In this document: positions 1 to 64,000 of the stretch, piece after piece
Layout of the letters: each line of letters begins with the position of its first letter
How positions within the stretch are numbered: position 1 is the stretch's first letter
Source: Diplonema papillatum
Lineage: Eukaryota; Euglenozoa; Diplonemea; Diplonemida; Diplonemidae
Assembly (NCBI GenBank): GCA_030068145.1
Contig: JAPJBO010000104.1
Span: 186,001 to 250,000, forward strand
Length of the DNA: 64,000 bases
Reading direction: 5' to 3'
Translations under genes and position numbers: made by a program
Notes under the pieces: generated by a model
Databases searched by the model: none
What the model was told of the DNA's origin: nothing
What the model saw: only the letters and a program-made list of their open reading frames with translations

Positions 1-3000
1 CAGCTGCATCTCTCTCGCGTGCAGTTGCTCCAATATCTGGGCCTGATTGCGCGCAAGCTTCCGCTCGTAGGCCTGCGTACGCTCCTCTACCTTCGCGAGC
101 CGGGTTTCGTACGTCTTTCGCAGGTCGGATTCCGTGGCCATGTACTCTTTCTCCTGTGGTTGCATGTTGCCATCTAAACCAAACCGTGTCAGCTTTGCAA
201 GCTGCGGTTGACCGACAGGCTCTTGTGTGTATTGACTGACAGGCTGCGTTGTGCGTATTTCGACGGAGGCAAGAGGGGGAGAAGCAATACAACTACAAAG
301 TGGGTCTTTTTTGAGACGCTTACGCCCGCCACTACCCAGATTTACCTGTGATTCGTGTGGGCTACAGCACATTTATCTCCTTTGAGATTTTGCAACTGGC
401 AGCCTCCTCAAGTAGTTCCAACAAAGCAAGTGCTTTTCCAACAAACAAAAACGGGTTGAGCCCCTGCACTACAAATACCTTGTCCATGAGGGTGCGGGCA
501 GCGTCGATCTCCGACTTCTGCAATCGTGCCTGCAGCGCTTCGACGGTGGCCACGGCCTCGGCCAGGTGCAGCCGGGCGGTGGACGCGTCGCTGGCCAGGT
601 CCTCAGCCTTTCTTTTGGCTTTCTCGACCACTGTAGCGGTGACCGTCCTGCGCTCTGCGTCGAGCCGTGCACAATCCGCCTCGAGCCCTTGCACCTTTTG
701 CCGCAGGTGGACCACCTCGTGGTTCGCAGCGATGCGGCCGTTCACCGCGGCGTCCCCAGATGCGCCGGCTTTCTTGGCGTCTTCCTTCGCCGAGAAAATG
801 ACCTGCTCGAGCATCTGCACCTTCGTCTCGAGGTCCTTCGCCTCGTTGCGCGCGATTTTAGCCTCGAGGGCCTTGATGTAGTCGGCGCCCGCAGCGCAGG
901 TGCGGGTTTTGGCGGCGAGGTGCTGCTCCAGCTTCGAGGGCAGCGGCTTCGTTTTGTGGCTGGGCAGGGCGGCGGCCGTGCGGCTGCGGGTCGCGTGGTT
1001 CGATCGGTCGCTGGCGGTCGGGGTGCCGAAGGTGCAGCTGCCGGGGGGGTGCGGGTCCGGGTGGGTGGGCAGCTGCTTTTGGAGGTCCTGCAGCTCGGCG
1101 TCGCGGAAAGAGACGAGGAGCTTGAGCTCTTCGACCTCGTCCGCCAAGTGCTTGATGCGGTCTTCAGCCGTCCGCTCGCAGGAGTCTTCCTTTCTTTCGT
1201 CGCGTTGCTCTTCTCCGCGCACGCCCGCCGCCTCCAACGCCTGGCGCAACGCTTCGTTCGCTTCGACGTAGGCCCGGAGCCTCGCGCTTGCCTCTTCCAT
1301 CTGCTCTTCCGATTCGCGGAGCTTTCTGCGCAGGTCTGCTGCTTCGCTTTCCAAAGCCGACGCCGCATCGGTGTCGTCACGATCGGTACCCGCGAACAAC
1401 ACGTGGCCGGGCTTGCAGCGAGATGACGGTGCTCCGGCTTCCTTGCGCTCGGTGTCCATCTCAACGGGTCCGACCAGCCCCGTTGGTGGCGTGTTCACGT
1501 TGCCGCGACCCCCGAAGCGAACCATGGGTGACGTCGTCTCGCGGGATCCTGTGAGTGAATAGCTTATTTTCCCGAACGGACATCGACGGTAGGGGACGAG
1601 CCTTGCTGCATATCCTGGCCAGACCATGCCAACTGTCTATAAGAAAAGGAAGAGCCGAGGAGAGAGGGTACCTGGCGCGTTGCTGTAGAGCGGAGCAAGA
1701 TCGTCGGCGGCGTTGTGGTGGGGTCGGGTGGCGTGATGGGAGGGCTGCTGATCTGACGTCGCCGACGGCCCGTTTGTGTAGAAGAGCCGTTGGCGAGGGG
1801 ACGGTGCAGGGGACGTGAGACCTCTGCGCCGGTCGCCTGGACACGCGGGGCTGACCGTCAGGGAGACGGCTTGCTGCTGCTGCTTGTGTTGCTGCTGCTG
1901 CGCCGGGTGTGGCTGCTGGGGGTCCAAGCGGGAGGAGGAGAAGTAGCCGCCGCGGTTCTGCACCTCGCGCTGGTACAAGTTCAGGTCGACTTCTGCTTCG
2001 GTCAGCTTGCGGAGGACGGTGGCCGTGTCCGGCGACAATTCGGCGGCGCTGCAGCTGCGCCCCGCCTTCTTCCCGTCCGCTTCTCCATCCGGCGACAATT
2101 GAAACGCACCACCCTCTCCCTCCCTTCCAGACGCCCTCACCACCTTGTCCCCATCCTCACCGCACCCTCGCTCTCCACCCACCCCCCGACCACTCGCTTC
2201 GCGATCCGGCGACAATTCGTAGGCGTCCCTCGCCCTGTCGTTGCGGCCTCCGCCCGACGACGATTCGCGCTCGGCCCGCCGCTCCTGTGCGGATCCGTCG
2301 GGCGACAGCTCGTAGGCATCCCGCGGGTGCGGAGCATTGCTCCATCCTGCTCCGAACAGATTGGGCGACGGTTGGGCTCTGGTGCCGCGGTGGTCTGGTT
2401 CGATGGCGTCCGGTGCGCAGCCCTCGGCGAAGGCGCGGGCGGCCTGCTCGAGGAGCTGCTGCTGCTGCTCCTGGACGCGCTCGAGGACGCTTTTCTGGTG
2501 GGCGACCTCCTCCGCGATGTCCAGCTGCGCCTGCGTCACCGACTTGCCGCCCGCCGACGACCCGCGCGAGGAACCTCCTCCGGCGGCCGCCGCGTCAGCC
2601 CGGGTCGAGGCGCCGGCGGCCCGCCCGAAGTCCGGCTTCGACCCCGAAAACGGCGAATACGGCCACGCCTCCGCCGGGAACGAGTGCCGCCGGGCCGCGG
2701 CACCCTGCGGGCCGGCGGTGCCCAGGCACACGTCGGACGCAACCATGCCGCCGGTGCCCACCGACACGCCTGTCGACCCGGCGCGGCGCCTGCCTTCGAC
2801 CGGCGCTGCGATCGGCGACGACGCGGGATCTGCCCCAAACGCAGCCGAACCGGAAGCCCGTGCCCCTGGACACGACAAAGCCCTTCCCAGGCTGGTGTTC
2901 GGTTGCACCATCGGTGGATTCGACGCTGCTCGCGGCGGCGTTGGAGCGGCCGTCGCGGCGCCGCTGTCGGGGCCCCGCGGGGAGAGGGAGGGGGGCGCGT

Positions 3001-5394
3001 GCGACGCTTGCTTCATTCTGTTGTTGTGCTGCAGGACTTGCTGCTCGTGCAGAAACGCAATGGATTCGATCTTCAGCCGCGTCCGGCTCGCACTCGACGA
3101 AGCGGCTGATCCCGGGGAGTTGCCAATGTCCTTGCGCGCCTTGAAGTCAGCATCTCGGTCTCTTGATTCCTGCTTGCACTCCGTTTCCGTCGAACCGCGC
3201 CCATAACTGAGCACAGCACCATGCGAGGCGGCGGGGGAATCGCGCTCCTTGAGGGCATGGGGGTCTCGGTTTGGGTCTTGCACTTTGGCATCGTACAGTC
3301 CTGCGGTGGTATCACGCTCACGAGCATCACGCTTGAAGAGGGCGTCCCCCTCGGCTTGGTATGATAGGGCGTCGAGCTTTCGCCCGGTGAGTTCGTCGCC
3401 GGGAAGCAACGGAGCGCGGGTCAGGAAGCTGGCAAATGGCTTGGGGGCGGCTGCCTGCGCGAGGGGCTCGCGTGGGGTGACCGTGGCTGGGGCGGTGAGG
3501 TCGGGGTGCGTGGCGAGGCACTTGGACTGCGCGGTCGAGTCCCCGGCGTCTGAAAACAGCTGCCGCGCCATGGGCGGAGGCGGCGTCGACGTGTTGGGGC
3601 ACGCCTTCGGCTCCGGGCTGCTCCGCGACACCGTCGCCGCCCTCCCCCCTGCCGCGTCCGACACAGGCGTCGGCAGCACGGGGCTTTCTTTCCCGCCCCC
3701 TACGCGCGGGCTCAAAAACGACGCCTTCGCGGCCGCCTCGCCGAGCCCCCCCCTCTGCCCTGGTAGTGACCTGGCCGACATCGCGGTGCCGACGGTGTCC
3801 GGCCCCTCCACCCTGGGACTCAGAATCGGCGGCTTCGCGGCTGTTTCGGTTCCCGGTTGCGTGCCGATGCCGGGCCAGTGGGCTGGCGGCGCGGGCACCC
3901 TGTCGTCGGCCCTGGCCGCCGCCCCCGCCCCGGGGGTCGGCGGGCTTAGAATGGGCTGCTTCGCCGGCGGGTCTGCCGCCGGCGGTGCCGCTTGGCTGTG
4001 GTGCTCCGGCCTCGCCGCCAGCAACGCGGCGTGCAGCCGGGTCTCCCCCGCGTCGGACAACCTGTCGACCCGAGGCACCACCCCTCCCGCGGAAGAACCG
4101 AGCAGCGAACCCGCCGCTGGAGCACTGCTTTCGCCGGCCGAGCCGGAGCCCACGCGAGTGTGCGGTGAGAGTTCGGCGACCGCTGCGAGGAGCGCGGGGG
4201 CCATCCTCGTTCGGAACGTCGACGGCGGCCTTCCGCAGGAGAACTGCAGGGTGATGAGGGTCGGGTCGGCGGCGGGGTATTCCACGTGGGAGAGCGTGTC
4301 CAGCGAGGCTCTGTACTCCACCTTGCCGACTTTGTCTGTCAGGTATATGGCAGCGTCGGAGAGGATGAGGACCTTTGAGGAAGGTGGTGCCCCGGTGGTG
4401 ACCTCCTGCACGCGGTCTGTCAGCTCGACCGTCTGGTCGCCGTACTGCGCGAGCTTGCTCTTGACCGACGCGTTCTTCGCCAGGTGCAACGTATCATTCT
4501 CCGTGAACGGCAGCGGCGCCGTGGCGGGCTTCTTTTGTGCTGTGGGGTGGGGAATGGTTCATATTCGCATGCAACACACGTGGACATCCACAATTTATCC
4601 GGTACCGGGGTAACGGTGAGCGTTTTGGTCGATCTTCGGGGTTACCCAGAGAACTGAGCGATCGTCGCTGTTGATACCACCTTCCAAGATACTTACCCCG
4701 ATGCCAGTTGTGTTCCAACAACTGGCACTTGGCCTGCTCACTTGCCGTCACCAGGGTCAATAGTTTTCCCGCTGCAGCGATACGCGTAAGTTTCGCGCTG
4801 GACACTCTCAGGCAACGACACGGCGTGGCCGTTGCTTCCTTGAAGAGAGCCCCAAAAAATAGGTTCACCTGACAACTTTTAACTACGAGTTTTCCCCCAA
4901 GGCAAGAGAGGGAGTCTGGGCACACCATCGTCAACTCCGTTCGCAGCCGGTAAGCATAAGTAGGTCATGAAGTCCTCTTCCAAGGAAACAAGCGGGAGGA
5001 CCCGCCGACGGCCTTCTGCGGCCACGGACCGCTTGCGCGCGGCAGCGGCGGTGAACGCTTTGCAGATATGCGCAGTGAGTAGCTCGCGACGGGCCGGGTC
5101 CGTGACTGTGATGATGAGGTCGTTCCCTCGGCCTTTACGCTTGAAGCCGAGGGACGGTGTCGTTGTGCTTTCGAAGACGCAGTCGAGGTCGTCGATGCAG
5201 ACCAGCTCGAAGCAAACAGTGTGGCTGGCGCAGTCCATTACCCTAAGGAACCGGTCCGACACCGCAGTCCACACCAGCTGCCCGCGCTGCGAGGCGTCGC
5301 ACGCGTACTGCAGCGAGTCTCCCTCCAGAAACCGCGTGTCGTCATCCGCCTTCGCCTCCTCCGCTGCTGCCAGCAGCCTCTTGATCCGCTTCAT
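1..5394 (-). CDS. Multi-exon gene: doubled PH/TH1-like modules, disordered SP-motif region, coiled coil (3' end outside window)
   Basis: I rebuild four exons at 5394-4926, 4539-1672, 1548-479 and 153-<1. The introns (386, 123 and 325 nt) are all GT-AG and their phases match at every junction (1, 1, 0). This joins three open stretches into about 1520 codons. The start is the ATG at 5394 (MKRIKRLL). Exon 1, and the start of exon 2 (around YGDQTVEL to AVAEL), each look like a beta-rich PH-fold module resembling the myosin TH1 tail, a lipid-binding domain; this is my pattern reading, not a search. Exon 2 then becomes Pro/Ser/Ala-rich, with repeated LSPR and ELSPD motifs that suit proline-directed kinases. 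Exon 3 and the partial exon 4 are heptad-rich coiled coil. Intron 3 carries a dispersed R1 repeat. The most likely role is a membrane-associated scaffold. The first intron's donor (GTGTGC) is the least certain boundary. Confidence 0.65.
253..455 (+). repeat. R1 SINE-like repeat, copy inside intron 3 of the flanking gene
   Basis: This copy carries the family core (ACGCTTACGCCCGCCAC, then CTGTGATTCGTGTGGGC, then TTGCAACTGGCAGCC) and ends in an A-rich tail (ACAAACAAAAACGGG). It lies antisense to the host gene and wholly inside the intron at 154-478. Read through without splicing, it would add a false C-terminal tail of about 40 residues to the exon upstream. Confidence 0.8.
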
Positions 5395-6424
5395 CTTTCT
5401 TTCTACTTTCTCTTCGCTCTTTTCCCTTTTCTCCCCGAACGAAGGGCGGACGCCCCGCGGCCCTGACTTTTACATGGTGTGATCCCGAAGACGAAGCGAA
5501 AGTATTCTCAGTGGAGAACTCCTTCCATGAGACTGCTCCTCAGGCCAGAAAATTCTATCCCCCGGCTTGTCCCCTGCTCTTTACTGCTTCAGCCGAAGCA
5601 ACCCCATGGGCGCTTGATTGGCGCCGATCCCGGACGCTTTCCACTGCTGTCTCCAACTTTTGAGTGAAATCGCACCCTCAGCGCGTAGCCCCGTTAAGGG
5701 ATCAGCTTTTCGCGGTGAAGTCTTCCCGGCGGCAGTCCACGATGCGTCTGTGTGCGAAAGTCCTGACGTCCTCCGTAGTCTTAGTGTACATAACCAATCA
5801 TCCTTCGGAGCTCAGTCCGCTCTGGCGGTCAGCTAGAGTGCAATATCCCAAAAGACAGTCGGGGATACAGTCGAGAAAGTCCAGGACTCCTTCGGCGACG
5901 ATTCCCGGCCCGCGTAAGCGACGCCTACGCGACCCACTGCCTGAGTTTGTCCGAGAAGATAAAGGAATCCTTGGGGATAAAACGGAAGTAGCGTCGGGCG
6001 CTCTCCCCAGTAGCTAGAACGACTTTGCTTCATTTTATTCTTCCTTTTCTCCGCCCCTTCATACGGGGGCAGCAGCCAGTTGATATCAGGCAGCAGTCGG
6101 TTGTGAAACTCACACGCGAGTGGCGCCACCTCCCCTAGCAAACTCTCGGATCAACCGCGTCTGATGCAGCTGTTTATGGGAGCACCTACGTACTCATGGG
6201 TGGCGCGCGCCTTTTTGCAAAGGTTGCCGCTGCGGCTGTGTCAAGTTAAGTGGCAAGATGTGGGGCCCTGTGATGGCTGACAGAAAGCGGCTTGTGGTCC
6301 TGCTCAACCCCCTCACAGGGCACAACCCTTTCGCGAGATTGCCGAGATTGGACAGTCGGGTTGCCGTCCCCCACGAAAGTAGCAGTTTGTGCCGTTCTAG
6401 TTCGGGAGCAAGTTTGAAACAAGA

Positions 6425-6565
6425 ACGGAGCAATCTTTACAAACATATGAGAGAAAAGGCGCCTGGGCGCCGCCGAGCGCATGCAGCAGCAGTGACGCGG
6501 CGGCAGTATCTGCACTTCAGGATGGGCCGCCGTAATCGGCCAGCGTGACGGGTGCAGGGCGCAGT
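6425..6565 (+). repeat. R4 dispersed repeat, copy 1 (minus strand reads a CxxC peptide)
   Basis: Shared with 51520-51690: both contain GAACGGAGCAATCTTTACAA, then a GCAGCAGTGACGCG-type block, then TGCACTTCAGGATGGG. Both copies lie in the same orientation. Read on the minus strand, both give ILKC[KR]YCRRVTAA followed by KDCSVL. This suggests either a worn coding exon of a mobile element or a duplicated gene fragment. No flanking protein is intact. Confidence 0.6.
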
Positions 6566-7354
6566 GGTCAGTGCCAGCATACGAGTACTTTGAGAGCTGA
6601 AAAAAGGTAGCGAGACCTGCCACCTACATATCGGGTGGAGTAGAAAGGGAAGGATTGCGCCGGTTGGTTGTTTGAGCACCATTTCTGAAGTGCCAAACTT
6701 GCGACGCCGGCGAGTCGCAGCTCGTTAACTCGAAGAAATGGTTTCTCTGTTCGCTTACCACGTTCACGAAGCGGGGGGTCGGATAATTCTAGTTTTGTCC
6801 GAGCTCCCTGTTACGTAGCTTGCAGCGCCAGAAACGTTCAAGAGGCCTTGTTAAACTATCATGCAGTAGTTGCTTACTTTCAGAGGGAATCAACAGCGTG
6901 CAATCCGAGGACTATCCCATGCATTTACTCTATCGTGCGCTCCGTCACCCCGGCCAGAAAAATAGTGAGACGGCCTGAAGCGGTGAGGCGACAGGTCTGG
7001 TGGCTAGGATAGCGGGGGCTGTTGCGTGCTTTCTTGGATGAAAAGCTTTGGAACTGCCGTGTTCGCAGAAAAGCTGCCTTCTGGGCCTAATCGTACAGCA
7101 ATGTTAACACCATTGCTATTGCGTTTACGGAGAATTCAACCCGTGGCATTAAAACCACGGTGTACTTAAAAGAACTCGAGTGAAAACACAGCAACTGGTG
7201 CAAGTACATCACGGTCTACCAGGCCTCTGGAGCCGCATAGAACTGCGTGGAGCACGGTGCGAATGAGTTCAAGCGCCGAAAAAATAACTCGGTAAGTGCG
7301 AAGTGCCGAATGCAGCTCAATGTCACAGATTCTCTGCACTCTGATCTTGGAACG

Positions 7355-7690
7355 TCACCGTACACGGTTGGCTTCAAACGCTTCAAGAGCGCCGATTTGT
7401 TCTTTCATTGCGTCCGCCTGTTCGGACCAACTATATGTGGTAGGAAATCTTGTTCCGGGACGGTACCAGCCAGGCTCACGAAAGAAGTCTGCTAGAAACT
7501 GAGACCGTGGATTGTCAATGTCCACCAGCCGGAGCTTTCCTTTCTCGTATGCGCGAGTGTTGAAACATAAAGCTCTCCTCCTTGTTGCGTGTTCGGTATT
7601 TTCCGCCTCCTCGTCGTTGCAGATATAATCTTCGAAGATCCAAGGATCTTGTACGACCAAAGAAATCGCGACGGATTGGTTTTGCTTCAA
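7355..7690 (-). CDS. Possible orphan exon or mobile-element fragment
   Basis: An open stretch of about 111 codons has balanced, protein-like composition, including FEDYICNDEEAE and FFREPGWYRPGTRF. It has no ATG at its start. It follows an AG-type acceptor (ACATCAG) just upstream, and possible GTGTAC and GTACGG donors lie near its end. This would fit an internal exon, but I could not find partner exons. I do not recognise the sequence, and chance openness is possible at this length. Confidence 0.25.
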   Translation of the reverse strand: MKQNQSVAISLVVQDPWIFEDYICNDEEAENTEHATRRRALCFNTRAYEKGKLRLVDIDNPRSQFLADFFREPGWYRPGTRFPTTYSWSEQADAMKEQIGALEAFEANRVR

Positions 7691-8634
7691 TCCTGATGTG
7701 CTAGCGATCTTCAGATGAGCACTGTGTTGGGCCGGCTGAGTCCTGGGAAGTTCCTACCGTAACTGGGGATGTTGATTGAGGTCTGATGGCTTGAAACGTA
7801 CTTCTGAGATATGGATTGCGATCCCCAGGCAATTGGGGGCACGGTGATTGGGGCATGATTAGAAGCGATTTCCCGCTGCATGGATGCAAAGGAAACCACA
7901 TGAGGTTGGTCGCGCGCAATGATACAAAAGTGGGGAGTTGCCCGGAAACGCGTGGGCTCGTTCTGTTCTCTCGTTCTAAGCTGCAGGTTAGGGCTTCCCT
8001 CTGCCACGGAACAAACTGCGGAAACCTCGTCGAACAGGGCCGCAGCACTCAAAAACTCTTCGTTGCCTACGAAGGCGCATGCCATCTGGAGGGCAACCTC
8101 TTGTCGGCATCTTATTTGCCAAGCCCCATTTCCGTAGGGAGGCGGAAGTGTTCATCGAACAATTTCTAACGTAGGGGGGTGCAGCTGGTTGTTATACTGG
8201 GTGTCGGACTTTGGTTGTCTACGTCTACGTCTTTCAAGACTTCGCACGTGGACAAAGAACACGACGAGAATGCAGCTCACGAAACGGCACTTACAGTTAC
8301 GTAAGTTACTAGACACAAGAAAGAAAATGGGGGACCGGCGTAGAACCGGACCGATGGTCATGCAGAAAAGGCCCTTTGAAACGATCTTTGCTTCCGGTAG
8401 AACTACGGGTATCCCTTTCCAAGCTCGAATCCCATAGCCAATGGTAGCAAACCGCCGTGCAGCGTGTTCTCATGGTGGGGCGTAATCTGTGCAGGCTTCA
8501 AGAACCTACTCAGCCCCGGCGTAAACACCAACCGAACAAGCTCATTGCTGTCGCGTCCCTGACACATGCTAAGCAGCGGAATGTGTGCTGCCATGTCAGT
8601 CTGCCTCAGTCCCTCCCTTCACATCCCCGCTCAA

Positions 8635-9417
8635 TCAGCAAGGTTCGGTGCCGGCCTTGATGTTGGCGAAGCTTCGGTCTTCCTTTTCGCCGTAAGGCTG
8701 GGACTGCTCGGGCGCTCGCAGGCCGTTGTTTTGCCTGGTTTCGGCGGACGCGGGCGGCTTTGCCTTCGGCGCCCAGACATCTGCGTCTCTCCGCGCGAAT
8801 TCGCCGAAGAAGGTGAAAAAGGCCAACGTGACGGAGCAAGCAAAAGCTGCGAGGAAGAGGAAGAAGCCCAAGCGGGGAGCCGGCGGGCTGTGGTTGTAGT
8901 CGGCGGCCGCGTGGGCCACGAACGTGACGAGGATGATGCAGCACGCGAGGAGCTGGGCGGCCGCACTGGTTTTGCACAAGGTGCAAGGCGGCGGGACGTA
9001 ATAAGAACGGTCCGACGCCCGGGCAGACGAGGCGCAGAGCCGGTTGGCGCCAACGAGCGGGGCCAGGATAGCGGCAACGATGCTGAAGACCTTGCACGCG
9101 TTGATGGGGGGGCTGCCGTCGGAGCCGGACCAGAGGCCGTGGTCGCGGGTTATGGGACGGATGCCCCTGCTTTCGGTCGATTCGCACTGCACCCGCCTCG
9201 CCGCACATTCCCGCCACTCGATGCACGCCTCTTCTGACAACCCGTAGTCCACCTGGCACTGCGGTACGCCTGGAAAGTCGTCAGCCAGCGCCTCGAACCA
9301 GTGCCCGTGCAACATGCTCGCCACCAACACCAGCAGCTCCACCGCGGCCACAGCTGCTGAGATCCTAGCCACGGCAAACTGTTCCAGACATGCGATAGGC
9401 GCCTTCTTTTGTGGCAT
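8635..9417 (-). CDS. Tetraspan membrane protein, amastin/claudin-like layout
   Basis: A 260-residue protein from the ATG at 9417. Four hydrophobic segments are visible, near residues 17-36, 105-126, 151-173 and 183-205. A long first loop carries five cysteines (C54, C65, C71, C78, C108) and a GLWSG motif just before the second helix. A short second loop has a CTLC pair. The tail of about 50 residues is polar and probably cytoplasmic. This order (helix, long Cys loop, three helices) is shared by claudin/PMP22 proteins and by trypanosomatid amastins, whose loop signature includes a WG...C element. The match to the amastin signature is only partial, so family membership is inferred. A poly-C run lies immediately upstream of the start on the plus strand. 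Confidence 0.6.
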   Translation of the reverse strand: MPQKKAPIACLEQFAVARISAAVAAVELLVLVASMLHGHWFEALADDFPGVPQCQVDYGLSEEACIEWRECAARRVQCESTESRGIRPITRDHGLWSGSDGSPPINACKVFSIVAAILAPLVGANRLCASSARASDRSYYVPPPCTLCKTSAAAQLLACCIILVTFVAHAAADYNHSPPAPRLGFFLFLAAFACSVTLAFFTFFGEFARRDADVWAPKAKPPASAETRQNNGLRAPEQSQPYGEKEDRSFANIKAGTEPC

Positions 9418-10123
9418 TGACCACCACCCCCCCCCCCCCGAAAATCCCCCTTATCTACCTAAATTCGAAAGGTGTGAGCTACTGTATGCGTCAACGTAAC
9501 CCTTGACCTGAATGGTACTACGAACTACCAGCTATTCCTGCGTTGCTGCGGCCTCTCGGTACCACTTCTCCATCCTTCGTCCAGCCCATTTGGACAGCAG
9601 AGCACGTCACCACAAGCCAGCAATCGCTCCTGCACCATCCCTGCTCATCCTCGTTCTCGTGTGATCCGTATATCGAACGTAAAAAGCCAAACAGTGATTC
9701 CCGTGTATTGGCCACGAAGGTACGGGACGCCTCAGAAGAGCCCGCAAAGAGAGGCAGGGAAAGCTGGGCAAGCGAGGCGAAGCTGGCACGGGCTATTCGG
9801 ATGATACTGACTTCACAACAAGAAGTGCCAGGCGAATTTTCACGCGTTGCCCGAAGAAGCCTGGCCAGCTCCCGCATTGAACCCCAGAACGCGACAGAAC
9901 AAAAACCGCATTTCTCCTTTCGGGAGCAGGAGCGGCTCATGCCAACCTGCGCAACTGGCAAGATAGAGGACAACGTCTGATCGCGGCATGGACGCTTGGT
10001 CTCAGTAAGACCCCAGGTAACGCAACAACTGCACGAAAAGATCTCGTGACTGCGCGTATCCATCTAGGGACGAACACTGTTGAACGTCTGCGTACAACGC
10101 CGAGCGATATGTAGACCTGCAGA
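9418..10123. other. Intergenic spacer, nothing recognised
   Basis: Apart from a run of about 13 C at 9427-9439, I see no gene, RNA or clear repeat here. Confidence 0.5.
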
Positions 10124-10250
10124 CAGATCAAATTGCGGGAGACAGCCAGGAACGAAGGCGCAGATTTAGGGACACGGCACCCACGCGTACACACGATCAA
10201 ATCGCGGGAGGCAGCCAAGAAGGTGCGACAGCCAGGGCGCAGATCTCGGG
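10124..10250 (+). repeat. Short direct duplication across a gene 3' end
   Basis: A block reading GATCAAAT[TC]GCGGGAG[AG]CAGCCA and continuing to GGCGCAGAT occurs near 10124-10166 and again at 10194-10235. The second copy overlaps the last codons of the L7Ae-like gene, so the first is a duplicated 3' end lying downstream of the stop. Confidence 0.55.
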
Positions 10251-10691
10251 CGGCGCTTGTGGGAAGCCGAGAACAGTAACCGGGGGCGCCTCACCTTCCA
10301 CGCCAGCGATTTGCGACAGCAGCGCAGTAACATCGCCCGGGCAGACGCACTTAACTCCAGCAACGGCGCAAAGGGACTCAACGTGACCCAATGGCGTGAG
10401 TCCACTGGTAGACAGGACAACGAACTTCAGCTCGCACTGATCGCTGGTCATAGCACACATGACACTTTCGAAGCCAGCTTGCATGCCGGCAGGGGTGGTG
10501 CCTGCCGTTGTTTCCTTCAGCCTGCCGCGGAGCCACCGCAGCAGCTCGCCGCGCTGCTGGGTTCCCATCGCGTTTGGTTGCACGGCCCGCAGTGCGGCGG
10601 CCGCCAGCGGGTGCTGGCTTGGAGGGCCCAGCGACTTCTTCTTGCGCCTGCCGACCGCCTTGCGCAGGATCTGCTTCTTTTTCTTGGGCAT
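10197..10691 (-). CDS. L7Ae/Rpp38-like RNA-binding protein
   Basis: A 164-residue protein from the ATG at 10691. The first 20 residues are strongly basic (KKKKQ, RRKKK), as expected for RNA binding or nuclear/nucleolar targeting. Residues 66-145 read as an L7Ae/L30e-type alpha-beta-alpha domain: a helix with GFESVM, the strand KFVVLST, SGLTP in place of the usual D-x-x-P, HVESLCAVAGVKCV and a VTALLS helix. Family members bind kink-turns in box C/D RNA, ribosomes, or RNase P/MRP (Rpp38/Pop3). The long basic N-terminus and loose domain make Rpp38-like my first choice. A short low-complexity tail ends in a duplicated segment. The subfamily cannot be settled by eye. Confidence 0.5.
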   Translation of the reverse strand: MPKKKKQILRKAVGRRKKKSLGPPSQHPLAAAALRAVQPNAMGTQQRGELLRWLRGRLKETTAGTTPAGMQAGFESVMCAMTSDQCELKFVVLSTSGLTPLGHVESLCAVAGVKCVCPGDVTALLSQIAGVEGEAPPVTVLGFPQAPPEICALAVAPSWLPPAI

Positions 10692-13600
10692 TGACCCCCG
10701 CCACCACCCGCAGGGCGCCCGCCCCCTAATTCGTGCTTTGTGGCCACTGCAGTACTTGGGGAACCAGTATCAGCCGGACAGGCACGTCCTGCTTCTTCTG
10801 TTGCTCGTCGCTCCTCAGAGTACTTCGTCATTATTCGCCGAGATTTGGCGGGGCATGGCAACTGCCCCAACAGCAGTGGACATGAATCCCTGTACAATGC
10901 ACGCAGACACATCTTCGCATGGGCCATTCTTTTTTCTTTTGCTACAACCGTTCCAGTCGCGGGTTGGGGCGAACGACCGACACGTAACTCGGATTTTAAT
11001 GGCCGCATTTCTGCACGGGAGATCACGATGCTTACCATGCCTATTTGTGCACTCCATCGTTACAGATTGTTGCTGCATATCACGTTCAAACCGCGCCTAC
11101 TATTTGCCCGGCCGAGGCAGTGCACTACCCCACTCTCCCCGGCAGGAACTTCACCTTCCGGCTTCCACTACGCTTTTGTCAGCTGCTCAACTCTGTCAGA
11201 ACGCTGGCGCAAACCGTTAGATTCTTCCGCATCAATGGGTGCCCCAAAGCCCGATGGGATCCACGAGAAAGTGGTAACTAGCGGGCTACAGAAGTCGTCG
11301 TGTAAAAAACGGCGACATTTCGCCCTCGCACGCTCTTGTATCCGAGACCTCGTGAAGGCAGAAGAAGTAGTGGCAATTACAATTTCGGTCATGTGCATTC
11401 TTGTTGAAGCGTAGAGATGGGAGTGGGTCAGGAGGGGAGGGGGCTTGGCAGGGCATTGTCGGATGGTCAGTTTTCTTTTTCTGCTGCAGCACGGCGTGGT
11501 GTCAAGAATACAAGCGAGAGCGTGAGCGATTGGGTGGGTGAGGGGGTGAGGACAGGGCAGCCCCCCCAAGATTGAGGAAGCTGCTCTTTTTTCTCCTCAC
11601 TCTCCCTTCTTCTGGCTTCTTTTTTACTTTTTGCCTTGTGCCCTGGTTCTTTTTTCTCCAGTCAGCTGTCCGTTGGAAGAGCGGCGTTCAGGCTCGCCTT
11701 TCACAAAGGGGTAAGCGAAGATTGAAAAAAAAAAAAGAAAGGGTCGGCACGGATGAAAATACCCAAATAGCTTAATCTGGGTCCATGCAATGGCTTGTCG
11801 GGATAGCGGCGGAACGGTGACTTTGTACAAGCGCGCTGAGTATCCGTCGAACCGTCTGCCTGCTCCATGAGGGGCGGCTGACGTTCAAACAGTTCACGTT
11901 GGGGGCTAAATGCGGGGGGGGCAAACTATACTCGGAGGGGTCGCCCAGTGCTTCTTGAGAAACAGTGCACCTTTCAATTCAGGTCAGTTTTCGTTGTTGA
12001 AACTCGGGTCTCTCGTAGGGGCGACCCCTCGGGTATTTCCTCCTATAAAAGCATGCTTATTCGCAAGAAAATGGGTGCGCATGCGGTTGTACGTGCCGTG
12101 AGAGGATGAACCCCAGTTCATTGGTGAACATGGTCATCAAGTCTACTTCAAAGGAGATGTTAAATAGAAGGCGAGGGATAGATGGATGTCGGTCCTTGCT
12201 TTGGGTTCATTCAAAGACCGCCTCCCACTATGGAGACAGTCGACCCAAGAGGTCGATTCGGCTACTACCCAGACAGCAGTGGGCCTACTTTCAAGAAGGA
12301 TAAGGGAGATGATCAAGTTACAATGCAAAACCGAAGGCAGCGCAGTCCAACTGCCGGTCTCCCTCTTATAAACTGCTTTTTGTTGTCGGAGATATTGTTC
12401 CCGTACAAGAGAGGAAAAGCGTGCTTGCCGCGTCCTCCATCTTCAGAAGATTCTTCTGTATCAAAAATCCGAAGTACCGGTAGTTACACATTCCTGCAGT
12501 TGGTCTTGTGCTGTTGCGTAGAAAGAAGACTGGTGTTCAAAATGCGCCTGCCAAAGGAGTGAGCGGATGGGAGGGTGGGTGAGAATATGTAAGAACGTGC
12601 GAGGAATGGTATTGCGATCCTTCAATCGACCGGTTCACTCGGCGGACCTTCCTCAGCGCGGAGGGTCTGGTACGTCAGGTGGCTGATCACAGCCAGGACC
12701 TTGCATGCAACGAGAGCACAGGCATCCTGGAGGAAGAGAGGGAAAGTGTTTCTGCGCACATTTCACCTTTAGTTGTTCACAACCCGCGCATGACGACTTT
12801 CGGTGAAACGTGTTTGCGCCTGTACGTATCCAGTTGGTACGTGGTTCAAGCAGGAAGGGCTCACCTTCTCACCACGGAAAAGTGCTGGTCGGGAAAGGGG
12901 GTCAACAGAGGAAGGAAGCAAATGGAAACTCATGGGGGGGATGGATCTTAGTTAATGTTTAGCAAAACACTGCATTGCGTATGTGATGCTAGCATCAAGT
13001 CTTCTTCCAAGAAGGGCGGGGGAGGGGGGTGTGGAAACAGGACGGGTGAATAATTGTAGAACTTCGGCTGTGCGAGGTTGTGGCTAACTGGTTTTTTAAA
13101 GCGAACGACCCCCCACTCAGATTCCGTATGAATCACTGATTCTTCTTTGTTCCTCGCGGTCATTTTTCAGAGTGGTAGCAGCTGTCCGACGCAGTCGGAT
13201 GCAGTGGGCCGGCATTGCTTCTTTTACTCGGAATTTCCGACTGTAGCGGCAGATTTGTGCCTTGGAGTGATGAAGTTGCCTTTCTGCGCAGCGAGGCTAC
13301 AGAATGAGCCATTCAGAAAAGAAGAATAATACTAGGAACATCACGGTGGGAGCGCCGTCGCTGCGTTTTGAGCGCCGGCTCACTTCCCTAACTAAAACTA
13401 GAGAAGTACGAACTTCAACTCTTATGTGAAGAAAAGAAAAAAACTACTCTTTGGTTGGAGACGCACGATAACATAGAAGTTTTCTATGTGCGCAGGTTCG
13501 TGGTAGAAGAGAAGTCGGGGGCCGTTTTCCATTGACTCCTGTTCTTCCCGGGTTTGCGGTCTTGTCCACCGCGCGTGTAGTTTCCAGTAGAAACTTCGTG

Positions 13601-13959
13601 GTATGCACTACTATTGCCCAAAGGGACGTGACTGGCTTCACAGCTTTTTCTGGATTGTGTTTCGCAGCATATCAGGACCTCTACTTTGCTTTCACCAGTC
13701 GACCGTTTGACACAGTTTCACACGGAGACATCACGCCTGCTCGCAGTCTCGTACTATGTTGTTGTTGTAGACTCGATACGGTCCTGTCTTGATCACCCAC
13801 GCAGAATCTTGGCAGAGTACCGTTTCCCGATCGAAGCAAATCGTTAGATGCTGCGGCAAAACACAACCCAGCACTTAGTCGCGGGGCATTTGGTGACACG
13901 TAGGAGAAATAAGTCGCCGTGAAACAAACAAATGTAGCATCGCGCAAAGTTCGAGGGGG
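10692..13959. other. Intergenic spacer, nothing recognised
   Basis: This is mixed-composition DNA with a poly-A stretch near 11725-11738 and pyrimidine-rich runs near 11570-11660. Open stretches on both strands are short and overlap each other, with no domain I recognise. Confidence 0.45.
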
Positions 13960-14685
13960 GAGTGTTGCGGAAGAAGAGTGTTCGTAGACTCCTGTTCCTG
14001 CAGCTGAAGTTGATAGCTGTCTCTCAGAGGAGCTGCCGAACTCATCAGTGAGTCATCATTACCAAATAATATTGCTTTTGTGTTCAAATGGACTGTTTCT
14101 TTCACGGCTAAGTTTTACGTATGCAAAATGCGTGCGGCTGGACAATTCCGCTGCACGGTCGGCAAGAACCTTTGCACGCTTTCCTCCCTAGCCTAGGCCA
14201 GGGCAGTCGTGACCCTTGCCTTGTAGACTGTTTCTTTTAATCATAGTTTGTTTGCATCAGAAGGCGTGCGGAAGAGGAGTGTTTGAACGTTCCTTGTTCC
14301 CCAGAATCTGAAGTTTGCTTGAAGAATGAGCGTGTGGTCCTCGTCGTTGGAATCATTTGACACCTTGTTTGCGAAGATGGTGTGGAGCACAAGTGCTGGA
14401 GCAGGCATTACGCTTACCGACATAACGGAATGAATGCGCCAACTACGGTGAGGAATGTGCGTGTGGAAGAGGAGCGTTCGTAGACTCCTGTTCCCCGAAG
14501 GTTTGAAAGGCCTCATCATGTAACACCTTGGTTGCGACGTTTCCGTAAAGCACTGAGTGCAGGCAAAAGACTTTCACTGGAGCAGATGTTGACACTTGTC
14601 GTTACCAGCGTCCAGCTCCGGTGAAGGATGTGGATGCGGAAGAGGAGCGTTCGTAGACTCCTCTTCTTGAAGCTTGTAGGTTTAG
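13960..14685 (+). repeat. Degenerate tandem array with a conserved AGGAG...CTCCT hairpin
   Basis: Four units share a core of the form GGAAGAGGAGCGTTCGTAG followed by ACTCCTGTTCC, near 13970, 14265, 14460 and 14635. The spacings are about 295, 195 and 175 bp. Within the core, AGGAG pairs with CTCCT around a CGTTCGTAG-type loop; the 14265 copy has lost the right arm. The last two intervening segments also align, for example TCAT[TG]T[GA]ACACCTTG[TG]TTGCG. The array lies upstream of the CCCH-protein gene in its transcription direction. Confidence 0.6.
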
Positions 14686-14995
14686 CGAAGTCCAAAGGAC
14701 ACTCTTTCGTTGGCGCTGCGCTGCACGCGCAAGCGTAGCAAGGAGCGCGGGTTGTCAGTTTCGCACGTTTGTGTGTTGCTGGCGATGAAGGCTTCGTGAG
14801 TTGTCCGAGGGGATTTTTCTTTTGATTGTGTCCTTGCTTCTTTTGGCGGACTTTTGAGCCAGTCTCCCGGGTGACCTTCGCGTCGACGGGCAGTGGGGAC
14901 ATCGTGAAACCTTCAGGGCCGGATGAACCCGTATGCCTCATTCCCCGGAACATGAGGCTGGCACGTTGGAGAGGACGTGGAAGCTGCTTGACGGA

Positions 14996-15682
14996 TCATT
15001 GGCTCGAACCGCCGAATGTGGCCGCGAACCGTGCAAGCGCGGTGAACGCTTCTTCGTTCGGTAACGAGTCGTTGGTGAAATCGCACTCGGACGAGCCATC
15101 CGACCCGCTTTGCGTCTGCGAGGGAGACAACGAGCTGCACCAGCTGTCGGCCGGCGCGATCAGGCTCAAGTCGATTTCGCGGCAGAAGTGCACGTTCGCG
15201 CACCGGCTGCCCCACTTGCACCGGGACAGCTTGTTGAGGCAGCACACGTGATCCTCCGGCACGGCCTCGTCCTTCTTAACAAACTCCTGCAGCCCGCGGG
15301 TGGGGCTGAAAAAGCTCCGGTCGAACGCCCGGCGGGCCCCATTCTGCAGCTCGATGACGATCACCTCCCCGTTGGCATCGGGCCTCTTGCAGGTGCCGTG
15401 CACGAAGCAGCAAGGTCCCGCCGTCTCGTCGCGGAGCTTGTCGATGACCGCCGGGTCTACGTGCAACTGCCTGCACCTTCTGTTCGACCTGCACTTGCCT
15501 CGGTGGAACAGGATGCAGATGCTGATTTGACGGAAGCGGCCGCGGGCTTCTTCTCTAACGTGTGCTTCCCGCCCTTGCGTTTCGAACGTCGAAGCGAACG
15601 GCACCCGGATCACCGTCACACGGTTTCCCGGATCTTTGCACTCGATGAACCTTTCCACATGCTCGTCGTGGTGCGGCTGCAT
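14996..15682 (-). CDS. CCCH zinc-finger protein with two fingers
   Basis: I choose the ATG at 15682 (MQPHHDEHVERF), giving 228 residues. It sits six bases past an acceptor-like site (TTTTCCGAAACAG), and the open frame further upstream has no protein-like character. Two fingers have identical spacing, C-x7-C-x5-C-x3-H: C56/C64/C70/H74 and C147/C155/C161/H165. A Cys/His-rich stretch (CCFVHGTC, residues 91-98) and a short globular piece lie between them. The tail is Ser/Asp-rich with an Ala/Phe helix at the end. CCCH proteins usually bind AU-rich or other single-stranded mRNA and control stability or translation. The specific role is unknown. Confidence 0.7.
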   Translation of the reverse strand: MQPHHDEHVERFIECKDPGNRVTVIRVPFASTFETQGREAHVREEARGRFRQISICILFHRGKCRSNRRCRQLHVDPAVIDKLRDETAGPCCFVHGTCKRPDANGEVIVIELQNGARRAFDRSFFSPTRGLQEFVKKDEAVPEDHVCCLNKLSRCKWGSRCANVHFCREIDLSLIAPADSWCSSLSPSQTQSGSDGSSECDFTNDSLPNEEAFTALARFAATFGGSSQ

Positions 15683-16616
15683 AGCGACCTGTTTCGGAAA
15701 ACGAAGCAGGGTCTTCCTATTTTCCTCAACCCTGAGTAGACGGCTCGTGCACTCTCCAAGAGAACCCGCCGGTGTTCGATTTCCCTTTGTGTCGGTTCCT
15801 CTTTTGTTGTCGATGTGGGTGTGTAAACTAACACCTGCTTTTTTTAGGTTTCCGACGATTCCGAATGCAGAATTCCCGATGTTGCTTGGCCGTTGCCACC
15901 CCAAACCGCCAGCGCTTAAGAGTTCCCTCATGGGAACTGACTCTGGGTGTAAGGCAGGGGCTTATATAGAATAGCAAACTTGGGTCGTCTCCCAAGTTTA
16001 CTGTAAACCCGAAAAAAAACTTGGGTGGGTGGGGAAAAAAATGAGAATTTTCTGAACAGGCAGTTCTTTTTTGGGTGTTGGCCAGGGTCAGTCAGGGCAC
16101 CGTGCCACCGAAGAAGCGGGCGAGATTCGATCGATCACGGGGCACACTCGCTGGATTTTAGCTCCAAATGTAGAACCTGCGGGGCATGCTCGAGTGCGCC
16201 GGAAGGGGAAGTGTCAGCAGCTCAAGTCGAAAGCGCAACATCAGCAAGTATTCGGGTTATCGCACCCACGACTGCCACTCTAGCCGATTTCATGAGACAA
16301 CAAATGGCTCTCCGAGGATTCGCATACCAATCGACGCATGCAGGAGCTATGTGCGGGAATTTTGCAATCGCAGAGAAGTCTAGATTACGTAGACCTCCTT
16401 TTTGTCTTGTACTGACCGGAGCAGGTGCTGGCCAGAATACTAGATCGGGGCTAACGTTCTCAGTTCGAACAGAAACAGACCCTGCTGGTGGGCGAGCATG
16501 ACCCAGCAGTGTTCAACGTGGGACGAGAAGCGTCGGAAACTTCTGCCAAAAGGCAACATTCCAAGAGTGCCCAAGTTCCACCCACTGCACTCCCAACTTT
16601 CCCGCCAAATCTCTCA
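15683..16616. other. Intergenic spacer, nothing recognised
   Basis: The first 150 bases are probably leader sequence of the CCCH gene. The rest has no open region or repeat that I could match elsewhere in the window. Confidence 0.4.
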
Positions 16617-16830
16617 GACCCTTATAAGTCCTGGTGTAAGGGTCAGGGACGAGAAAAAACGTGCCGAACCCTGGGCGAGGCGCTCATTGAGCTTTCGGAA
16701 ATTGTCGCCTGCTCCCTCCTGGACTGCGACGAGGAATAGTGCCACCCGCGTACTGTATGCTGTCCCCCGGTATCCGCAAGTGTTTCACCAGAAAATCACT
16801 GCGCACCGCTCGTACCCTGAATACCGGAAA
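16617..16830 (+). repeat. R3 dispersed repeat, copy 1
   Basis: Matches the reverse complement of 25035-25260. Shared blocks include AACGTGCCGAACCCTG, GAGCTTTCGGAA, TTGTCGCCTGCTCCCTCC and CATCCGCAAG, allowing one-base differences. The second copy has an extra segment of about 30 bases in the middle. Both copies also keep a short readable peptide (KRAEP.ARRS.SFRKLSPAPS), interrupted by a stop in copy 2, so this may be a remnant of a coding element. Confidence 0.65.
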
Positions 16831-17277
16831 CAGTGCATGCTTTCAGGTCCTTTCAGGGTCCCGGCGGTTTTGCGACACATCTTGTGGGTGTTTTATGGAC
16901 CCGCACCGGTGTGGATCAAACTTTCCTGGGGCTTCCGAATGTTTTTGGGTTCCCTGTGTGGTTGTGTCCTAGTCGGGCTGTTTTTTGTGGCTCTCTTTGC
17001 GGGATCCGTCTCCTCGCCGGCTGACCGGGCGGAGACCGGGGCGGTGCGTCCTCGACACCGTCCCCGCTCCCGTTCGCGGGCTCCCGCTCCTAGCCCCCCA
17101 CCGTGCTGCGAAAACGCTTGTAAAAGACTTCCTCGTCCGGCTCAGCACGGCAGCACACGGAAGGAAATCAGGGGCATGTCCTCGGGCAGCCGCCAGGAGT
17201 GAGTATACCCGGGCTTTCCACTCGGGGCCCAAGAACCCACCTCGTGCCGTCTAACCGTGAAACGTCCCGTGGGCGGG

Positions 17278-18988
17278 AGAAACAAATGACTGATCCGGTT
17301 GGTGGAGATGCGCGCTCCTGCCAGGGCTTTACTCGGGATTAGCTGAACTAAACAGCTATTAAGTTGCCTCACTCGGAGCCGTCTTCCTTCTCCATCCGCC
17401 AATTTAACATCCGTTAAATTCATTGCACACCAACCAAAGGATCACGGTTAGCTTCTTTGCTGGCTTGCTGGCCTGGCTACCGCATCAGTCAGCCAATACT
17501 TCATTCAACTGGCGAAGACCTGAGTTGGCATCAATCTAACACAACTGGCCTCTCGGGACTCTGGGATTGTTCTAATGGCTCTATCCCAATGGACCGAAGC
17601 AAAAGAGAAGACGAGGTGCGCCAGAGCTCCTGCAGATGGCATCATTCTGCGCCAGCTGTTCATCCGCGTGTAGGCGTCTCGATGGCCAAGCCCACGGAGA
17701 GAAGGCTGCCCAGCAAATCTTCCAGAGGCCTCGTGGGCCAGCTGCCGCGCCACCTCCACGAAGACGTAGATGTCCAGCTTGACCCTCGTCACCATGTGGA
17801 CCTCCTTGACTAGGGCCGTGGGCCCATCATCGCACGCACGCACGGAGCTTTGTCCGCCACATCCCCTGGTCCGGCCTCAGTTGGGCGACCGGCGACCTTA
17901 AAGCGCCGCAGAAAACTCGCACTCGTAGGCGGCTCCGCTCGACCACGAAGCCTCTGTCCACCTCTTTCTGCACCGACGCCCAGGTGGTCTCTTTGTTGTA
18001 GCACGTCGGGCTGGCCCCGAATTAGCTCCTCAACTGACAAATCCGGGTCCCCCAAGCTCTGGGGGGACTCGTATCCCACCCGGCCAGACATCGGGCAACC
18101 CTGCCGGAGATTCGCCAAGAGGTTGTCAAGCCTCGGCGATCCCCAGCTCCACAGGCATTTCGCCGAGCGGCCACATGGCAGGCATCCAGCGGTCCAGACG
18201 GACCTCAACCAGGCGAGCCTGCACTGTGCGCGTGGCACGGCGGATCTTAGGCACAGCGAGCCTACACGTCAACGACTAAGCGCTCGACAGGCGACTGACG
18301 GATCTCGGCCAGGCGGGCATGTGCGCGTGGCACGGCAGACCGCAGCGGAAACGAGCCTACGCGTCAGTGCTCAGGTCAGGCGGATTTCAGCCAAGCGAGG
18401 TTCGCCGTGCACGCGGCACGGCGGATCTCAGCACAAGCGTGTCTACACGTCAGCTGTCAGGCCACAGACTGATCTCGGGAGAGCTTCATTTCAGCAAGGC
18501 AAGCTTCATGCCATGCACGCGCACGGCGTATCTCGGCCTGCACGTCAGTGATCAGGGTCGACGGATCTCAACCAGACGAGCTCCACGCCGTGCACGCGGC
18601 ACGACGGATCTCAACCAGACGAGCTCCACGCCGTGCACGCGGCACGGCGGATCTCAACCGAAGCGAGCCTGCACGTCTTCGGCCTGGCGCTCGACAGGCG
18701 CCAGACGGATCTCCGCAGCTGGCACTTCGAGTACTAGGCGGGACAAATCTCAGCTGGATCCAGCCGATCGACCGTCTCGGCGCGCGACGGCCCCCCTCAG
18801 GTGGACCGCGGCTCAGGCATCAGCCTCGGATGCCCCCACGCATGCCCTTACTGCGCTTACTCGGTATTCAGTCCCGGCGAGCAGTGGCAGGGGCTCTCTC
18901 GAGCCAAACAAGTCAGAAACAAATGACTGATCCGGTTGCTGGAGATCCGCGCTCCTGCCGGGGCTTTGCTCGGGATTAGCTGAATTAA
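17278..18988 (+). repeat. 73-bp direct repeats bracketing a 1.56-kb segment
   Basis: Near-identical blocks lie at 17278-17350 and 18915-18988. Both run from AGAAACAAATGACTGATCCG to GGGATTAGCTGAA. They enclose GC-rich DNA holding the degenerate minisatellite listed separately. This layout could be a segmental duplication or terminal repeats of a small non-coding element. No transposase reading frame is visible inside. Confidence 0.6.
18180..18700 (+). repeat. Minisatellite with 43-bp unit
   Basis: Two exact 43-bp units occupy 18560-18602 and 18603-18645. Each starts GACGGATCTCAACCAGACGA and ends CCGTGCACGCGGCAC. Degenerate relatives built on GCGGATCTCAG...CGAG and GTGCACGCGGCACGG extend on both sides from about 18180 to 18700. 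Confidence 0.75.
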
Positions 18989-19003
18989 CACCTTACGGAC
19001 GGA

Positions 19004-19026
19004 GGGGGGGGGGGGGGGGGGGGGGG
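19004..19026 (+). repeat. Poly-G tract (23 G)
   Basis: An uninterrupted run of 23 G follows GGACGGA and precedes TTAATTTTGGG. It lies between the direct-repeat block and the piggyBac remnant. Run length may be affected by assembly or sequencing error. Confidence 0.8.
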
Positions 19027-19254
19027 TTAATTTTGGGAAAAGTACCTTTTCGGGAACTTCGGACCGCAGTCAAAAAATGGGTCGCAAATGGAGAGAATGG
19101 GGGCCTAGGGGTGCATTTCAATGATTTTCGCAGCCGATCTTTCAAATGCGCACCTCAGAATTGAACGCGTACACATGCAGAGTGACACAGGAGATACACG
19201 GTCACAGGAGAGACCTGGTCGGAAAACCCAGCACAAAATATCTGAACAACACCT

Positions 19255-20010
19255 AGAGTTGTTGTCCAAAAATAAAGAAAATGCTGTCCACGCTTCCTGT
19301 TGGGGAAACCACTACCACAGTGGAGCGCAAAATCTCCAACGAGAAGACACGCAAGGTGGAGAAGCCGGATATCGTCAGCTCGTACAACACGTACATGGGC
19401 GGCGTCGACATGGGCGATCAGCTCATGGCGAGTTGCGGGCGACTCATGAAGGGCCGGCGTTGGTACCTCAAACTTTTTTTCTACTTAGTCGAGGTCTCCA
19501 CTGTGAATGCCTACATCGTGTGGAAAATGCTTAGGACTGACAAGAAAGGAAGAACACCTTCACTTCCCGATTTCAAGCTGGTAATGGAGCTCCTTTCCGC
19601 CGAAAAGGGCTGCCCAACAGGATGCTCTACAAAGACGGGAACCCCTTCCAAAAAAACGATGCCGCCAACCTTCGCCCCAATCTGCTCGCAAGACAGAAAA
19701 GCAGAAGCACGGCGTTAATCACAGGTTGAACGGGCTATTTCACAACCTCGTCAAGCTGGATCAGCAGCGACAGTGCATATGCCACGTGCAGCGCAAAGGT
19801 GCTCTTTACAAATGCGAGCAGTGCGATGTCCCTCTTTGCCCTGTGGAGTGTTTCGGAAGGTACCACACCATGGCGCAACATCTCTTCGATGACCCAACCA
19901 TGCAAGGTACCGTTGACCGTTTGAAGGACCCCAACGGCCGGCACTTCAAGAGAGGGAGGGATCGTACGCTGTCGGCTGGCGACAGAATCAGCAACGTTGC
20001 AAAGAAGTAG
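19255..20010 (+). pseudogene. piggyBac-family transposase, 3' part, frameshifted
   Basis: Plus-strand remnant. The frame from 19281 gives MLSTLP, then KPDIVSSYNTYMGGVDMGDQ, then WYLKLFFYLVEVSTVNAYIVW. This is the C-terminal part of the DDE domain typical of piggyBac (YNxYMGGVDxxDQ, then aromatic/hydrophobic helices). After a frame change, 19726-20010 gives CHVQRKGALYKCEQCDVPLC and ECFGRYHT, the Cys-rich zinc-binding tail of the same family. The N-terminal catalytic part is missing, and another frame change is likely just upstream of MLSTLP. It is not functional as it stands. It runs opposite to all host genes. Confidence 0.85.
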
Positions 20011-20659
20011 TGAGACCCTTTCTCCTCGTCGCTGCACCAAATCAAATGATCATATCTTCGCACGCCCGTTTTTCCCTGTCCGTCTTTTGCTACTGTCCCA
20101 TGCTGGCTGGGTCCCGGGTTTCGCGGTGGCATCTGTTCGTCACACGGGCAACAGTTTTGTCAGATGAAGGGCGCATTTGAAAGATCTGTGACGTATCTTT
20201 CCAAAGAAGCAAACATCGACCACTTAAGTTGGATTTGCACTGGCTGGGTGTGCCTTGGGTCCCTGGCACGTGCCAGCTGCTCTGTTTACGGTGTGCATCA
20301 ACCCGTCTCAGACCGCAAGACGCCCTGCCACAGTGCTTCATGCGGAAGTGTGGCTTCGGAGCGCCGGTTCTGCCTGCCGGTGTTGAACTAGGCTGGCCAG
20401 TTCCGAAAAAGAGGTTGAAAAAAATCTCGGTCAGGGGTCTTTTAAAGAGGGGCCGAGCTTTCTTTGTCAAGCAAGCGAATTTTAGAGTTACATGCAAGTT
20501 TGGTTTTACTGGTTCCGATACTGGGTCACAAAGAGGAAGCAAAAGACGGACACCAAATGTGGCATAAATCTGCTAAAACACCAGATTGAGAACCAAATCT
20601 GCAGCATCAACTTGTGTTGCCTTGCTGGCTTGTTGAGGGGCTGCTCTTGCTCAGCATTG

Positions 20660-21131
20660 CGACAAGCCAATTATTCCTCCAGCGACGCGTAGTGCAGCCT
20701 CCTTGGGTTTGCACAGAATTTTGCAATGTATTTTGCCAGTGTCTCTTCGTCAATGCCTCGTGCCCCCATTTTACACTCCACGCCAACGAAAAGAACAGTT
20801 GCCAGATTGTCAGCAGCCAGCTTGCGCAACCTTGTCGACACCAACCGAAGTTTGGAAAACAAGCGCTCCACTGATGCGGAACCCAGAGGAAGGATGGAGG
20901 CAAGCTGGTTGTGAAGCGCTGAATCACAGTGTTGAGATCCGAGAGACCCAACTGACTAATCTCGGCACAAACGCTTGCACACTCAGATATGATGGAAGTT
21001 TTGTGTGCTTGGATCCACTTTGGCGGATGCACTGCCGGCGCTTCAAAATCTGGACAGGTATATTTGTCTGTGATGCCTGGTCCGACTGACATGTAATGGT
21101 CAGCAATCGAGGAAAGGGAATCCTGGGACAC
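20660..21131 (-). pseudogene. hAT-like transposase C-terminal fragment, frameshifted
   Basis: On the minus strand, one frame gives SVERLFSKLRLVSTRLRK followed by NLATVLFVGVECK. This resembles the C-terminal dimerisation segment of hAT transposases and their domesticated relatives (ERxFSxLxxIxTxLRxxM). The upstream part (for example HKTSIISECASVCAEISQLG) is in another frame, so at least one frameshift separates them. No intact catalytic domain or terminal repeats were found. Assignment rests on the short motif only. Confidence 0.5.
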
Positions 21132-23330
21132 CTGTCCCTGTCAGGCTCCATCAAGTACGGTTGAGCAGTTGTTGTGTGGAAGGCCATGAAGGATTCAAAT
21201 AAATTTGTGAATTTGCAAAAGGAGCCAAAGTTGTCAGCCAGACCCAACAGGGCTGAGAGGGTCGCCCTCCAGCTCCCACCCAAAAAACCCTCCCCAAAAA
21301 TTCAAAATCATAGTTTTTTTTTTTTTTTGGCCTGACCGAGTTTTTTCTGGTTTAAAGTGCAAGCTGACCGAGTTTACATGCATAACCTCGGCCACTGGAA
21401 ACTTTCTTTGAAGAAAAAATAAAACGAAGCACCAGACTCCGTCCGTAGCTAACAATGAGGCCGTAAGTTACTGGGTTTTCTTTGAGCTGCCGCGGTGCTG
21501 TGCGCATCTACGTAGATATACTCACGCAAGCACTGTCCGGTGGGAAGCGCTTCGGTAACGGCTTCCAGGTTGAAGCAAACGGGTTCAATCCATGTTGGTC
21601 GATATCTGCCGGCATCGACTGTGGCACGCTCTTTAGATGAGCCTTTCACTACTAAGATGACACACTAGTACGGCTGTTGGTGAAAAAAACGTTGTCTGAG
21701 GCTAGGCGGCTCTCGGAGCTGGCTAATCGTGTAACTCAACGAATCAGGGCAGGAACAAAACTGAGGAGGGAAGGCAGTGTTGTGAGATCTTCATTTTTCT
21801 TGTGCTTCGACCTTGGATTATTTCTGCTTTTTTGCCTTCATAAGATTTTGAAAAGCTCAAAATAGCGAAGGTCAACTTTACATCAGGAACGTACTGAACA
21901 CGAAGCGCATTCTGCCTGCCCTTCAGCAATGCTGGAGTCGTGCGCATTGCGCGCCATTTTCCTAGGGGCAAAGTAGGTGCGATGCGGATGATATTTTTCG
22001 TGACGTTAATTGCGGGACCAAATGGCACAGTGCAAGAAAGCAACTATGTGCGAACCAGAGAGAGTTCTGCGGACTTTGAGCGCGTTTTCTGGCATCCATG
22101 GGCCTTTCGTTGGGAAGGTGCATTTATGCGTGCCGTACACCATCTTGCGCCCGCATGCGCCTCCGGAAAACTGTTGGTGGGATGAAGAGAAGCTAGGAGA
22201 GGGGATAGGAGCAAGGTTACAGTTGATGATGCGGCCACCGCGCGACGACGTCTCAAGTCAGTCACCTCGGCACTAAAGCATTCAGCTTCTGATTCGTTCT
22301 GCTTTGCAACAACGGGCGTAACGAAGAAGACCCACTTTGTTTTAGTTGTATTGCCTCTCCCCCTCTAGCTTCTCTCTCTGTAAATAAGCACCGGGCGGCC
22401 CCATTCTTTACAAAAAACACCCCTTAGTTATCAACACTGCCAGAAGGAAGGCAAAAATCAAAGGCACGGTGTTGTTTGAAAGTTGCATGGCGAGAACATC
22501 AGATCACGTGAGTGCTGTTTTTTTGTTTGTGTGCGCTGCGGGAAGCTTAGTCTGTGTTCGTGAGTAAATTCGAACGCCAGGCTCATCTCCCACCAAACAC
22601 GCTGCCAGCATTCTCTTTTGAGTCTGAAATTCATTGTTCATTCGACACAACACGTCGCGGCCTATGGACCGGCGAGGATGAACGCAAACACCGTTGGGGA
22701 AGCATCATTGCATGCATGGAGGGGTTGCCGCTTTCTAGTTCCATCTGCCAGAACAGACACCATTTTATTAATCTTTAGCTCGGGAAGGTGTATGTGCGTA
22801 GATCCGGTTCTGGATGGACATCGGCTCCGCCAACCTACTCGATATCGTACATTGAGCACCGCTTCCGCTGCACTGCGCGGGTGCGATCGGTTCAGGCCAC
22901 ATGGCCGTTCCACGCTTCGTGTATTCCGAGGCAACATGGGTCCTCGCGCAACATCAGCACTCGCGCTGCCTCGTTTCCAGCGTCTATTGTGGTTTAGATA
23001 GGGTGGGGGATGCAGGTGGACAAGGGTGGAATGTAATGAGGGATGTAGACATGACTACACACTTTCCTTGTCAACCAATGTGAGTGTCCGAATGTCGTTG
23101 CTGATCCGCCGCTGAAACACCCAAGTATTGTGCTTTCGACGCACGCGCACCTGGTGCTATCTTCCTCGCTTCATCGACAGCATATCGAGTTCTTGTTCGT
23201 AGGGTTCAATGTGAACGTCAAGGTTGACAGTAATCAACACAAAAAGGCGGAAAAGTGCTGGTGTCGTCGGCTGGTTCATGGACATCAGTCCTGCTAAGCG
23301 CTGTTTCTGGCTATCTTCCACGCGAAGGGT
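21132..23330. other. Intergenic spacer
   Basis: Contains a short T-run (21314-21329) and a reverse-oriented R1 fragment (22322-22390). I see no gene-like open region. Confidence 0.45.
22322..22390 (-). repeat. R1 fragment, reverse orientation
   Basis: AGACCCACTTTGTTTTAGTT, then GTATTGCCTCTCCCCCTCTAG, is the reverse complement of the R1 5' region (CTAGAGGGGGAGAAAACAAT to AAAGTGGGTCTT). It is the only copy seen in this orientation. Confidence 0.7.
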
Positions 23331-23340
23331 GCCCAGAAAA

Positions 23341-23413
23341 CCCCCGACGGGGATTTCACGGGGGTCACGGGGGTGAAAATCCCCGTTTTTCCCCCCGTGA
23401 ACCCCCGTCGGGG
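23341..23413 (+). repeat. GC-rich imperfect palindrome with G- and C-tracts
   Basis: The outer arms CCCCGACGGGG (about 23342-23352) and CCCCGTCGGGG (about 23403-23413) pair. The inner arms TCACGGGGG (two tandem copies) pair with CCCCCCGTGA (23391-23400). The left half is G-tract rich and the right half C-tract rich, so hairpin, G-quadruplex and i-motif forms are all possible. It lies just past the 3' end of the 23.5-kb gene. Confidence 0.65.
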
Positions 23414-23536
23414 AACGGTTTCCCCATCGGGGTTACATGTATGGTTAACGACTTCCGGGACACGGAGCTGCTAACGCCTTCAGAAATACGGAGATACTGC
23501 GGGCACTACAGCTACAGTACGCGAGAGGCGGGTTAA

Positions 23537-24289
23537 TTACGGTGTCGACTCACCGGCTGGAAGTAGACTAGAGGACGAAGAGCTGGGCGGCACTTTGCGC
23601 GAGTGAATGTGGATGCGCCTGCAGAACCCACGAGGGCTCTTGCATTCACGCAAAAAGTCGGTGCACCGCCAGTCCCGCAGGTGCGAAGACGTGATTTTCC
23701 AGATGATCGAGCAGTCACGGCAGCGAAGGACAGTGCACGACTGCCTCCCTCTAATCGAGTCCCACGAGTTGTGATAGCAAGGCGGCTTTCCTGCGTACGC
23801 CCGGTCCCCCAAAGCAGCATGTACGGATTCGGCCGTCTGCCGCAGGATTAAAGATTCTTCTTCTACGTCCTGTGGACAGTACTGCTGCAGCAGCACGCGC
23901 CCGCTTGAAATTGAGAAGTACGACCGCTCCTTCCTGACCCCAGTCGGCTCGTTGCTGAACAGGTCGACCTGGAACTGGGATGCGGACAGCTGCTGGATCT
24001 CCTCCCGGAAGTCCCACACGTAGTCACCCGGGAAACGCACGGACAGCATCGCATTGTACATCACCAACACGTCTTCTCTGCCGTAGGCCCGGGCATCTAG
24101 TTCCGGCTTCGGGTGGCTCGGGGCTATGATGAACTGAACGCCTTCAGTCGTGTACTCCAGCATCCAGTCGGCGACGGTCCCTGTGTCCATAGAAGCCCAA
24201 AGCGCGTGCAGCAGCGTTCGGAACGCAATCAGCGCCTCGCTACCCTTCGGCTCGTCCGTCGCCTTGGGTTGCTCCGTGGTGAGATCCAT
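23537..24289 (-). CDS. NTF2/SnoaL-like domain plus C-terminal CCCH-like zinc module
   Basis: A 250-residue protein from the first ATG in frame (24289), 37 bases past an acceptor-like site (CCAACTACAG). Residues 20-140 read as an NTF2-like cone fold: an amphipathic N-terminal helix (FRTLLHALWASMDTG), then strands with YTTEGVQFIIAP, GREDVLVMYNAM and ERSYFSISSGRVLLQQY. Residues 185-229 form a Cys-rich module: C185, C190, C193, then C209-x6-C216-x6-C223-x3-H227, with a further H229. This is a LRCxxC knuckle followed by a CCCH-type finger. It may be an RNA-binding adaptor with a dimerising or ligand-binding NTF2-like domain. Domain names are by eye. Confidence 0.55.
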   Translation of the reverse strand: MDLTTEQPKATDEPKGSEALIAFRTLLHALWASMDTGTVADWMLEYTTEGVQFIIAPSHPKPELDARAYGREDVLVMYNAMLSVRFPGDYVWDFREEIQQLSASQFQVDLFSNEPTGVRKERSYFSISSGRVLLQQYCPQDVEEESLILRQTAESVHAALGDRAYAGKPPCYHNSWDSIRGRQSCTVLRCRDCSIIWKITSSHLRDWRCTDFLRECKSPRGFCRRIHIHSRKVPPSSSSSSLLPAGESTP

Positions 24290-25034
24290 TGGGCCCCCTC
24301 GTTCATCGCTTTCCTCGTTCTGTAGTTGGTTTCCTTCGGGCAAGTAGCTAGTCGCTGTATCATATTGGCAAGAGGGTTCCCTACATACATGAAACGCCCG
24401 TGAATCACGAGCGTGGTCAGAAACCCGTATTCTATCCCCTACAGGCTTCCGTTTTCTCGCACGGCCGTTCGCCTGTGCTCGTTAACGGAGCTACGCATGT
24501 CGTCGGTTCATCATCGAGCAGCGTCTTTCCGACCGGCGGGGGAGTGGTGGCTGGCGCAAAAAGAATTGCACGACAGGGCAATCTTCCTTACGCAAGAGGC
24601 CAATGTGCCTTGCCAAATTCAGGTTTTGCGTGACGCCGGGCTATGCCCAGTATGGCTACAGAAACTGCAGCCTCGCAGCCGCGGTCGGAATCCGATGATT
24701 CTGTTGGTACATGAAGTGCCTCGGCTGTTTTCCGCTTACGCGATGGCATTGTCGTGCTTGTGTATTCGTGTTTCCTGAGGGAGGTGCCCGGTATGCAACT
24801 TATCAGCCCTGCACACAACCTCCTGCTCTATTTCAGTGGAAGTGTACGCCCGGTGCGGCGTGCTCGCCCTTCCACTCACCTCAAAATACGCGTGGCCAAA
24901 AAAGCTCCGTTTTTTCACGCGCGTGATCCAAAAATGTCCGTTTTGGTGCGTTGAGAGGGTGACACGCGCGTTTCACTGAACATTTTACCAGTCAAATAGG
25001 AATCATACACTGTTTCCGCTACTACTCAGGGTCC
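24290..25034. other. Intergenic spacer, nothing recognised
   Basis: The leader of the 23.5-kb gene, then about 700 bases with no supported feature. Confidence 0.4.
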
Positions 25035-25260
25035 GAAATCTAGCGAGCGGCGCGCAGTAATTTTCTGGGTGGAACGCTTGCGGATGACGTCGCACACAGC
25101 TTGGGTCAGGAGCACAAGGATTCCACCCGGGGGTGCTGGCACTGTTCCTCGGAGGGAGCAGGCGACAACTTCCGAAAGCTCACTGATCGTCTCGCTCAGG
25201 GTTCGGCACGTTTTTCCTCTTCCCTGAACCTTTGACCCAGTTCCATTTTGCTTCTACCTG
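25035..25260 (-). repeat. R3 dispersed repeat, copy 2 (inverted)
   Basis: The reverse complement aligns with 16617-16830 over most of its length, with several short indels and one insertion of about 30 bases next to GGAACAGTGCCA. It confirms R3 as a dispersed family present in both orientations. Confidence 0.65.
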
Positions 25261-25712
25261 CCCAATGGAACTGCATTCCTCTCCTTGACGTTCGTTGTTC
25301 GCTCGTCGCATAGCGAGACCTTCTTCTGGTAGAGTTGCACTCGTCGTGACACAGAACTCGTCAGCAATTTAGTCCTGTCCTAAGGATACGCCTTTTCCCG
25401 CCATCGACAAACAGAGTACTACGAAGGAAAGGGAAGAGAAAGCAAGAACTCGAAAGGGTTCCTTGGCCGCGGAGAAAATGCGATATTCTATCTATTTAGG
25501 GGATACTGGGAAGAACACTCGTTTCTATGAAACTAGGTAGCATTGGCCTCGAAATGCGTGTCTACAGCAGTCTTGACCAATGCAAGCTTCTTCATTCACT
25601 GAAGTCACCCACAATTCAAACCCTGGACCATGCAGACCAAGGGGCACCTCCGGAAGGGAGGCTGACTGATCTTGTGGAATGTCACAAAAAGATCTAAGGA
25701 GGCTCTATCAAG

Positions 25713-26040
25713 GAATAGTTGAGTTGCAGCTCTTGACAAAGATTTGTTGAACGCTTACGCCCGCCACTGAACCCAGATTCACCTGTGTTTCGTGTGGGCT
25801 ACAGCACATTTACCTCCTTTGATCTTTTGCAACTGGCAGTCTCCTCAAGCATTTCCTACAAAGCAGGTGCTTATACAAAAAAGAAGGTGTTTTTATGCTT
25901 CGCTTTTTCTCACGAACGGGGGGGTCGGTCCTGCTTTTGGCTTTGTAGGTTCTCCCGACTCCCCAATTCGTGGTTAGCACAAACTCAAGAGGTCTAGTCA
26001 ACTATTCCCTGTAGTATTGGCATACTTTCAAAAAAGAAAG
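25713..26040 (+). repeat. R5 repeat, copy interrupted by an R1 insertion
   Basis: Shares GAATAGTTGAGTTGCAGCTC and all following sequence to TATTGGCAT[AG]CTTTCAA with 49150-49350. An R1 element of about 140 bases sits inside this copy, between ACAAAGAT and AAAAAAGAAGGTG. The 49-kb copy has only five or six unrelated bases at that point. Confidence 0.75.
25743..25885 (+). repeat. R1 SINE-like repeat, 5'-truncated insertion
   Basis: Starts TGTTGAACGCTTACGCCCGC and ends GCTTATACAAAAAAGAAG. It lacks the 5' module (CTAGAGGGGG to GTGGGTCTT) found in fuller copies at 52 kb, as expected for incomplete reverse transcription. Confidence 0.8.
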
Positions 26041-26404
26041 GAAGGGAAAGAACCGAAAGATTCCTTCATCTATGATCTATGCAAGAAAAAGCGGCAATAC
26101 TAAGTCGGGCAGCTCTTGGAAGCTGGCGAGGAGACTTGTTCTTCCGTTTCTTCTTCACGCAAGCGGAGCCCTCCCTGATTCCCACTTTGGTGGCCGTCTC
26201 TGCGAATGCATAAGCCATTGATCTACATGTTTTGATTGTTTGGCTTCACGTGTTATTCTGGTGAGTGAGGATCGGTCGTCGCCGCCAGCTTTGGCCATGC
26301 CTCGTTCACTTGCGCTTTGTGCAGTGCGCTCCCTTCTGCGCCCAGTGCGCACCACTAGCAGAAACACACTAGCATTCTTCTAGTAATTATCGTCCGGGAA
26401 CACC

Positions 26405-26766
26405 CTTACAGCAATGGCCGCACTGTAGCACTTGACACCATTCCGTGTCGCTTCTTCTGTGAAGACGTCAGCACGTATGGATGCAGAGGTATTCGCAGCT
26501 GTACCGTAACACACTGCCCTGACATAAAAACCTACTTCTGTTTTGCAGTCATGACCGGGTTTCAGACACTTGTGTTGAGTGACACGTTCAGATCGCGTGG
26601 ATAGACTAAGCTAGTCTTCGGCGCACCCAATGGTAGCACGTTTGACTGCAGCAGCATTCGCACGGTACACACCGCCCTTGCACGAGAGCTCCACTCCGTC
26701 CTGCAAGCATGACTGGTCTTTGGACACTTGTGTTAACAACACGTCCAAGTCACGCAGTTAGACTTT
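26405..26766 (+). repeat. Two diverged tandem units at a gene 3' end
   Basis: The segment at 26549-26608 (CATGACCGGGTTTCAGACAC, then TTGTGTTGAGTGACACG) is repeated at 26707-26766 (CATGACTGGTCTTTGGACAC, then TTGTGTTAACAACACG). The offset is 158 bases. Flanking CAATGG...GTAGCAC blocks also recur, less regularly. The second unit overlaps the last codons of the 1688-residue protein gene. Confidence 0.5.
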
Positions 26767-29700
26767 GCCCCATCCGCAAGACTCCTTGCAACGCTGCGCG
26801 CGCATGCTCATTGAAAGCAGTGACAGTGCGGGGAGCTTCAGCCTGGACGTCTACCCGGGGCCTCTCCCGCGCTGCATCGAAATTCTTAGCCTTCGCGATG
26901 CTGGACACGGTGGGTGCCGCGGGCCCCCTTCTGTGGCCGACCGACTTCTGGCTCGCCCTGGGCCGCGAGAGCCGCTGCCTCTTCGGCGACACGGACGACG
27001 GCCGGAACGGCGGCTTGTCTTCCTGCGGCGGACTCGACGAGACGGGCCACGCATTCGTGATTTCGAACACCTTCGTCCTCCTCTGCTTCGCGAGCGAGCT
27101 GGCCGTGGAGACAGCGGCGCAGCTGGGAGGCCCGGTGAGCCACATTTTCGCTTCGGACCGCGTCGAGCTGATCGAGCGGTGGCTGAGGGCGGGCGAAGGG
27201 GAGCGGGAGTGCCCGCCGTTATTGCTGGACCCCCGGCTGCCCGCCCGGCGGCTCCTCCGCCGACTGGCAACCGTCGACCTGCCGAAGGCGGCGGGTTCCT
27301 GCACGGACACTTTGCTGCCCCGCCGGGACCGACGTGCCGGCGCGCCGTCGGAGCTGGGCCGGTTGTGCACACCGCGGGTGGGCCGCGCTTTCCCTTCGGC
27401 TTCCCCCGCGCGATCAACCGCAACCGACCCTTTCCTCGCCTCCGCCGACGTGCTGTGCCGCTCCCTGGCCAGCGTCGCGCTGCGGGCCGCCGCGGCGCCC
27501 GCTTTAACGGAAGACCCGCGTCGGCTTCCCTGCCCCTCCTCCGCTGCGCGGTGCTGCCGCATCGTGGCCGACGGGGCGCCAGCCGACTCGACTCTGTGCG
27601 CGGGAAACCCCAGGCGGTGGTTGTCCTCCCCTGCGCCGTGTGCCGCGGGTGTGCGCGCGTGGGTGTGTGTACCGTGCGACGGGTTTGCGTCGGAGAAAGT
27701 GTCGCGGTTGTTCAGCGGGGCTGTCGCAGTGCGTGTCAGCAACCCCGGCACGCCGCTTCTCCTGTCGTCGGGTTCGTTAAACTCGCCGGCGTGCGACGGA
27801 GACGGGCGTTCGTCGTCGAAAGGATCCCACCTCCTCCCGCCCTGTTCGTGGCCCTCGCGGGTGTCGCCTGCGACCGGCGCGTGTGTCTCTTCGGCGCCTT
27901 CTTCAAACGAATAGTCACCCCCGTGTCCCCAGTTGCGAAACCCGTCGTCCGCTGCCTCGACACCCACATTCCCGGCCGGTAATTCCGAGCTTCGACCCCC
28001 GACTTGCTTTGTAGGTGCGTCGTGCGTGTGCCTGACGGCGTCCGGGCCGTCATACCGCGTGGTGACTACCACTCGGTCGACTCGGCAGCCTTCGAGCTGC
28101 TGCATGACGGCTGGTGCGTGGTTGGGAGTGCTAGCCGCAGCTGCTGCTTGGTGCAAGTTTTGAGGTGTTGAAGAGTACTGGTGCTGGGGCTCCACGGGAG
28201 GGTGAATCCCGCCCATGTTGGCGTGGGGCTGGTGCTCGGGTGGCCACGCGCTGGCGACGCTAGGCGTGCGGTCCCGAGGAGAGCTGGACAAGGAGAACGG
28301 CTGAGCCTGCCGCGGAAGGACGAGGATGCGGCGGGGCGGTTGCTGCTGTGGGTTCACGCTCGGCGTGCGCAGCGGCGCTTGGCTGGGCTTCGGCAAAGGG
28401 GAGCCCGTGGCGTCGCTGCCGGAAGGGTCGCTCTCATAAAAATGCGGGACCCCGGCCCTCCTCGCGAGGGTATCAACGCACGATGCCATGGACGCCAACA
28501 CCCTGTCCAGCCGGTGCTCGTCGCCCTGCTGCACTCTCGCAGCCTCCGCATCCGCCACCGGCTCCCTCCACAGCGACGACGCAGAATCCTCGTCGTCTGC
28601 TTGGGTCCAAGAAGGAAGGGCGGCGAGTAATCGCGCTGCGTTGCTCGAGGGACTGTGCGCAGCCTTGCTGCCCCTGGTGATGAACACGTCGGCGTTCGGT
28701 CCGCTCGCGTTGCCCCGTTGGTCTCGGCGGGTCTCGGGGGACGGAGCGAGCGAGGTGTGCGGGCGGTGGCTTCTCGGGTGCGCGGTGAAGTGAGACGCGG
28801 GAGACTGTGGGGTGGTTGAACGGGACGGAGGTGATGTGTGGTGGTGCGTCCGCGGTCCTGGATTTCGGGGGTCTTTGATGCGAGGCGCTGCCGTTGGCGA
28901 CGTGCTTTCATGAGCAGAGAAACTCGTATGCCCTGCGTTCGGCGAATGCGCGGCGGCCGACTGCGTTTTGTGGTGGGCAACAAGGTGCAAACGGGTATTC
29001 GCGGTTTCAGCGTTCTGCACATCGGAGAAGAAATGAGCGGGGTTCGCCGTGCGGTACGTGACGGACTGATACGATTCAATCTGTTCCGTAGAGGCGATAC
29101 TTTGGCGGGTGTTCGGAGATCGTGAATTCGAGGTGCGGATAGAATAGCGATCTTCGTGTGCTACTGTGTGCAGGTCCACTACGCGTTGCGAAGAACCGGC
29201 GGGAGACGCCGTATTGTGTGTGTAAGGGAAACTGCCCTGCTCGATGATTCGGTGAGCGTCTGGAGATTGGGGGTGTGCGGCTGTGTGGTGGACGGCGGTG
29301 TGCCGAGGGTCCTTAATGCGGTGGGAGCGGCCAGAAGGCGAGGCGACCGCCTGCCCCCAGAGATTCGCGCGGGACGCTTTTTCGCGCATCTGCGTCTCCA
29401 TGCGGTCTCGGTCCTCCTCGAGCTGCAGCAGCTCGGCCTGCACCCGGCGGGTGCTGGCGGCCTCGCGGGCGAGCGACCGCTCGATGGACGCGAACCGGCC
29501 GCCTGCTGCGCCGCCGCTGTCGCGGCTTCCCGCGCGTGGTCCGCGTGGCTCAGTACCCGGCCCCGCGAGGCACTTCGCTCCAGCAGCTTGCCGTGTCGTC
29601 TCGCGGCTGTGTTCATCCATAGCATCCACTGGGGGGGAGGAAACCGTCGCCGGGTGGCCTCGCCCAGGAGCCGGCACGGTGGCCTCCCACTCTTCCGGGC

Positions 29701-31816
29701 CGGGGTCTGCCGGCGGCGCGTCCGCTCGGATCCGCGATACCAGGTTCAGGAGATAGCTGGGCTCGCCCGAAAGCCGGCTGCTTTCCAAGTCAGAACCGGG
29801 GGCGGAGGGAGGAGTGTGCACCATGACGTCATCCGCGGCCTCCGTTGCTGAATCCTCGTCCGCCTGCGCTGGTGGAATGGACGCGGGCGTGGGGTTCTGG
29901 AGTGTGCAATCAGCTGAAGTCGCTGCTGGTGGCAAAATCGCCCGTTCGAATTCATTCCGTTCGTCGCCGCGTCCTCGCGACAAGCGACTGGCGCCCAGTT
30001 CTCCTGAAAAGGCCGGTGGCTCGGCTTCGCCTGCGTTTGGCAGATTAACACTGATGCTCGGATTGTGCGGTTGCGAGAACTGGTCGACGTGCGCTTCTGA
30101 ACGGGATGACGTCTGGCCCTGATCTTCCACGTGGGACATATCAAGGCTTGTCTCCGAGCGCTCGTGCTGCCATGCGGGGCCCCGTAAGTGCTGGTCGGTG
30201 TTCGGGTGTGTATGCGACGGAGACGACGGGTTCTGATGGGCGGTGAACCGACCGTCGCCGTCGTTTGACAACGCGGCGCTCGCTTCCGAGCACTCGTCCT
30301 GCCCTCGACGGCCCCGCAGGTATTGATCGGCGTGGGAGGGTAACCGCCCTTCGTCGTCTGCTGTTGGCAAAATCGTGCACGGTACCGGGCCTTGGTGCTC
30401 GACGCTGCCGGTCCACAGGACAGCGGCGGTGCTGGTTGACACGGCTGCTTCTATACTGAACGAGCGATCCGGCGAGGTTCCGTGCGCGTTCAGAAAGCCG
30501 GGTCTCATGAAGCCGTCGAGCATGCTTTGCACCGCTTCTTGTGCGGTCCCGCGCCCTCTTAAGCCCTCGAACGCGCTTTGGACTGCCTCTTGGGCGGACT
30601 CGGGCTTTGAGAACCCGCCAACTCCGCTTTTCGGGCCTGCTCCCGGCTCGGTGTCAGACTTCGCGACATTGCCGAGTACGCTTTCGCTGGATGGCCCTAA
30701 GAAGTCCTCGAGCACGCATCGGACCGAGGCGGGCTTGCCGTGCCTTCCAGCACCGTCGCCGGATGCGCGGCTGTCGGGAGACACCGTGGGCCGTGGGGAC
30801 TCTCGCAGTTCAGCATCGCCAGTTTTGTCGCCCGGCGAGCCGGACACGTGAGAGGAGCCAGTCACACATTGTATCTGCAAAACCGAGCTGAGCGCCGAGC
30901 TGTACACCGCCGAACGAGGCACGGCCTCAGAATCCAACGCCGAACCGAAACCGACGCTCGATGCACTGTTCTGCTGGCGGGGTGCCGAGGAGCCGTCGTT
31001 TAACGCAGACGCCGACTCTGCTCGCGACCCTTCGCCGTCTGTTCGGAAAGAGAGGTCCTCCTGCGACGCTGCGTGCTCCGGCGCTTCGTAGGTGGTCCGC
31101 CGTTTTCCGGCGTGATCTGCGGCGAAGAGACGCGTGCCGCTGGCAGAAGGACTGAGCTGTTCCGTCGGTCGCGCGGGATTTCCGCTGCGTTTGAGTCTGT
31201 GGTGAAGCGGGGACGGAACGGTGGAGTCGCTGAGGAGATCTGACGGGGACAGGTTGGGGTTCGAGCTGAAGCAGGAAGGGGAGCAGTGCGGTTCGTGGGC
31301 AGGCGTCGTGCCGCCGACGCCGGAGTCCGACGAGGCGATGCTGCTGCGCGTGGGGTTGTAGTGCGTGGTTCCGGGCGTTGGGTGCGAATGGGAAGACCGC
31401 GCGGCTTGCGAGGCGCGCTCAAATATGCTGTTGCACAGCGCTTGGGCGCGTTCGGATGCCGTCAAGTGCGAAGAGGGCGAAGACCGGGGGTGCAGGTGGG
31501 CTGGGGAACCCGAGCCTGCCGACAGAGAGTGCAGCGACGTCGCTGGCTCGGCGCTGCTGATGTCGAGCGACTCGGAGTCGGACAGCCCGGCGCCCGGGTG
31601 GCTGCCTGCCTCCGCCTGCAGCCGGCGGTCCCCGGCGCGGAGCGACCAGTCGCTGGCGCAGTCGCCGACCCAGCGGGCCACGCTGCTGTTTACGCTGCTC
31701 CGGATGAGCTCTCCTTCCAGGTCTTCGAACCCCTTCCTGCGCTCCGCGATGCGGCGGATGACCCGCAGCGTGTCCGGGTACTTCCAGTTCTTCGACTCAT
31801 CGTCGACGCTCGCCAT
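26750..31816 (-). CDS. Very large, mostly disordered Ser/Pro/His-rich protein
   Basis: A single open frame of 1688 residues from the ATG at 31816 (MASVDDESKNWKYP). The first 50 or so residues look helical (TLRVIRRIAERRKGFEDLEG). Most of the rest is low-complexity Ser, Pro, His, Gly and Asp. Short internal repeats are visible: AQEAVQS twice within about 25 residues near the first quarter, and DQ[YH]LRG...ERSE-type units soon after. A short coiled coil (AELLQLEEDRDRMETQMREK) lies in the middle. The C-terminal 300 residues are basic (RRRSRRAGSRG). No enzyme or known domain is recognised. A scaffold or nucleic-acid-associated role would be a guess. The final codons overlap a tandem repeat, so the true end could differ if an intron is hidden there. 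Confidence 0.7.
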   Translation of the reverse strand: MASVDDESKNWKYPDTLRVIRRIAERRKGFEDLEGELIRSSVNSSVARWVGDCASDWSLRAGDRRLQAEAGSHPGAGLSDSESLDISSAEPATSLHSLSAGSGSPAHLHPRSSPSSHLTASERAQALCNSIFERASQAARSSHSHPTPGTTHYNPTRSSIASSDSGVGGTTPAHEPHCSPSCFSSNPNLSPSDLLSDSTVPSPLHHRLKRSGNPARPTEQLSPSASGTRLFAADHAGKRRTTYEAPEHAASQEDLSFRTDGEGSRAESASALNDGSSAPRQQNSASSVGFGSALDSEAVPRSAVYSSALSSVLQIQCVTGSSHVSGSPGDKTGDAELRESPRPTVSPDSRASGDGAGRHGKPASVRCVLEDFLGPSSESVLGNVAKSDTEPGAGPKSGVGGFSKPESAQEAVQSAFEGLRGRGTAQEAVQSMLDGFMRPGFLNAHGTSPDRSFSIEAAVSTSTAAVLWTGSVEHQGPVPCTILPTADDEGRLPSHADQYLRGRRGQDECSEASAALSNDGDGRFTAHQNPSSPSHTHPNTDQHLRGPAWQHERSETSLDMSHVEDQGQTSSRSEAHVDQFSQPHNPSISVNLPNAGEAEPPAFSGELGASRLSRGRGDERNEFERAILPPAATSADCTLQNPTPASIPPAQADEDSATEAADDVMVHTPPSAPGSDLESSRLSGEPSYLLNLVSRIRADAPPADPGPEEWEATVPAPGRGHPATVSSPPVDAMDEHSRETTRQAAGAKCLAGPGTEPRGPRAGSRDSGGAAGGRFASIERSLAREAASTRRVQAELLQLEEDRDRMETQMREKASRANLWGQAVASPSGRSHRIKDPRHTAVHHTAAHPQSPDAHRIIEQGSFPYTHNTASPAGSSQRVVDLHTVAHEDRYSIRTSNSRSPNTRQSIASTEQIESYQSVTYRTANPAHFFSDVQNAETANTRLHLVAHHKTQSAAAHSPNAGHTSFSAHESTSPTAAPRIKDPRNPGPRTHHHTSPPSRSTTPQSPASHFTAHPRSHRPHTSLAPSPETRRDQRGNASGPNADVFITRGSKAAHSPSSNAARLLAALPSWTQADDEDSASSLWREPVADAEAARVQQGDEHRLDRVLASMASCVDTLARRAGVPHFYESDPSGSDATGSPLPKPSQAPLRTPSVNPQQQPPRRILVLPRQAQPFSLSSSPRDRTPSVASAWPPEHQPHANMGGIHPPVEPQHQYSSTPQNLHQAAAAASTPNHAPAVMQQLEGCRVDRVVVTTRYDGPDAVRHTHDAPTKQVGGRSSELPAGNVGVEAADDGFRNWGHGGDYSFEEGAEETHAPVAGDTREGHEQGGRRWDPFDDERPSPSHAGEFNEPDDRRSGVPGLLTRTATAPLNNRDTFSDANPSHGTHTHARTPAAHGAGEDNHRLGFPAHRVESAGAPSATMRQHRAAEEGQGSRRGSSVKAGAAAARSATLARERHSTSAEARKGSVAVDRAGEAEGKARPTRGVHNRPSSDGAPARRSRRGSKVSVQEPAAFGRSTVASRRRSRRAGSRGSSNNGGHSRSPSPALSHRSISSTRSEAKMWLTGPPSCAAVSTASSLAKQRRTKVFEITNAWPVSSSPPQEDKPPFRPSSVSPKRQRLSRPRASQKSVGHRRGPAAPTVSSIAKAKNFDAARERPRVDVQAEAPRTVTAFNEHARAALQGVLRMGQSLTA

Positions 31817-32986
31817 TCGGAGACGAGCCCACACGCCGAGGCGTTGTTTTCTCTATGTGTAGACTGCGTGTGAGTGTCATGTGTTGATTGCGGAGGAATG
31901 GCAGTGCTTTCTAAACCATCTTTGCGGCTCACTTCTCTCCGTACAGCTACGGAGGCATGATGACAAATGCGTTTGCTGCCAAAAATTGGCATGGCGCTTT
32001 CCTTTGTGTATGTAAGTTTCATGTAGTACGCTGCCCACAACTATGCCCACAACTACTTTTTCAATACATTGTAGGGCAAGCCGCAAAAACGTGACTCCCG
32101 TCCTCGGCCAGTCAGCGCGAATTTATCAACGCGTGCGTACGAACCTGGCGGACGCACACGTCGCGAGAGGTTCCGCTTGTGGAAGCATTTGCTTGATTGG
32201 AGAGAGAGGACGAAGGTCGTGGACACGAAAGGAAAGGCGCCTCGTTTAGTTTGTGCGCACCGGTCGATCAAACAATGTGCCCACTTGACTTTTTCCCGGC
32301 GTTCCCTTTATCAAGTTATTCGCAGTGCGTCGTAGGGCGGCCCGCAAGATTTGTTAGTACTGAAAAGCAAACAACGTTGAAGGTACTCTAGCAAAGCAGT
32401 ACGGCCCGGTACTCTCCCGGCGCGGACGAAGTGCAAAACAGACAGTCTAGTAGAAAGCCAGAGCCCCTCCGACAACGTCATCATTACTTTCTCATGCTCT
32501 CAAGAAGCTGAACAATGAAGAAAAAGAAGCTGGGAAAGCGGGGCAGCGCAGTAAGTACACGCTCCCTCCCTCCTCACCTCTCTGTCTTATCTCATGCCTA
32601 GCGAGCAGCCACTCTTCTGTCGCAACTCCGCAAGGAACCTGCAGAAACTTAGTTGCCCAATGTTTCGCAGTACTGGTCAAACGATCGTCATTCACCAAGA
32701 CAAGGCGGAACGGAGGAGGCTAGGAGCTTAATATAAGCAGGCATTGAGAGAACTCAGAACAGATCGTGTCGAAGAGACCACGTTTCCACACCGAGTTTTG
32801 TTCCCGTGCAGGAAGACGTTATTTTTACTCTTCACAACTAACGAAGGCCAAACGAGCTGAGTTGTTGATAATATTGACGGAACCAAATTCCTGGACTGCT
32901 TGGCTGCTGGCCCGGAGAAATCCGTAAAAAGGACAGCCAGTGATAAGTTGGTGGCAAGTCTCGCATGCTCGTCTGCTTCCCGAACC
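31817..32986. other. Intergenic spacer, nothing recognised
   Basis: No repeat shared with other parts of the window and no convincing reading frame. Confidence 0.45.
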
Positions 32987-35900
32987 TCACGACCCGATGT
33001 GCTCGCCTCCGTGAACTTCATCGAGCTCGGTGATACGGGCACGGCCGCCGTATACGGATTTTTGCCGTTTGTACATGATCCACATGGCCACAATGACAAC
33101 ATGCAGGACGAGCAGGTACGTGGCTAAGGCTATGATTTGAACGGTCCTAAACTGGTCGGTGGCCCCGCTGTCCTCCGGACACAACGCAGCCGGCGGCGAA
33201 GCGAGCGCAACGTCAGAGACAAGCCCGCCGTGGGCAGCAGCCAGCATGTGCAGGAAGATGTTGGTGTTCTCTTGCCCGCCGTTGAACCGATGGCAGTGGG
33301 GCCCCTTGGCGTACACCATGACATCGGCCGCCGTGTGCACGGAGGACGTCGAGGCTTCTTGGTGCTCCGTCCTGCCCAGGTTGTCTGCCAGCTCGATGCC
33401 GCGGAGCGTTGCCTTCAAATCATCCCGGCGCACCCAGTCCGACGGCATTTCCTTCGACTTGAAGTCCTCCCTGTACGAAGGGTGGTTGTTGTTCACCGCC
33501 GCGAACGTGTTCTTGGCGGTCGCCCAGTTGTCGACGACGTACTCTTCGTCCGCCTCCCAGTCCGGCCACATCGCTTCGCCGTACATGTGGATCGCCTGGT
33601 TGTGGTCGGCAACGTCGGTGTCGACGGTACCGTACACGTCGAATCCCCCAGTGGAGTGGTCGCTGGTGACCACCACCAGCGTCTCGTCCGCGAGGCCGAG
33701 CTCCTTTAACTTGGCGTCCAGCGCCGCAATGGTGGCCTGCAGCTCCAGCGCGTCTCCGAGCATCCGCGTGAAGTCGTTAGCGTGGGCCATCTTGTCGACG
33801 GACGCGGCTTCGACCACGAGGTAGAATCGGCCATCCCGGCTGGCCGCCAGCTTCTTCAAGGCGAACAGCGCCATTTCCTTCAACCCCGGCTCCCGGTTGG
33901 CGGGGTCCGCCGCTCTGTCCTTGAACACGGCGAGGTGATGGTCCGCGAATGTGCCCAGGTACTTTTCCCCGGGTTTTTGCGGCGCGCCGGCCGCGCCGTG
34001 CAGCTCGTCTTTCGTGCGCAGCGTCGTGTACCCGGCGGCGGCGAAGAGATCTCGCAAGTCGGCGGATTCGTTGAAGAGGTCCGCCCCGCCTCCCAAGAGA
34101 ACGTCCGGGGCCAGGGCGAGGGCCTGCCGGATGATGATGTCCGACTCGTCTCTATCCGAGCAGTGCGCCCACACACCGGCGGGCGTCGCGTCGGCGAGGG
34201 ATGCGGTGGTGACGACGCCGACCCGCATGCCGAGGCTTCGCTTCATGTACTCGGCGTACGTTTCAACCCTTGGGTTGTTGTCGCAGATTTCGGGGTCCGC
34301 GTCCGGGTAGACACCCGACGCGCCGTTGACGGTCTTCCGCCCGGTGTTCAACGCCGACGCGGAAGCCGCGCTGTCGGTCACGATGCTCTCCAAACTGTGC
34401 GTGAACACCGTCCCCGCCACGGGGAAGTCGTCCGTCGGCAGCCGCAGCCTTTCGCGGCCGCGCAGCAGCCGGGTCGCCGTCAGCATCGGCAGCGACATTC
34501 CGTCGCCGATGATCAACACCACATTCCTTGCTCTCGGATCGCCGCTCTGCGCCTCTGCATCGTTTTCAGCGCGCCCCTTCAAGCCGACCTGCCTGTACTC
34601 CACCGGACGCGAGCGGGTGCCGGAGATGACGGAGAACTCGAACACCGCGGGTCCATCGGCGGACGGCGGCGGCAGCTGGCAGCTCCCGTAGACGAACTGC
34701 ACGAGGCCGTTTTTCGTCGAAACGCGCGGCTCGGCGAATGAGTTCGGGCACAGGGCCCGCAGCGCGGACGCGGGGCTTACGGCGGTCACCCCGGGCTCCG
34801 CCCCCGGCAAGTCGGCGGGGACGAAGAACGCGAGGTCGAACAGCAAGCCGGACGCCATCGCCTCGCCCGTGGGGGGGTACACGGTGATGTCCGATCGTGA
34901 CGGGAGGTAGCTTCGCTGCGTGACCCACCGCGCGGCCAATGGGTCGGCGGCGAGGGCGTCTCGCAGGGGGGCCCGCAGCGTGCCGTTGCTCGGCGCCGCC
35001 GGCACCGCGAGAAGCCGGCAGAAGAGCGAATACAAGTTGACGTTTTCGAACGGCGCCGCGAGGGTCACGTTCCGCCGGAAGGCCGGGCCTTCGGCCGCGA
35101 AGACCGCGCGCATGGATGGGTGCAGGTTGTCGTAGCCGTGGTTGCCGCAGCAGTACGGGGTTTCCGCCTCGGTCGCGGTGAGCGACCAGCCGGCGTCCGC
35201 GATCGCCACCACGTCGCCCGTCCGGACCGTGTTTTTGACGTGATACCGCTCGGGGATCTCGTCCCGCCGGTAGAACGCGACGTGCTGCCTCGCCCGCCTC
35301 GCGTTGTCCGAGTCCCCTTCCAGCCCCGCGGCTATGCCTCGCATCACGTCGTCGACGGACGTGGGCGCTCCCTTCCGCAGGAACATGTTCAAATACGGGT
35401 TGTGCTCCGCGACGATGACCTGCGTGCCGTCTGTTATGATGGGGATGAATTCGTCGAGGAAAACGCGTCTGTCGGGCGTGACGGCGGCATGCCCGTGGTC
35501 GGAAACGACGACCAGGTTGCCGGGTTGTTTGAATTCGGCCTCGTAGTCCTTCAGCATCGACCGGATCAACCCGAGTGCGGCGTCGATGTCGCGCATGTTT
35601 TGTTCGGCTTGCGGTGTGTACGGCCCGTAGATGTGCTGCGCCAGGTCGGGCTGCGAGAAGTACAGTAATATGACCCTCGGCCGCTGGTCTTCGGGCAGCC
35701 ACAGCCACTCCCTTGCTTGCGCCACCCGGTCTGGGTACGACACCTTCTCGTCGTACTTCAAGTAATACGTCGGCTGCATGCCGTCGATGATGGCCTCGGT
35801 TCCAGGCCAGAACACCGCAGCTGTCTTCAAGCCGTGTTTCTGCGCGGTCACCCAGAGAGGCTCTCCTTTGAACCATTGAGTGGTGCCCGCGTGGGAGGCC

Positions 35901-36211
35901 ATGTTGAAGTGTTCGTCGAGGACGGGGTCGTAGATGCTGTTGCCGGTGATGCCGTGCGACTCTTGGTAGAGCCCGGTGGCGATCGAATGGTGGTTCGGGA
36001 ACGTTTTGGTCGCGAACGACGGGAACATGCCGGCCCCCGCCCAAACGCCTGCCTCGCGCATCGCCGCGAAGTTCTCCAACGCGGCGCCGGTTCCCTTGGC
36101 CCAAGACTCCCACATCAGCCCGTCCATAGACACGATCACCAGCGGCGCGCGAGCGCCGCTGGCCACCGAGCAGTACACCGACAACAGGCATGCGAGGGTT
36201 GCCTTCGACAT
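32987..36211 (-). CDS. Fused nucleotide pyrophosphatase/phosphodiesterase and alkaline phosphatase, membrane-anchored
   Basis: A single uninterrupted frame of 1074 residues from the ATG at 36211. Residues 1-20 are a signal peptide (MSKATLACLL...VASGA). Residues 23-390 are an ENPP-type phosphodiesterase: metal ligand D30, nucleophile T70 in TKTFPNH, N73, D189 and H193 (QPDLAQH), D238/H239 (SDHGH) and H358 (NHGYDN). Residues 400-555 are a linker of unknown fold. Residues 560-995 are an alkaline phosphatase: D570 (IIGDGM), nucleophile S614 (VTDSAAS), D674/T676 (DATP), E801, D806/H810, D851/H852 (SDHST) and H959 (VHTAADV). A transmembrane helix spans about 1023-1046, with a short basic cytoplasmic tail. 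Both metal sites look complete. Working together, the halves could cut nucleotide or lipid phosphodiesters outside the cell and then release phosphate. The substrate is not predictable here. Confidence 0.93.
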   Translation of the reverse strand: MSKATLACLLSVYCSVASGARAPLVIVSMDGLMWESWAKGTGAALENFAAMREAGVWAGAGMFPSFATKTFPNHHSIATGLYQESHGITGNSIYDPVLDEHFNMASHAGTTQWFKGEPLWVTAQKHGLKTAAVFWPGTEAIIDGMQPTYYLKYDEKVSYPDRVAQAREWLWLPEDQRPRVILLYFSQPDLAQHIYGPYTPQAEQNMRDIDAALGLIRSMLKDYEAEFKQPGNLVVVSDHGHAAVTPDRRVFLDEFIPIITDGTQVIVAEHNPYLNMFLRKGAPTSVDDVMRGIAAGLEGDSDNARRARQHVAFYRRDEIPERYHVKNTVRTGDVVAIADAGWSLTATEAETPYCCGNHGYDNLHPSMRAVFAAEGPAFRRNVTLAAPFENVNLYSLFCRLLAVPAAPSNGTLRAPLRDALAADPLAARWVTQRSYLPSRSDITVYPPTGEAMASGLLFDLAFFVPADLPGAEPGVTAVSPASALRALCPNSFAEPRVSTKNGLVQFVYGSCQLPPPSADGPAVFEFSVISGTRSRPVEYRQVGLKGRAENDAEAQSGDPRARNVVLIIGDGMSLPMLTATRLLRGRERLRLPTDDFPVAGTVFTHSLESIVTDSAASASALNTGRKTVNGASGVYPDADPEICDNNPRVETYAEYMKRSLGMRVGVVTTASLADATPAGVWAHCSDRDESDIIIRQALALAPDVLLGGGADLFNESADLRDLFAAAGYTTLRTKDELHGAAGAPQKPGEKYLGTFADHHLAVFKDRAADPANREPGLKEMALFALKKLAASRDGRFYLVVEAASVDKMAHANDFTRMLGDALELQATIAALDAKLKELGLADETLVVVTSDHSTGGFDVYGTVDTDVADHNQAIHMYGEAMWPDWEADEEYVVDNWATAKNTFAAVNNNHPSYREDFKSKEMPSDWVRRDDLKATLRGIELADNLGRTEHQEASTSSVHTAADVMVYAKGPHCHRFNGGQENTNIFLHMLAAAHGGLVSDVALASPPAALCPEDSGATDQFRTVQIIALATYLLVLHVVIVAMWIMYKRQKSVYGGRARITELDEVHGGEHIGS

Positions 36212-36289
36212 TGTTCCCCGTCGGTCTTCTTTTCCTTCTCGCAGACCCACCCTGCGTTTGGTTCCTTTTGCAGTAGGTATCTGTCTTCC

Positions 36290-36384
36290 AGTCGTAGATA
36301 TCGGTCAGATAGACCGGCGCTCGGGTGGCTGCCTGCCTCTGCCTGCAGCAGCCGAATGGTCTGCGGCGCGAGACGACCCGTCAC
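36290..36384 (-). pseudogene. Duplicated fragment of the 26.7-31.8 kb gene's 5' region
   Basis: The minus-strand reading LLQAEAGSHPSAGLSD closely matches RRLQAEAGSHPGAGLSDSES near residue 75 of the large disordered protein. At DNA level it shares GGGTGGCTGCCTGCCTC and GCCTGCAGC with 31595-31625. It lies about 80 bases upstream of the phosphatase gene start and is too short to be a gene. Confidence 0.6.
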
Positions 36385-37794
36385 TGAAGCAATCGCCCTG
36401 TGAGGGTGCCAAAACTACATGCGGGACCAATCAAGAGCGGAACGAGAAGCTGGGGGACAGAAACACGGCGCTCCGGGAGGGGGTTTCTTATGTTTCTTCG
36501 TATCTTCTTTCTTGTGTTCGGAAAAGGCGCTGTTTTTCGGTTGAGGGCACCTTCTCTCTTGGCGCGACACACACGAGCCAAGAGAAACAACACGCATTCG
36601 TGTCTGGTCGGTTGCGTTGAACTGAGAAAAATGGGAATAGCTTGGGTCGACCTTTGCCAACAATGGCACATGACTGCCAGGACTTTTGGTTGTGCGATTT
36701 GATCTGTTTGCTTTTAGAGCGAAATCGCTGGCACATATGTTTCTGTTTCGCTGGGACGAGTATGCTTTTAGAGTCAGTTGCTGGGCCTTGCATAAAAAGG
36801 GGACGATGCTCAGAGATCACCCCCACACCTGCCTACACTCTGACAAACACATTGTTGACAACGGGTACACGTCTGTCAAGTCGTAAGGGGGGCGTAGACC
36901 CCGAAACAACAATCCTGTTGTAGGGGCAAAGCAAATGCTACAGCACTTCTGCGATGAGATCTTGCGGGTAATGTGCGTTGTGTCGGACCGGCACCTGGAG
37001 CGCTCTGATATGGAACAATAGAAATCCAGGTAAGTCGAAGCTTTCATGTTCAATGTAGGTTTCTGTCAGCTGGTCCGAGATTGTCAGTTGGAGTCATCTG
37101 CAATGCAAATACCAACTGTTGGAGGGTCAAAGTAAGTGCTGGATGTGTGCGCTGTGAAAGACAGGCATCTGCTCTGTTATGAAACAAAGGGAACCCAGGT
37201 GAACGGCGGAGATATTTCACTCCAACAGAGGTCTCCGCTCAACTGGTCCCGAAAATGTTCTCGCAGTGTTGTTCGCGAATCCTTCGGCGAAGACGTTCCT
37301 TACAGCGTTCTCATCGAAAGTTGAGGCCGGTGCCTTCTTTCTACAAGCGCTTCCTTGGTTTCTCTATTCTAGCTCGCGACGCTTATAATAGCACGCGGTT
37401 GTTCCAAAGGAAGTCAGGACTCGCTCAAATAACAGCCCAGGGGGGCAGCCGTGTCAGGGTGCAATGGAGGATAGAACATGTGGGCGCGACGAGCATCACG
37501 CCACGTTGCTGTCGGCGGCAAAGGGTCAGGGCGAGCGCTTTCCTGAGGCTGGCAGGAGGCAAAAAGAGAGGGGGGCCGCCTACAAGTAATACACCCTTGG
37601 GTTCCCCGAACCATTGGCCAGCGGAATTTAGAGCTCTCCAACGGCCAACAGCGGCAGTGCCGCCTGGGTGGGGGCTTCAGGAGTCCATCATCACGGATCG
37701 AACCCCCTAATTGCAGCAATGGGAAATACTCGGGGGCGGGGCCGTTCTCTGCACATTTCGCCCGGAGGATAGAAGGGGAGAGACAGAGAAGTGC
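36385..37794. other. Intergenic spacer, nothing recognised
   Basis: A GGGTTCGATCC string on the minus strand near 37676-37690 resembles a tRNA B box but has no cloverleaf around it. Nothing else is supported. Confidence 0.4.
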
Positions 37795-38035
37795 AAAGTG
37801 GTTCTTTCAGTAAGGTAGTAAAATTTACGTTGAATTGAACGCTTACGCTCCTCAGACAGCTCACTGCGCTCGTCCTGTCGAATTGCCTCGTGTGGGTCTT
37901 GTTGTTGGACGCCTACACCCAGCACTAAACCCAGATTCGCCTGTGTTTCGTGGGGGCTTCAGCGCCTCCCCTTTGATTTTTGCAACTGGCGGCCTCCTTG
38001 AGTATTTCCCACAGGCAAATTGCTATCGGTTCACA
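37795..38035 (+). repeat. R1 SINE-like repeat, diverged copy with internal insertion
   Basis: Has GTTGAATTGAACGCTTACGC, then about 55 extra bases, then GGACGCCTACACCCAGCACT and the usual CCAGATTCGCCTGTGTTTCG to TTTGCAACTGGCGGCCTCC. The extra segment contains a second, partial start of the element. Confidence 0.7.
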
Positions 38036-38695
38036 TAAACGGGAGGTGACGTACCACCGTGTGGTGGCACCTTACGGCAGTTGCTTGAACTGTCAAAAAC
38101 CAGCCACGGGTACGGGTTTCACATAGTTCTTCGATACGGAATGCAGCATTTGGAGGAAGCACCAGAAGTTCCGGCGACGGTAAGATCTACTCGTGACCTC
38201 TTCACCGAGCCATACAGGCGCATGGACACTAGCGTCGCCCCTTTGTGTTGATTGCTGTATGGATAGGTAGGCATACAGCACTGACTGTCCGAGATCTGTG
38301 GCGGGATGTTAACGCCGTCGGTAAACCAGGGTGAGGGGTTCTTTGTAAAACTCTTTCTTCGTTTCCTCTCCTTGGAACCAGAGCAACAAAATGCCTCAAA
38401 ACGCTGTGCCGGGAGGCGGGGGTGGTCAGATGAAAAAAGGGGTCAGGAAACTGCAAAGAGGAAAAGACGAACAACGAAAAACCCCCCAACAACACCCGCC
38501 GCGGGCAAGCCGGCTGAGGCCGCGCAGCCTTCCTCCTTTCTTTTTTTTACTGTGGGCGAACTGGAGACTTTTGTTCTGTTGTTGTATCGCAGAACGCAAT
38601 CGTTGGTTCGAACGCACGCGGAGAAAACACTCAGAGGCCCCCGTGCTTGTTTGGACAGACGACTGGTTTGAGAGAGTTTCACTACTACAAATGTG

Positions 38696-38830
38696 GTCCT
38701 TGTTGGACGCTTAATCTCGGCACGAAACCCAGATTTTTCTGTGCTCGATGTGGGTTACAGCACTCTCTCCTCTTTCTAGTAAAGCGCAAGGCGGCCTCTT
38801 AGAGTATTTTCAAGGAAGCAGCAGCGGACT
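38696..38830 (+). repeat. R1 SINE-like repeat, diverged copy
   Basis: TTGTTGGACGCTTAATCTCG, AAACCCAGATTTTTCTGTG and GTGGGTTACAGCAC follow the family order, with about 20-25 percent differences by eye. Confidence 0.65.
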
Positions 38831-39006
38831 CGAAAAACAAAAAATAAAACGGACTTCAGTGTATGGACAGGGAAGCTGCGTTTCAAAACAGCGTGATGCC
38901 TAGCACCCACGCCTTTTCATGCAGATAAGAGAAACGGAGCGCAAAATTCGCGAATGAAACCAGTTCTGTTCGTTGGCTTCTTCTTTCATCTTTTTTTCCT
39001 TCCGCC

Positions 39007-39262
39007 GCCAAAGCTTCACGTGTTCGGCGGTACTGCAGAGCCACGGGCCTACGGGTCAAGTGGCTACCGATTTCCCAAACTAAAGCATCACACCAAGGCG
39101 TGGCGCACCTTGGGGCTTGGCGCTTGCGCTGAACACAAGCTCGTCGAGACGGTCAGCCACAGGGCAGAGCGGACGGGGTTGTGGCACTGTGCTGCCTCCG
39201 ACTCAAGCTTTGCAAGCTGTGGTTGACCGTCACGTTCCTGGACCAGGAGCGGCCTTTTTCTG
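39007..39262 (+). repeat. R2 dispersed repeat, copy 1, with conserved hairpin
   Basis: Nearly identical to 63382-63606, with indels. It begins AGCTTCACGTGTTCGGCGGT and ends CGTTCCTGGACCAGGAGCGG. Inside, GACGGTCAGCCACAG and CTGTGGTTGACCGTC form an inverted pair (14 of 15 bases). Partial relatives occur at 190-216 and, reversed, at 51843-51890. A T-rich tract follows. Confidence 0.8.
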
Positions 39263-39795
39263 TTTTTTTCTGTTTCTTCTCTTCCTTCCGCCGCGGTTTT
39301 GTCACGCAGCGGGTCTCCTTTCGCCCGTGTTCCACGTTCGAATTGAGTATCGCAAACCCGAGTGGCGCAGCTGGAAAAGCCGTGGTCTGCGTTCGAGTTC
39401 GAATTCAGTAGTGCAAAACCCGCGAAGTCGCAGCTAGAATGCTGCTTCACGAAGGAGGGACACCTCCTCCCTTGTGCGAGTTGCGGTGACCGTTCTCACA
39501 GGGGCGTTTCTTTTTCGTCTTTTCGTGCGACTCCGTGTTGGACGCGAGCACTAAAAGGGTCAACGCAAAACGCAAAGGCACGCCGCAGTTCTAAATAAAA
39601 AGCGTGCAAGTCCTGCCGGGAGGCAGCCTGAGTGCACAGAGCTGTCGATCGACGTGGCGGCGGTTCTTTTCCAGTGCGTGTTCTCACACGGTAGCGATCC
39701 GAACTTTTTTGCGCAAAAAAACGCTGGACGAATGCGTGCGAATCCGCGCGCCAAATCAGGGAGTGCCCGTCTGCCCTTCACAGCGGGGGCGGCGT
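39263..39795. other. Intergenic spacer, nothing recognised
   Basis: T-rich at the start, as after the other R2 copy. It is probably the 3' untranslated region of the OTU gene near its end. No other feature is seen. Confidence 0.4.
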
Positions 39796-41628
39796 TCACC
39801 TCTTGGGCCGGCGCGTGACGGGGTTGTAGTGCTCGGCGAGCGCCTCCTCGCAGTACGAGAGCCAGTACTCGGCCTTCGGTTCGACCGCGTTTCCGCTCGA
39901 GTCGCGGGGCCGGATTTTGTGCATCCAGCCGCCCTTCGTCTTGCCGTTCGCGTCGTCGTCTTCGTACACGTGGCTCGTGATGACGTTGAGGAGAAGCCCG
40001 TAGCGGTCGGCCGCCGCCTGCAGCGTAATGTGGTCGCCCCACGTGTCGGTCGCGCCCATGCGCGACACGAACTCCTTGAAGGTGCAGTCGACGACGAACG
40101 CGGCGTACAGGTCCTCGTGCTTCTTCAGGTGCGCCACGACCTGCTTCCGCACCTCTTTGTGCTTGTCCACGTCGCGCAGGGCGTGCCACGCGATGCTGCG
40201 GAACTGGCAGTTCCCGTCCGCGGCGACGGGGTGCTCTATGAACCCGAACCGCCGGAGGTTCGACTCGAGCGTCGTGCGCTCGGTCACTTTTTTGGGCGCA
40301 GGCGACGACGGGCCGCCTTGCGACGCCCTGCGCGCGACGGGGATGCCCTTCGCTCCGTCGGCGGCCTGCGCCGACTGCCCGCCGCGGGGGGTGGCGAGGC
40401 TGCCGGTGGCAACGGGGGTGCGGGGAGACATCGCATCGGTGTAGCGGGGGCTCACGACCTCGCTCAGGAGTTGGGCGGGCGCCGTGCTTTGGAGCTTCGG
40501 GACGGCTTTCGACCGGACCGCCTGCTTCTGCTGGAAACGGGTGCCGGAGGAGGGGTCGGCCTGGGGTGCGGAGACGAGGGACCCGCCGCCTTCGGACGAC
40601 GCCGGCTTACTGCGGGCGCTGCTGGATGAGGTGCTTTCCCGCGGCTCGTCGTCCTTGGGGTCGACGTACACGGTGCCGTGGCCGCGGGAGTACGCGGGGC
40701 CGGCCTTCGCGCCCGGCAGCGGCGCGTCGCTCTTCTGGGCGGCGTACGACCCTCCGAGCGCAGAGTTCTCTCGGGTCGCGGCGGCGAAGGTGCCGCCAAG
40801 CCCGCGGGGCGTGCCCTGCCCGCTGCGCCGCGAGGTTTCCCGCCGGATCGGCGCGTCGTTGCTGTTCAAGCGCGGGATGTGCTGCCGCGGCGTCGACGTG
40901 CCGACCGACCCTGCCGGGGTCCCCGTCAACGGGGTTGACGTCATAGGGGACGCTGGGTTCGACCGCACGTTGCCCGACTGGTGCAGCGGGGTCGCCGTCG
41001 CGTACCCCCGCACCAACGGCGGCGGCTTCGCAAAGAACTCCGATATGTTATGCCGGATCTGAGCTGCCTCCAGCAACGACCTGAGGCCGTTGAGCACCTT
41101 ACGAGACTCAGACGTGTATGGCGTGTAGTCTTGGCGCTCCTTCGGGAGCATGACACGACTCGGCAGGTCGACGCAGCTCTGCAGCCGCGTGTCCATAGGC
41201 GTCGGCGTCTGCCACGACACGTGGCAACTGCACACGCGAGACTTGTTCCCCGAGCTGTCGCTGACCCAGACGACTCCGTTCGCCAGCATGCGCACGCTGT
41301 AGTGGCTGTCGGCCACGCTCCACTGCACTTCTCGGACGGCTTCCGCAGCTTCCACGCCCGAAAGGCTACGCTGGTGCGCGTCCAATTTTTCGACCATCAC
41401 CCCAGCACTCCCTGTGACATCCGCAAGCTGCTCTAAGGTGTGCGCCACGGCCTTCGCACTCGATAAGCAATCTGCCAGCGGAATTGAATAATCGGAGTTC
41501 GGGACGAAGAGGTGGAGCCAGTCGTCGCTGGCCCTCGTAAGCTCTGCGGTCCTGAACGACTGCCCGCGGTTCCCGTTTTCGTACACAATGCACTCGTTGC
41601 TCAGCGGCTGGCTCATGATTTTGTACAT
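39796..41628 (-). CDS. OTU-family cysteine protease with long disordered middle
   Basis: 610 residues from the ATG at 41628 (MYKIMSQP). This ATG is about 55 bases past an acceptor-like site (CATTATCAG), and the frame stays open back to it, so an upstream exon is possible. Residues 1-200 look globular and beta-rich, but I do not recognise them. Residues 200-440 are Ser/Pro/Arg-rich and disordered. Residues 451-610 are an OTU domain: catalytic D471 and C474 in ADGNCQFRSIAWHAL, and H600 in LAEHYNPV, with YWLSYCEEA before it. This is the normal D-G-N-C and H-Y-N layout, so activity is expected: removal of ubiquitin or a ubiquitin-like protein. The linkage preference is unknown. The basic C-terminus ends just after the catalytic His. 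Confidence 0.88.
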   Translation of the reverse strand: MYKIMSQPLSNECIVYENGNRGQSFRTAELTRASDDWLHLFVPNSDYSIPLADCLSSAKAVAHTLEQLADVTGSAGVMVEKLDAHQRSLSGVEAAEAVREVQWSVADSHYSVRMLANGVVWVSDSSGNKSRVCSCHVSWQTPTPMDTRLQSCVDLPSRVMLPKERQDYTPYTSESRKVLNGLRSLLEAAQIRHNISEFFAKPPPLVRGYATATPLHQSGNVRSNPASPMTSTPLTGTPAGSVGTSTPRQHIPRLNSNDAPIRRETSRRSGQGTPRGLGGTFAAATRENSALGGSYAAQKSDAPLPGAKAGPAYSRGHGTVYVDPKDDEPRESTSSSSARSKPASSEGGGSLVSAPQADPSSGTRFQQKQAVRSKAVPKLQSTAPAQLLSEVVSPRYTDAMSPRTPVATGSLATPRGGQSAQAADGAKGIPVARRASQGGPSSPAPKKVTERTTLESNLRRFGFIEHPVAADGNCQFRSIAWHALRDVDKHKEVRKQVVAHLKKHEDLYAAFVVDCTFKEFVSRMGATDTWGDHITLQAAADRYGLLLNVITSHVYEDDDANGKTKGGWMHKIRPRDSSGNAVEPKAEYWLSYCEEALAEHYNPVTRRPKR

Positions 41629-41924
41629 CGTGGTGCCCACGTTCCAAGTAAATGTCTTTCCGGTCTTCAGCTTGGTTCCACCTGATAATGTGTTGTTTTC
41701 CCGTTGCAACACGACCTTGACCAGTGGTCAGTCGTCGACCCCCTAACGGTCACCCTGCGGTTACTTAGTGCTGGATTGGCAATTGTAGTATTTCCGCGGC
41801 AACTGCAAGGTACGTACGGGTCTTTGGTAAACGTGAGCACACAGGTACAGGGTTTGCAGGCCAAACCGGGTTTTGGAAACCGGGAGGCCGGCCCTAACTA
41901 AATATCTGGTACGAACGCCGACTT

Positions 41925-42060
41925 CTTTTTGTTGAGCGCTTTCGCCCGGCACTGAACCTTAAAGATCGTGTGTTGCAGCATTTCCTCCTGTGTGAGCCTT
42001 TGCAACGGGCGGCGTCCTCGGTTTCTTCCAAAGCAGGTGTTTTATTCCGAAAAAGGAAAA
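41925..42060 (+). repeat. R1 SINE-like repeat, diverged copy
   Basis: TTTGTTGAGCGCTTTCGCCC, GGCACTGAACC and TTTGCAACGGGCGGCGTCCTC, then AAAGCAGGTGTTTTATTCCG and an A-rich tail. Confidence 0.65.
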
Positions 42061-42540
42061 GAAAGTGGATGATACCTAGCTGATCGGTTTCTAGCTGTGC
42101 GGAGCGCTCCTCTCGCTGTGATGCGTATTGCGGGTGCGCCGGAGTACGAACAGGAAATACGTCCATGAAGGCGGGAGCGTCCCGCCGTAGATTCGATCCT
42201 GGCGCATAGGTGCGGTGAGCACTGTAGCCGCTGTTTGGGTGGTGCTTTGGGCGTTTTGGGCTACAAAGAAAACACCCAATAGTCTTCAGGAATGTCGGTT
42301 TGCCGGGTAGGAATTTAGCCTGTTGTCTCATCAACCGTGGCTATCTGGGGGGGGTTACCCCAACGGAAGTGATTCTCTTCCTTTTCACCTTTCCTAAGCT
42401 GGAACAACTGAAGCATGTGCCCACGCCTGAGTGAGTAGCCGGCGGAAAATTCTCTGCGTCGCCGCAAAGTGGGTGCGTCGAAATAGTCGTTGTCGACGTT
42501 CGTAGGTGTCCGCCACACATGCACGGCACCTCTGGACGCA

Positions 42541-42650
42541 GGGGTAGGGTAGGGTAGGGTAGGGTAGGGTAGGGTAGGGTAGGGTAGGGTAGGGTAGGGT
42601 AGGGTAGGGTAGGGTAGGGTAGGGTAGGGTAGGGTAGGGTAGGGTAGGGT
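42541..42650 (+). repeat. Interstitial TAGGG tandem array (about 22 units)
   Basis: About 109 bases of uninterrupted TAGGG units with no visible error, ended on both sides by unique sequence. The motif is one base short of the TTAGGG telomere repeat and equals the telomere unit known in Giardia. It is therefore either a microsatellite or an internal telomere-like block. Confidence 0.9.
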
Positions 42651-42971
42651 CGCTATCCTACAGTGAGAACCCCACGCGGTGTAGAAAGGTCAGTGAATCA
42701 ACTCGATGGAGAAACGGCATCTTGCCGCAACTCCGGCGCAGGCACACAGCCCAATCGTTTACTGTTGTCCGTTCCATTTCCCACTCCAGCTTCCGAAACA
42801 GCACGGTTTGTGCAGAAACTCTTTTCTGTAGCAGCATGGGATGGGGTACAAAAACACAGAGTCGTAAGCCTCAAGACTGAGGGAGCTTGTTCGGAAAGCG
42901 GTGTCCCGTGACTCCGAAGCATACAAAAACTGTTGGTTTTTTCTCTCCCGCTCCCTTTCGTTGCCTTTGGT

Positions 42972-43577
42972 TCACGACCGGTCTGCAGTGTCCGAACACT
43001 GAGAACAGCCAAGAGACGTTCCTAACAGACTGGACTCGGAGCGGGGTTCACGTTGCCGGCCACCCCTGCATATAGCATACCCGAAGGGAGGGCGTTCAAC
43101 GGCGGGTGCCGGCGTCGTGTGTCTGCTGTCCAACAACAGCTCGCGGACACGGTATAGAATTTCGTTCGGTACCTCCGAATAGCTGAACTTGGAATTGCTC
43201 ACCATGGTCAGCGGCAGCTGCTGGTATTGATTCCCGGTGTCGACCAGGAGCTCATCGGGGCCTGTATTAGTGAGGGTTGGACCGTTTGTGCCAGTGAGAA
43301 GAAAGACGAAGAGAGTAATTCTGACCAAAACACGCTGCAACCATCGTTGTCGTCTTCACAATACCTTGTAAGCAACCCGCAGATTGGTAGTCCTGGAAAA
43401 CAAGAAAAAGGAAAGGAAGGTACCTCTGTGTGACTTGATCGGCACTTTGCACACGAGGCCGACGGTGTACCCTTCGGTTGTTGTGAATCTAACGACATCA
43501 TTCTTCTTGCCCAGTCCCTTCTCAATGTCACGGCGTGCGATCCAGCGTTCTTCTAAGTACCTCTGAGCCTCGACCAT
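42972..43577 (-). CDS. Small two-exon orphan gene
   Basis: Exon 1 runs 43577-43424 from an ATG (MVEAQRYLEERW...). A GT-AG intron (43423-43262, 162 nt) with a GTACCT donor and an AATACAG acceptor joins it in phase 1 to exon 2 from 43261. The joined protein reads ...VPIKSHR, G, PDELLVDTGNQYQQLP... with a protein-like composition. Near FGYAICRG the sequence turns less protein-like, and a GTATGC donor lies there, so a third exon may replace the stated end. The first 70 residues look beta-rich (DVVRFTTTEGYTVGLVCKV), perhaps an SH3-like barrel. I do not recognise the family. Confidence 0.45.
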
Positions 43578-43733
43578 AAAGGCACCCAGTGGGTGGCCTC
43601 ACTGGGTAGCTCCAAGGTAGATTATGTGGTTGCTCTTTTACTTCCTTAGTGTTACCTGTGGTGGCGGGTCCGGAAAAACGCTAAAAGCTCAATGTAGCAG
43701 CGCGGTGTGATGCCCTTCATCGGGGGGCAGATG

Positions 43734-44190
43734 AGCATAGTTGAGTGCATTGTGGTCTTCAATTCGCCGGGCGGTGTTGTCAGCACTTCGTTTACCGCGT
43801 CGCGTCACGTAGCCATTAAGGCGCAGTCAACTGTGTCGCCATCGTGAAGGCCCCCCCATGACAGAGCATAGTTGAGTGCATTGTGGTCTTCAGTTCGCCG
43901 GGCGATGTTGTCAGCACTTCGTTTACCGCGTCGCGTCACGTACGTGTCGCGGGTGGAGGATCGGGACCGCAGCAGCCATTAAGGCGCGGTCAACTGTGTC
44001 GCCATCGTGAAGGCCCCCCCATGACAGAGCATAGTTGAGTGCATTGTGGTCTTCAATTCGCCGGGCGATGTTGTCAGCACTTCGTTTACCGCGTCGCGTC
44101 ACGTGCATGTCGCTGGCGGGTGGGCGGCGACCGCAGCAGCCACTAAGGCGCGGTCAACAGTGTCGCCGTCGTGAAGGTCCCCCCATAACA
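43734..44190 (+). repeat. Tandem array, three units of about 163 bp
   Basis: Units start with GCATAGTTGAGTGCATTGTG at 43734, 43865 and 44028. Units 2 and 3 are 163 bp. Unit 1 is 131 bp because it lacks a 32-base segment between CGTCACGTA and GCCATTAAGG. Units share GTCAGCACTTCGTTTACCGC and end in a C-run (GGCCCCCCCAT). Confidence 0.88.
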
Positions 44191-44481
44191 CCAAAGGCAG
44201 ACGCAGAAAATCTACTAAGCGGCGGCACCACGAGCCTTCCGGCACGCTCGGAAGGAAGCGGAAGGTGGTACAAACAACTGCAGAAGGCGGAGGAGACGTC
44301 AAGCGGTATCGCCATGAGCGACCCGAGGCTCCCCGGGTTAAACTAGACTCCGACGTGAGCTGCGCCTCTCAACCGGGGTGCGCACTCAAAACCCGACGCG
44401 GTGATCTAAATCGGAGTAGCCAACCTCCTCGCGGTGGTCCGGTCCACGTGCGCAAGCACGGCTAATGGCAGCACGTGCACA

Positions 44482-44591
44482 GTGCGCTGCTCAGGGTAGT
44501 TGAAGGCCTGTCAGTAGTCCCGGGGGACGATCGTAGTAATTTTGTTGCATTAGTGTGATTGTCAGGCCTTCGACTACCCTGAGCAACGCAC
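44482..44591. repeat. Near-perfect 29-bp inverted repeat
   Basis: The arms at 44482-44510 and 44563-44591 (GTGCGCTGCTCAGGG... and ...CCCTGAGCAACGCAC) match in 27 of 29 positions, with a 52-base loop. GGGACGAT is repeated directly, in the loop and just outside. It could be a small MITE-like element or an RNA hairpin. Confidence 0.75.
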
Positions 44592-47224
44592 TATACCGAG
44601 GGACGATAGTGAGACTAATGCAATCCCGTACTAAACCCGACGGTAGGGAGTTCTGACGATGCCGAGAGCGTCCAACACGCCCACGGAGCGACCAGCAAGC
44701 ATTGAGTTCTTTTAAGTACATGAACCACATGGATTAGCATGCACAGCAAGCATCCAAAGCAGGGGTTCGCGTCACAACGAGACTCTCTCTTAATCCGGTC
44801 CATCCCCTCCGTGACATATTCGTGACAATTTGAAGTTGGAAAGCAAAAATATCTGCATTAGACGGAAGCACTCGACCAGAAATCATTTCTTCCGAAACAA
44901 ACCGCACAAAGGCACAAAAAAGGCAAGTCCCCACCCAATCCGGTACGGCGCGCAGCCCCATGCGCCTTAGACCGCTACTCTTTGTTTGCTTTCCGTGTCT
45001 CCGTTTCCCCGAGGCCCGGCGAGGGGGCGAAAGTCATAAGTCACACACTCTTCAATGCAGGAGGGTTTGGAAGGAATATTCTCCATTCCCAAGTAAGCGT
45101 TTGGTTCATGGTTCGAGGACGAACGACGGGCAGGGCATGTCATACCATCCTCTACTTGTCTCTGGTGACAAGTACAGACAAAAGTACGTTGATTTGTCGT
45201 TGTACCTAGTACTTATTCTCTCTCGTTTCGTTTTCGAATTCTGGGGACATCTCTCGTCCGATTTCATTCCGCACAACAAAAAGTATCAATGAACCGTTCT
45301 TTCAGATCCAAGGCACGCGGAGTTTATCAATTCCGAATGAGCGGTGCGACCAGGTCCAGTAATACCTCGATTGTCGAGTGAAAGACCTCTTGAGGATCTG
45401 GGGTTATTTTGGTTGAAACTGAAGGGGTAGGGGAGGGCGTGAACTCGTCTCGGGGTTCGCTCCTCGGACCAGTCCAAGAATGGAGCAATTCTGCCGTATG
45501 GTACAGCGTCACAGAGCAGCCTAAAAGATGCACCCAGGTATCTGCCTTCCAACTCGTCCCTCTCGGGAAAGGTCAGTCGACGGCTGTATGCAAGTGGGTG
45601 GAGGTCCTGGGACTGCGAAGGCGTGACTACCCCACACAAGAAGGACTTGCTGTCTCTCTGTTCTGCCCCTGCCGCCATAGCCATCCTCGGCCAAGCATCA
45701 GTTTCTCGTCCTTCAACGCAACCTTGCCTTCAGCATGGTCCCAAGCGTTTCTCAGAGTAGGAGTTCGCTTGACACTCCGGGGCTTTGGAGTCTCACACAC
45801 AGTAAAGTGGTCTATTCAACCTCTCGGAATTGCCGCCTGTACTCATTTTCGAAGGAGGCTACGCGACCTACTTGCATGCCTGTTGCTACCAGGCATACGC
45901 TCCAATGATAAAACCTGTGAACCCTGACCACAATGGTCGTGTAGATAGACGATCAACATGAATAATAGGGTTAGCGCCTTGTCGTCGCAGCCTTTTTGAG
46001 ATGACATCGGAACATAGCGAGAGCAAGGAACAATTTCCTCTGGTATGAGAAAGGCCAAGCACGCTCCTAAAGACCCAAAAAGCTCCGATCCAGCGAAGAG
46101 GACACCGGTGCCGGCTGCTGAAATTAAATGATTCGCGACTGGTCGGAACTGCAGTACTCTCCGAAGGTCCAAGAATCGCAGAAGACGAACATTGGGCCGG
46201 AGTTCGGATCGCTCTGATAACGGACCATCAGCATCAGCTGATTATTTCTGTCATTACTGAGAACTGTGGGAACAGCCTGCTTCGTGCGGTACCCATAGGC
46301 AAGCGCAACTATCATATTTCCCGTCATCCTGCTGATGCTGGCTGTCCTATCAAGCGTGATGAAAGTTTCAAAAAGACCGCACACCCTAAAAGAGGGCCGA
46401 TAAGTGCTTCAAGAATAAGAATGCCAGGAGGGGAAGAGGGCGTTTCAATTTCAGTTCGTTTTGCTCGTTTAGGTGAGTATCTGTTCAGTTTGTTTCTTCG
46501 AGAGGTGCAAAAGCGGGACAGAGTCGCCACACTCTTGCTCCTACTTCTTGCGTTGCGGCACATAACGCGTGTTCAGTGCAAGGGCTGCTTTTGAGGCGGC
46601 CTATTGCTTTTCACTTCCTGAAACTTTTGTTCAAGAAACAAAGAGACGCACGAGGAGTGCATATGAACGTCGCCCTCCAAAATTAGGGCGTTGACCGCAC
46701 TCAGTTTTTTTCCTTCCTTTTTCCCCCTTTTTTTGTTTTTCCTTATTCTCTGGACGGCACGTGCTGGGGATGATACTTGCAGATCGAGAGCTGTTTCTTG
46801 CCTCACAGGGAGGCGGTTTCGTGAACACTATTCTCGGAGACCTGCACCGAGGCGAGGGACGGCTACGTTTCCCGTTAAGGTTTGCCGAGCTTGAATGGGG
46901 GAGTTCGATTCGGTATCGGCTCGCTAGGTGCGAAGAAGACTCGTCCAAAATGGACCCTTTCCGAATTCCCTCACTCACTCCCCCGGGACTGGTGCTTGAC
47001 GCAAATGCAATAAACACAAGCGCGTAAACGGCTCGGGTCGTGCGGCTGGGCCGTACGTACTGCAGTTCAGAAGAAGCAAACAGACCCACAACTCGCCTTC
47101 GGGCAAAACCCGATCTGAGCACGACTACCGGTGACGCTTAAAAGGTATAGAAGGTCAGCACGCGGCTGTTCGTAGGCCGCGCAGGCTGAAAGTGGGTGTA
47201 GATGGGCCATCTTTGTAACTGTTT
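44592..47224. other. Intergenic spacer with possible membrane-protein remnant
   Basis: Minus-strand pieces between about 46563 and 45980 read as hydrophobic segments in different frames: ILILEALIGPLLGCAVFL, MTGNMIVALAYGYRTKQAV and ISAAGTGVLFAGSELFGSL. This could be a decayed or multi-exon membrane-protein gene, but I could not link the pieces with splice sites. Nothing else is supported. Confidence 0.25.
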
Positions 47225-47704
47225 TTATTGATCGTAGTAGTCGTCGTCGCCGTCGTCTGCGTACTGACCATGCGCAGTGGAGTAGTCGTTGTCGCCGCAG
47301 GCTTGGCGATAGTTGGTGTTCGATTGCGCGGCGATGGATTCCGCGGCGAGGGAAGAGGTGTAGCACGTGGTGTCGGCCCCTGCAGGCCCCGGGTTGTGGT
47401 TGTCGAGCATCTTGCCCTTGTGGTCTTTGTGGTGGGTCGCCGGGTAGTTGTAAGCGAGCTTCACCGTCGACCTAGGCTGCCTGGGGATCCGACCGTCTGC
47501 GTTCCGCACCAGGCTTTGGTAGCACACGTGACACAGTGCCCGGCCGTCAAACTTGACGACGGTGCGGGAGAGCTTGCACAGGCACTCGTCGCAGTGCGAC
47601 GGGGGGCGCACACTCTTACTCTTGTCGGGGCTGAGGGCGCGGGCCTTCCCAATGTGCGGGTTCTTTTTACGCCGCTTCGACTCTGCTGAGTGGCACTGTC
47701 CCAT
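47225..47704 (-). CDS. Small zinc-binding protein with N-myristoylation signal
   Basis: 159 residues from the ATG at 47704. It starts MGQCHS, fitting the N-myristoylation rule (Gly2, Ser6), with Cys4 available for palmitoylation, so attachment to the inner face of a membrane is likely. A basic stretch (KRRKK) follows. A single zinc knuckle spans residues 38-61: C38-x2-C41 and C58-x2-C61, with VKFDGRALC between, like half of a LIM or treble-clef unit. The last 60 residues are polar and end in an acidic/Tyr run (DDGDDDYYDQ). The open frame upstream of this ATG is not protein-like. Function unknown; a membrane-tethered adaptor is plausible. Confidence 0.6.
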   Translation of the reverse strand: MGQCHSAESKRRKKNPHIGKARALSPDKSKSVRPPSHCDECLCKLSRTVVKFDGRALCHVCYQSLVRNADGRIPRQPRSTVKLAYNYPATHHKDHKGKMLDNHNPGPAGADTTCYTSSLAAESIAAQSNTNYRQACGDNDYSTAHGQYADDGDDDYYDQ

Positions 47705-48859
47705 TGCGCACCGGGGAAGCCGGCCCTGCCTTATATTTCCTTCAAAACACAGGACAGGAGCCCTGGATAGCTGCCGTCGACAGAACGAACGTCGGGCACA
47801 AAGAGAGTTTCTTTCTTCTAGGGGAGAAGGGCTATATGATGCGCGTTCCTGATTGTTGGTTGTTTTCGTTTGGAATGAAAAAGAAGAACTGAAGTTGCAC
47901 ATTCTCCTCCTTCTCCTCCGGCCATACACCACGCGTGCGCAGCATCGTGCCTCGCCACCGTGATCATTTTTCTTCCTGCTGGGTGCTCCGTTGATTCACT
48001 GAGCCACACCGCTGGCTGCAAGTATTGTGCTTGGCCTTCGCGACTCCATTTGGCAGATGCCTCGGCCCTGTGTTACTTCAAGAAGCCGCTGTTTTAGAGT
48101 TTTAGTTCCAAAGGTTCGAGTGTTCTCTGACGGTTGGGTCCTACTTACTGTTGCAGGCCTGTATGGTTACTCCTTTGTGCCAGCCGTTCATCTCGACGAC
48201 ATCTCATGGCCTACGACACCCGTGCAGTCATTTTTCTTCTTCATCTCTCATCTTCTGGCGTTGGCTGACGGGGCCACTGATGAGGTCGGGTCGGACGGAG
48301 CGAGGCGTGGTTGGCCTTGCTTCTTGATCCTTGATGGTTTGCCCGGTTTCGCCACTTGGCTGCGACGTCCTGGTGGTGCCGGTTCCCTTAGATCCTTCGG
48401 CGCGTCTCCGGGCGTTGCAGGCGCAGCCACCATGCAAAGCCGCACTCCCGCTTCATTCGGCAAGGCGTAAGTTCGCGTTTCACTTTAGCCAAGGCATTCT
48501 GAGAACCTTCCTACCCGGTGTCCCGGTACGCTCATGGCGAGAAATAGAAGCTGCGCTAAAAGGTATCTTTGGAGACTGCTTCGTTTTTTTTTTTTTTTTA
48601 CTTTACTTTTCGTTGACTGACAAAAGAAGAACAAACAAAAAAGCTGAACTCGGCCATGCGGACGACACCTTCGTTCGCCCGGCACCTTCGTTCGCCCGGG
48701 AGATACAACGGAACGTTTCCGGAGTAGGGGCTTGCACTCTTGAACGGATGCACGGGTAGCGACGATCAGCATCACGTGATCCAGAAAATGACGAAGAAGA
48801 ACACTTGTGTTCTTCCCGTATACTCCGTATACTATACTGGGGGAGGCCTGTACTTGCAT
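47705..48859. other. Intergenic spacer, nothing recognised
   Basis: Includes a T-run near 48586-48599. No gene or shared repeat seen. Confidence 0.4.
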
Positions 48860-49150
48860 ATCTTCCGTTGGAACTTATCTTGTGCAGCCGCTGTTCCGGA
48901 AATGTTCCCTCCAGTACGACTGGACTCTTAAGAAAATGCTCGGAGGGGCCGTCGGTGCTCATTTTCGATGGAGGCTAGAGAGGGAAAAGAGCAATACAGC
49001 TACAATAGGGTCTTTTCGTTGACGTACACCCAGCGCCAAAACCCAGACTTACCTGTGTTTCGTGCAGGCTACCTGCACATCCTCCCTTTGTGATTTTTCA
49101 ACTGGCCCTCCTCGAGAATTTCCTACGAGTGCTTATTCAAAACAAGAAGA
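48860..49150 (+). repeat. R1 SINE-like repeat, long copy
   Basis: The longest copy. An upstream module (GCCGCTGTTCCGGAAATGTT to CTTAAGAAAA) is also found alone at 50258-50316. The GGAGGCTAGAG block, the core (GTTGACGTACACCCAGCGCC) and an A-rich end (ATTCAAAACAAGAAG) follow. It abuts R5 copy 2. Confidence 0.7.
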
Positions 49151-49350
49151 ATAGTTGAGTTGCAGCTCTTGACAAAGATAGATGGAAAAAAGAAGGTGTT
49201 TTTATTCTTCGCTTTTTCTCACGAACGGGGGGGGTCGGTCCTGCTTTTGGCTTTGTAGGTTCTCCCGACTCCCCTATTCGTGGTCAGCACAAACTCAAGA
49301 GGTGTAGTCAACTATTCCCTGCAGTATTGGCATGCTTTCAACAAAAAAAG
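49150..49350 (+). repeat. R5 repeat, uninterrupted copy
   Basis: Matches 25713-26040 except for the R1 insertion in that copy. Shared landmarks are TTTTTCTCACGAACGGGGGG, GGTTCTCCCGACTCCCC and GTCAACTATTCCCTG. Confidence 0.8.
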
Positions 49351-49653
49351 AGAGACGCTACTTCGCAAAAGTGCCTGCCCATGCGTCTTCTGATGGAAGA
49401 CGCGCATGAGACCACTAATAACATTCTTTTTGTTTCTACCTGCTTATCTAGCGAAAAAGCAGTCACAGGAGCGAACTGGAAACCGGGTCGAGAAGGTGAC
49501 CGGCGGCGTCGTGTTCCCCCAAGAGCCCCCAAGAGCTGGGACGGTTTAAGTGTCTTTAGAAGCTGGAGAATATCGATGCGGTTTTGACACAGCTCGGACA
49601 AGGTGTTCTGGGTTTCAGTTTGGGCCTGCGCTAGGCAAGATCACACCTACGAC

Positions 49654-49745
49654 GCTCCCTCTCCGGAATCGAACCCTTATTCCCCGTTACCCGTTACAGC
49701 CACGGTAGTCCACTACACTACCGTCAAAGCTGATAGGGCAGAAGC
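49654..49745 (-). pseudogene. 18S rRNA fragment
   Basis: The minus strand carries CTGCCCTATCAGCTTTGACG, GGTAGTGTAGTGGACTACCG, AACGGGTAACGGGGAATAAG and GGTTCGATTCCGGAGAGGGAGC in the order found in the 5' domain of eukaryotic small-subunit rRNA (about positions 300-390 in yeast numbering). The match stops sharply after GGGAGC, where a real gene continues CTGAGAAACGG. It is a 92-base fragment, not a gene. Confidence 0.9.
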
Positions 49746-51149
49746 TCTTGCGGGCTTGCACCGACTTGAAGTCGTGTACTATACCTCGATTGCATGCATG
49801 GTGCCACTCGCACACAAGAACACAGTGACGGCAGAACCACATCAGCGCAGTTCAAAGGGCTGTTTCGAGGAAAGTACAGATGAGTGCGGCGTTTGCCTAA
49901 CTCCTTTTCTACTGAGACTAAGTGTTGGACACAACACCGAAAGTCAACCCTACCCAAGGACACAGGGGGTGTGCCTGTTCGGGCGGGAAGACCGATCCGC
50001 AGGCCCGGTTACCCCCGACTTGAAGAAAGAGTGGCACCGTCGACTCCGAAGGATTTTCTTGCACCTCGATCTTCGTCTCTTGCGTGGAAGTGCGGGCATT
50101 GTGGTCCTAGATGCTATTTGCAAGGGTGGCGGCTGAGTCTCCTCCGCGCCGAGACAGAAGACGAGCAAAGGATCACCGTTCTTCGCGTGTTCAGGGTATA
50201 AACCTCTCTGCGAAGGCTTCCTGGACTAGCACTTCTTTTTTCGATGGCTCCGTTTTTCTCTTACATGCGCAACCGTTGTTCTGGAAATGTTCCCGTCAGT
50301 ACAAACGTACTGTTAAAAACAAAACAGACAGAGAGAGAAAGAGACAAAAACAGAAGAAAGGAACGTCCTGGTGTGATCGGCTTGTACCGCCCCGGTTTTT
50401 ACCCAGACACAGCGCGGAACCTGAGAGTTGCAGAAAGGACAGCGTCTGCTTTGTCAGGCGGCTATTCGTAGCTCGTCGCAAGCCAGGGCCACCCACGCTG
50501 CATTACAAAACCCCTTCGAAATGCAAAGGAGTGTCCAGCCTTCCCTACGGTACGTTTATGGAAAGGGGAGGGGAATACAATTTGTCACACAGGACACCGA
50601 TGGCACCAGGCTCTACTTGCATCGCTGCTTGCTTTCTTTATCGGTCGTTCCAACTGTTCTTCTGCTATTAGGGTGTCCGAGACCACAAAAAAGCCTCCTG
50701 TTTGATACGAGCTACAAAAACAAAAGGAGCCAAGTTGTGGGAAGAGTAGGGTGGGGGGAGAACATGGGATGCTGGGGAAGTAGACAGTTGAAAGCGAAGA
50801 AAGCGGAGACCGGATAGGCCGTCTGACACCATGCAGTATCGAAGCCTGTGACCCCGAGCCTTGACACCCGCCTGCCAATACAAGCCAGATAAGATCTGCG
50901 GGGCTTCCGGTGTTGTCAGTTGATAACGAGAACGAATGGAGAGGCAACGGATGCTCATCCAAGAGAGAGAGAGAGAGAGAGGGCTCAGAGACACCATCTT
51001 ACGGTTATTGGCAGCATGCAGTGCTGGATGCTGTCAGGTCGTGGAAGCCGGTGCCGTTGATGGCCACGGACATCGAATGCAGATTGCAGCTTTGCTTTGC
51101 TTTACTGCATGGGATTTGCTTTGATGCTCGTTCGTACAGAACAGGTCAT
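49746..51149. other. Intergenic spacer with an R1 upstream module and a GA run
   Basis: 50258-50316 matches the upstream module of the 48.9-kb R1 copy (CGTTGTTCTGGAAATGTTCC). A GA dinucleotide run lies near 50964-50980. No gene is recognised. Confidence 0.5.
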
Positions 51150-51250
51150 GAAATGTGGTTACCCGTGTTTCGTGTGGGCTGCACAGCACATTCTGATACC
51201 GCAACTGGCAGCCTCATCAGGTATTTGCTACACAGCAGGTGCGTATTCGT
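51150..51250 (+). repeat. R1 SINE-like repeat, partial copy followed by GTA repeats
   Basis: ACCCGTGTTTCGTGTGGGCT, then GCAACTGGCAGCCTCATCAGG, then ACAGCAGGTGCGTATTCG. A run of GTA triplets lies where other copies have the A-rich tail. Confidence 0.7.
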
Positions 51251-51519
51251 AGTAGTAGTAGTAGTAGTTTGAACTTGTTATGCAGCAACAATCTGTGACG
51301 ATAGACTGCACAAGCCGCTATAGACTACCTCTTTGCACGCGTCGTGTCATGCTTCGGTCGCTTCTTTCCCCGCGTACTGTTTGTCTCCGGTGCGCGCTTC
51401 ACGTCCGATGTGCAGTTTGATGACGAGGAATCAGATACTTCAGCGCACTTCCTTTCTCCCTCGCAGGTTGTTTCCGCGGCTTAGTAGTAGTTTGTGTCGT
51501 CCTAATCCGGGAACGGACA

Positions 51520-51690
51520 AAAAGAACGGAGCAATCTTTACAAGCAAACGAGTGACGTAAGGTGGCCGCTTGAGCGGTGCCGATCCGAGCGCACACAGCA
51601 GCAGTGACGCGTCGGCAGTATTTGCACTTCAGGATGGGGCTGTCGTCATGTGCGTCGACGGCTAGCGAGTGTCGGCAGAGGTTGCAGTGG
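51520..51690 (+). repeat. R4 dispersed repeat, copy 2
   Basis: See the 6425-6565 copy. Here the minus strand reads more fully: DHCNLCRHSLAVDAHD, then ILKCKYCRRVTAAVCAR, then FACKDCSVLFV. That gives three cysteine knuckles in one open frame, reminiscent of a zinc ribbon. Confidence 0.6.
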
Positions 51691-51842
51691 TCGGAGTAAG
51701 CTTGAACGTGGCATGTCGGCACACACACACGCACAAAGAGTTGGTCAATGTACTGCGTGTTCACCACCTTGCGCATGCATAAGCACACATACAAGGCAGG
51801 TGCGTATTCAAAAAAAGAAAAGGCTTTCAATCGGGGTCTGCA

Positions 51843-51890
51843 CCGTGTCGGTCCGCCTTGCCACTCGTGGCTGACCGTCTCTACAAGCTT
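51843..51890 (-). repeat. R2 fragment, reverse orientation
   Basis: CGTGGCTGACCGTCTCTACA, then AGCTTTG, is the reverse complement of one arm of the R2 hairpin region (AAGCTCGTCGAGACGGTCAG, then CCAC). Confidence 0.5.
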
Positions 51891-52054
51891 TGAGGCCCGA
51901 AGCCTTAAGTTGCATGGCCGTCTTGGAAGCCAAACGCCGAAATACATCAGCTTTGCTTCCCTGCAGCAGGAGTTTTCCGGCATATCAGTTCTCAAGTAAC
52001 ACCCAGGTGTTGCATCGAGAATGCGATCCAATGAAGCCTGGCCCGACGGGGGAG

Positions 52055-52285
52055 CCAAAAATACTCGAGGGACTGCCTTGTGCTCATTTCGAAGGCGGCT
52101 AGAGGGGGAGAAAACAATACAACTACAAAGTGGGTCTTTTTGTTGAACGCTTACGCCCGCCACTAAACCCAGATTTACCTGTGTTTTCGTGTGGGCTACA
52201 GCACATTTACCTCCTTTGATCTATCGCAACTGGCAGTCTCCTCAAGCATTTCCTACAAAGCAGGTGCTTATACAAAAAAAGAATG
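52055..52285 (+). repeat. R1 SINE-like repeat, near-consensus copy
   Basis: Runs from ATACTCGAGGGACTGCCTTG through CGGCTAGAGGGGGAGAAAAC, the core and TTGCAACTGGCAGTCTCC-type sequence to GTGCTTATACAAAAAAAGAA. It is one of two copies that best define the full unit of about 230 bp. Confidence 0.85.
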
Positions 52286-52699
52286 AGAAAGGCTTGTATT
52301 CGTTCGCCATCTACTTCGTAAGGGAGAAATAAAAGCTGCACATGGGAAGGGGCGGAGTTGAAGCTTTCGTGCACTGGCACGTGTTGGGGCGGGGGGGAGG
52401 ACGCGATATTTCGGATTCCTGTACTAGCAATTTTCTTTCGTTTGCCTTTGTTTATTTTTTAAGGAAAAAAGAGACGAAGTGCCGACAGCAGCGGCCGTGA
52501 TTCTAGGGCAGTACACAAGGACATGTCGTTCATTCTGCGCCAACGTCGCCGCCGGTCGCGCGGTGCGGTTAAATCCCAACAGCACCGTCTCTGTCGAGAC
52601 AACGAAGTAGGCCCCTGACCCGGTCTAGCCTTGGCCATTGCAAACAACCTTGGTGTCCCACGACGAAAATCAGCGGTGCAGCAAAAAAAAAGAAAGGAG

Positions 52700-52922
52700 A
52701 ACGAAAATACTCGAGGGGCTGTCTTTTGCTTGCTTCGAAGGAGGAGAAACAATGTAACTACAAGTGGGTCTTTTTTATTGAACGCTTACGCCCGCCACTA
52801 AACCCAGATTCACCTGTGTTCCGTGTGGGCTGCAGTACATTTACCTCCTTTGATCTTTTGCAGCTAGCAGCCTCCTCAAGTATTTTGCCTTCAAAGCACA
52901 TGCTTGTACACAGAAGAAAAAA
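52700..52922 (+). repeat. R1 SINE-like repeat, near-consensus copy
   Basis: Begins AAAATACTCGAGGGGCTGTC and ends TTGTACACAGAAGAAAAAAAG. It lies about 420 bases after the previous copy, in the same orientation. Confidence 0.85.
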
Positions 52923-53035
52923 AGACTGAACCTCCCGGAGAGCGGCCCCCCACACATCTCTGCCCGCGCTTCGGTCTTAGAACCTACGGGCTCGCGAGGC
53001 GAACCTGCGAGAGAGGAGGGAACGTGTGCTCGCGC

Positions 53036-54080
53036 AATGGTACAAAGCGTGTGTGTGGGTGCTGGCAAGCACATCCCAGATGCAACTGGGCTTTGGGAAA
53101 CGACAGTGCCAAAATCGGTCACATCCAGATTCCGCGACTCGTCGGATGCACGGTCGTATCAACAGATAGATCCGGTGGAACGCGAGGCGAGACACCGCTT
53201 CTATGCTGCTGACTGGAGACGGGTGAGAGTCGTGCGAGAGCGTTGGGGTGCCGCCTGGCGACGGGTGGGTCGACACGCGCTGGGAGGGGACCGCCTGCGT
53301 GTTGGGAGAGTGGCTTGGGAGCTGCGGCGTCGTCGACAGCTGGTTGGAAAGCGAGAACGAGCACTGCGACGGTCCCTTGACACGCTCGATGCAGTCCTAG
53401 AGCGCGCTGGCGCCGCATTCATGCCAGCCACGTGCTCGCGCATGGCACAAAGCGTATGTGTGGGTGCTGGCAAGCACATCCCAGATGCAACTGGGCTTTG
53501 GGAAACGACAGTGCCAAAATCGGTCGCAACCAGATTCCGCGACTCGTCGGATGCAAGGTCGTATCAACAGATAGATCCGGTGGAACGCGAGGCGAGACAC
53601 CGCTTCTATGCTGCTGACTGGAGCGACGGCGAAGGGGAGCGGGCGGCGTTCGCGCCGTGGACAGCCGTCTGGTTGGAAGGCGTCGTCGGGTCTGACGGGT
53701 TCAAAGCACTGTCCCACGGGGTCGACACCGTCGATTTGCGGTTCACAGCGCCGTCGGCCGCTCTGCCCGGAAGGTCAAGCTCCGACAGCGACGCACCCGG
53801 CGTCCGGCTGTGCACGGAGCTGCCGTCAACGTGGCGGTGCGCGGGGGTGACGAACGACGGGTGCGAGTCGTGCGAGAGCGTTGGGGTGGGGCCTGGCGAC
53901 GGGTGCGTCGACACACGCTGAGAGGGGGGGACCGCCTGCACGTCGGGAGAGTGGCTTGGGGGCTGCGGCGTCGTCGACAGCTGGTTGGGAAGCGAGAACG
54001 AGCACTGCGACGGGTCCCGTGACACGTTCGATGCAGTCCTAGAGCGCGCTGACGCCGCTTTCATGCCGGCCACGTGCGTT
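53036..54080 (-). repeat. Tandem duplication of a gene 3' end, with internal deletion
   Basis: Block X (TGG[TC]ACAAAGCGT to GCTGCTGACTGGAG) occurs at 53040-53215 and 53443-53625. Block Y (GAGTCGTGCGAGAGCGTTGG to CTAGAGCGCGCTG[AG]CGCC) occurs at 53225-53430 and 53858-54055. In the right-hand copy, about 230 bases (Z) separate X and Y. In the left-hand copy X and Y are directly joined. The right-hand copy is the coding end of the large coiled-coil gene. The left one lies past its stop. Confidence 0.8.
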
Positions 54081-57000
54081 GGGATGGGCGGAACCTCGTC
54101 GTCGTTCGCGGACGAATGGGACCGGATGGACGAAGCCGCCGACCGCGGCGTGTCGTCGTGGATCGACGAGACCGCGTCGAGCGCAGGCTTGCTCAGGTTC
54201 TGCGCCGCCGGACGCTCGGCCGACGCCTTCGAAAAAGAAGCGCTCGACCGGCGGGAATCGGCGGCGTTGTTGCCAGGGTTCGACGGCTTCGCCTCCGCCT
54301 TCAGCCCGGAGGGGTACGCGGGCACGCGGCCGCCGGCGCCCTGCGGCAGCGTCGTGTGCAGCGCGATCACGTCCGCGGGCGGCTGCGGAGCGGGGGACCG
54401 CGGCCGCTGCCGGCCGCCTTCGATGTGCGGGAACACAGTCCCCGGCGCCAGGTCTGTCGGGGATGCGCTGCTCCGCGAAGCGGAGCACGAGTACACGTCA
54501 GACGCCGGCTGCGGCGGCGGGTCGCCCCACTCTCTCTCTACGGCAGACCGGCTCCGGCTCTGGAACCGGGCGGCTTTCGCAGGATACCGCGGCTCGTTCG
54601 GGGACAACGACCGCGCGTCCCCCCGCAACGCCTTGGCCGAGCGCCTCTTGGCCCCGGCGACCAGTTCTTTGAGGTTCCTCTGGACGTAGTCGTACCCGCC
54701 GGACTGCTTGAGCTCCCAGTCGAGTTCTCGGGTGGGTTCGAGGCCGAAGTGGCGGACGACGACGTCGTCGGGCGGGAAGACGTGGCTGGGGACGCCGAGG
54801 TGCAGCTTTTCGACGTCGGTGAGGTAGTTCGCGACGAGCCAGCGCGCCTTGCCCTTCGCGGCCTGCACGGCGTCGGCGGCCCGCGCGAGCTCGCGCCGCG
54901 CCGGGTTGCCCTTGTACAGCGCCTTCACCGCGGCGCACGCCTCCACCCGCCCCAGCCCCGCCTTTGCCCGCTTCACGTCCGCGTACAGCGACCAGATCTG
55001 GTGGGCCAGCTCCTCTCGGCTGCGCACCATGTACCGCTCGGCCAGGTCTCCCTGCGACGCGAGCTCAGCGGGGTGGCTGCCCCAGCAGGACCCTGCCGTA
55101 TGGTGCGGCTGATTCCACGTGTCGAGATCGCACCCGTTGCCGTACCCCCGTCGGTGGCCCTGGCTGCCGGCGCGGTGCGCAGCGCGCCCCGCGAGGTACT
55201 GCACGAGCTCAACAAGCTCGCTGCGCGTCCGGGACGAGAGGGCCGCCGCGTTGAACGGCGGGTTCCCCTCCATAAACCCCAGCACCGGGTTCGACGCCTG
55301 CCTCGCATGGTTCGGCCCCGCCCGAACCATCGGCGACACGTCCGCGAGCGTCCTGTACAACCCCGTCAACTCCGCCCCGTCACCGCTTCGCGTCACCTCG
55401 GTGTAGTACTGCAGGGCGAGGTCTATCAGCTCGGGCTTCGACTTGCTGAAGAGCTCGGCGCCGTTCAACGGTAGGCAGGATTGCCACCGCCCGGCGTCCT
55501 CCCGCGCTTCGTCGAACGCGAGCCTCGCCTCCGGGCAGATGCTGGACAGGTGCTCGAAGACGTCGGCCAGCTCGCTCTTGTTCTTCAGCATCACGGCGAC
55601 CTCGGGCAACCTCCCGGGCAGCGCAGCGGGCGCCGCGGCCACGGAGAACCGCTGCCGCAAGAAGTCGGCGAGTCTGTGCGCCAGCGGCGGCCGGCGGCCG
55701 GCCGGCTCGCGCTCGGCGAACTGCCTCGCCGTCGCCCACAGGTCCTGCGCGGACTGGGCGAGCTCCGCGCGGCTGGCGAAGCGGTGGTCGGGGGTTTGCG
55801 GGGGCCGCTCCCCGGCGAAGCCGGAGGAGAGTTCGTCGACGGCCCGTTTCGGGGCGATACCGGCGAGTTCTTGCAGCATGGCTTCGAGCTCTGCGGCGTC
55901 CTTGATGAGCAGGTCGGTCTCGCACAGCGAGCGCACGGGGCCTTCGCTGAGGAGCGTCGCCTGGTCGACGCCGTGCCTGCGCTGGAAGCCGACCAGCTGC
56001 CGCGCCAGGGGGCGGGCCCTTGGCGACGCTAGGTCCGCGACGCAGAGCTGCCACAACGCGTGGATCGCGTGGGTGAGGTCGGCGCGACTGTTCGCGTGCT
56101 GCGCCCGGCGGGACCCCTGCGCCGGCAGCGGCGTCGGCGGGTGCGCGAGCGGCGCTGGCACCTCCTTCGGCGCCGCCGCCCACGCAGCGGTCGCCAGCTC
56201 CCGCAGGCGGGCGTACCACGCCGCAAGCTCCGCGGCCGTGTATCCGACGACCGACACCTGCGCGCGGTCGATGCCGCCCTCGGGCCTCCCCAGCGGCGCG
56301 AGGAACTCAGCCTGGAATTCGACCATCCGCCGCCTCACCTCGCCGGCCACCCCGCCGCCCGGAGACCCGCTGCGGCGCACGACGGACGCGACGGCGTCCC
56401 ACGTCTCGCAGAACAGCGCCGAAAAAGTCGGGTACCCGGCGGTGACGGTGCCGGCCGGCGGCGCGTCTGCGTGGGTCAAGTCCGCGTACACCTCGAGCAA
56501 CGCCACCCGCCCGGCGAGCTTGAGGCGGAGGGCCCCAGCTTCCGTGGCCGGGAATCCGACGGGGTCTGGTGACCCGCTGCCGTCGTCGACGTCGCAGAGG
56601 AGCTCTGGGTACCGGCGCTGGACGCCGCGCAGCCGGTGCACGGCCTGTGCGCGGGCCGCGGCCGTGCAGTGGGGCGGCTTGCCGCGCAGGGTTGCTGCCC
56701 AGATTTTCTGGACAGTCCGGGCAAGCTGGTCGCGGGGCATCGTCAGCAGCGTGGACGGCAGCGCCGGAGGCGAGCCGATCAGCGGCGGTTTGTCGGCGGC
56801 GGCGCCGCCCGCCTGCGGCATCCGCTTCGCGGCGAGGCAGAGGCGGAGCAGTAACCCAGTGAGTTCCCGCTTGTTGCGGAGGAGGAGTTCCTGCGAGCTC
56901 ACGCGCAGCCCGTCTTCGGTGGACGCAAGCCCCTCGGCCTCGCGGAACTCGGTCATCATCGCCCGCGGCGGGCTGGCGGGGTCTGCTGCCGCGCCAGCCA

Positions 57001-58390
57001 TCCCCGTCCAAAGCTCTTGGAAGATCTCGCTGACCGTCGGCCGCGGCGTCGCGCCCAGCGGGTCCTGCTCGAACCCCGCGAAGAAATCAGCCGGCGCGTC
57101 TCCCCCTGCCAGCGGCCCCCGCGGCTGCTGCTGCGGGGAGTCGCGCGTCCTCTGCGGCGAGAGGTAGCCCTTTTCGAGCAGGTCGTTCAGTCGCGCAGTC
57201 TCGCCCGCCGACACTACCAGCGCCTGCTCGAGGCCGGCGACCTTGTCGACGACGGAGGCAACGCGGCGGTCGGCGCTCTCGCTGCCGGCGGCCGAGACCG
57301 CGGTGCGCTGCATCGACAGCACCCGCACTTTTTCGGCCAGCTCCGCCGTCAGCTGCTGCAGGCCGCTCACCTTGCCCTGCTCCGTCTGCAACCGATCCGT
57401 CAGCTCCGAGACACGCGGGTCGTGAACGTCTCTAGCTGCTTGCTGCTGCTGCTGCTGCCCCGCGCTGTTCCGCAGGGCGTTTTCCAAAGCCGCAATGGCC
57501 TCATCCTTTTCGCTGCACAGCCTTTCGAGGCGTGCGGCGTTCTCCTGGGCCGGGTCGTCGTCGGCGTCTGGGTCTCTGTCCTCGAAGTCGATCAACCTGC
57601 CGGCTTGTTCCCGCGCCTGCCGCTGCAAAGCCCTGCCGGAGGTCGATCGCGAGCTGGCGAACCCCGCCCGCACCGCGTTGTGCAGAGCTTCTTCCAAAGC
57701 TGCGATGGCCTCGTCTTTTTCGCTGCACAGCTCCTCCAGCCGCGCGACCGCTTGCTGCTCCGCGTCGCTGTCGGCAGCTTGGTCGTTGTTGTTGTTGGGG
57801 TCGAGGTTGATCAGCTTCCCCGCTTGTTCCCGAGCGTCTCTCTGCAACGCCTTGCTGGATGCCGACCGGGAGCTGGAGAATCCTGCACGCACCGCGTTGC
57901 GGAGAGCTTCTTCCAAAGCCGCGATCGCTTCGTCCTTCTCGCCGCAGAGGCGCTGCAGGTGCGCTGCCGCCTCGTCATCGCCGGGTTGCTGCCGGTTGTT
58001 GTAGGTGGTCTCGAGGGCGGTTATCGTGTCTGATTGCCGCAGCACTTCGCGGCGCAGCGCCTCGATCGCGTCGTCCTTCTCGGCGCAGAGCTGCTGGAGG
58101 TCGGCGGCGGCGGGGCCGTCGGCTTCGTCGGCTTTTTCGCGGGCGTCGCGCTCGAGTGCGGCGACCTGCAGCCCCCGCCGCGCCACCTCTTCTTTGACTT
58201 CGGCGAGCGACCGCATCAGCTGCAGCTCGCTGTCGAGGAGGTGCCGAATGCGGCATTCCGCGTCGCCGTACACTTCAGCCTCGCGCCGCTTGGCGGCCTC
58301 AGCCTCGGCGGCATACCGGACCGCCGCCTTTTCGACGCCCTTCAGCCGCTTCACCTCCTCCCGCAGCACGTCTACTTCTGCTCCGCTCAT
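53606..58390 (-). CDS. Large coiled-coil and helical-repeat protein
   Basis: 1594 residues in one open frame from the ATG at 58390 (MSGAEVDVL). Residues 1-400 are coiled coil. They include about four tandem modules of some 70 residues built on LCxEKDEAIAALEEAL; the best two continue with RNAVRAGF and KALQRDAREQAG. The middle part, roughly 450-1200, holds repeated helical modules that begin like R[AD][ED]LxxxIxxLW and end in leucine-rich helices, possibly one widely diverged repeat family. The C-terminal 350 residues are Ser/Pro/Arg-rich and disordered, ending SPSPSLQSAA. Composition and length suit a cytoskeletal or flagellar scaffold, but I recognise no named family. The last exon-like stretch is tandemly duplicated downstream. 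Confidence 0.75.
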   Translation of the reverse strand: MSGAEVDVLREEVKRLKGVEKAAVRYAAEAEAAKRREAEVYGDAECRIRHLLDSELQLMRSLAEVKEEVARRGLQVAALERDAREKADEADGPAAADLQQLCAEKDDAIEALRREVLRQSDTITALETTYNNRQQPGDDEAAAHLQRLCGEKDEAIAALEEALRNAVRAGFSSSRSASSKALQRDAREQAGKLINLDPNNNNDQAADSDAEQQAVARLEELCSEKDEAIAALEEALHNAVRAGFASSRSTSGRALQRQAREQAGRLIDFEDRDPDADDDPAQENAARLERLCSEKDEAIAALENALRNSAGQQQQQQAARDVHDPRVSELTDRLQTEQGKVSGLQQLTAELAEKVRVLSMQRTAVSAAGSESADRRVASVVDKVAGLEQALVVSAGETARLNDLLEKGYLSPQRTRDSPQQQPRGPLAGGDAPADFFAGFEQDPLGATPRPTVSEIFQELWTGMAGAAADPASPPRAMMTEFREAEGLASTEDGLRVSSQELLLRNKRELTGLLLRLCLAAKRMPQAGGAAADKPPLIGSPPALPSTLLTMPRDQLARTVQKIWAATLRGKPPHCTAAARAQAVHRLRGVQRRYPELLCDVDDGSGSPDPVGFPATEAGALRLKLAGRVALLEVYADLTHADAPPAGTVTAGYPTFSALFCETWDAVASVVRRSGSPGGGVAGEVRRRMVEFQAEFLAPLGRPEGGIDRAQVSVVGYTAAELAAWYARLRELATAAWAAAPKEVPAPLAHPPTPLPAQGSRRAQHANSRADLTHAIHALWQLCVADLASPRARPLARQLVGFQRRHGVDQATLLSEGPVRSLCETDLLIKDAAELEAMLQELAGIAPKRAVDELSSGFAGERPPQTPDHRFASRAELAQSAQDLWATARQFAEREPAGRRPPLAHRLADFLRQRFSVAAAPAALPGRLPEVAVMLKNKSELADVFEHLSSICPEARLAFDEAREDAGRWQSCLPLNGAELFSKSKPELIDLALQYYTEVTRSGDGAELTGLYRTLADVSPMVRAGPNHARQASNPVLGFMEGNPPFNAAALSSRTRSELVELVQYLAGRAAHRAGSQGHRRGYGNGCDLDTWNQPHHTAGSCWGSHPAELASQGDLAERYMVRSREELAHQIWSLYADVKRAKAGLGRVEACAAVKALYKGNPARRELARAADAVQAAKGKARWLVANYLTDVEKLHLGVPSHVFPPDDVVVRHFGLEPTRELDWELKQSGGYDYVQRNLKELVAGAKRRSAKALRGDARSLSPNEPRYPAKAARFQSRSRSAVEREWGDPPPQPASDVYSCSASRSSASPTDLAPGTVFPHIEGGRQRPRSPAPQPPADVIALHTTLPQGAGGRVPAYPSGLKAEAKPSNPGNNAADSRRSSASFSKASAERPAAQNLSKPALDAVSSIHDDTPRSAASSIRSHSSANDDEVPPIPTHVAGMKAASARSRTASNVSRDPSQCSFSLPNQLSTTPQPPSHSPDVQAVPPSQRVSTHPSPGPTPTLSHDSHPSFVTPAHRHVDGSSVHSRTPGASLSELDLPGRAADGAVNRKSTVSTPWDSALNPSDPTTPSNQTAVHGANAARSPSPSLQSAA

Positions 58391-58529
58391 CACTCACGCC
58401 CTCCCTCGCACACGTCTTGTCATCCCACTCTTTGGGGTGGGGGGGCCTGCACGTGGGGGGAGAGGTGCCCTGCCTGGCTTGTTCGTTGTGTTTTTTGCTC
58501 ACCTTTTTGAGCCACTTGCAACGTGCGAG

Positions 58530-58690
58530 GAAATGGGACCGTCCAAGTAGGACCTTCTGGGCATGAGCAATTGCCATCCGGTGCGGTAACAAAAAGGTCT
58601 AGTTTCCTCAGGAAACGGGACCGTCCAAGTAGGACCTTCTGAGCATGATCAATTGCCATCCGGTGCGGCGAAAACGTCTAGTTTTCCATT
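58530..58690 (+). repeat. 86-bp tandem duplication
   Basis: GGGACCGTCCAAGTAGGACC, TTCTG[GA]GCATGA and CAATTGCCATCCGGTGCGG appear at about 58533 and again at about 58618. The GGTCTAGTTTCC-type ends are also shared. It lies in the leader region of the coiled-coil gene. Confidence 0.8.
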
Positions 58691-59047
58691 GCTTCTTCCT
58701 CCTACTATCGCAGTGCTCGGGTTTTACCGACCGACAGCGAGTGTCAGGCTAACCCAGGGGTTGAGTTCGGGATGGCTTGCTCCTCCTTGTTGGCTTCGCT
58801 GCCGGTCTTCTTGCCGTTCTCCCCTCAGAATAGACACCAAGCCTGGCCGTCGATGAGCAAGTCTGACCGTACCATTTCTGATCCTGTACTTTAACTGTTC
58901 CTTCCGCTGCACCTGTGCAGACGCCCAACAACCCGCTCAACCAGCCCGATCCTTGTTACGGCTCTTCGCCAAGCCGACGTCAAGTTAGCCCTGCCAACAT
59001 TTCGAGTCTTGCGGGGGGACATGTCCAAGCAACTTCGACCGACCTGC

Positions 59048-59099
59048 CAGAAGGTACAGTCAGAAGGTGCAGTCAGAAGGTGCAGTCAGAAGGTGCAAA
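59048..59099 (+). repeat. 13-bp tandem repeat, four units
   Basis: CAGAAGGTRCAGT is repeated three times, followed by a fourth unit ending CAAA. Confidence 0.85.
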
Positions 59100-60370
59100 A
59101 CACCTTCTGGAGCAATTGCCTAGAAGCAGATTTTTGCGGGTCCTACGTTTGCGAGTCGCTTTTTCGCTTGATGCTGCTCTGCAGGTTCGTCAGTGCACAG
59201 AAAACGGCGTTTGTTTCTAGAGGTCGAGGTTCAACGGACCTACTTTCTTTCGTTCGCTTTTATCGAAGGAGAGGGATTGGAAGAAGAGAACGCCGCAGCT
59301 CCTCACAGGACACGACTATCCGGGCCGCGAAAGCACCGGCGATTCCCTTCAGGACAGGGCTCGTACAAGAGTGTCTGAGCAATCAGTAAAAACTCAGGAA
59401 AAGGCGCCCAACTTGTCTTCGTTTCACACGGTGGAGGGGAGAGGGACGGGATGGGGAAAGGTAGCTACAAGTCGTTGGTGAATTGTTCTATGATCTACTT
59501 CTTTTGCCCAACTGCACCACGCGACGGGTGCGTGTAACAAAGAGGAGAGGAGAATTCTACACGAAAACACAATGAAGGAAGGCTTTGAAAGCCATCGTTT
59601 GCTGCCACCAGCCCGACAACAACGGGGAAAAAACAGTACAACTGCTCATGGGTAGCCCACACCAAAAGCACAGGAGTGTGCGATTACGAGGCTGCGTACT
59701 AAAAACCCCGGCAGCAAACAATGCTACTCAGCTTCTTCCATGTTCTAAAGAAGGGAAAGGGGGTATCTACGGTTAAAAGGCCAGCCTGACATGCTGGTTC
59801 ACAACAACAAAGCAAGGCCAACCGAGCAAATGCGCCGGAACCTTGATGCAGCGCTACTTGCTGCGACCCTGCGAGAAGGTTCATTTGGGCCCTTTTCATT
59901 TTAAATGAGCTCGAGGAGCCGCCAGTTGCAAATTACAAAACTGGCCACTCCGCTCGACGGAAGTGCGCGGTCGACGTTGGGTGTGGAAAGTGACTCTTCC
60001 GGAGCCACACGGCAAAAAGGCCGGCATGCCCCCCGCAAGAGAGCTGAAGCGCAAGCGTTCGTTGACAGTGAAAAAGTGCGGCATCCTCCCTCTCGAATGG
60101 GCTCCGTGACGTTGCTTTTGCTCGATGATGCGGCGTCAGACGCTGAAGCCTTGAAGAGAGGCACTACACGCGCACCTGAGCGGGACGAACCTGCGCTACC
60201 CACAAGACAGGGACACAGTTTAATCCCACGGAATTCTTTGCACCCTGATCGAAAACATTGAGCTCAACTAACAGATCTACCAATCTCGATCGCGTTTGTA
60301 ATGCTGGCTGTTGGTTGTCCGTCTGCTGTCACGTCTGTTCCTGGAAATCAAGGCCTGTCTCCGCCCACTG

Positions 60371-61531
60371 TCAGCCGAGAGCCCGTGAGAGGAAAAGAGC
60401 CCGGTGCCTGTTTCTGTCGGTCTCCGCCGACTCGTGGCGGTCGGACATCAGCGCTTCGAGGTTGGCGACGTACTCCGGCGGCAGCAGGTGCGGGGCGGCT
60501 TGGACCATCAGGTTCAGGTACGCCGGGGACGGCGCCAGCGGGTCGAACGGCCGCAGCGTGACGAAGACGAAGACGTCGACCGCGATGCACGACTCCGACG
60601 TCAACGCAGTCGCCCGCACCAGCCGGCAGCCCGGCAGCCGCGAGGCCGCAGCGATCACCGCCTGCGGCGACGTCGCGTGCACGACGCCGTGCGCGTATTT
60701 CCCCCGGGCTTCCCTCACGTTCGCGATGCCGAACCGGCTCCGCTTCAGCGAGCGGTGGGCCACCGTCTTCATCGGGTCCTCGTGGTTGAACAGCAGCGTG
60801 TGGTGCTGCAAAACGGCCCCCTGCCGCTCCCCGTGCTCCAACGCCTTCGGGACGCCCAGCTCGCGCCAGGCGGTTTCGTTCATGAGGTGCCCGTACGTGA
60901 AGAGGTTGCACGCGCTGTCGTTGAACTGCAGCTCCATGAACAAACTGAACTCGTCCGCGTCCATCACCGACGACAGCTCCCGCCGGAAGCGCAGGGTTGG
61001 GTTCGTGATGCCGGTCTTCGTCAGGAACTCGGCGACGGTCGCTAGCTTCGACGTCGGCCACTTCTTCAGCACCGCCAGCTGCAACAAGCGGCCGGCGGTC
61101 CGCGTCGGGCATCTGCAAATGGTGTGCTCGCTGTTCATGACGGACGCGGTGTACGCGCAGTCGGCGGGCGACGACGCGGACAGGCCGCGAATCGGGGCCG
61201 GCGAGAGCCCCGGGGTGGTTCTCGCTGGGGAAATGGTGCGGTGCCGGATCTCGTCCGGACGGGGCACGCTCTGCTCGTAGGTTTCGTGGACGAGCTTGTC
61301 GTGCGCCGACGGCTTCGTGTCCCACACGTTTCGCCGCGACGAGGCGCTGCGCTTCGAACTGAGCGAGGCCGACCGACCCCTGGTGCTGCGCCTGCAAGCT
61401 ATCCTCGGCCCCGGTGACGGCGTCATGCTGCCCGCTCTCAGAGACGGCACCGAAGGCGACGACAGCGACAGTCGGTCACGAAGCCCGGTCAACGCACGGC
61501 GGAGATCCTCTTGAACGTAGTCCTCGTGCAT
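60371..61531 (-). CDS. Gamma-glutamylcyclotransferase-like (GGCT/AIG2 fold) protein, probably inactive
   Basis: 386 residues from the ATG at 61531 (MHEDYVQEDL). Residues 1-130 are Ser/Arg/Pro-rich and disordered, and 140-205 are helical. Residues 208-365 follow the GGCT layout: LFTYGHLM (family: YGSNL/YGTLM, substrate loop), GAVLQHHTLLFN, RFGIANV...GKYAHGVVHA (family: GIATI...GVVW), a beta strand pair, then PSPAYLNLMVQAA...LLPPEYVANLEAL (family: PSPxYxxxIxxGAxxxxLPxEYxxxL). GGCT enzymes convert gamma-glutamyl amino acids to 5-oxoproline. Where the catalytic Glu of LDEQEG should be, this protein has about ASRLPG (residues 296-301), so I expect a non-enzymatic role. The family call rests on motif order only. 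Confidence 0.55.
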   Translation of the reverse strand: MHEDYVQEDLRRALTGLRDRLSLSSPSVPSLRAGSMTPSPGPRIACRRSTRGRSASLSSKRSASSRRNVWDTKPSAHDKLVHETYEQSVPRPDEIRHRTISPARTTPGLSPAPIRGLSASSPADCAYTASVMNSEHTICRCPTRTAGRLLQLAVLKKWPTSKLATVAEFLTKTGITNPTLRFRRELSSVMDADEFSLFMELQFNDSACNLFTYGHLMNETAWRELGVPKALEHGERQGAVLQHHTLLFNHEDPMKTVAHRSLKRSRFGIANVREARGKYAHGVVHATSPQAVIAAASRLPGCRLVRATALTSESCIAVDVFVFVTLRPFDPLAPSPAYLNLMVQAAPHLLPPEYVANLEALMSDRHESAETDRNRHRALFLSRALG

Positions 61532-63381
61532 CTTCCCACCCGCTGTTCTTTCTGTAATTCCGTTGGGTGTGGAATGTTCTGATGTCGTTGGTTTTTTTTT
61601 GGAATGACGCCCGGACTTCCCCTGTATTTCTACCCCACTATAGTACCAGTGTGACGTGACAGCACACTCCATCCGATGTGCCGACACGTTTTTCAGGTGT
61701 GATGACATGACGCAAGAGATCGGGCGACGTCGTTGGCCCGCTGTGTGCACCCTCCGCTTCAGTTGTTGGGTACTTTTTGGGAACGATTCGCTTCTCCAAA
61801 AGCCTGACCTCAGTGATTTGCTCCATTATTTTCTTGTGGTAACGAGCTTGCTTGTCGATGTAAAAAAGCGTCGGATGGCAGCGTGCTGTGCTAAATCACT
61901 TAAAACCAGGTTTACACACGTATGCACAAACATCGACCCCTTTCGCGGTTTGTGCCGTCTGCTGTCATTTGCCGCAGTCACTACAGGTATGCTCACGACC
62001 AAGTTGTGCCGAGCCACACCTCATAAACAGGCTCACACAGCGCTGTTTCGTCGTCTGCATTGGCCGCATAATAAAGGATCGAACGCGGAGAAAGGGGGAC
62101 ATGTCCGATTCCTGCCTCCCTTGCCATGAGGCCACAGCCTTGCCATGAGGCCACAGCCGCTTCGCTGGCTTCTTTTCCCTTCTGGACGTTACTTAGTCTC
62201 CGCTTTCCTGTCCGAAGAATAAGAGAGAAATAAATCATGTAACCCTGTTCTCAGAACTTGGGGAGAAGTTCGCTTTTGATACGCCGTGGTTTAGAATCAG
62301 CATTCAGGAACACGTGCGTAAGCTGAGGCGGCACAAACGGAAACCACATTCTTCCTACAACACACCTTAAATTGGCAGCAGCCTTTGGGTCAAAGGAAGC
62401 GTACTTCACAGAGACCGACTGGAAAGCAAGGGTGGAAAATGGTATACAGGGGTTCGGGGTTCAAGTCATGCGGAGGCCGAAGATGGCTCCGGAAGACGCG
62501 GTGAACACAACTCGCCTCGGTGGAATATGCAAAATGCAACGAAAGCCGTGATGAGCCTTCTACCAGCGAAGACCTGTTGCCGATTTAGACGGCACTGTTC
62601 AGGAGCGCTGCGGCGATTGCGTAGCTGACGAGAAAATCGCGGAGTGCTCGCGAATGATTGGAGGAATCGGGCAATGCGCTTCCTCGACCTGTTCTCAAAC
62701 GTTGAATACGCACCAGCTCGGGGCGGGAACCTGATGTAGGATGGTGGTTCGAAGTGGGCCACTTCTGGTACGCAGGACTGGCGACTAGGCAGCTGACTAC
62801 GGTGTCTGCTCAAGGTACCACCCCAACGAGCAGCAACACGGAACGGGGGAGCATCCGCGGTTAGTTGGGACTGAAGGAAGCGTGGACGCCTCTCGAACAC
62901 ACACACGCACATACACAAACACACATTTAGTTCGATGGTCGCGAATGTGTGTGTGTGTGTGTGTGCGTGTGGAGCGGAGGTGCAGGGTGTTTCTCGACGA
63001 GCACGGCTGTCACGATCATCAGCGGTCGTGCATCATGAAGACAGCCGATCGCACCCGCAAGGAGGCAGAGCAGACCGACCGAAAAGCATCCCCTTCCCGC
63101 CACTTCTGCCGTGGGCCACAACTTATTTGCCGCCGGCAGGCAGAGAGAGACAGACTGGAGGAGACTGCGCGAGCGGCGACGCCGATGAACTCCCAGTCCG
63201 GGGGAATCTGGTCGGCGGGTATATGGGGAGAGGAAATCTTAGTTTAGTATTCAGGCAGAATTATGCCTCTTCAATGTATGGTTGATGCTTGCATCAACTC
63301 TTCTTCGCGGGAAGGCAGAGTTATGCTTTCTTTTCTTTTGTTCCGCTTCTTCTGGTACCAGGGAAAGCCTGCTACACGGGA
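61532..63381. other. Intergenic spacer with a GT dinucleotide run
   Basis: A short (GT)n run lies at about 62946-62964. An open minus-strand stretch at 62466-62924 is arginine-rich but lacks recognisable motifs, and its start is repeat-derived. No gene is called. Confidence 0.4.
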
Positions 63382-63606
63382 GCCAAGCTTCACGTGTTCG
63401 GCGGTACTGAAGAGCCACGGGCCTACGGGTCAAGTGGCTACCGAGATTTCCCTAACTAAAGCATCAAGGCGCACCTTGGGGCTTGGCGCTCGCGCTGAAC
63501 ACAAGCTCGTCGAGACGGTCAGCCACAGGGCAGAGCGGACGGGCGACTCGAGCTTTGCAAGCTGTGGTTGACCGTCACGTTCCTGGACCAGGAGCGGCCT
63601 TTTTCT
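63382..63606 (+). repeat. R2 dispersed repeat, copy 2, with conserved hairpin
   Basis: Matches 39007-39262. Compared with that copy it lacks CACCAAGGCGTGG and about 18 bases after GGACGGG. Both hairpin arms are kept (GACGGTCAGCCACAG and CTGTGGTTGACCGTC). A T/C-rich tract follows, as in copy 1. Confidence 0.8.
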
Positions 63607-64000
63607 TTTTCTTTTCTTCTTCTACTTCTTCCGCTTCTTCTTCTTCTTTCTTTCGTTGTCAATAACTTCTTTCTTTACCAGGGTACTTTTAGAACTTGTT
63701 TGGCGTGAAAGTAGAGGGTGGAGATGGGCACACCGGGTTCTGTCTGGGTCCCCCCCAGTTATCATCCTGCGCGAGTTAACTTCTTCTGGGCGAAGGTTCG
63801 TCCCAATAAGCGCGTGGGGCTACAAACCGGTGAGCGCGCCTTGCTCTCGAAGAGACTCTTTTTTTTTTTGCAACCAGGGTTCAGTTGGCCCGTGTTCTCA
63901 GCTCTGTTCCGGGGTTTGCCGTAGAATCCACCGGCCCCTAGTGTTGCAGCGTGGTATTGCGGAGTAACGGTGCACTGAAGTTCCAGCAACGTTCGTGTGG
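63607..64000. other. Intergenic spacer, nothing recognised
   Basis: Pyrimidine-rich at its start, then unique sequence to the window edge. Confidence 0.4.

Follow-up and report, generated by a model that had tools for sequence, protein, structure and literature searches.

A predicted NPP-alkaline phosphatase fusion protein in the diplonemid Diplonema papillatum

Introduction

The animal ectoenzymes ENPP1 and ENPP3 are type II membrane proteins in which a nucleotide pyrophosphatase/phosphodiesterase (NPP) domain is accompanied by somatomedin-B and nuclease-like domains. Secreted NPPs with a whole NPP domain also occur in bacteria (Xanthomonas, Bacteroidota, and Acidobacteriota), where they are mostly free-standing and about 400 to 450 amino acids long in most of the matches listed in our searches. 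Among bacterial alkaline phosphatases (ALPs), the N-domain PhoA subfamily carries an additional N-terminal domain, and five annotated members, from Deinococcus, Azospirillum, Paracoccus, Shinella, and Allomeiothermus, measure 575 to 585 amino acids.

Enzymes that combine two esterase activities in one polypeptide are known. CpdB-type bifunctional 2',3'-cyclic phosphodiesterase/3'-nucleotidases convert a diester to a monoester and then to a nucleoside by means of a metallophosphatase fold and a 5'-nucleotidase C-terminal domain. A second precedent involves PF13653, which we take to be a glycerophosphodiesterase (GDPD)-type domain. Flavobacterium johnsoniae PhoA2 is listed with PF00245 and PF13653 (PMC8812569). 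In both this protein and a Bacteroidota GDPD+NPP protein (L119), a glycerophosphodiesterase-type domain is joined to an enzyme of the alkaline phosphatase superfamily. Extracellular nucleotides in animals are handled jointly by ectonucleotidases, NPPs and ALPs among them (PMC5309242).

Here, we describe a single reading frame from the euglenozoan Diplonema papillatum, lying in a window of 64,000 nucleotides (the whole stretch of DNA that was analyzed), that joins an NPP to a PhoA-type ALP. It differs from F. johnsoniae PhoA2, whose diesterase is GDPD-type, and from the L119 protein, which has no ALP; neither of these couples an NPP to a PhoA. It resembles the CpdB-type enzymes in its likely working, although the folds are unrelated.

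Results

The frame runs on the minus strand from 36211 to 32990, with the stop codon extending to 32987, and encodes 1,074 amino acids with no internal stops (Table 1). The first-pass annotation had claimed that this one frame holds both an NPP and an ALP and had proposed searching each half against Pfam; both domains were recovered at full or nearly full length by hmmscan, PF01663 at residues 24 to 361 (profile positions 1 to 342 of 342; E 5.7e-85; 286.3 bits versus a cut-off of 23) and PF00245 at residues 561 to 993 (profile positions 1 to 421 of 423; E 1.1e-56; 193.1 bits versus a cut-off of 24.4). The signal peptide that it had also named corresponds to a signal-like start recognized by eye, and its C-terminal transmembrane helix to a hydrophobic segment in a Kyte-Doolittle scan, in which 19-residue windows starting at residues 1021 to 1030 exceeded 1.6 and peaked at 2.46. 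The signal-like start together with a single C-terminal hydrophobic helix suggests a type I surface protein.

Table 1. Predicted features of the NPP-ALP frame (window coordinates)
Feature	Coordinates	Strand	Basis
Signal-peptide-like start, residues 1-20	36152..36211	-	Sequence judged by eye
NPP (type I phosphodiesterase/nucleotide pyrophosphatase) domain, residues 24-412	34976..36142	-	PF01663; ENPP1 alignment
Hinge joining the two enzymes, ~residues 413-437 (~25 residues; approximate boundaries)	34901..34975	-	End of NPP similarity to N-domain-like start
Possible PhoA-subfamily N-terminal domain, residues ~438-555	34547..34900	-	blastp, profile score, family of the ALP half, spacing
Alkaline phosphatase (PhoA-type) domain, residues 559-993	33233..34537	-	PF00245; invariant catalytic columns
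C-terminal transmembrane helix, ~residues 1021-1048, then basic KRQK stretch	33068..33151	-	Kyte-Doolittle
Putative short cytoplasmic tail, ~residues 1049-1074, plus stop	32987..33067	-	Order of signal peptide, ectodomain, and helix

Third-position GC was 0.862 in the NPP portion, 0.884 in the linker, and 0.872 in the ALP portion, versus 0.47 to 0.55 in the three minus-strand frames of approximately 1 kb of flanking sequence on each side. Since the linker is close to both domains in this measure and lies above the flanks, it is coding, and in codon usage its coding frame also lay closer to the two domains than did any of its five other frames. A DNA search with the whole 3,225-base coding sequence found a single locus in the assembly and no second copy of either half.

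Within the NPP half, the catalytic set comprises the nucleophile T70, the metal ligands D30, D189, H193, D238, H239, and H358, and the oxyanion residue N91. Alignment with human ENPP1 (131 of 375 aligned positions identical) placed D30, T70, N91, D189, H193, D238, H239, and H358 opposite D218, T256, N277, D376, H380, D423, H424, and H535, and these catalytic columns were invariant across a seven-row NPP alignment apart from T70, which is S in one row. With ENPP1/ENPP3 the protein shares the NPP domain itself, its nucleophile and metal ligands, and the aromatic residues of the nucleotide pocket. Of the pocket residues of ENPP1, F257, F321, W322, P323, Y340, and Y371 are kept as F71, F134, W135, P136, Y153, and Y184, while D326, L290, and S377 are replaced by E139, M104, and L190. 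The protein differs from ENPP1/ENPP3 in its C-terminal anchor, in its alkaline phosphatase partner, and in the adenine-contacting Lys295 of ENPP1, which has no aligned counterpart. When PDB entries were ranked against the NPP half, ENPP1, ENPP5, and ENPP3 came top (E 3.9e-68 to ~1e-64), followed by ENPP2 (7e-59), ENPP4 (1.1e-51), ENPP7 (4.7e-43), and ENPP6 (2.2e-37). Because ENPP1, -3, and -5 rank nearest and the aromatic nucleotide pocket is retained, nucleotides are favored over choline compounds as the probable substrates. ENPP2 is a lysophospholipase D, and lipid substrates of its kind are possible, its scores being not far below the top. A choline-type, ENPP6/7-like activity is disfavored on the same grounds.

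Turning to the ALP half, D570, S614, R687, E801, D806, H810, D851, H852, and H959 were identical in all 51 aligned rows, consisting of the diplonemid protein and 50 of 80 loci, themselves the best 80 of 480 relatives. D613, T676, and R687 add to the residues named in the first-pass annotation (T70, S614, D570, E801, D806, H810, D851, H852, and H959), all of which were correctly placed. Both active sites look intact at the level of sequence. D674 and K807, the commonest letters of their columns (35/51 and 30/51), fit the E. coli-like D/K magnesium-site type. The ALP half is a relative rather than an equivalog of E. coli PhoA, scoring 110.4 bits against NCBIfam NF007810, below the cut-off of 540.

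In a quick tree whose relatives were gathered with a search query from the N-domain PhoA subfamily itself, the ALP half grouped with that subfamily (SH-aLRT 99) in a set of 40 rows. These were 38 rows labeled N-domain, the diplonemid protein, and one locus (L072) labeled "noN," its match starting at model position 16, just beyond the cut of 14. The diplonemid protein, the sole eukaryotic ALP in the tree, which left out one minus-strand ALP frame (in L042), fell outside the other 39 rows (fork 85) on a long branch of 2.16. The N-domain PhoAs are 28 to 34% identical to it in the ALP alignment and carry no NPP in frame.

The linker of the diplonemid protein occupies the position of the bacterial N-domain, and residues ~438 to 555 may represent that domain, with marginal direct sequence support. 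The linker matched the N terminus of a Deinococcus ALP (36% over 36 amino acids, E 0.002, blastp against a set of 7), and its profile score of 3.9 bits was equaled or exceeded by 1 of 2,000 shuffles; the same stretch scored 0.1 bits within a whole-protein search, the hhalign probability was 11%, and the match to the bacterial ALP profile began only at residue 548. The spacing is 111 residues, versus 63 to 130 in 37 of 38 bacterial relatives. The first-pass annotation had treated residues 400 to 555 as a linker; its unbroken frame stands, but much of it may be a domain, leaving a short hinge.

The search for a second NPP-ALP fusion covered samples of bacterial, plasmid, phage, and viral sequences as well as listings from literature searches, and none was found in these. 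A whole-protein scan of genome contigs gave no match, none of the 228 plasmid and 11 phage records returned by whole-protein tblastn had one place covering 80%, and viral contigs yielded one NPP (L108) with no whole-protein match. By HMM, none of 89 ALP frames from the best 80 of 480 relatives carried an NPP. At E 1e-20, NPP matches were present in 37/398 Pseudomonadota, 167/395 Bacteroidota (frames judged among the matches listed), and 43/149 Acidobacteriota genomes sampled, with up to 42% identity among the matches listed. A fusion would require approximately 820 amino acids, and listed frames that were not opened were judged by length alone; those opened had no ALP. Seven NPP loci (L109, L110, and L112 to L116; frames of up to 805 amino acids) held no ALP by both HMMs, a 711-amino-acid frame (G660) was GDPD+NPP, and a 953-amino-acid frame (G803) had an NPP at its end and, by reading, no ALP, its upstream stretch overlapping a gene in another frame. 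ALP matches occurred in 63/148 Bacteroidota (E 1e-15), the longest frame among the matches listed being 655 amino acids. A ready-made bacterial fusion as the source was thus set aside, as no single frame held both domains in these samples, which are samples and not proof of absence.

Elsewhere in the D. papillatum genome, PF00245 gave no further match, and PF01663 gave four, none of them a convincing NPP: one was a PIG-N protein, one was a sulfatase, and two were weak and partial. Since 5'-nucleotidase loci and giant tandem PhoX-like frames are present, the NPP-ALP enzyme is not the sole candidate ectophosphatase. Tandem Repeats Finder, whose longest period is 500 bases, detected no array in L121. 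A euglenozoan spliced leader was present in 300 exact copies in the 271-Mb assembly.

Discussion

We consider it probable, from the sequence features above, that this gene encodes a bifunctional type I NPP-ALP ectoenzyme whose halves act sequentially by proximity, turning nucleotides into nucleosides and phosphate. At the plasma membrane, or in an endosome or the flagellar pocket, the NPP half would act on dinucleotides, nucleoside tri- and diphosphates, and comparable phosphodiesters, releasing 5'-nucleotides together with phosphate or pyrophosphate. Removal of the monoester phosphate would then fall to the PhoA half, a plausible order of action, and this half could split pyrophosphate as well. 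The net result would be conversion of nucleotides to nucleosides and inorganic phosphate at the cell surface, allowing both to be scavenged. Since PhoA-type enzymes are dimers, the protein would probably be dimeric and carry two active sites of each kind, NPP and ALP, with proximity rather than a tunnel setting the sequence. The earlier proposal that the monoester is passed directly from one site to the next drew no support from anything computed here. The fusion would have arisen when an NPP lost its stop codon and any anchor and was joined to a probably near-complete PhoA of the N-domain subfamily. A fuller version, in which a dimeric and perhaps diplonemid-specific fusion serves as sole NPP and PhoA, channels 5'-nucleotides and pyrophosphate by proximity, and derives both halves from bacteria, seems to us improbable.

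Alternatively, the two halves may be independent surface enzymes that share an anchor or expression unit, act on unrelated substrates, and gain nothing from the tether. Each domain does resemble free-standing bacterial enzymes, and the GDPD+NPP protein from a Bacteroidota genome shows that another esterase pairing exists; however, what an NPP releases is the class of compound on which an ALP acts, and the genome search turned up neither a further PF00245 match nor another convincing NPP. We regard this alternative as unlikely. That one half is inactive and kept as a binding or dimerization module is improbable to a greater degree: the ALP branch is long and such domains sometimes decay, but both halves retain their catalytic residues. 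Proteolytic separation of the two halves is possible.

The D. papillatum genome report (PMC10161547) puts introns in approximately 41% of protein-coding genes and describes gene arrays that run in one direction, which leaves room for two misjoined genes or for an intron within the linker. Such an assembly or annotation artifact is nevertheless highly improbable given the unbroken third-position GC across the linker, the codon usage favoring the linker's own frame, and the single DNA locus with no second copy of either half; the N-domain belonging to the ALP half that the linker may contain also argues against it.

In sum, the halves of the predicted NPP-ALP ectoenzyme are ordinary as protein families, and it is their union that may be new. 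If real and active, one polypeptide would cover a two-enzyme task that in animals is split among separate ectoenzymes, and a real fusion would test whether tethering two enzymes of the alkaline phosphatase superfamily quickens the full stripping of nucleotides. According to the same genome report (PMC10161547), diplonemids are ocean flagellates both abundant and poorly known, and the fusion, if real, would bear on the recycling of dissolved organic phosphorus by heterotrophic protists.

A single frame carrying NPP and alkaline phosphatase

As the first-pass annotation had claimed, an N-terminal NPP domain and a C-terminal alkaline phosphatase (ALP, PhoA) domain lie in one frame without a stop, and Pfam matches both halves. 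The additional Sulfatase match is taken as superfamily cross-talk. The NPP part, residues 413–558 between the domains, and the ALP part have third-codon-position GC contents of 0.862, 0.884, and 0.872, respectively, against 0.47–0.55 for minus-strand frames of the ~1-kb flank on each side. When the six frames of the interdomain stretch were compared, the coding frame was free of stops and came closest to the two domains in codon usage. Searched at the DNA level, the assembly showed one locus only, with no second DNA copy of either half found.

Features of the fusion protein, its surroundings and related loci (G000, the assembly containing the window; C numbers, its contigs; L numbers, opened loci)
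Feature	Location	Strand	Details
Fusion frame	36211–32987	-	stop-free, 1074 residues
PF01663 (NPP)	residues 24–361	-	E 5.7e-85, profile 1–342 of 342
PF00245 (ALP)	residues 561–993	-	E 1.1e-56, profile 1–421 of 423
Sulfatase (Pfam)	residues 782–855		27.1 bits
Neighboring frame	39796–41712	-	638 aa; OTU-type cysteine protease domain at C-terminus, E 1.4e-8
Neighboring frame	26750–31834	-	1694 aa; Ser/Pro/His-rich, apparently low-complexity; no Pfam match at E 0.001
Spliced-leader tandem array	G000 C1335:1028–38617		copies mostly ~1240 bases apart among those listed
PF02872 matches	G000 C191, C27, C228, C644		116–130 bits
PhoX-like frame L121	C1566:14000–23900		3299 aa open; self-match offsets 572–582; 1000 aa match PhoX at E 1.5e-35
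GDPD-NPP fusion, Bacteroidota	L119:248–2371		PF03009 + PF01663, 707 aa

The nearest PDB sequence to the NPP half (residues 21–412) is ENPP1 (E 1e-68). Residues were mapped through an alignment with ENPP1 in which 131 of 375 aligned positions are identical. Human ENPP1 D218, T256, N277, D376, H380, D423, H424, and H535 correspond to D30, T70, N91, D189, H193, D238, H239, and H358, all identical, which bears out the earlier assignment of an intact site with T70 as nucleophile and its metal ligands. Among nucleotide pocket residues described in the ENPP1 structure paper (PMC7466750), F257, F321, W322, P323, Y340, and Y371 are retained; D326, L290, and S377 are replaced by E139, M104, and L190, respectively, and Lys295, which touches adenine N1 in ENPP1, has no aligned counterpart.

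The ALP site likewise looks intact, with S614, D570, E801, D806, H810, D851, H852, and H959, as well as D613 and R687, in columns invariant across 51/51 ALPs (the query and 50 of 80 fetched loci, these being the best 80 of 480 relatives). T676 is shared by 50/51, and at the positions of D674 and K807 most ALPs have the same residue as the query (35/51 and 30/51). With 110.4 bits against a cut-off of 540, this half does not qualify as an E. coli PhoA equivalog. Its best PDB matches are the alkaline phosphatases 7kwd, 1k7h/1shn (shrimp-type), and the cold-active 3a52.

Identity of the interdomain stretch

The stretch between the domains had been regarded as a linker, and residues ~405–567 have no match in Pfam, even at E 1. 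The closest bacterial PhoAs carry ~95–110 extra residues ahead of the catalytic part (five annotated examples, 575–585 aa), starting with a motif like IYPxDxAxxLxGxxFDL; from residue 442 onward the query reads ITVYPPTGEAMASGLLFDL. When the stretch was compared by blastp with a set of 7 sequences, a 36-residue segment matched a Deinococcus protein at 36% identity (E 0.002). Against a profile of 38 such N-domains it scored 3.9 bits, a value reached by 1/2000 shuffles (1347/2000 gave any score), and its FD-to-DG spacing of 111 residues compares with 63–130, median 97, in 37/38 relatives. Independently, a quick tree built from 96 rows of the catalytic domain without the N-domain, its relatives retrieved with a search sequence from the N-domain subfamily, grouped the query with that subfamily. 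A 40-row set with SH-aLRT of 99 united the query with every one of the 38 N-domain rows and with L072, a relative labeled "noN" by match start; the query lay outside the other 39 rows on a long branch (2.16).

Against this reading, hhalign gave a probability of only 11%. The aligned portion was the first ~22–27 residues, the N-domain profile gave the stretch 0.1 bits in a whole-protein search and the ALP half alone 1.3 bits, and a profile of full-length bacterial ALPs matched the query only from residue 548. On balance, homology to the bacterial PhoA N-domain appears the likelier identity. If residues ~438–555 are read as an N-domain, the fusion would comprise NPP, a hinge of ~25 residues, a nearly complete PhoA, and a membrane anchor.

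Distribution and genomic context

Free-standing NPPs and ALPs were numerous in samples of bacterial, plasmid, phage, and viral sequences, and no protein combining them was found there (ALP relatives, best 80 of 480). Among the matches listed, the best Bacteroidota and Acidobacteriota NPPs scored 279.7 and 252.7 bits versus 235 for ENPP1, scores from different tools with eukaryotes represented by PDB only; identity of these bacterial NPPs to the NPP half reached 42%. Fusions of related logic are the Bacteroidota GDPD-NPP protein and F. johnsoniae PhoA2, tabulated as PF00245;PF13653 (PMC8812569). Titles and abstract openings of papers listed for ALP/NPP combinations or diplonemid ALP yielded no NPP-PhoA fusion. 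The D. papillatum genome paper (PMC10161547) has no word beginning with "phosphatase" in its main text.

A 39-base leader that we take to be the D. papillatum spliced leader occurs without mismatch 300 times in the searched assembly (271 Mb, 2910 contigs), 157 times in forward and 143 times in reverse orientation; the reversed control pattern occurs 0 times. The same leader appears as Euglenozoa 14 in a review (PMC3795323). The genome paper describes 280.3 Mb in 6181 contigs, introns in ~41% of genes, and unidirectional arrays on nearly 90% of contigs >50 kb (PMC10161547). All five window frames of at least 600 aa lie on the minus strand, which fits euglenozoan unidirectional arrays.

An exon-by-exon profile search, which could miss intron-rich genes, found PF00245 at the fusion locus only (1 candidate) and PF01663 there at 272.8 bits and in four other places at 25–54 bits. 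Of these four, one is a PIG-N protein, another is a sulfatase, and the remaining two are frames matched in part and lacking any further Pfam domain. Other candidate phosphatases are plentiful judging by domain content. PF02872, the 5'-nucleotidase C-terminal domain, has eight matches, and four of them, at 116–130 bits, suggest several possible nucleotide-dephosphorylating enzymes alongside the fusion. Stop-free frames of 6189, 6183, and 2901 aa on C1566 and C2075 hold many tandem PhoX (PF05787)-like units (24 matches, 47.5–65.8 bits, spacing ~1.7 kb); the PhoX scores on C2075 equal those on C1566, so the two contigs may represent duplicate copies or alleles. A giant poly-PhoX protein, if such it is, would be unusual.

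Proposed function

The domain anatomy of the fusion is demonstrated; we infer its substrates, location, order of action, and any kinetic gain, and channeling between the two sites has no support yet. The NPP site would cut a nucleotide into a 5'-monophosphate and (pyro)phosphate, and the ALP site of the same anchored, probably dimeric molecule would take the phosphate off the monoester. Phosphate and nucleoside may then be imported by the cell.
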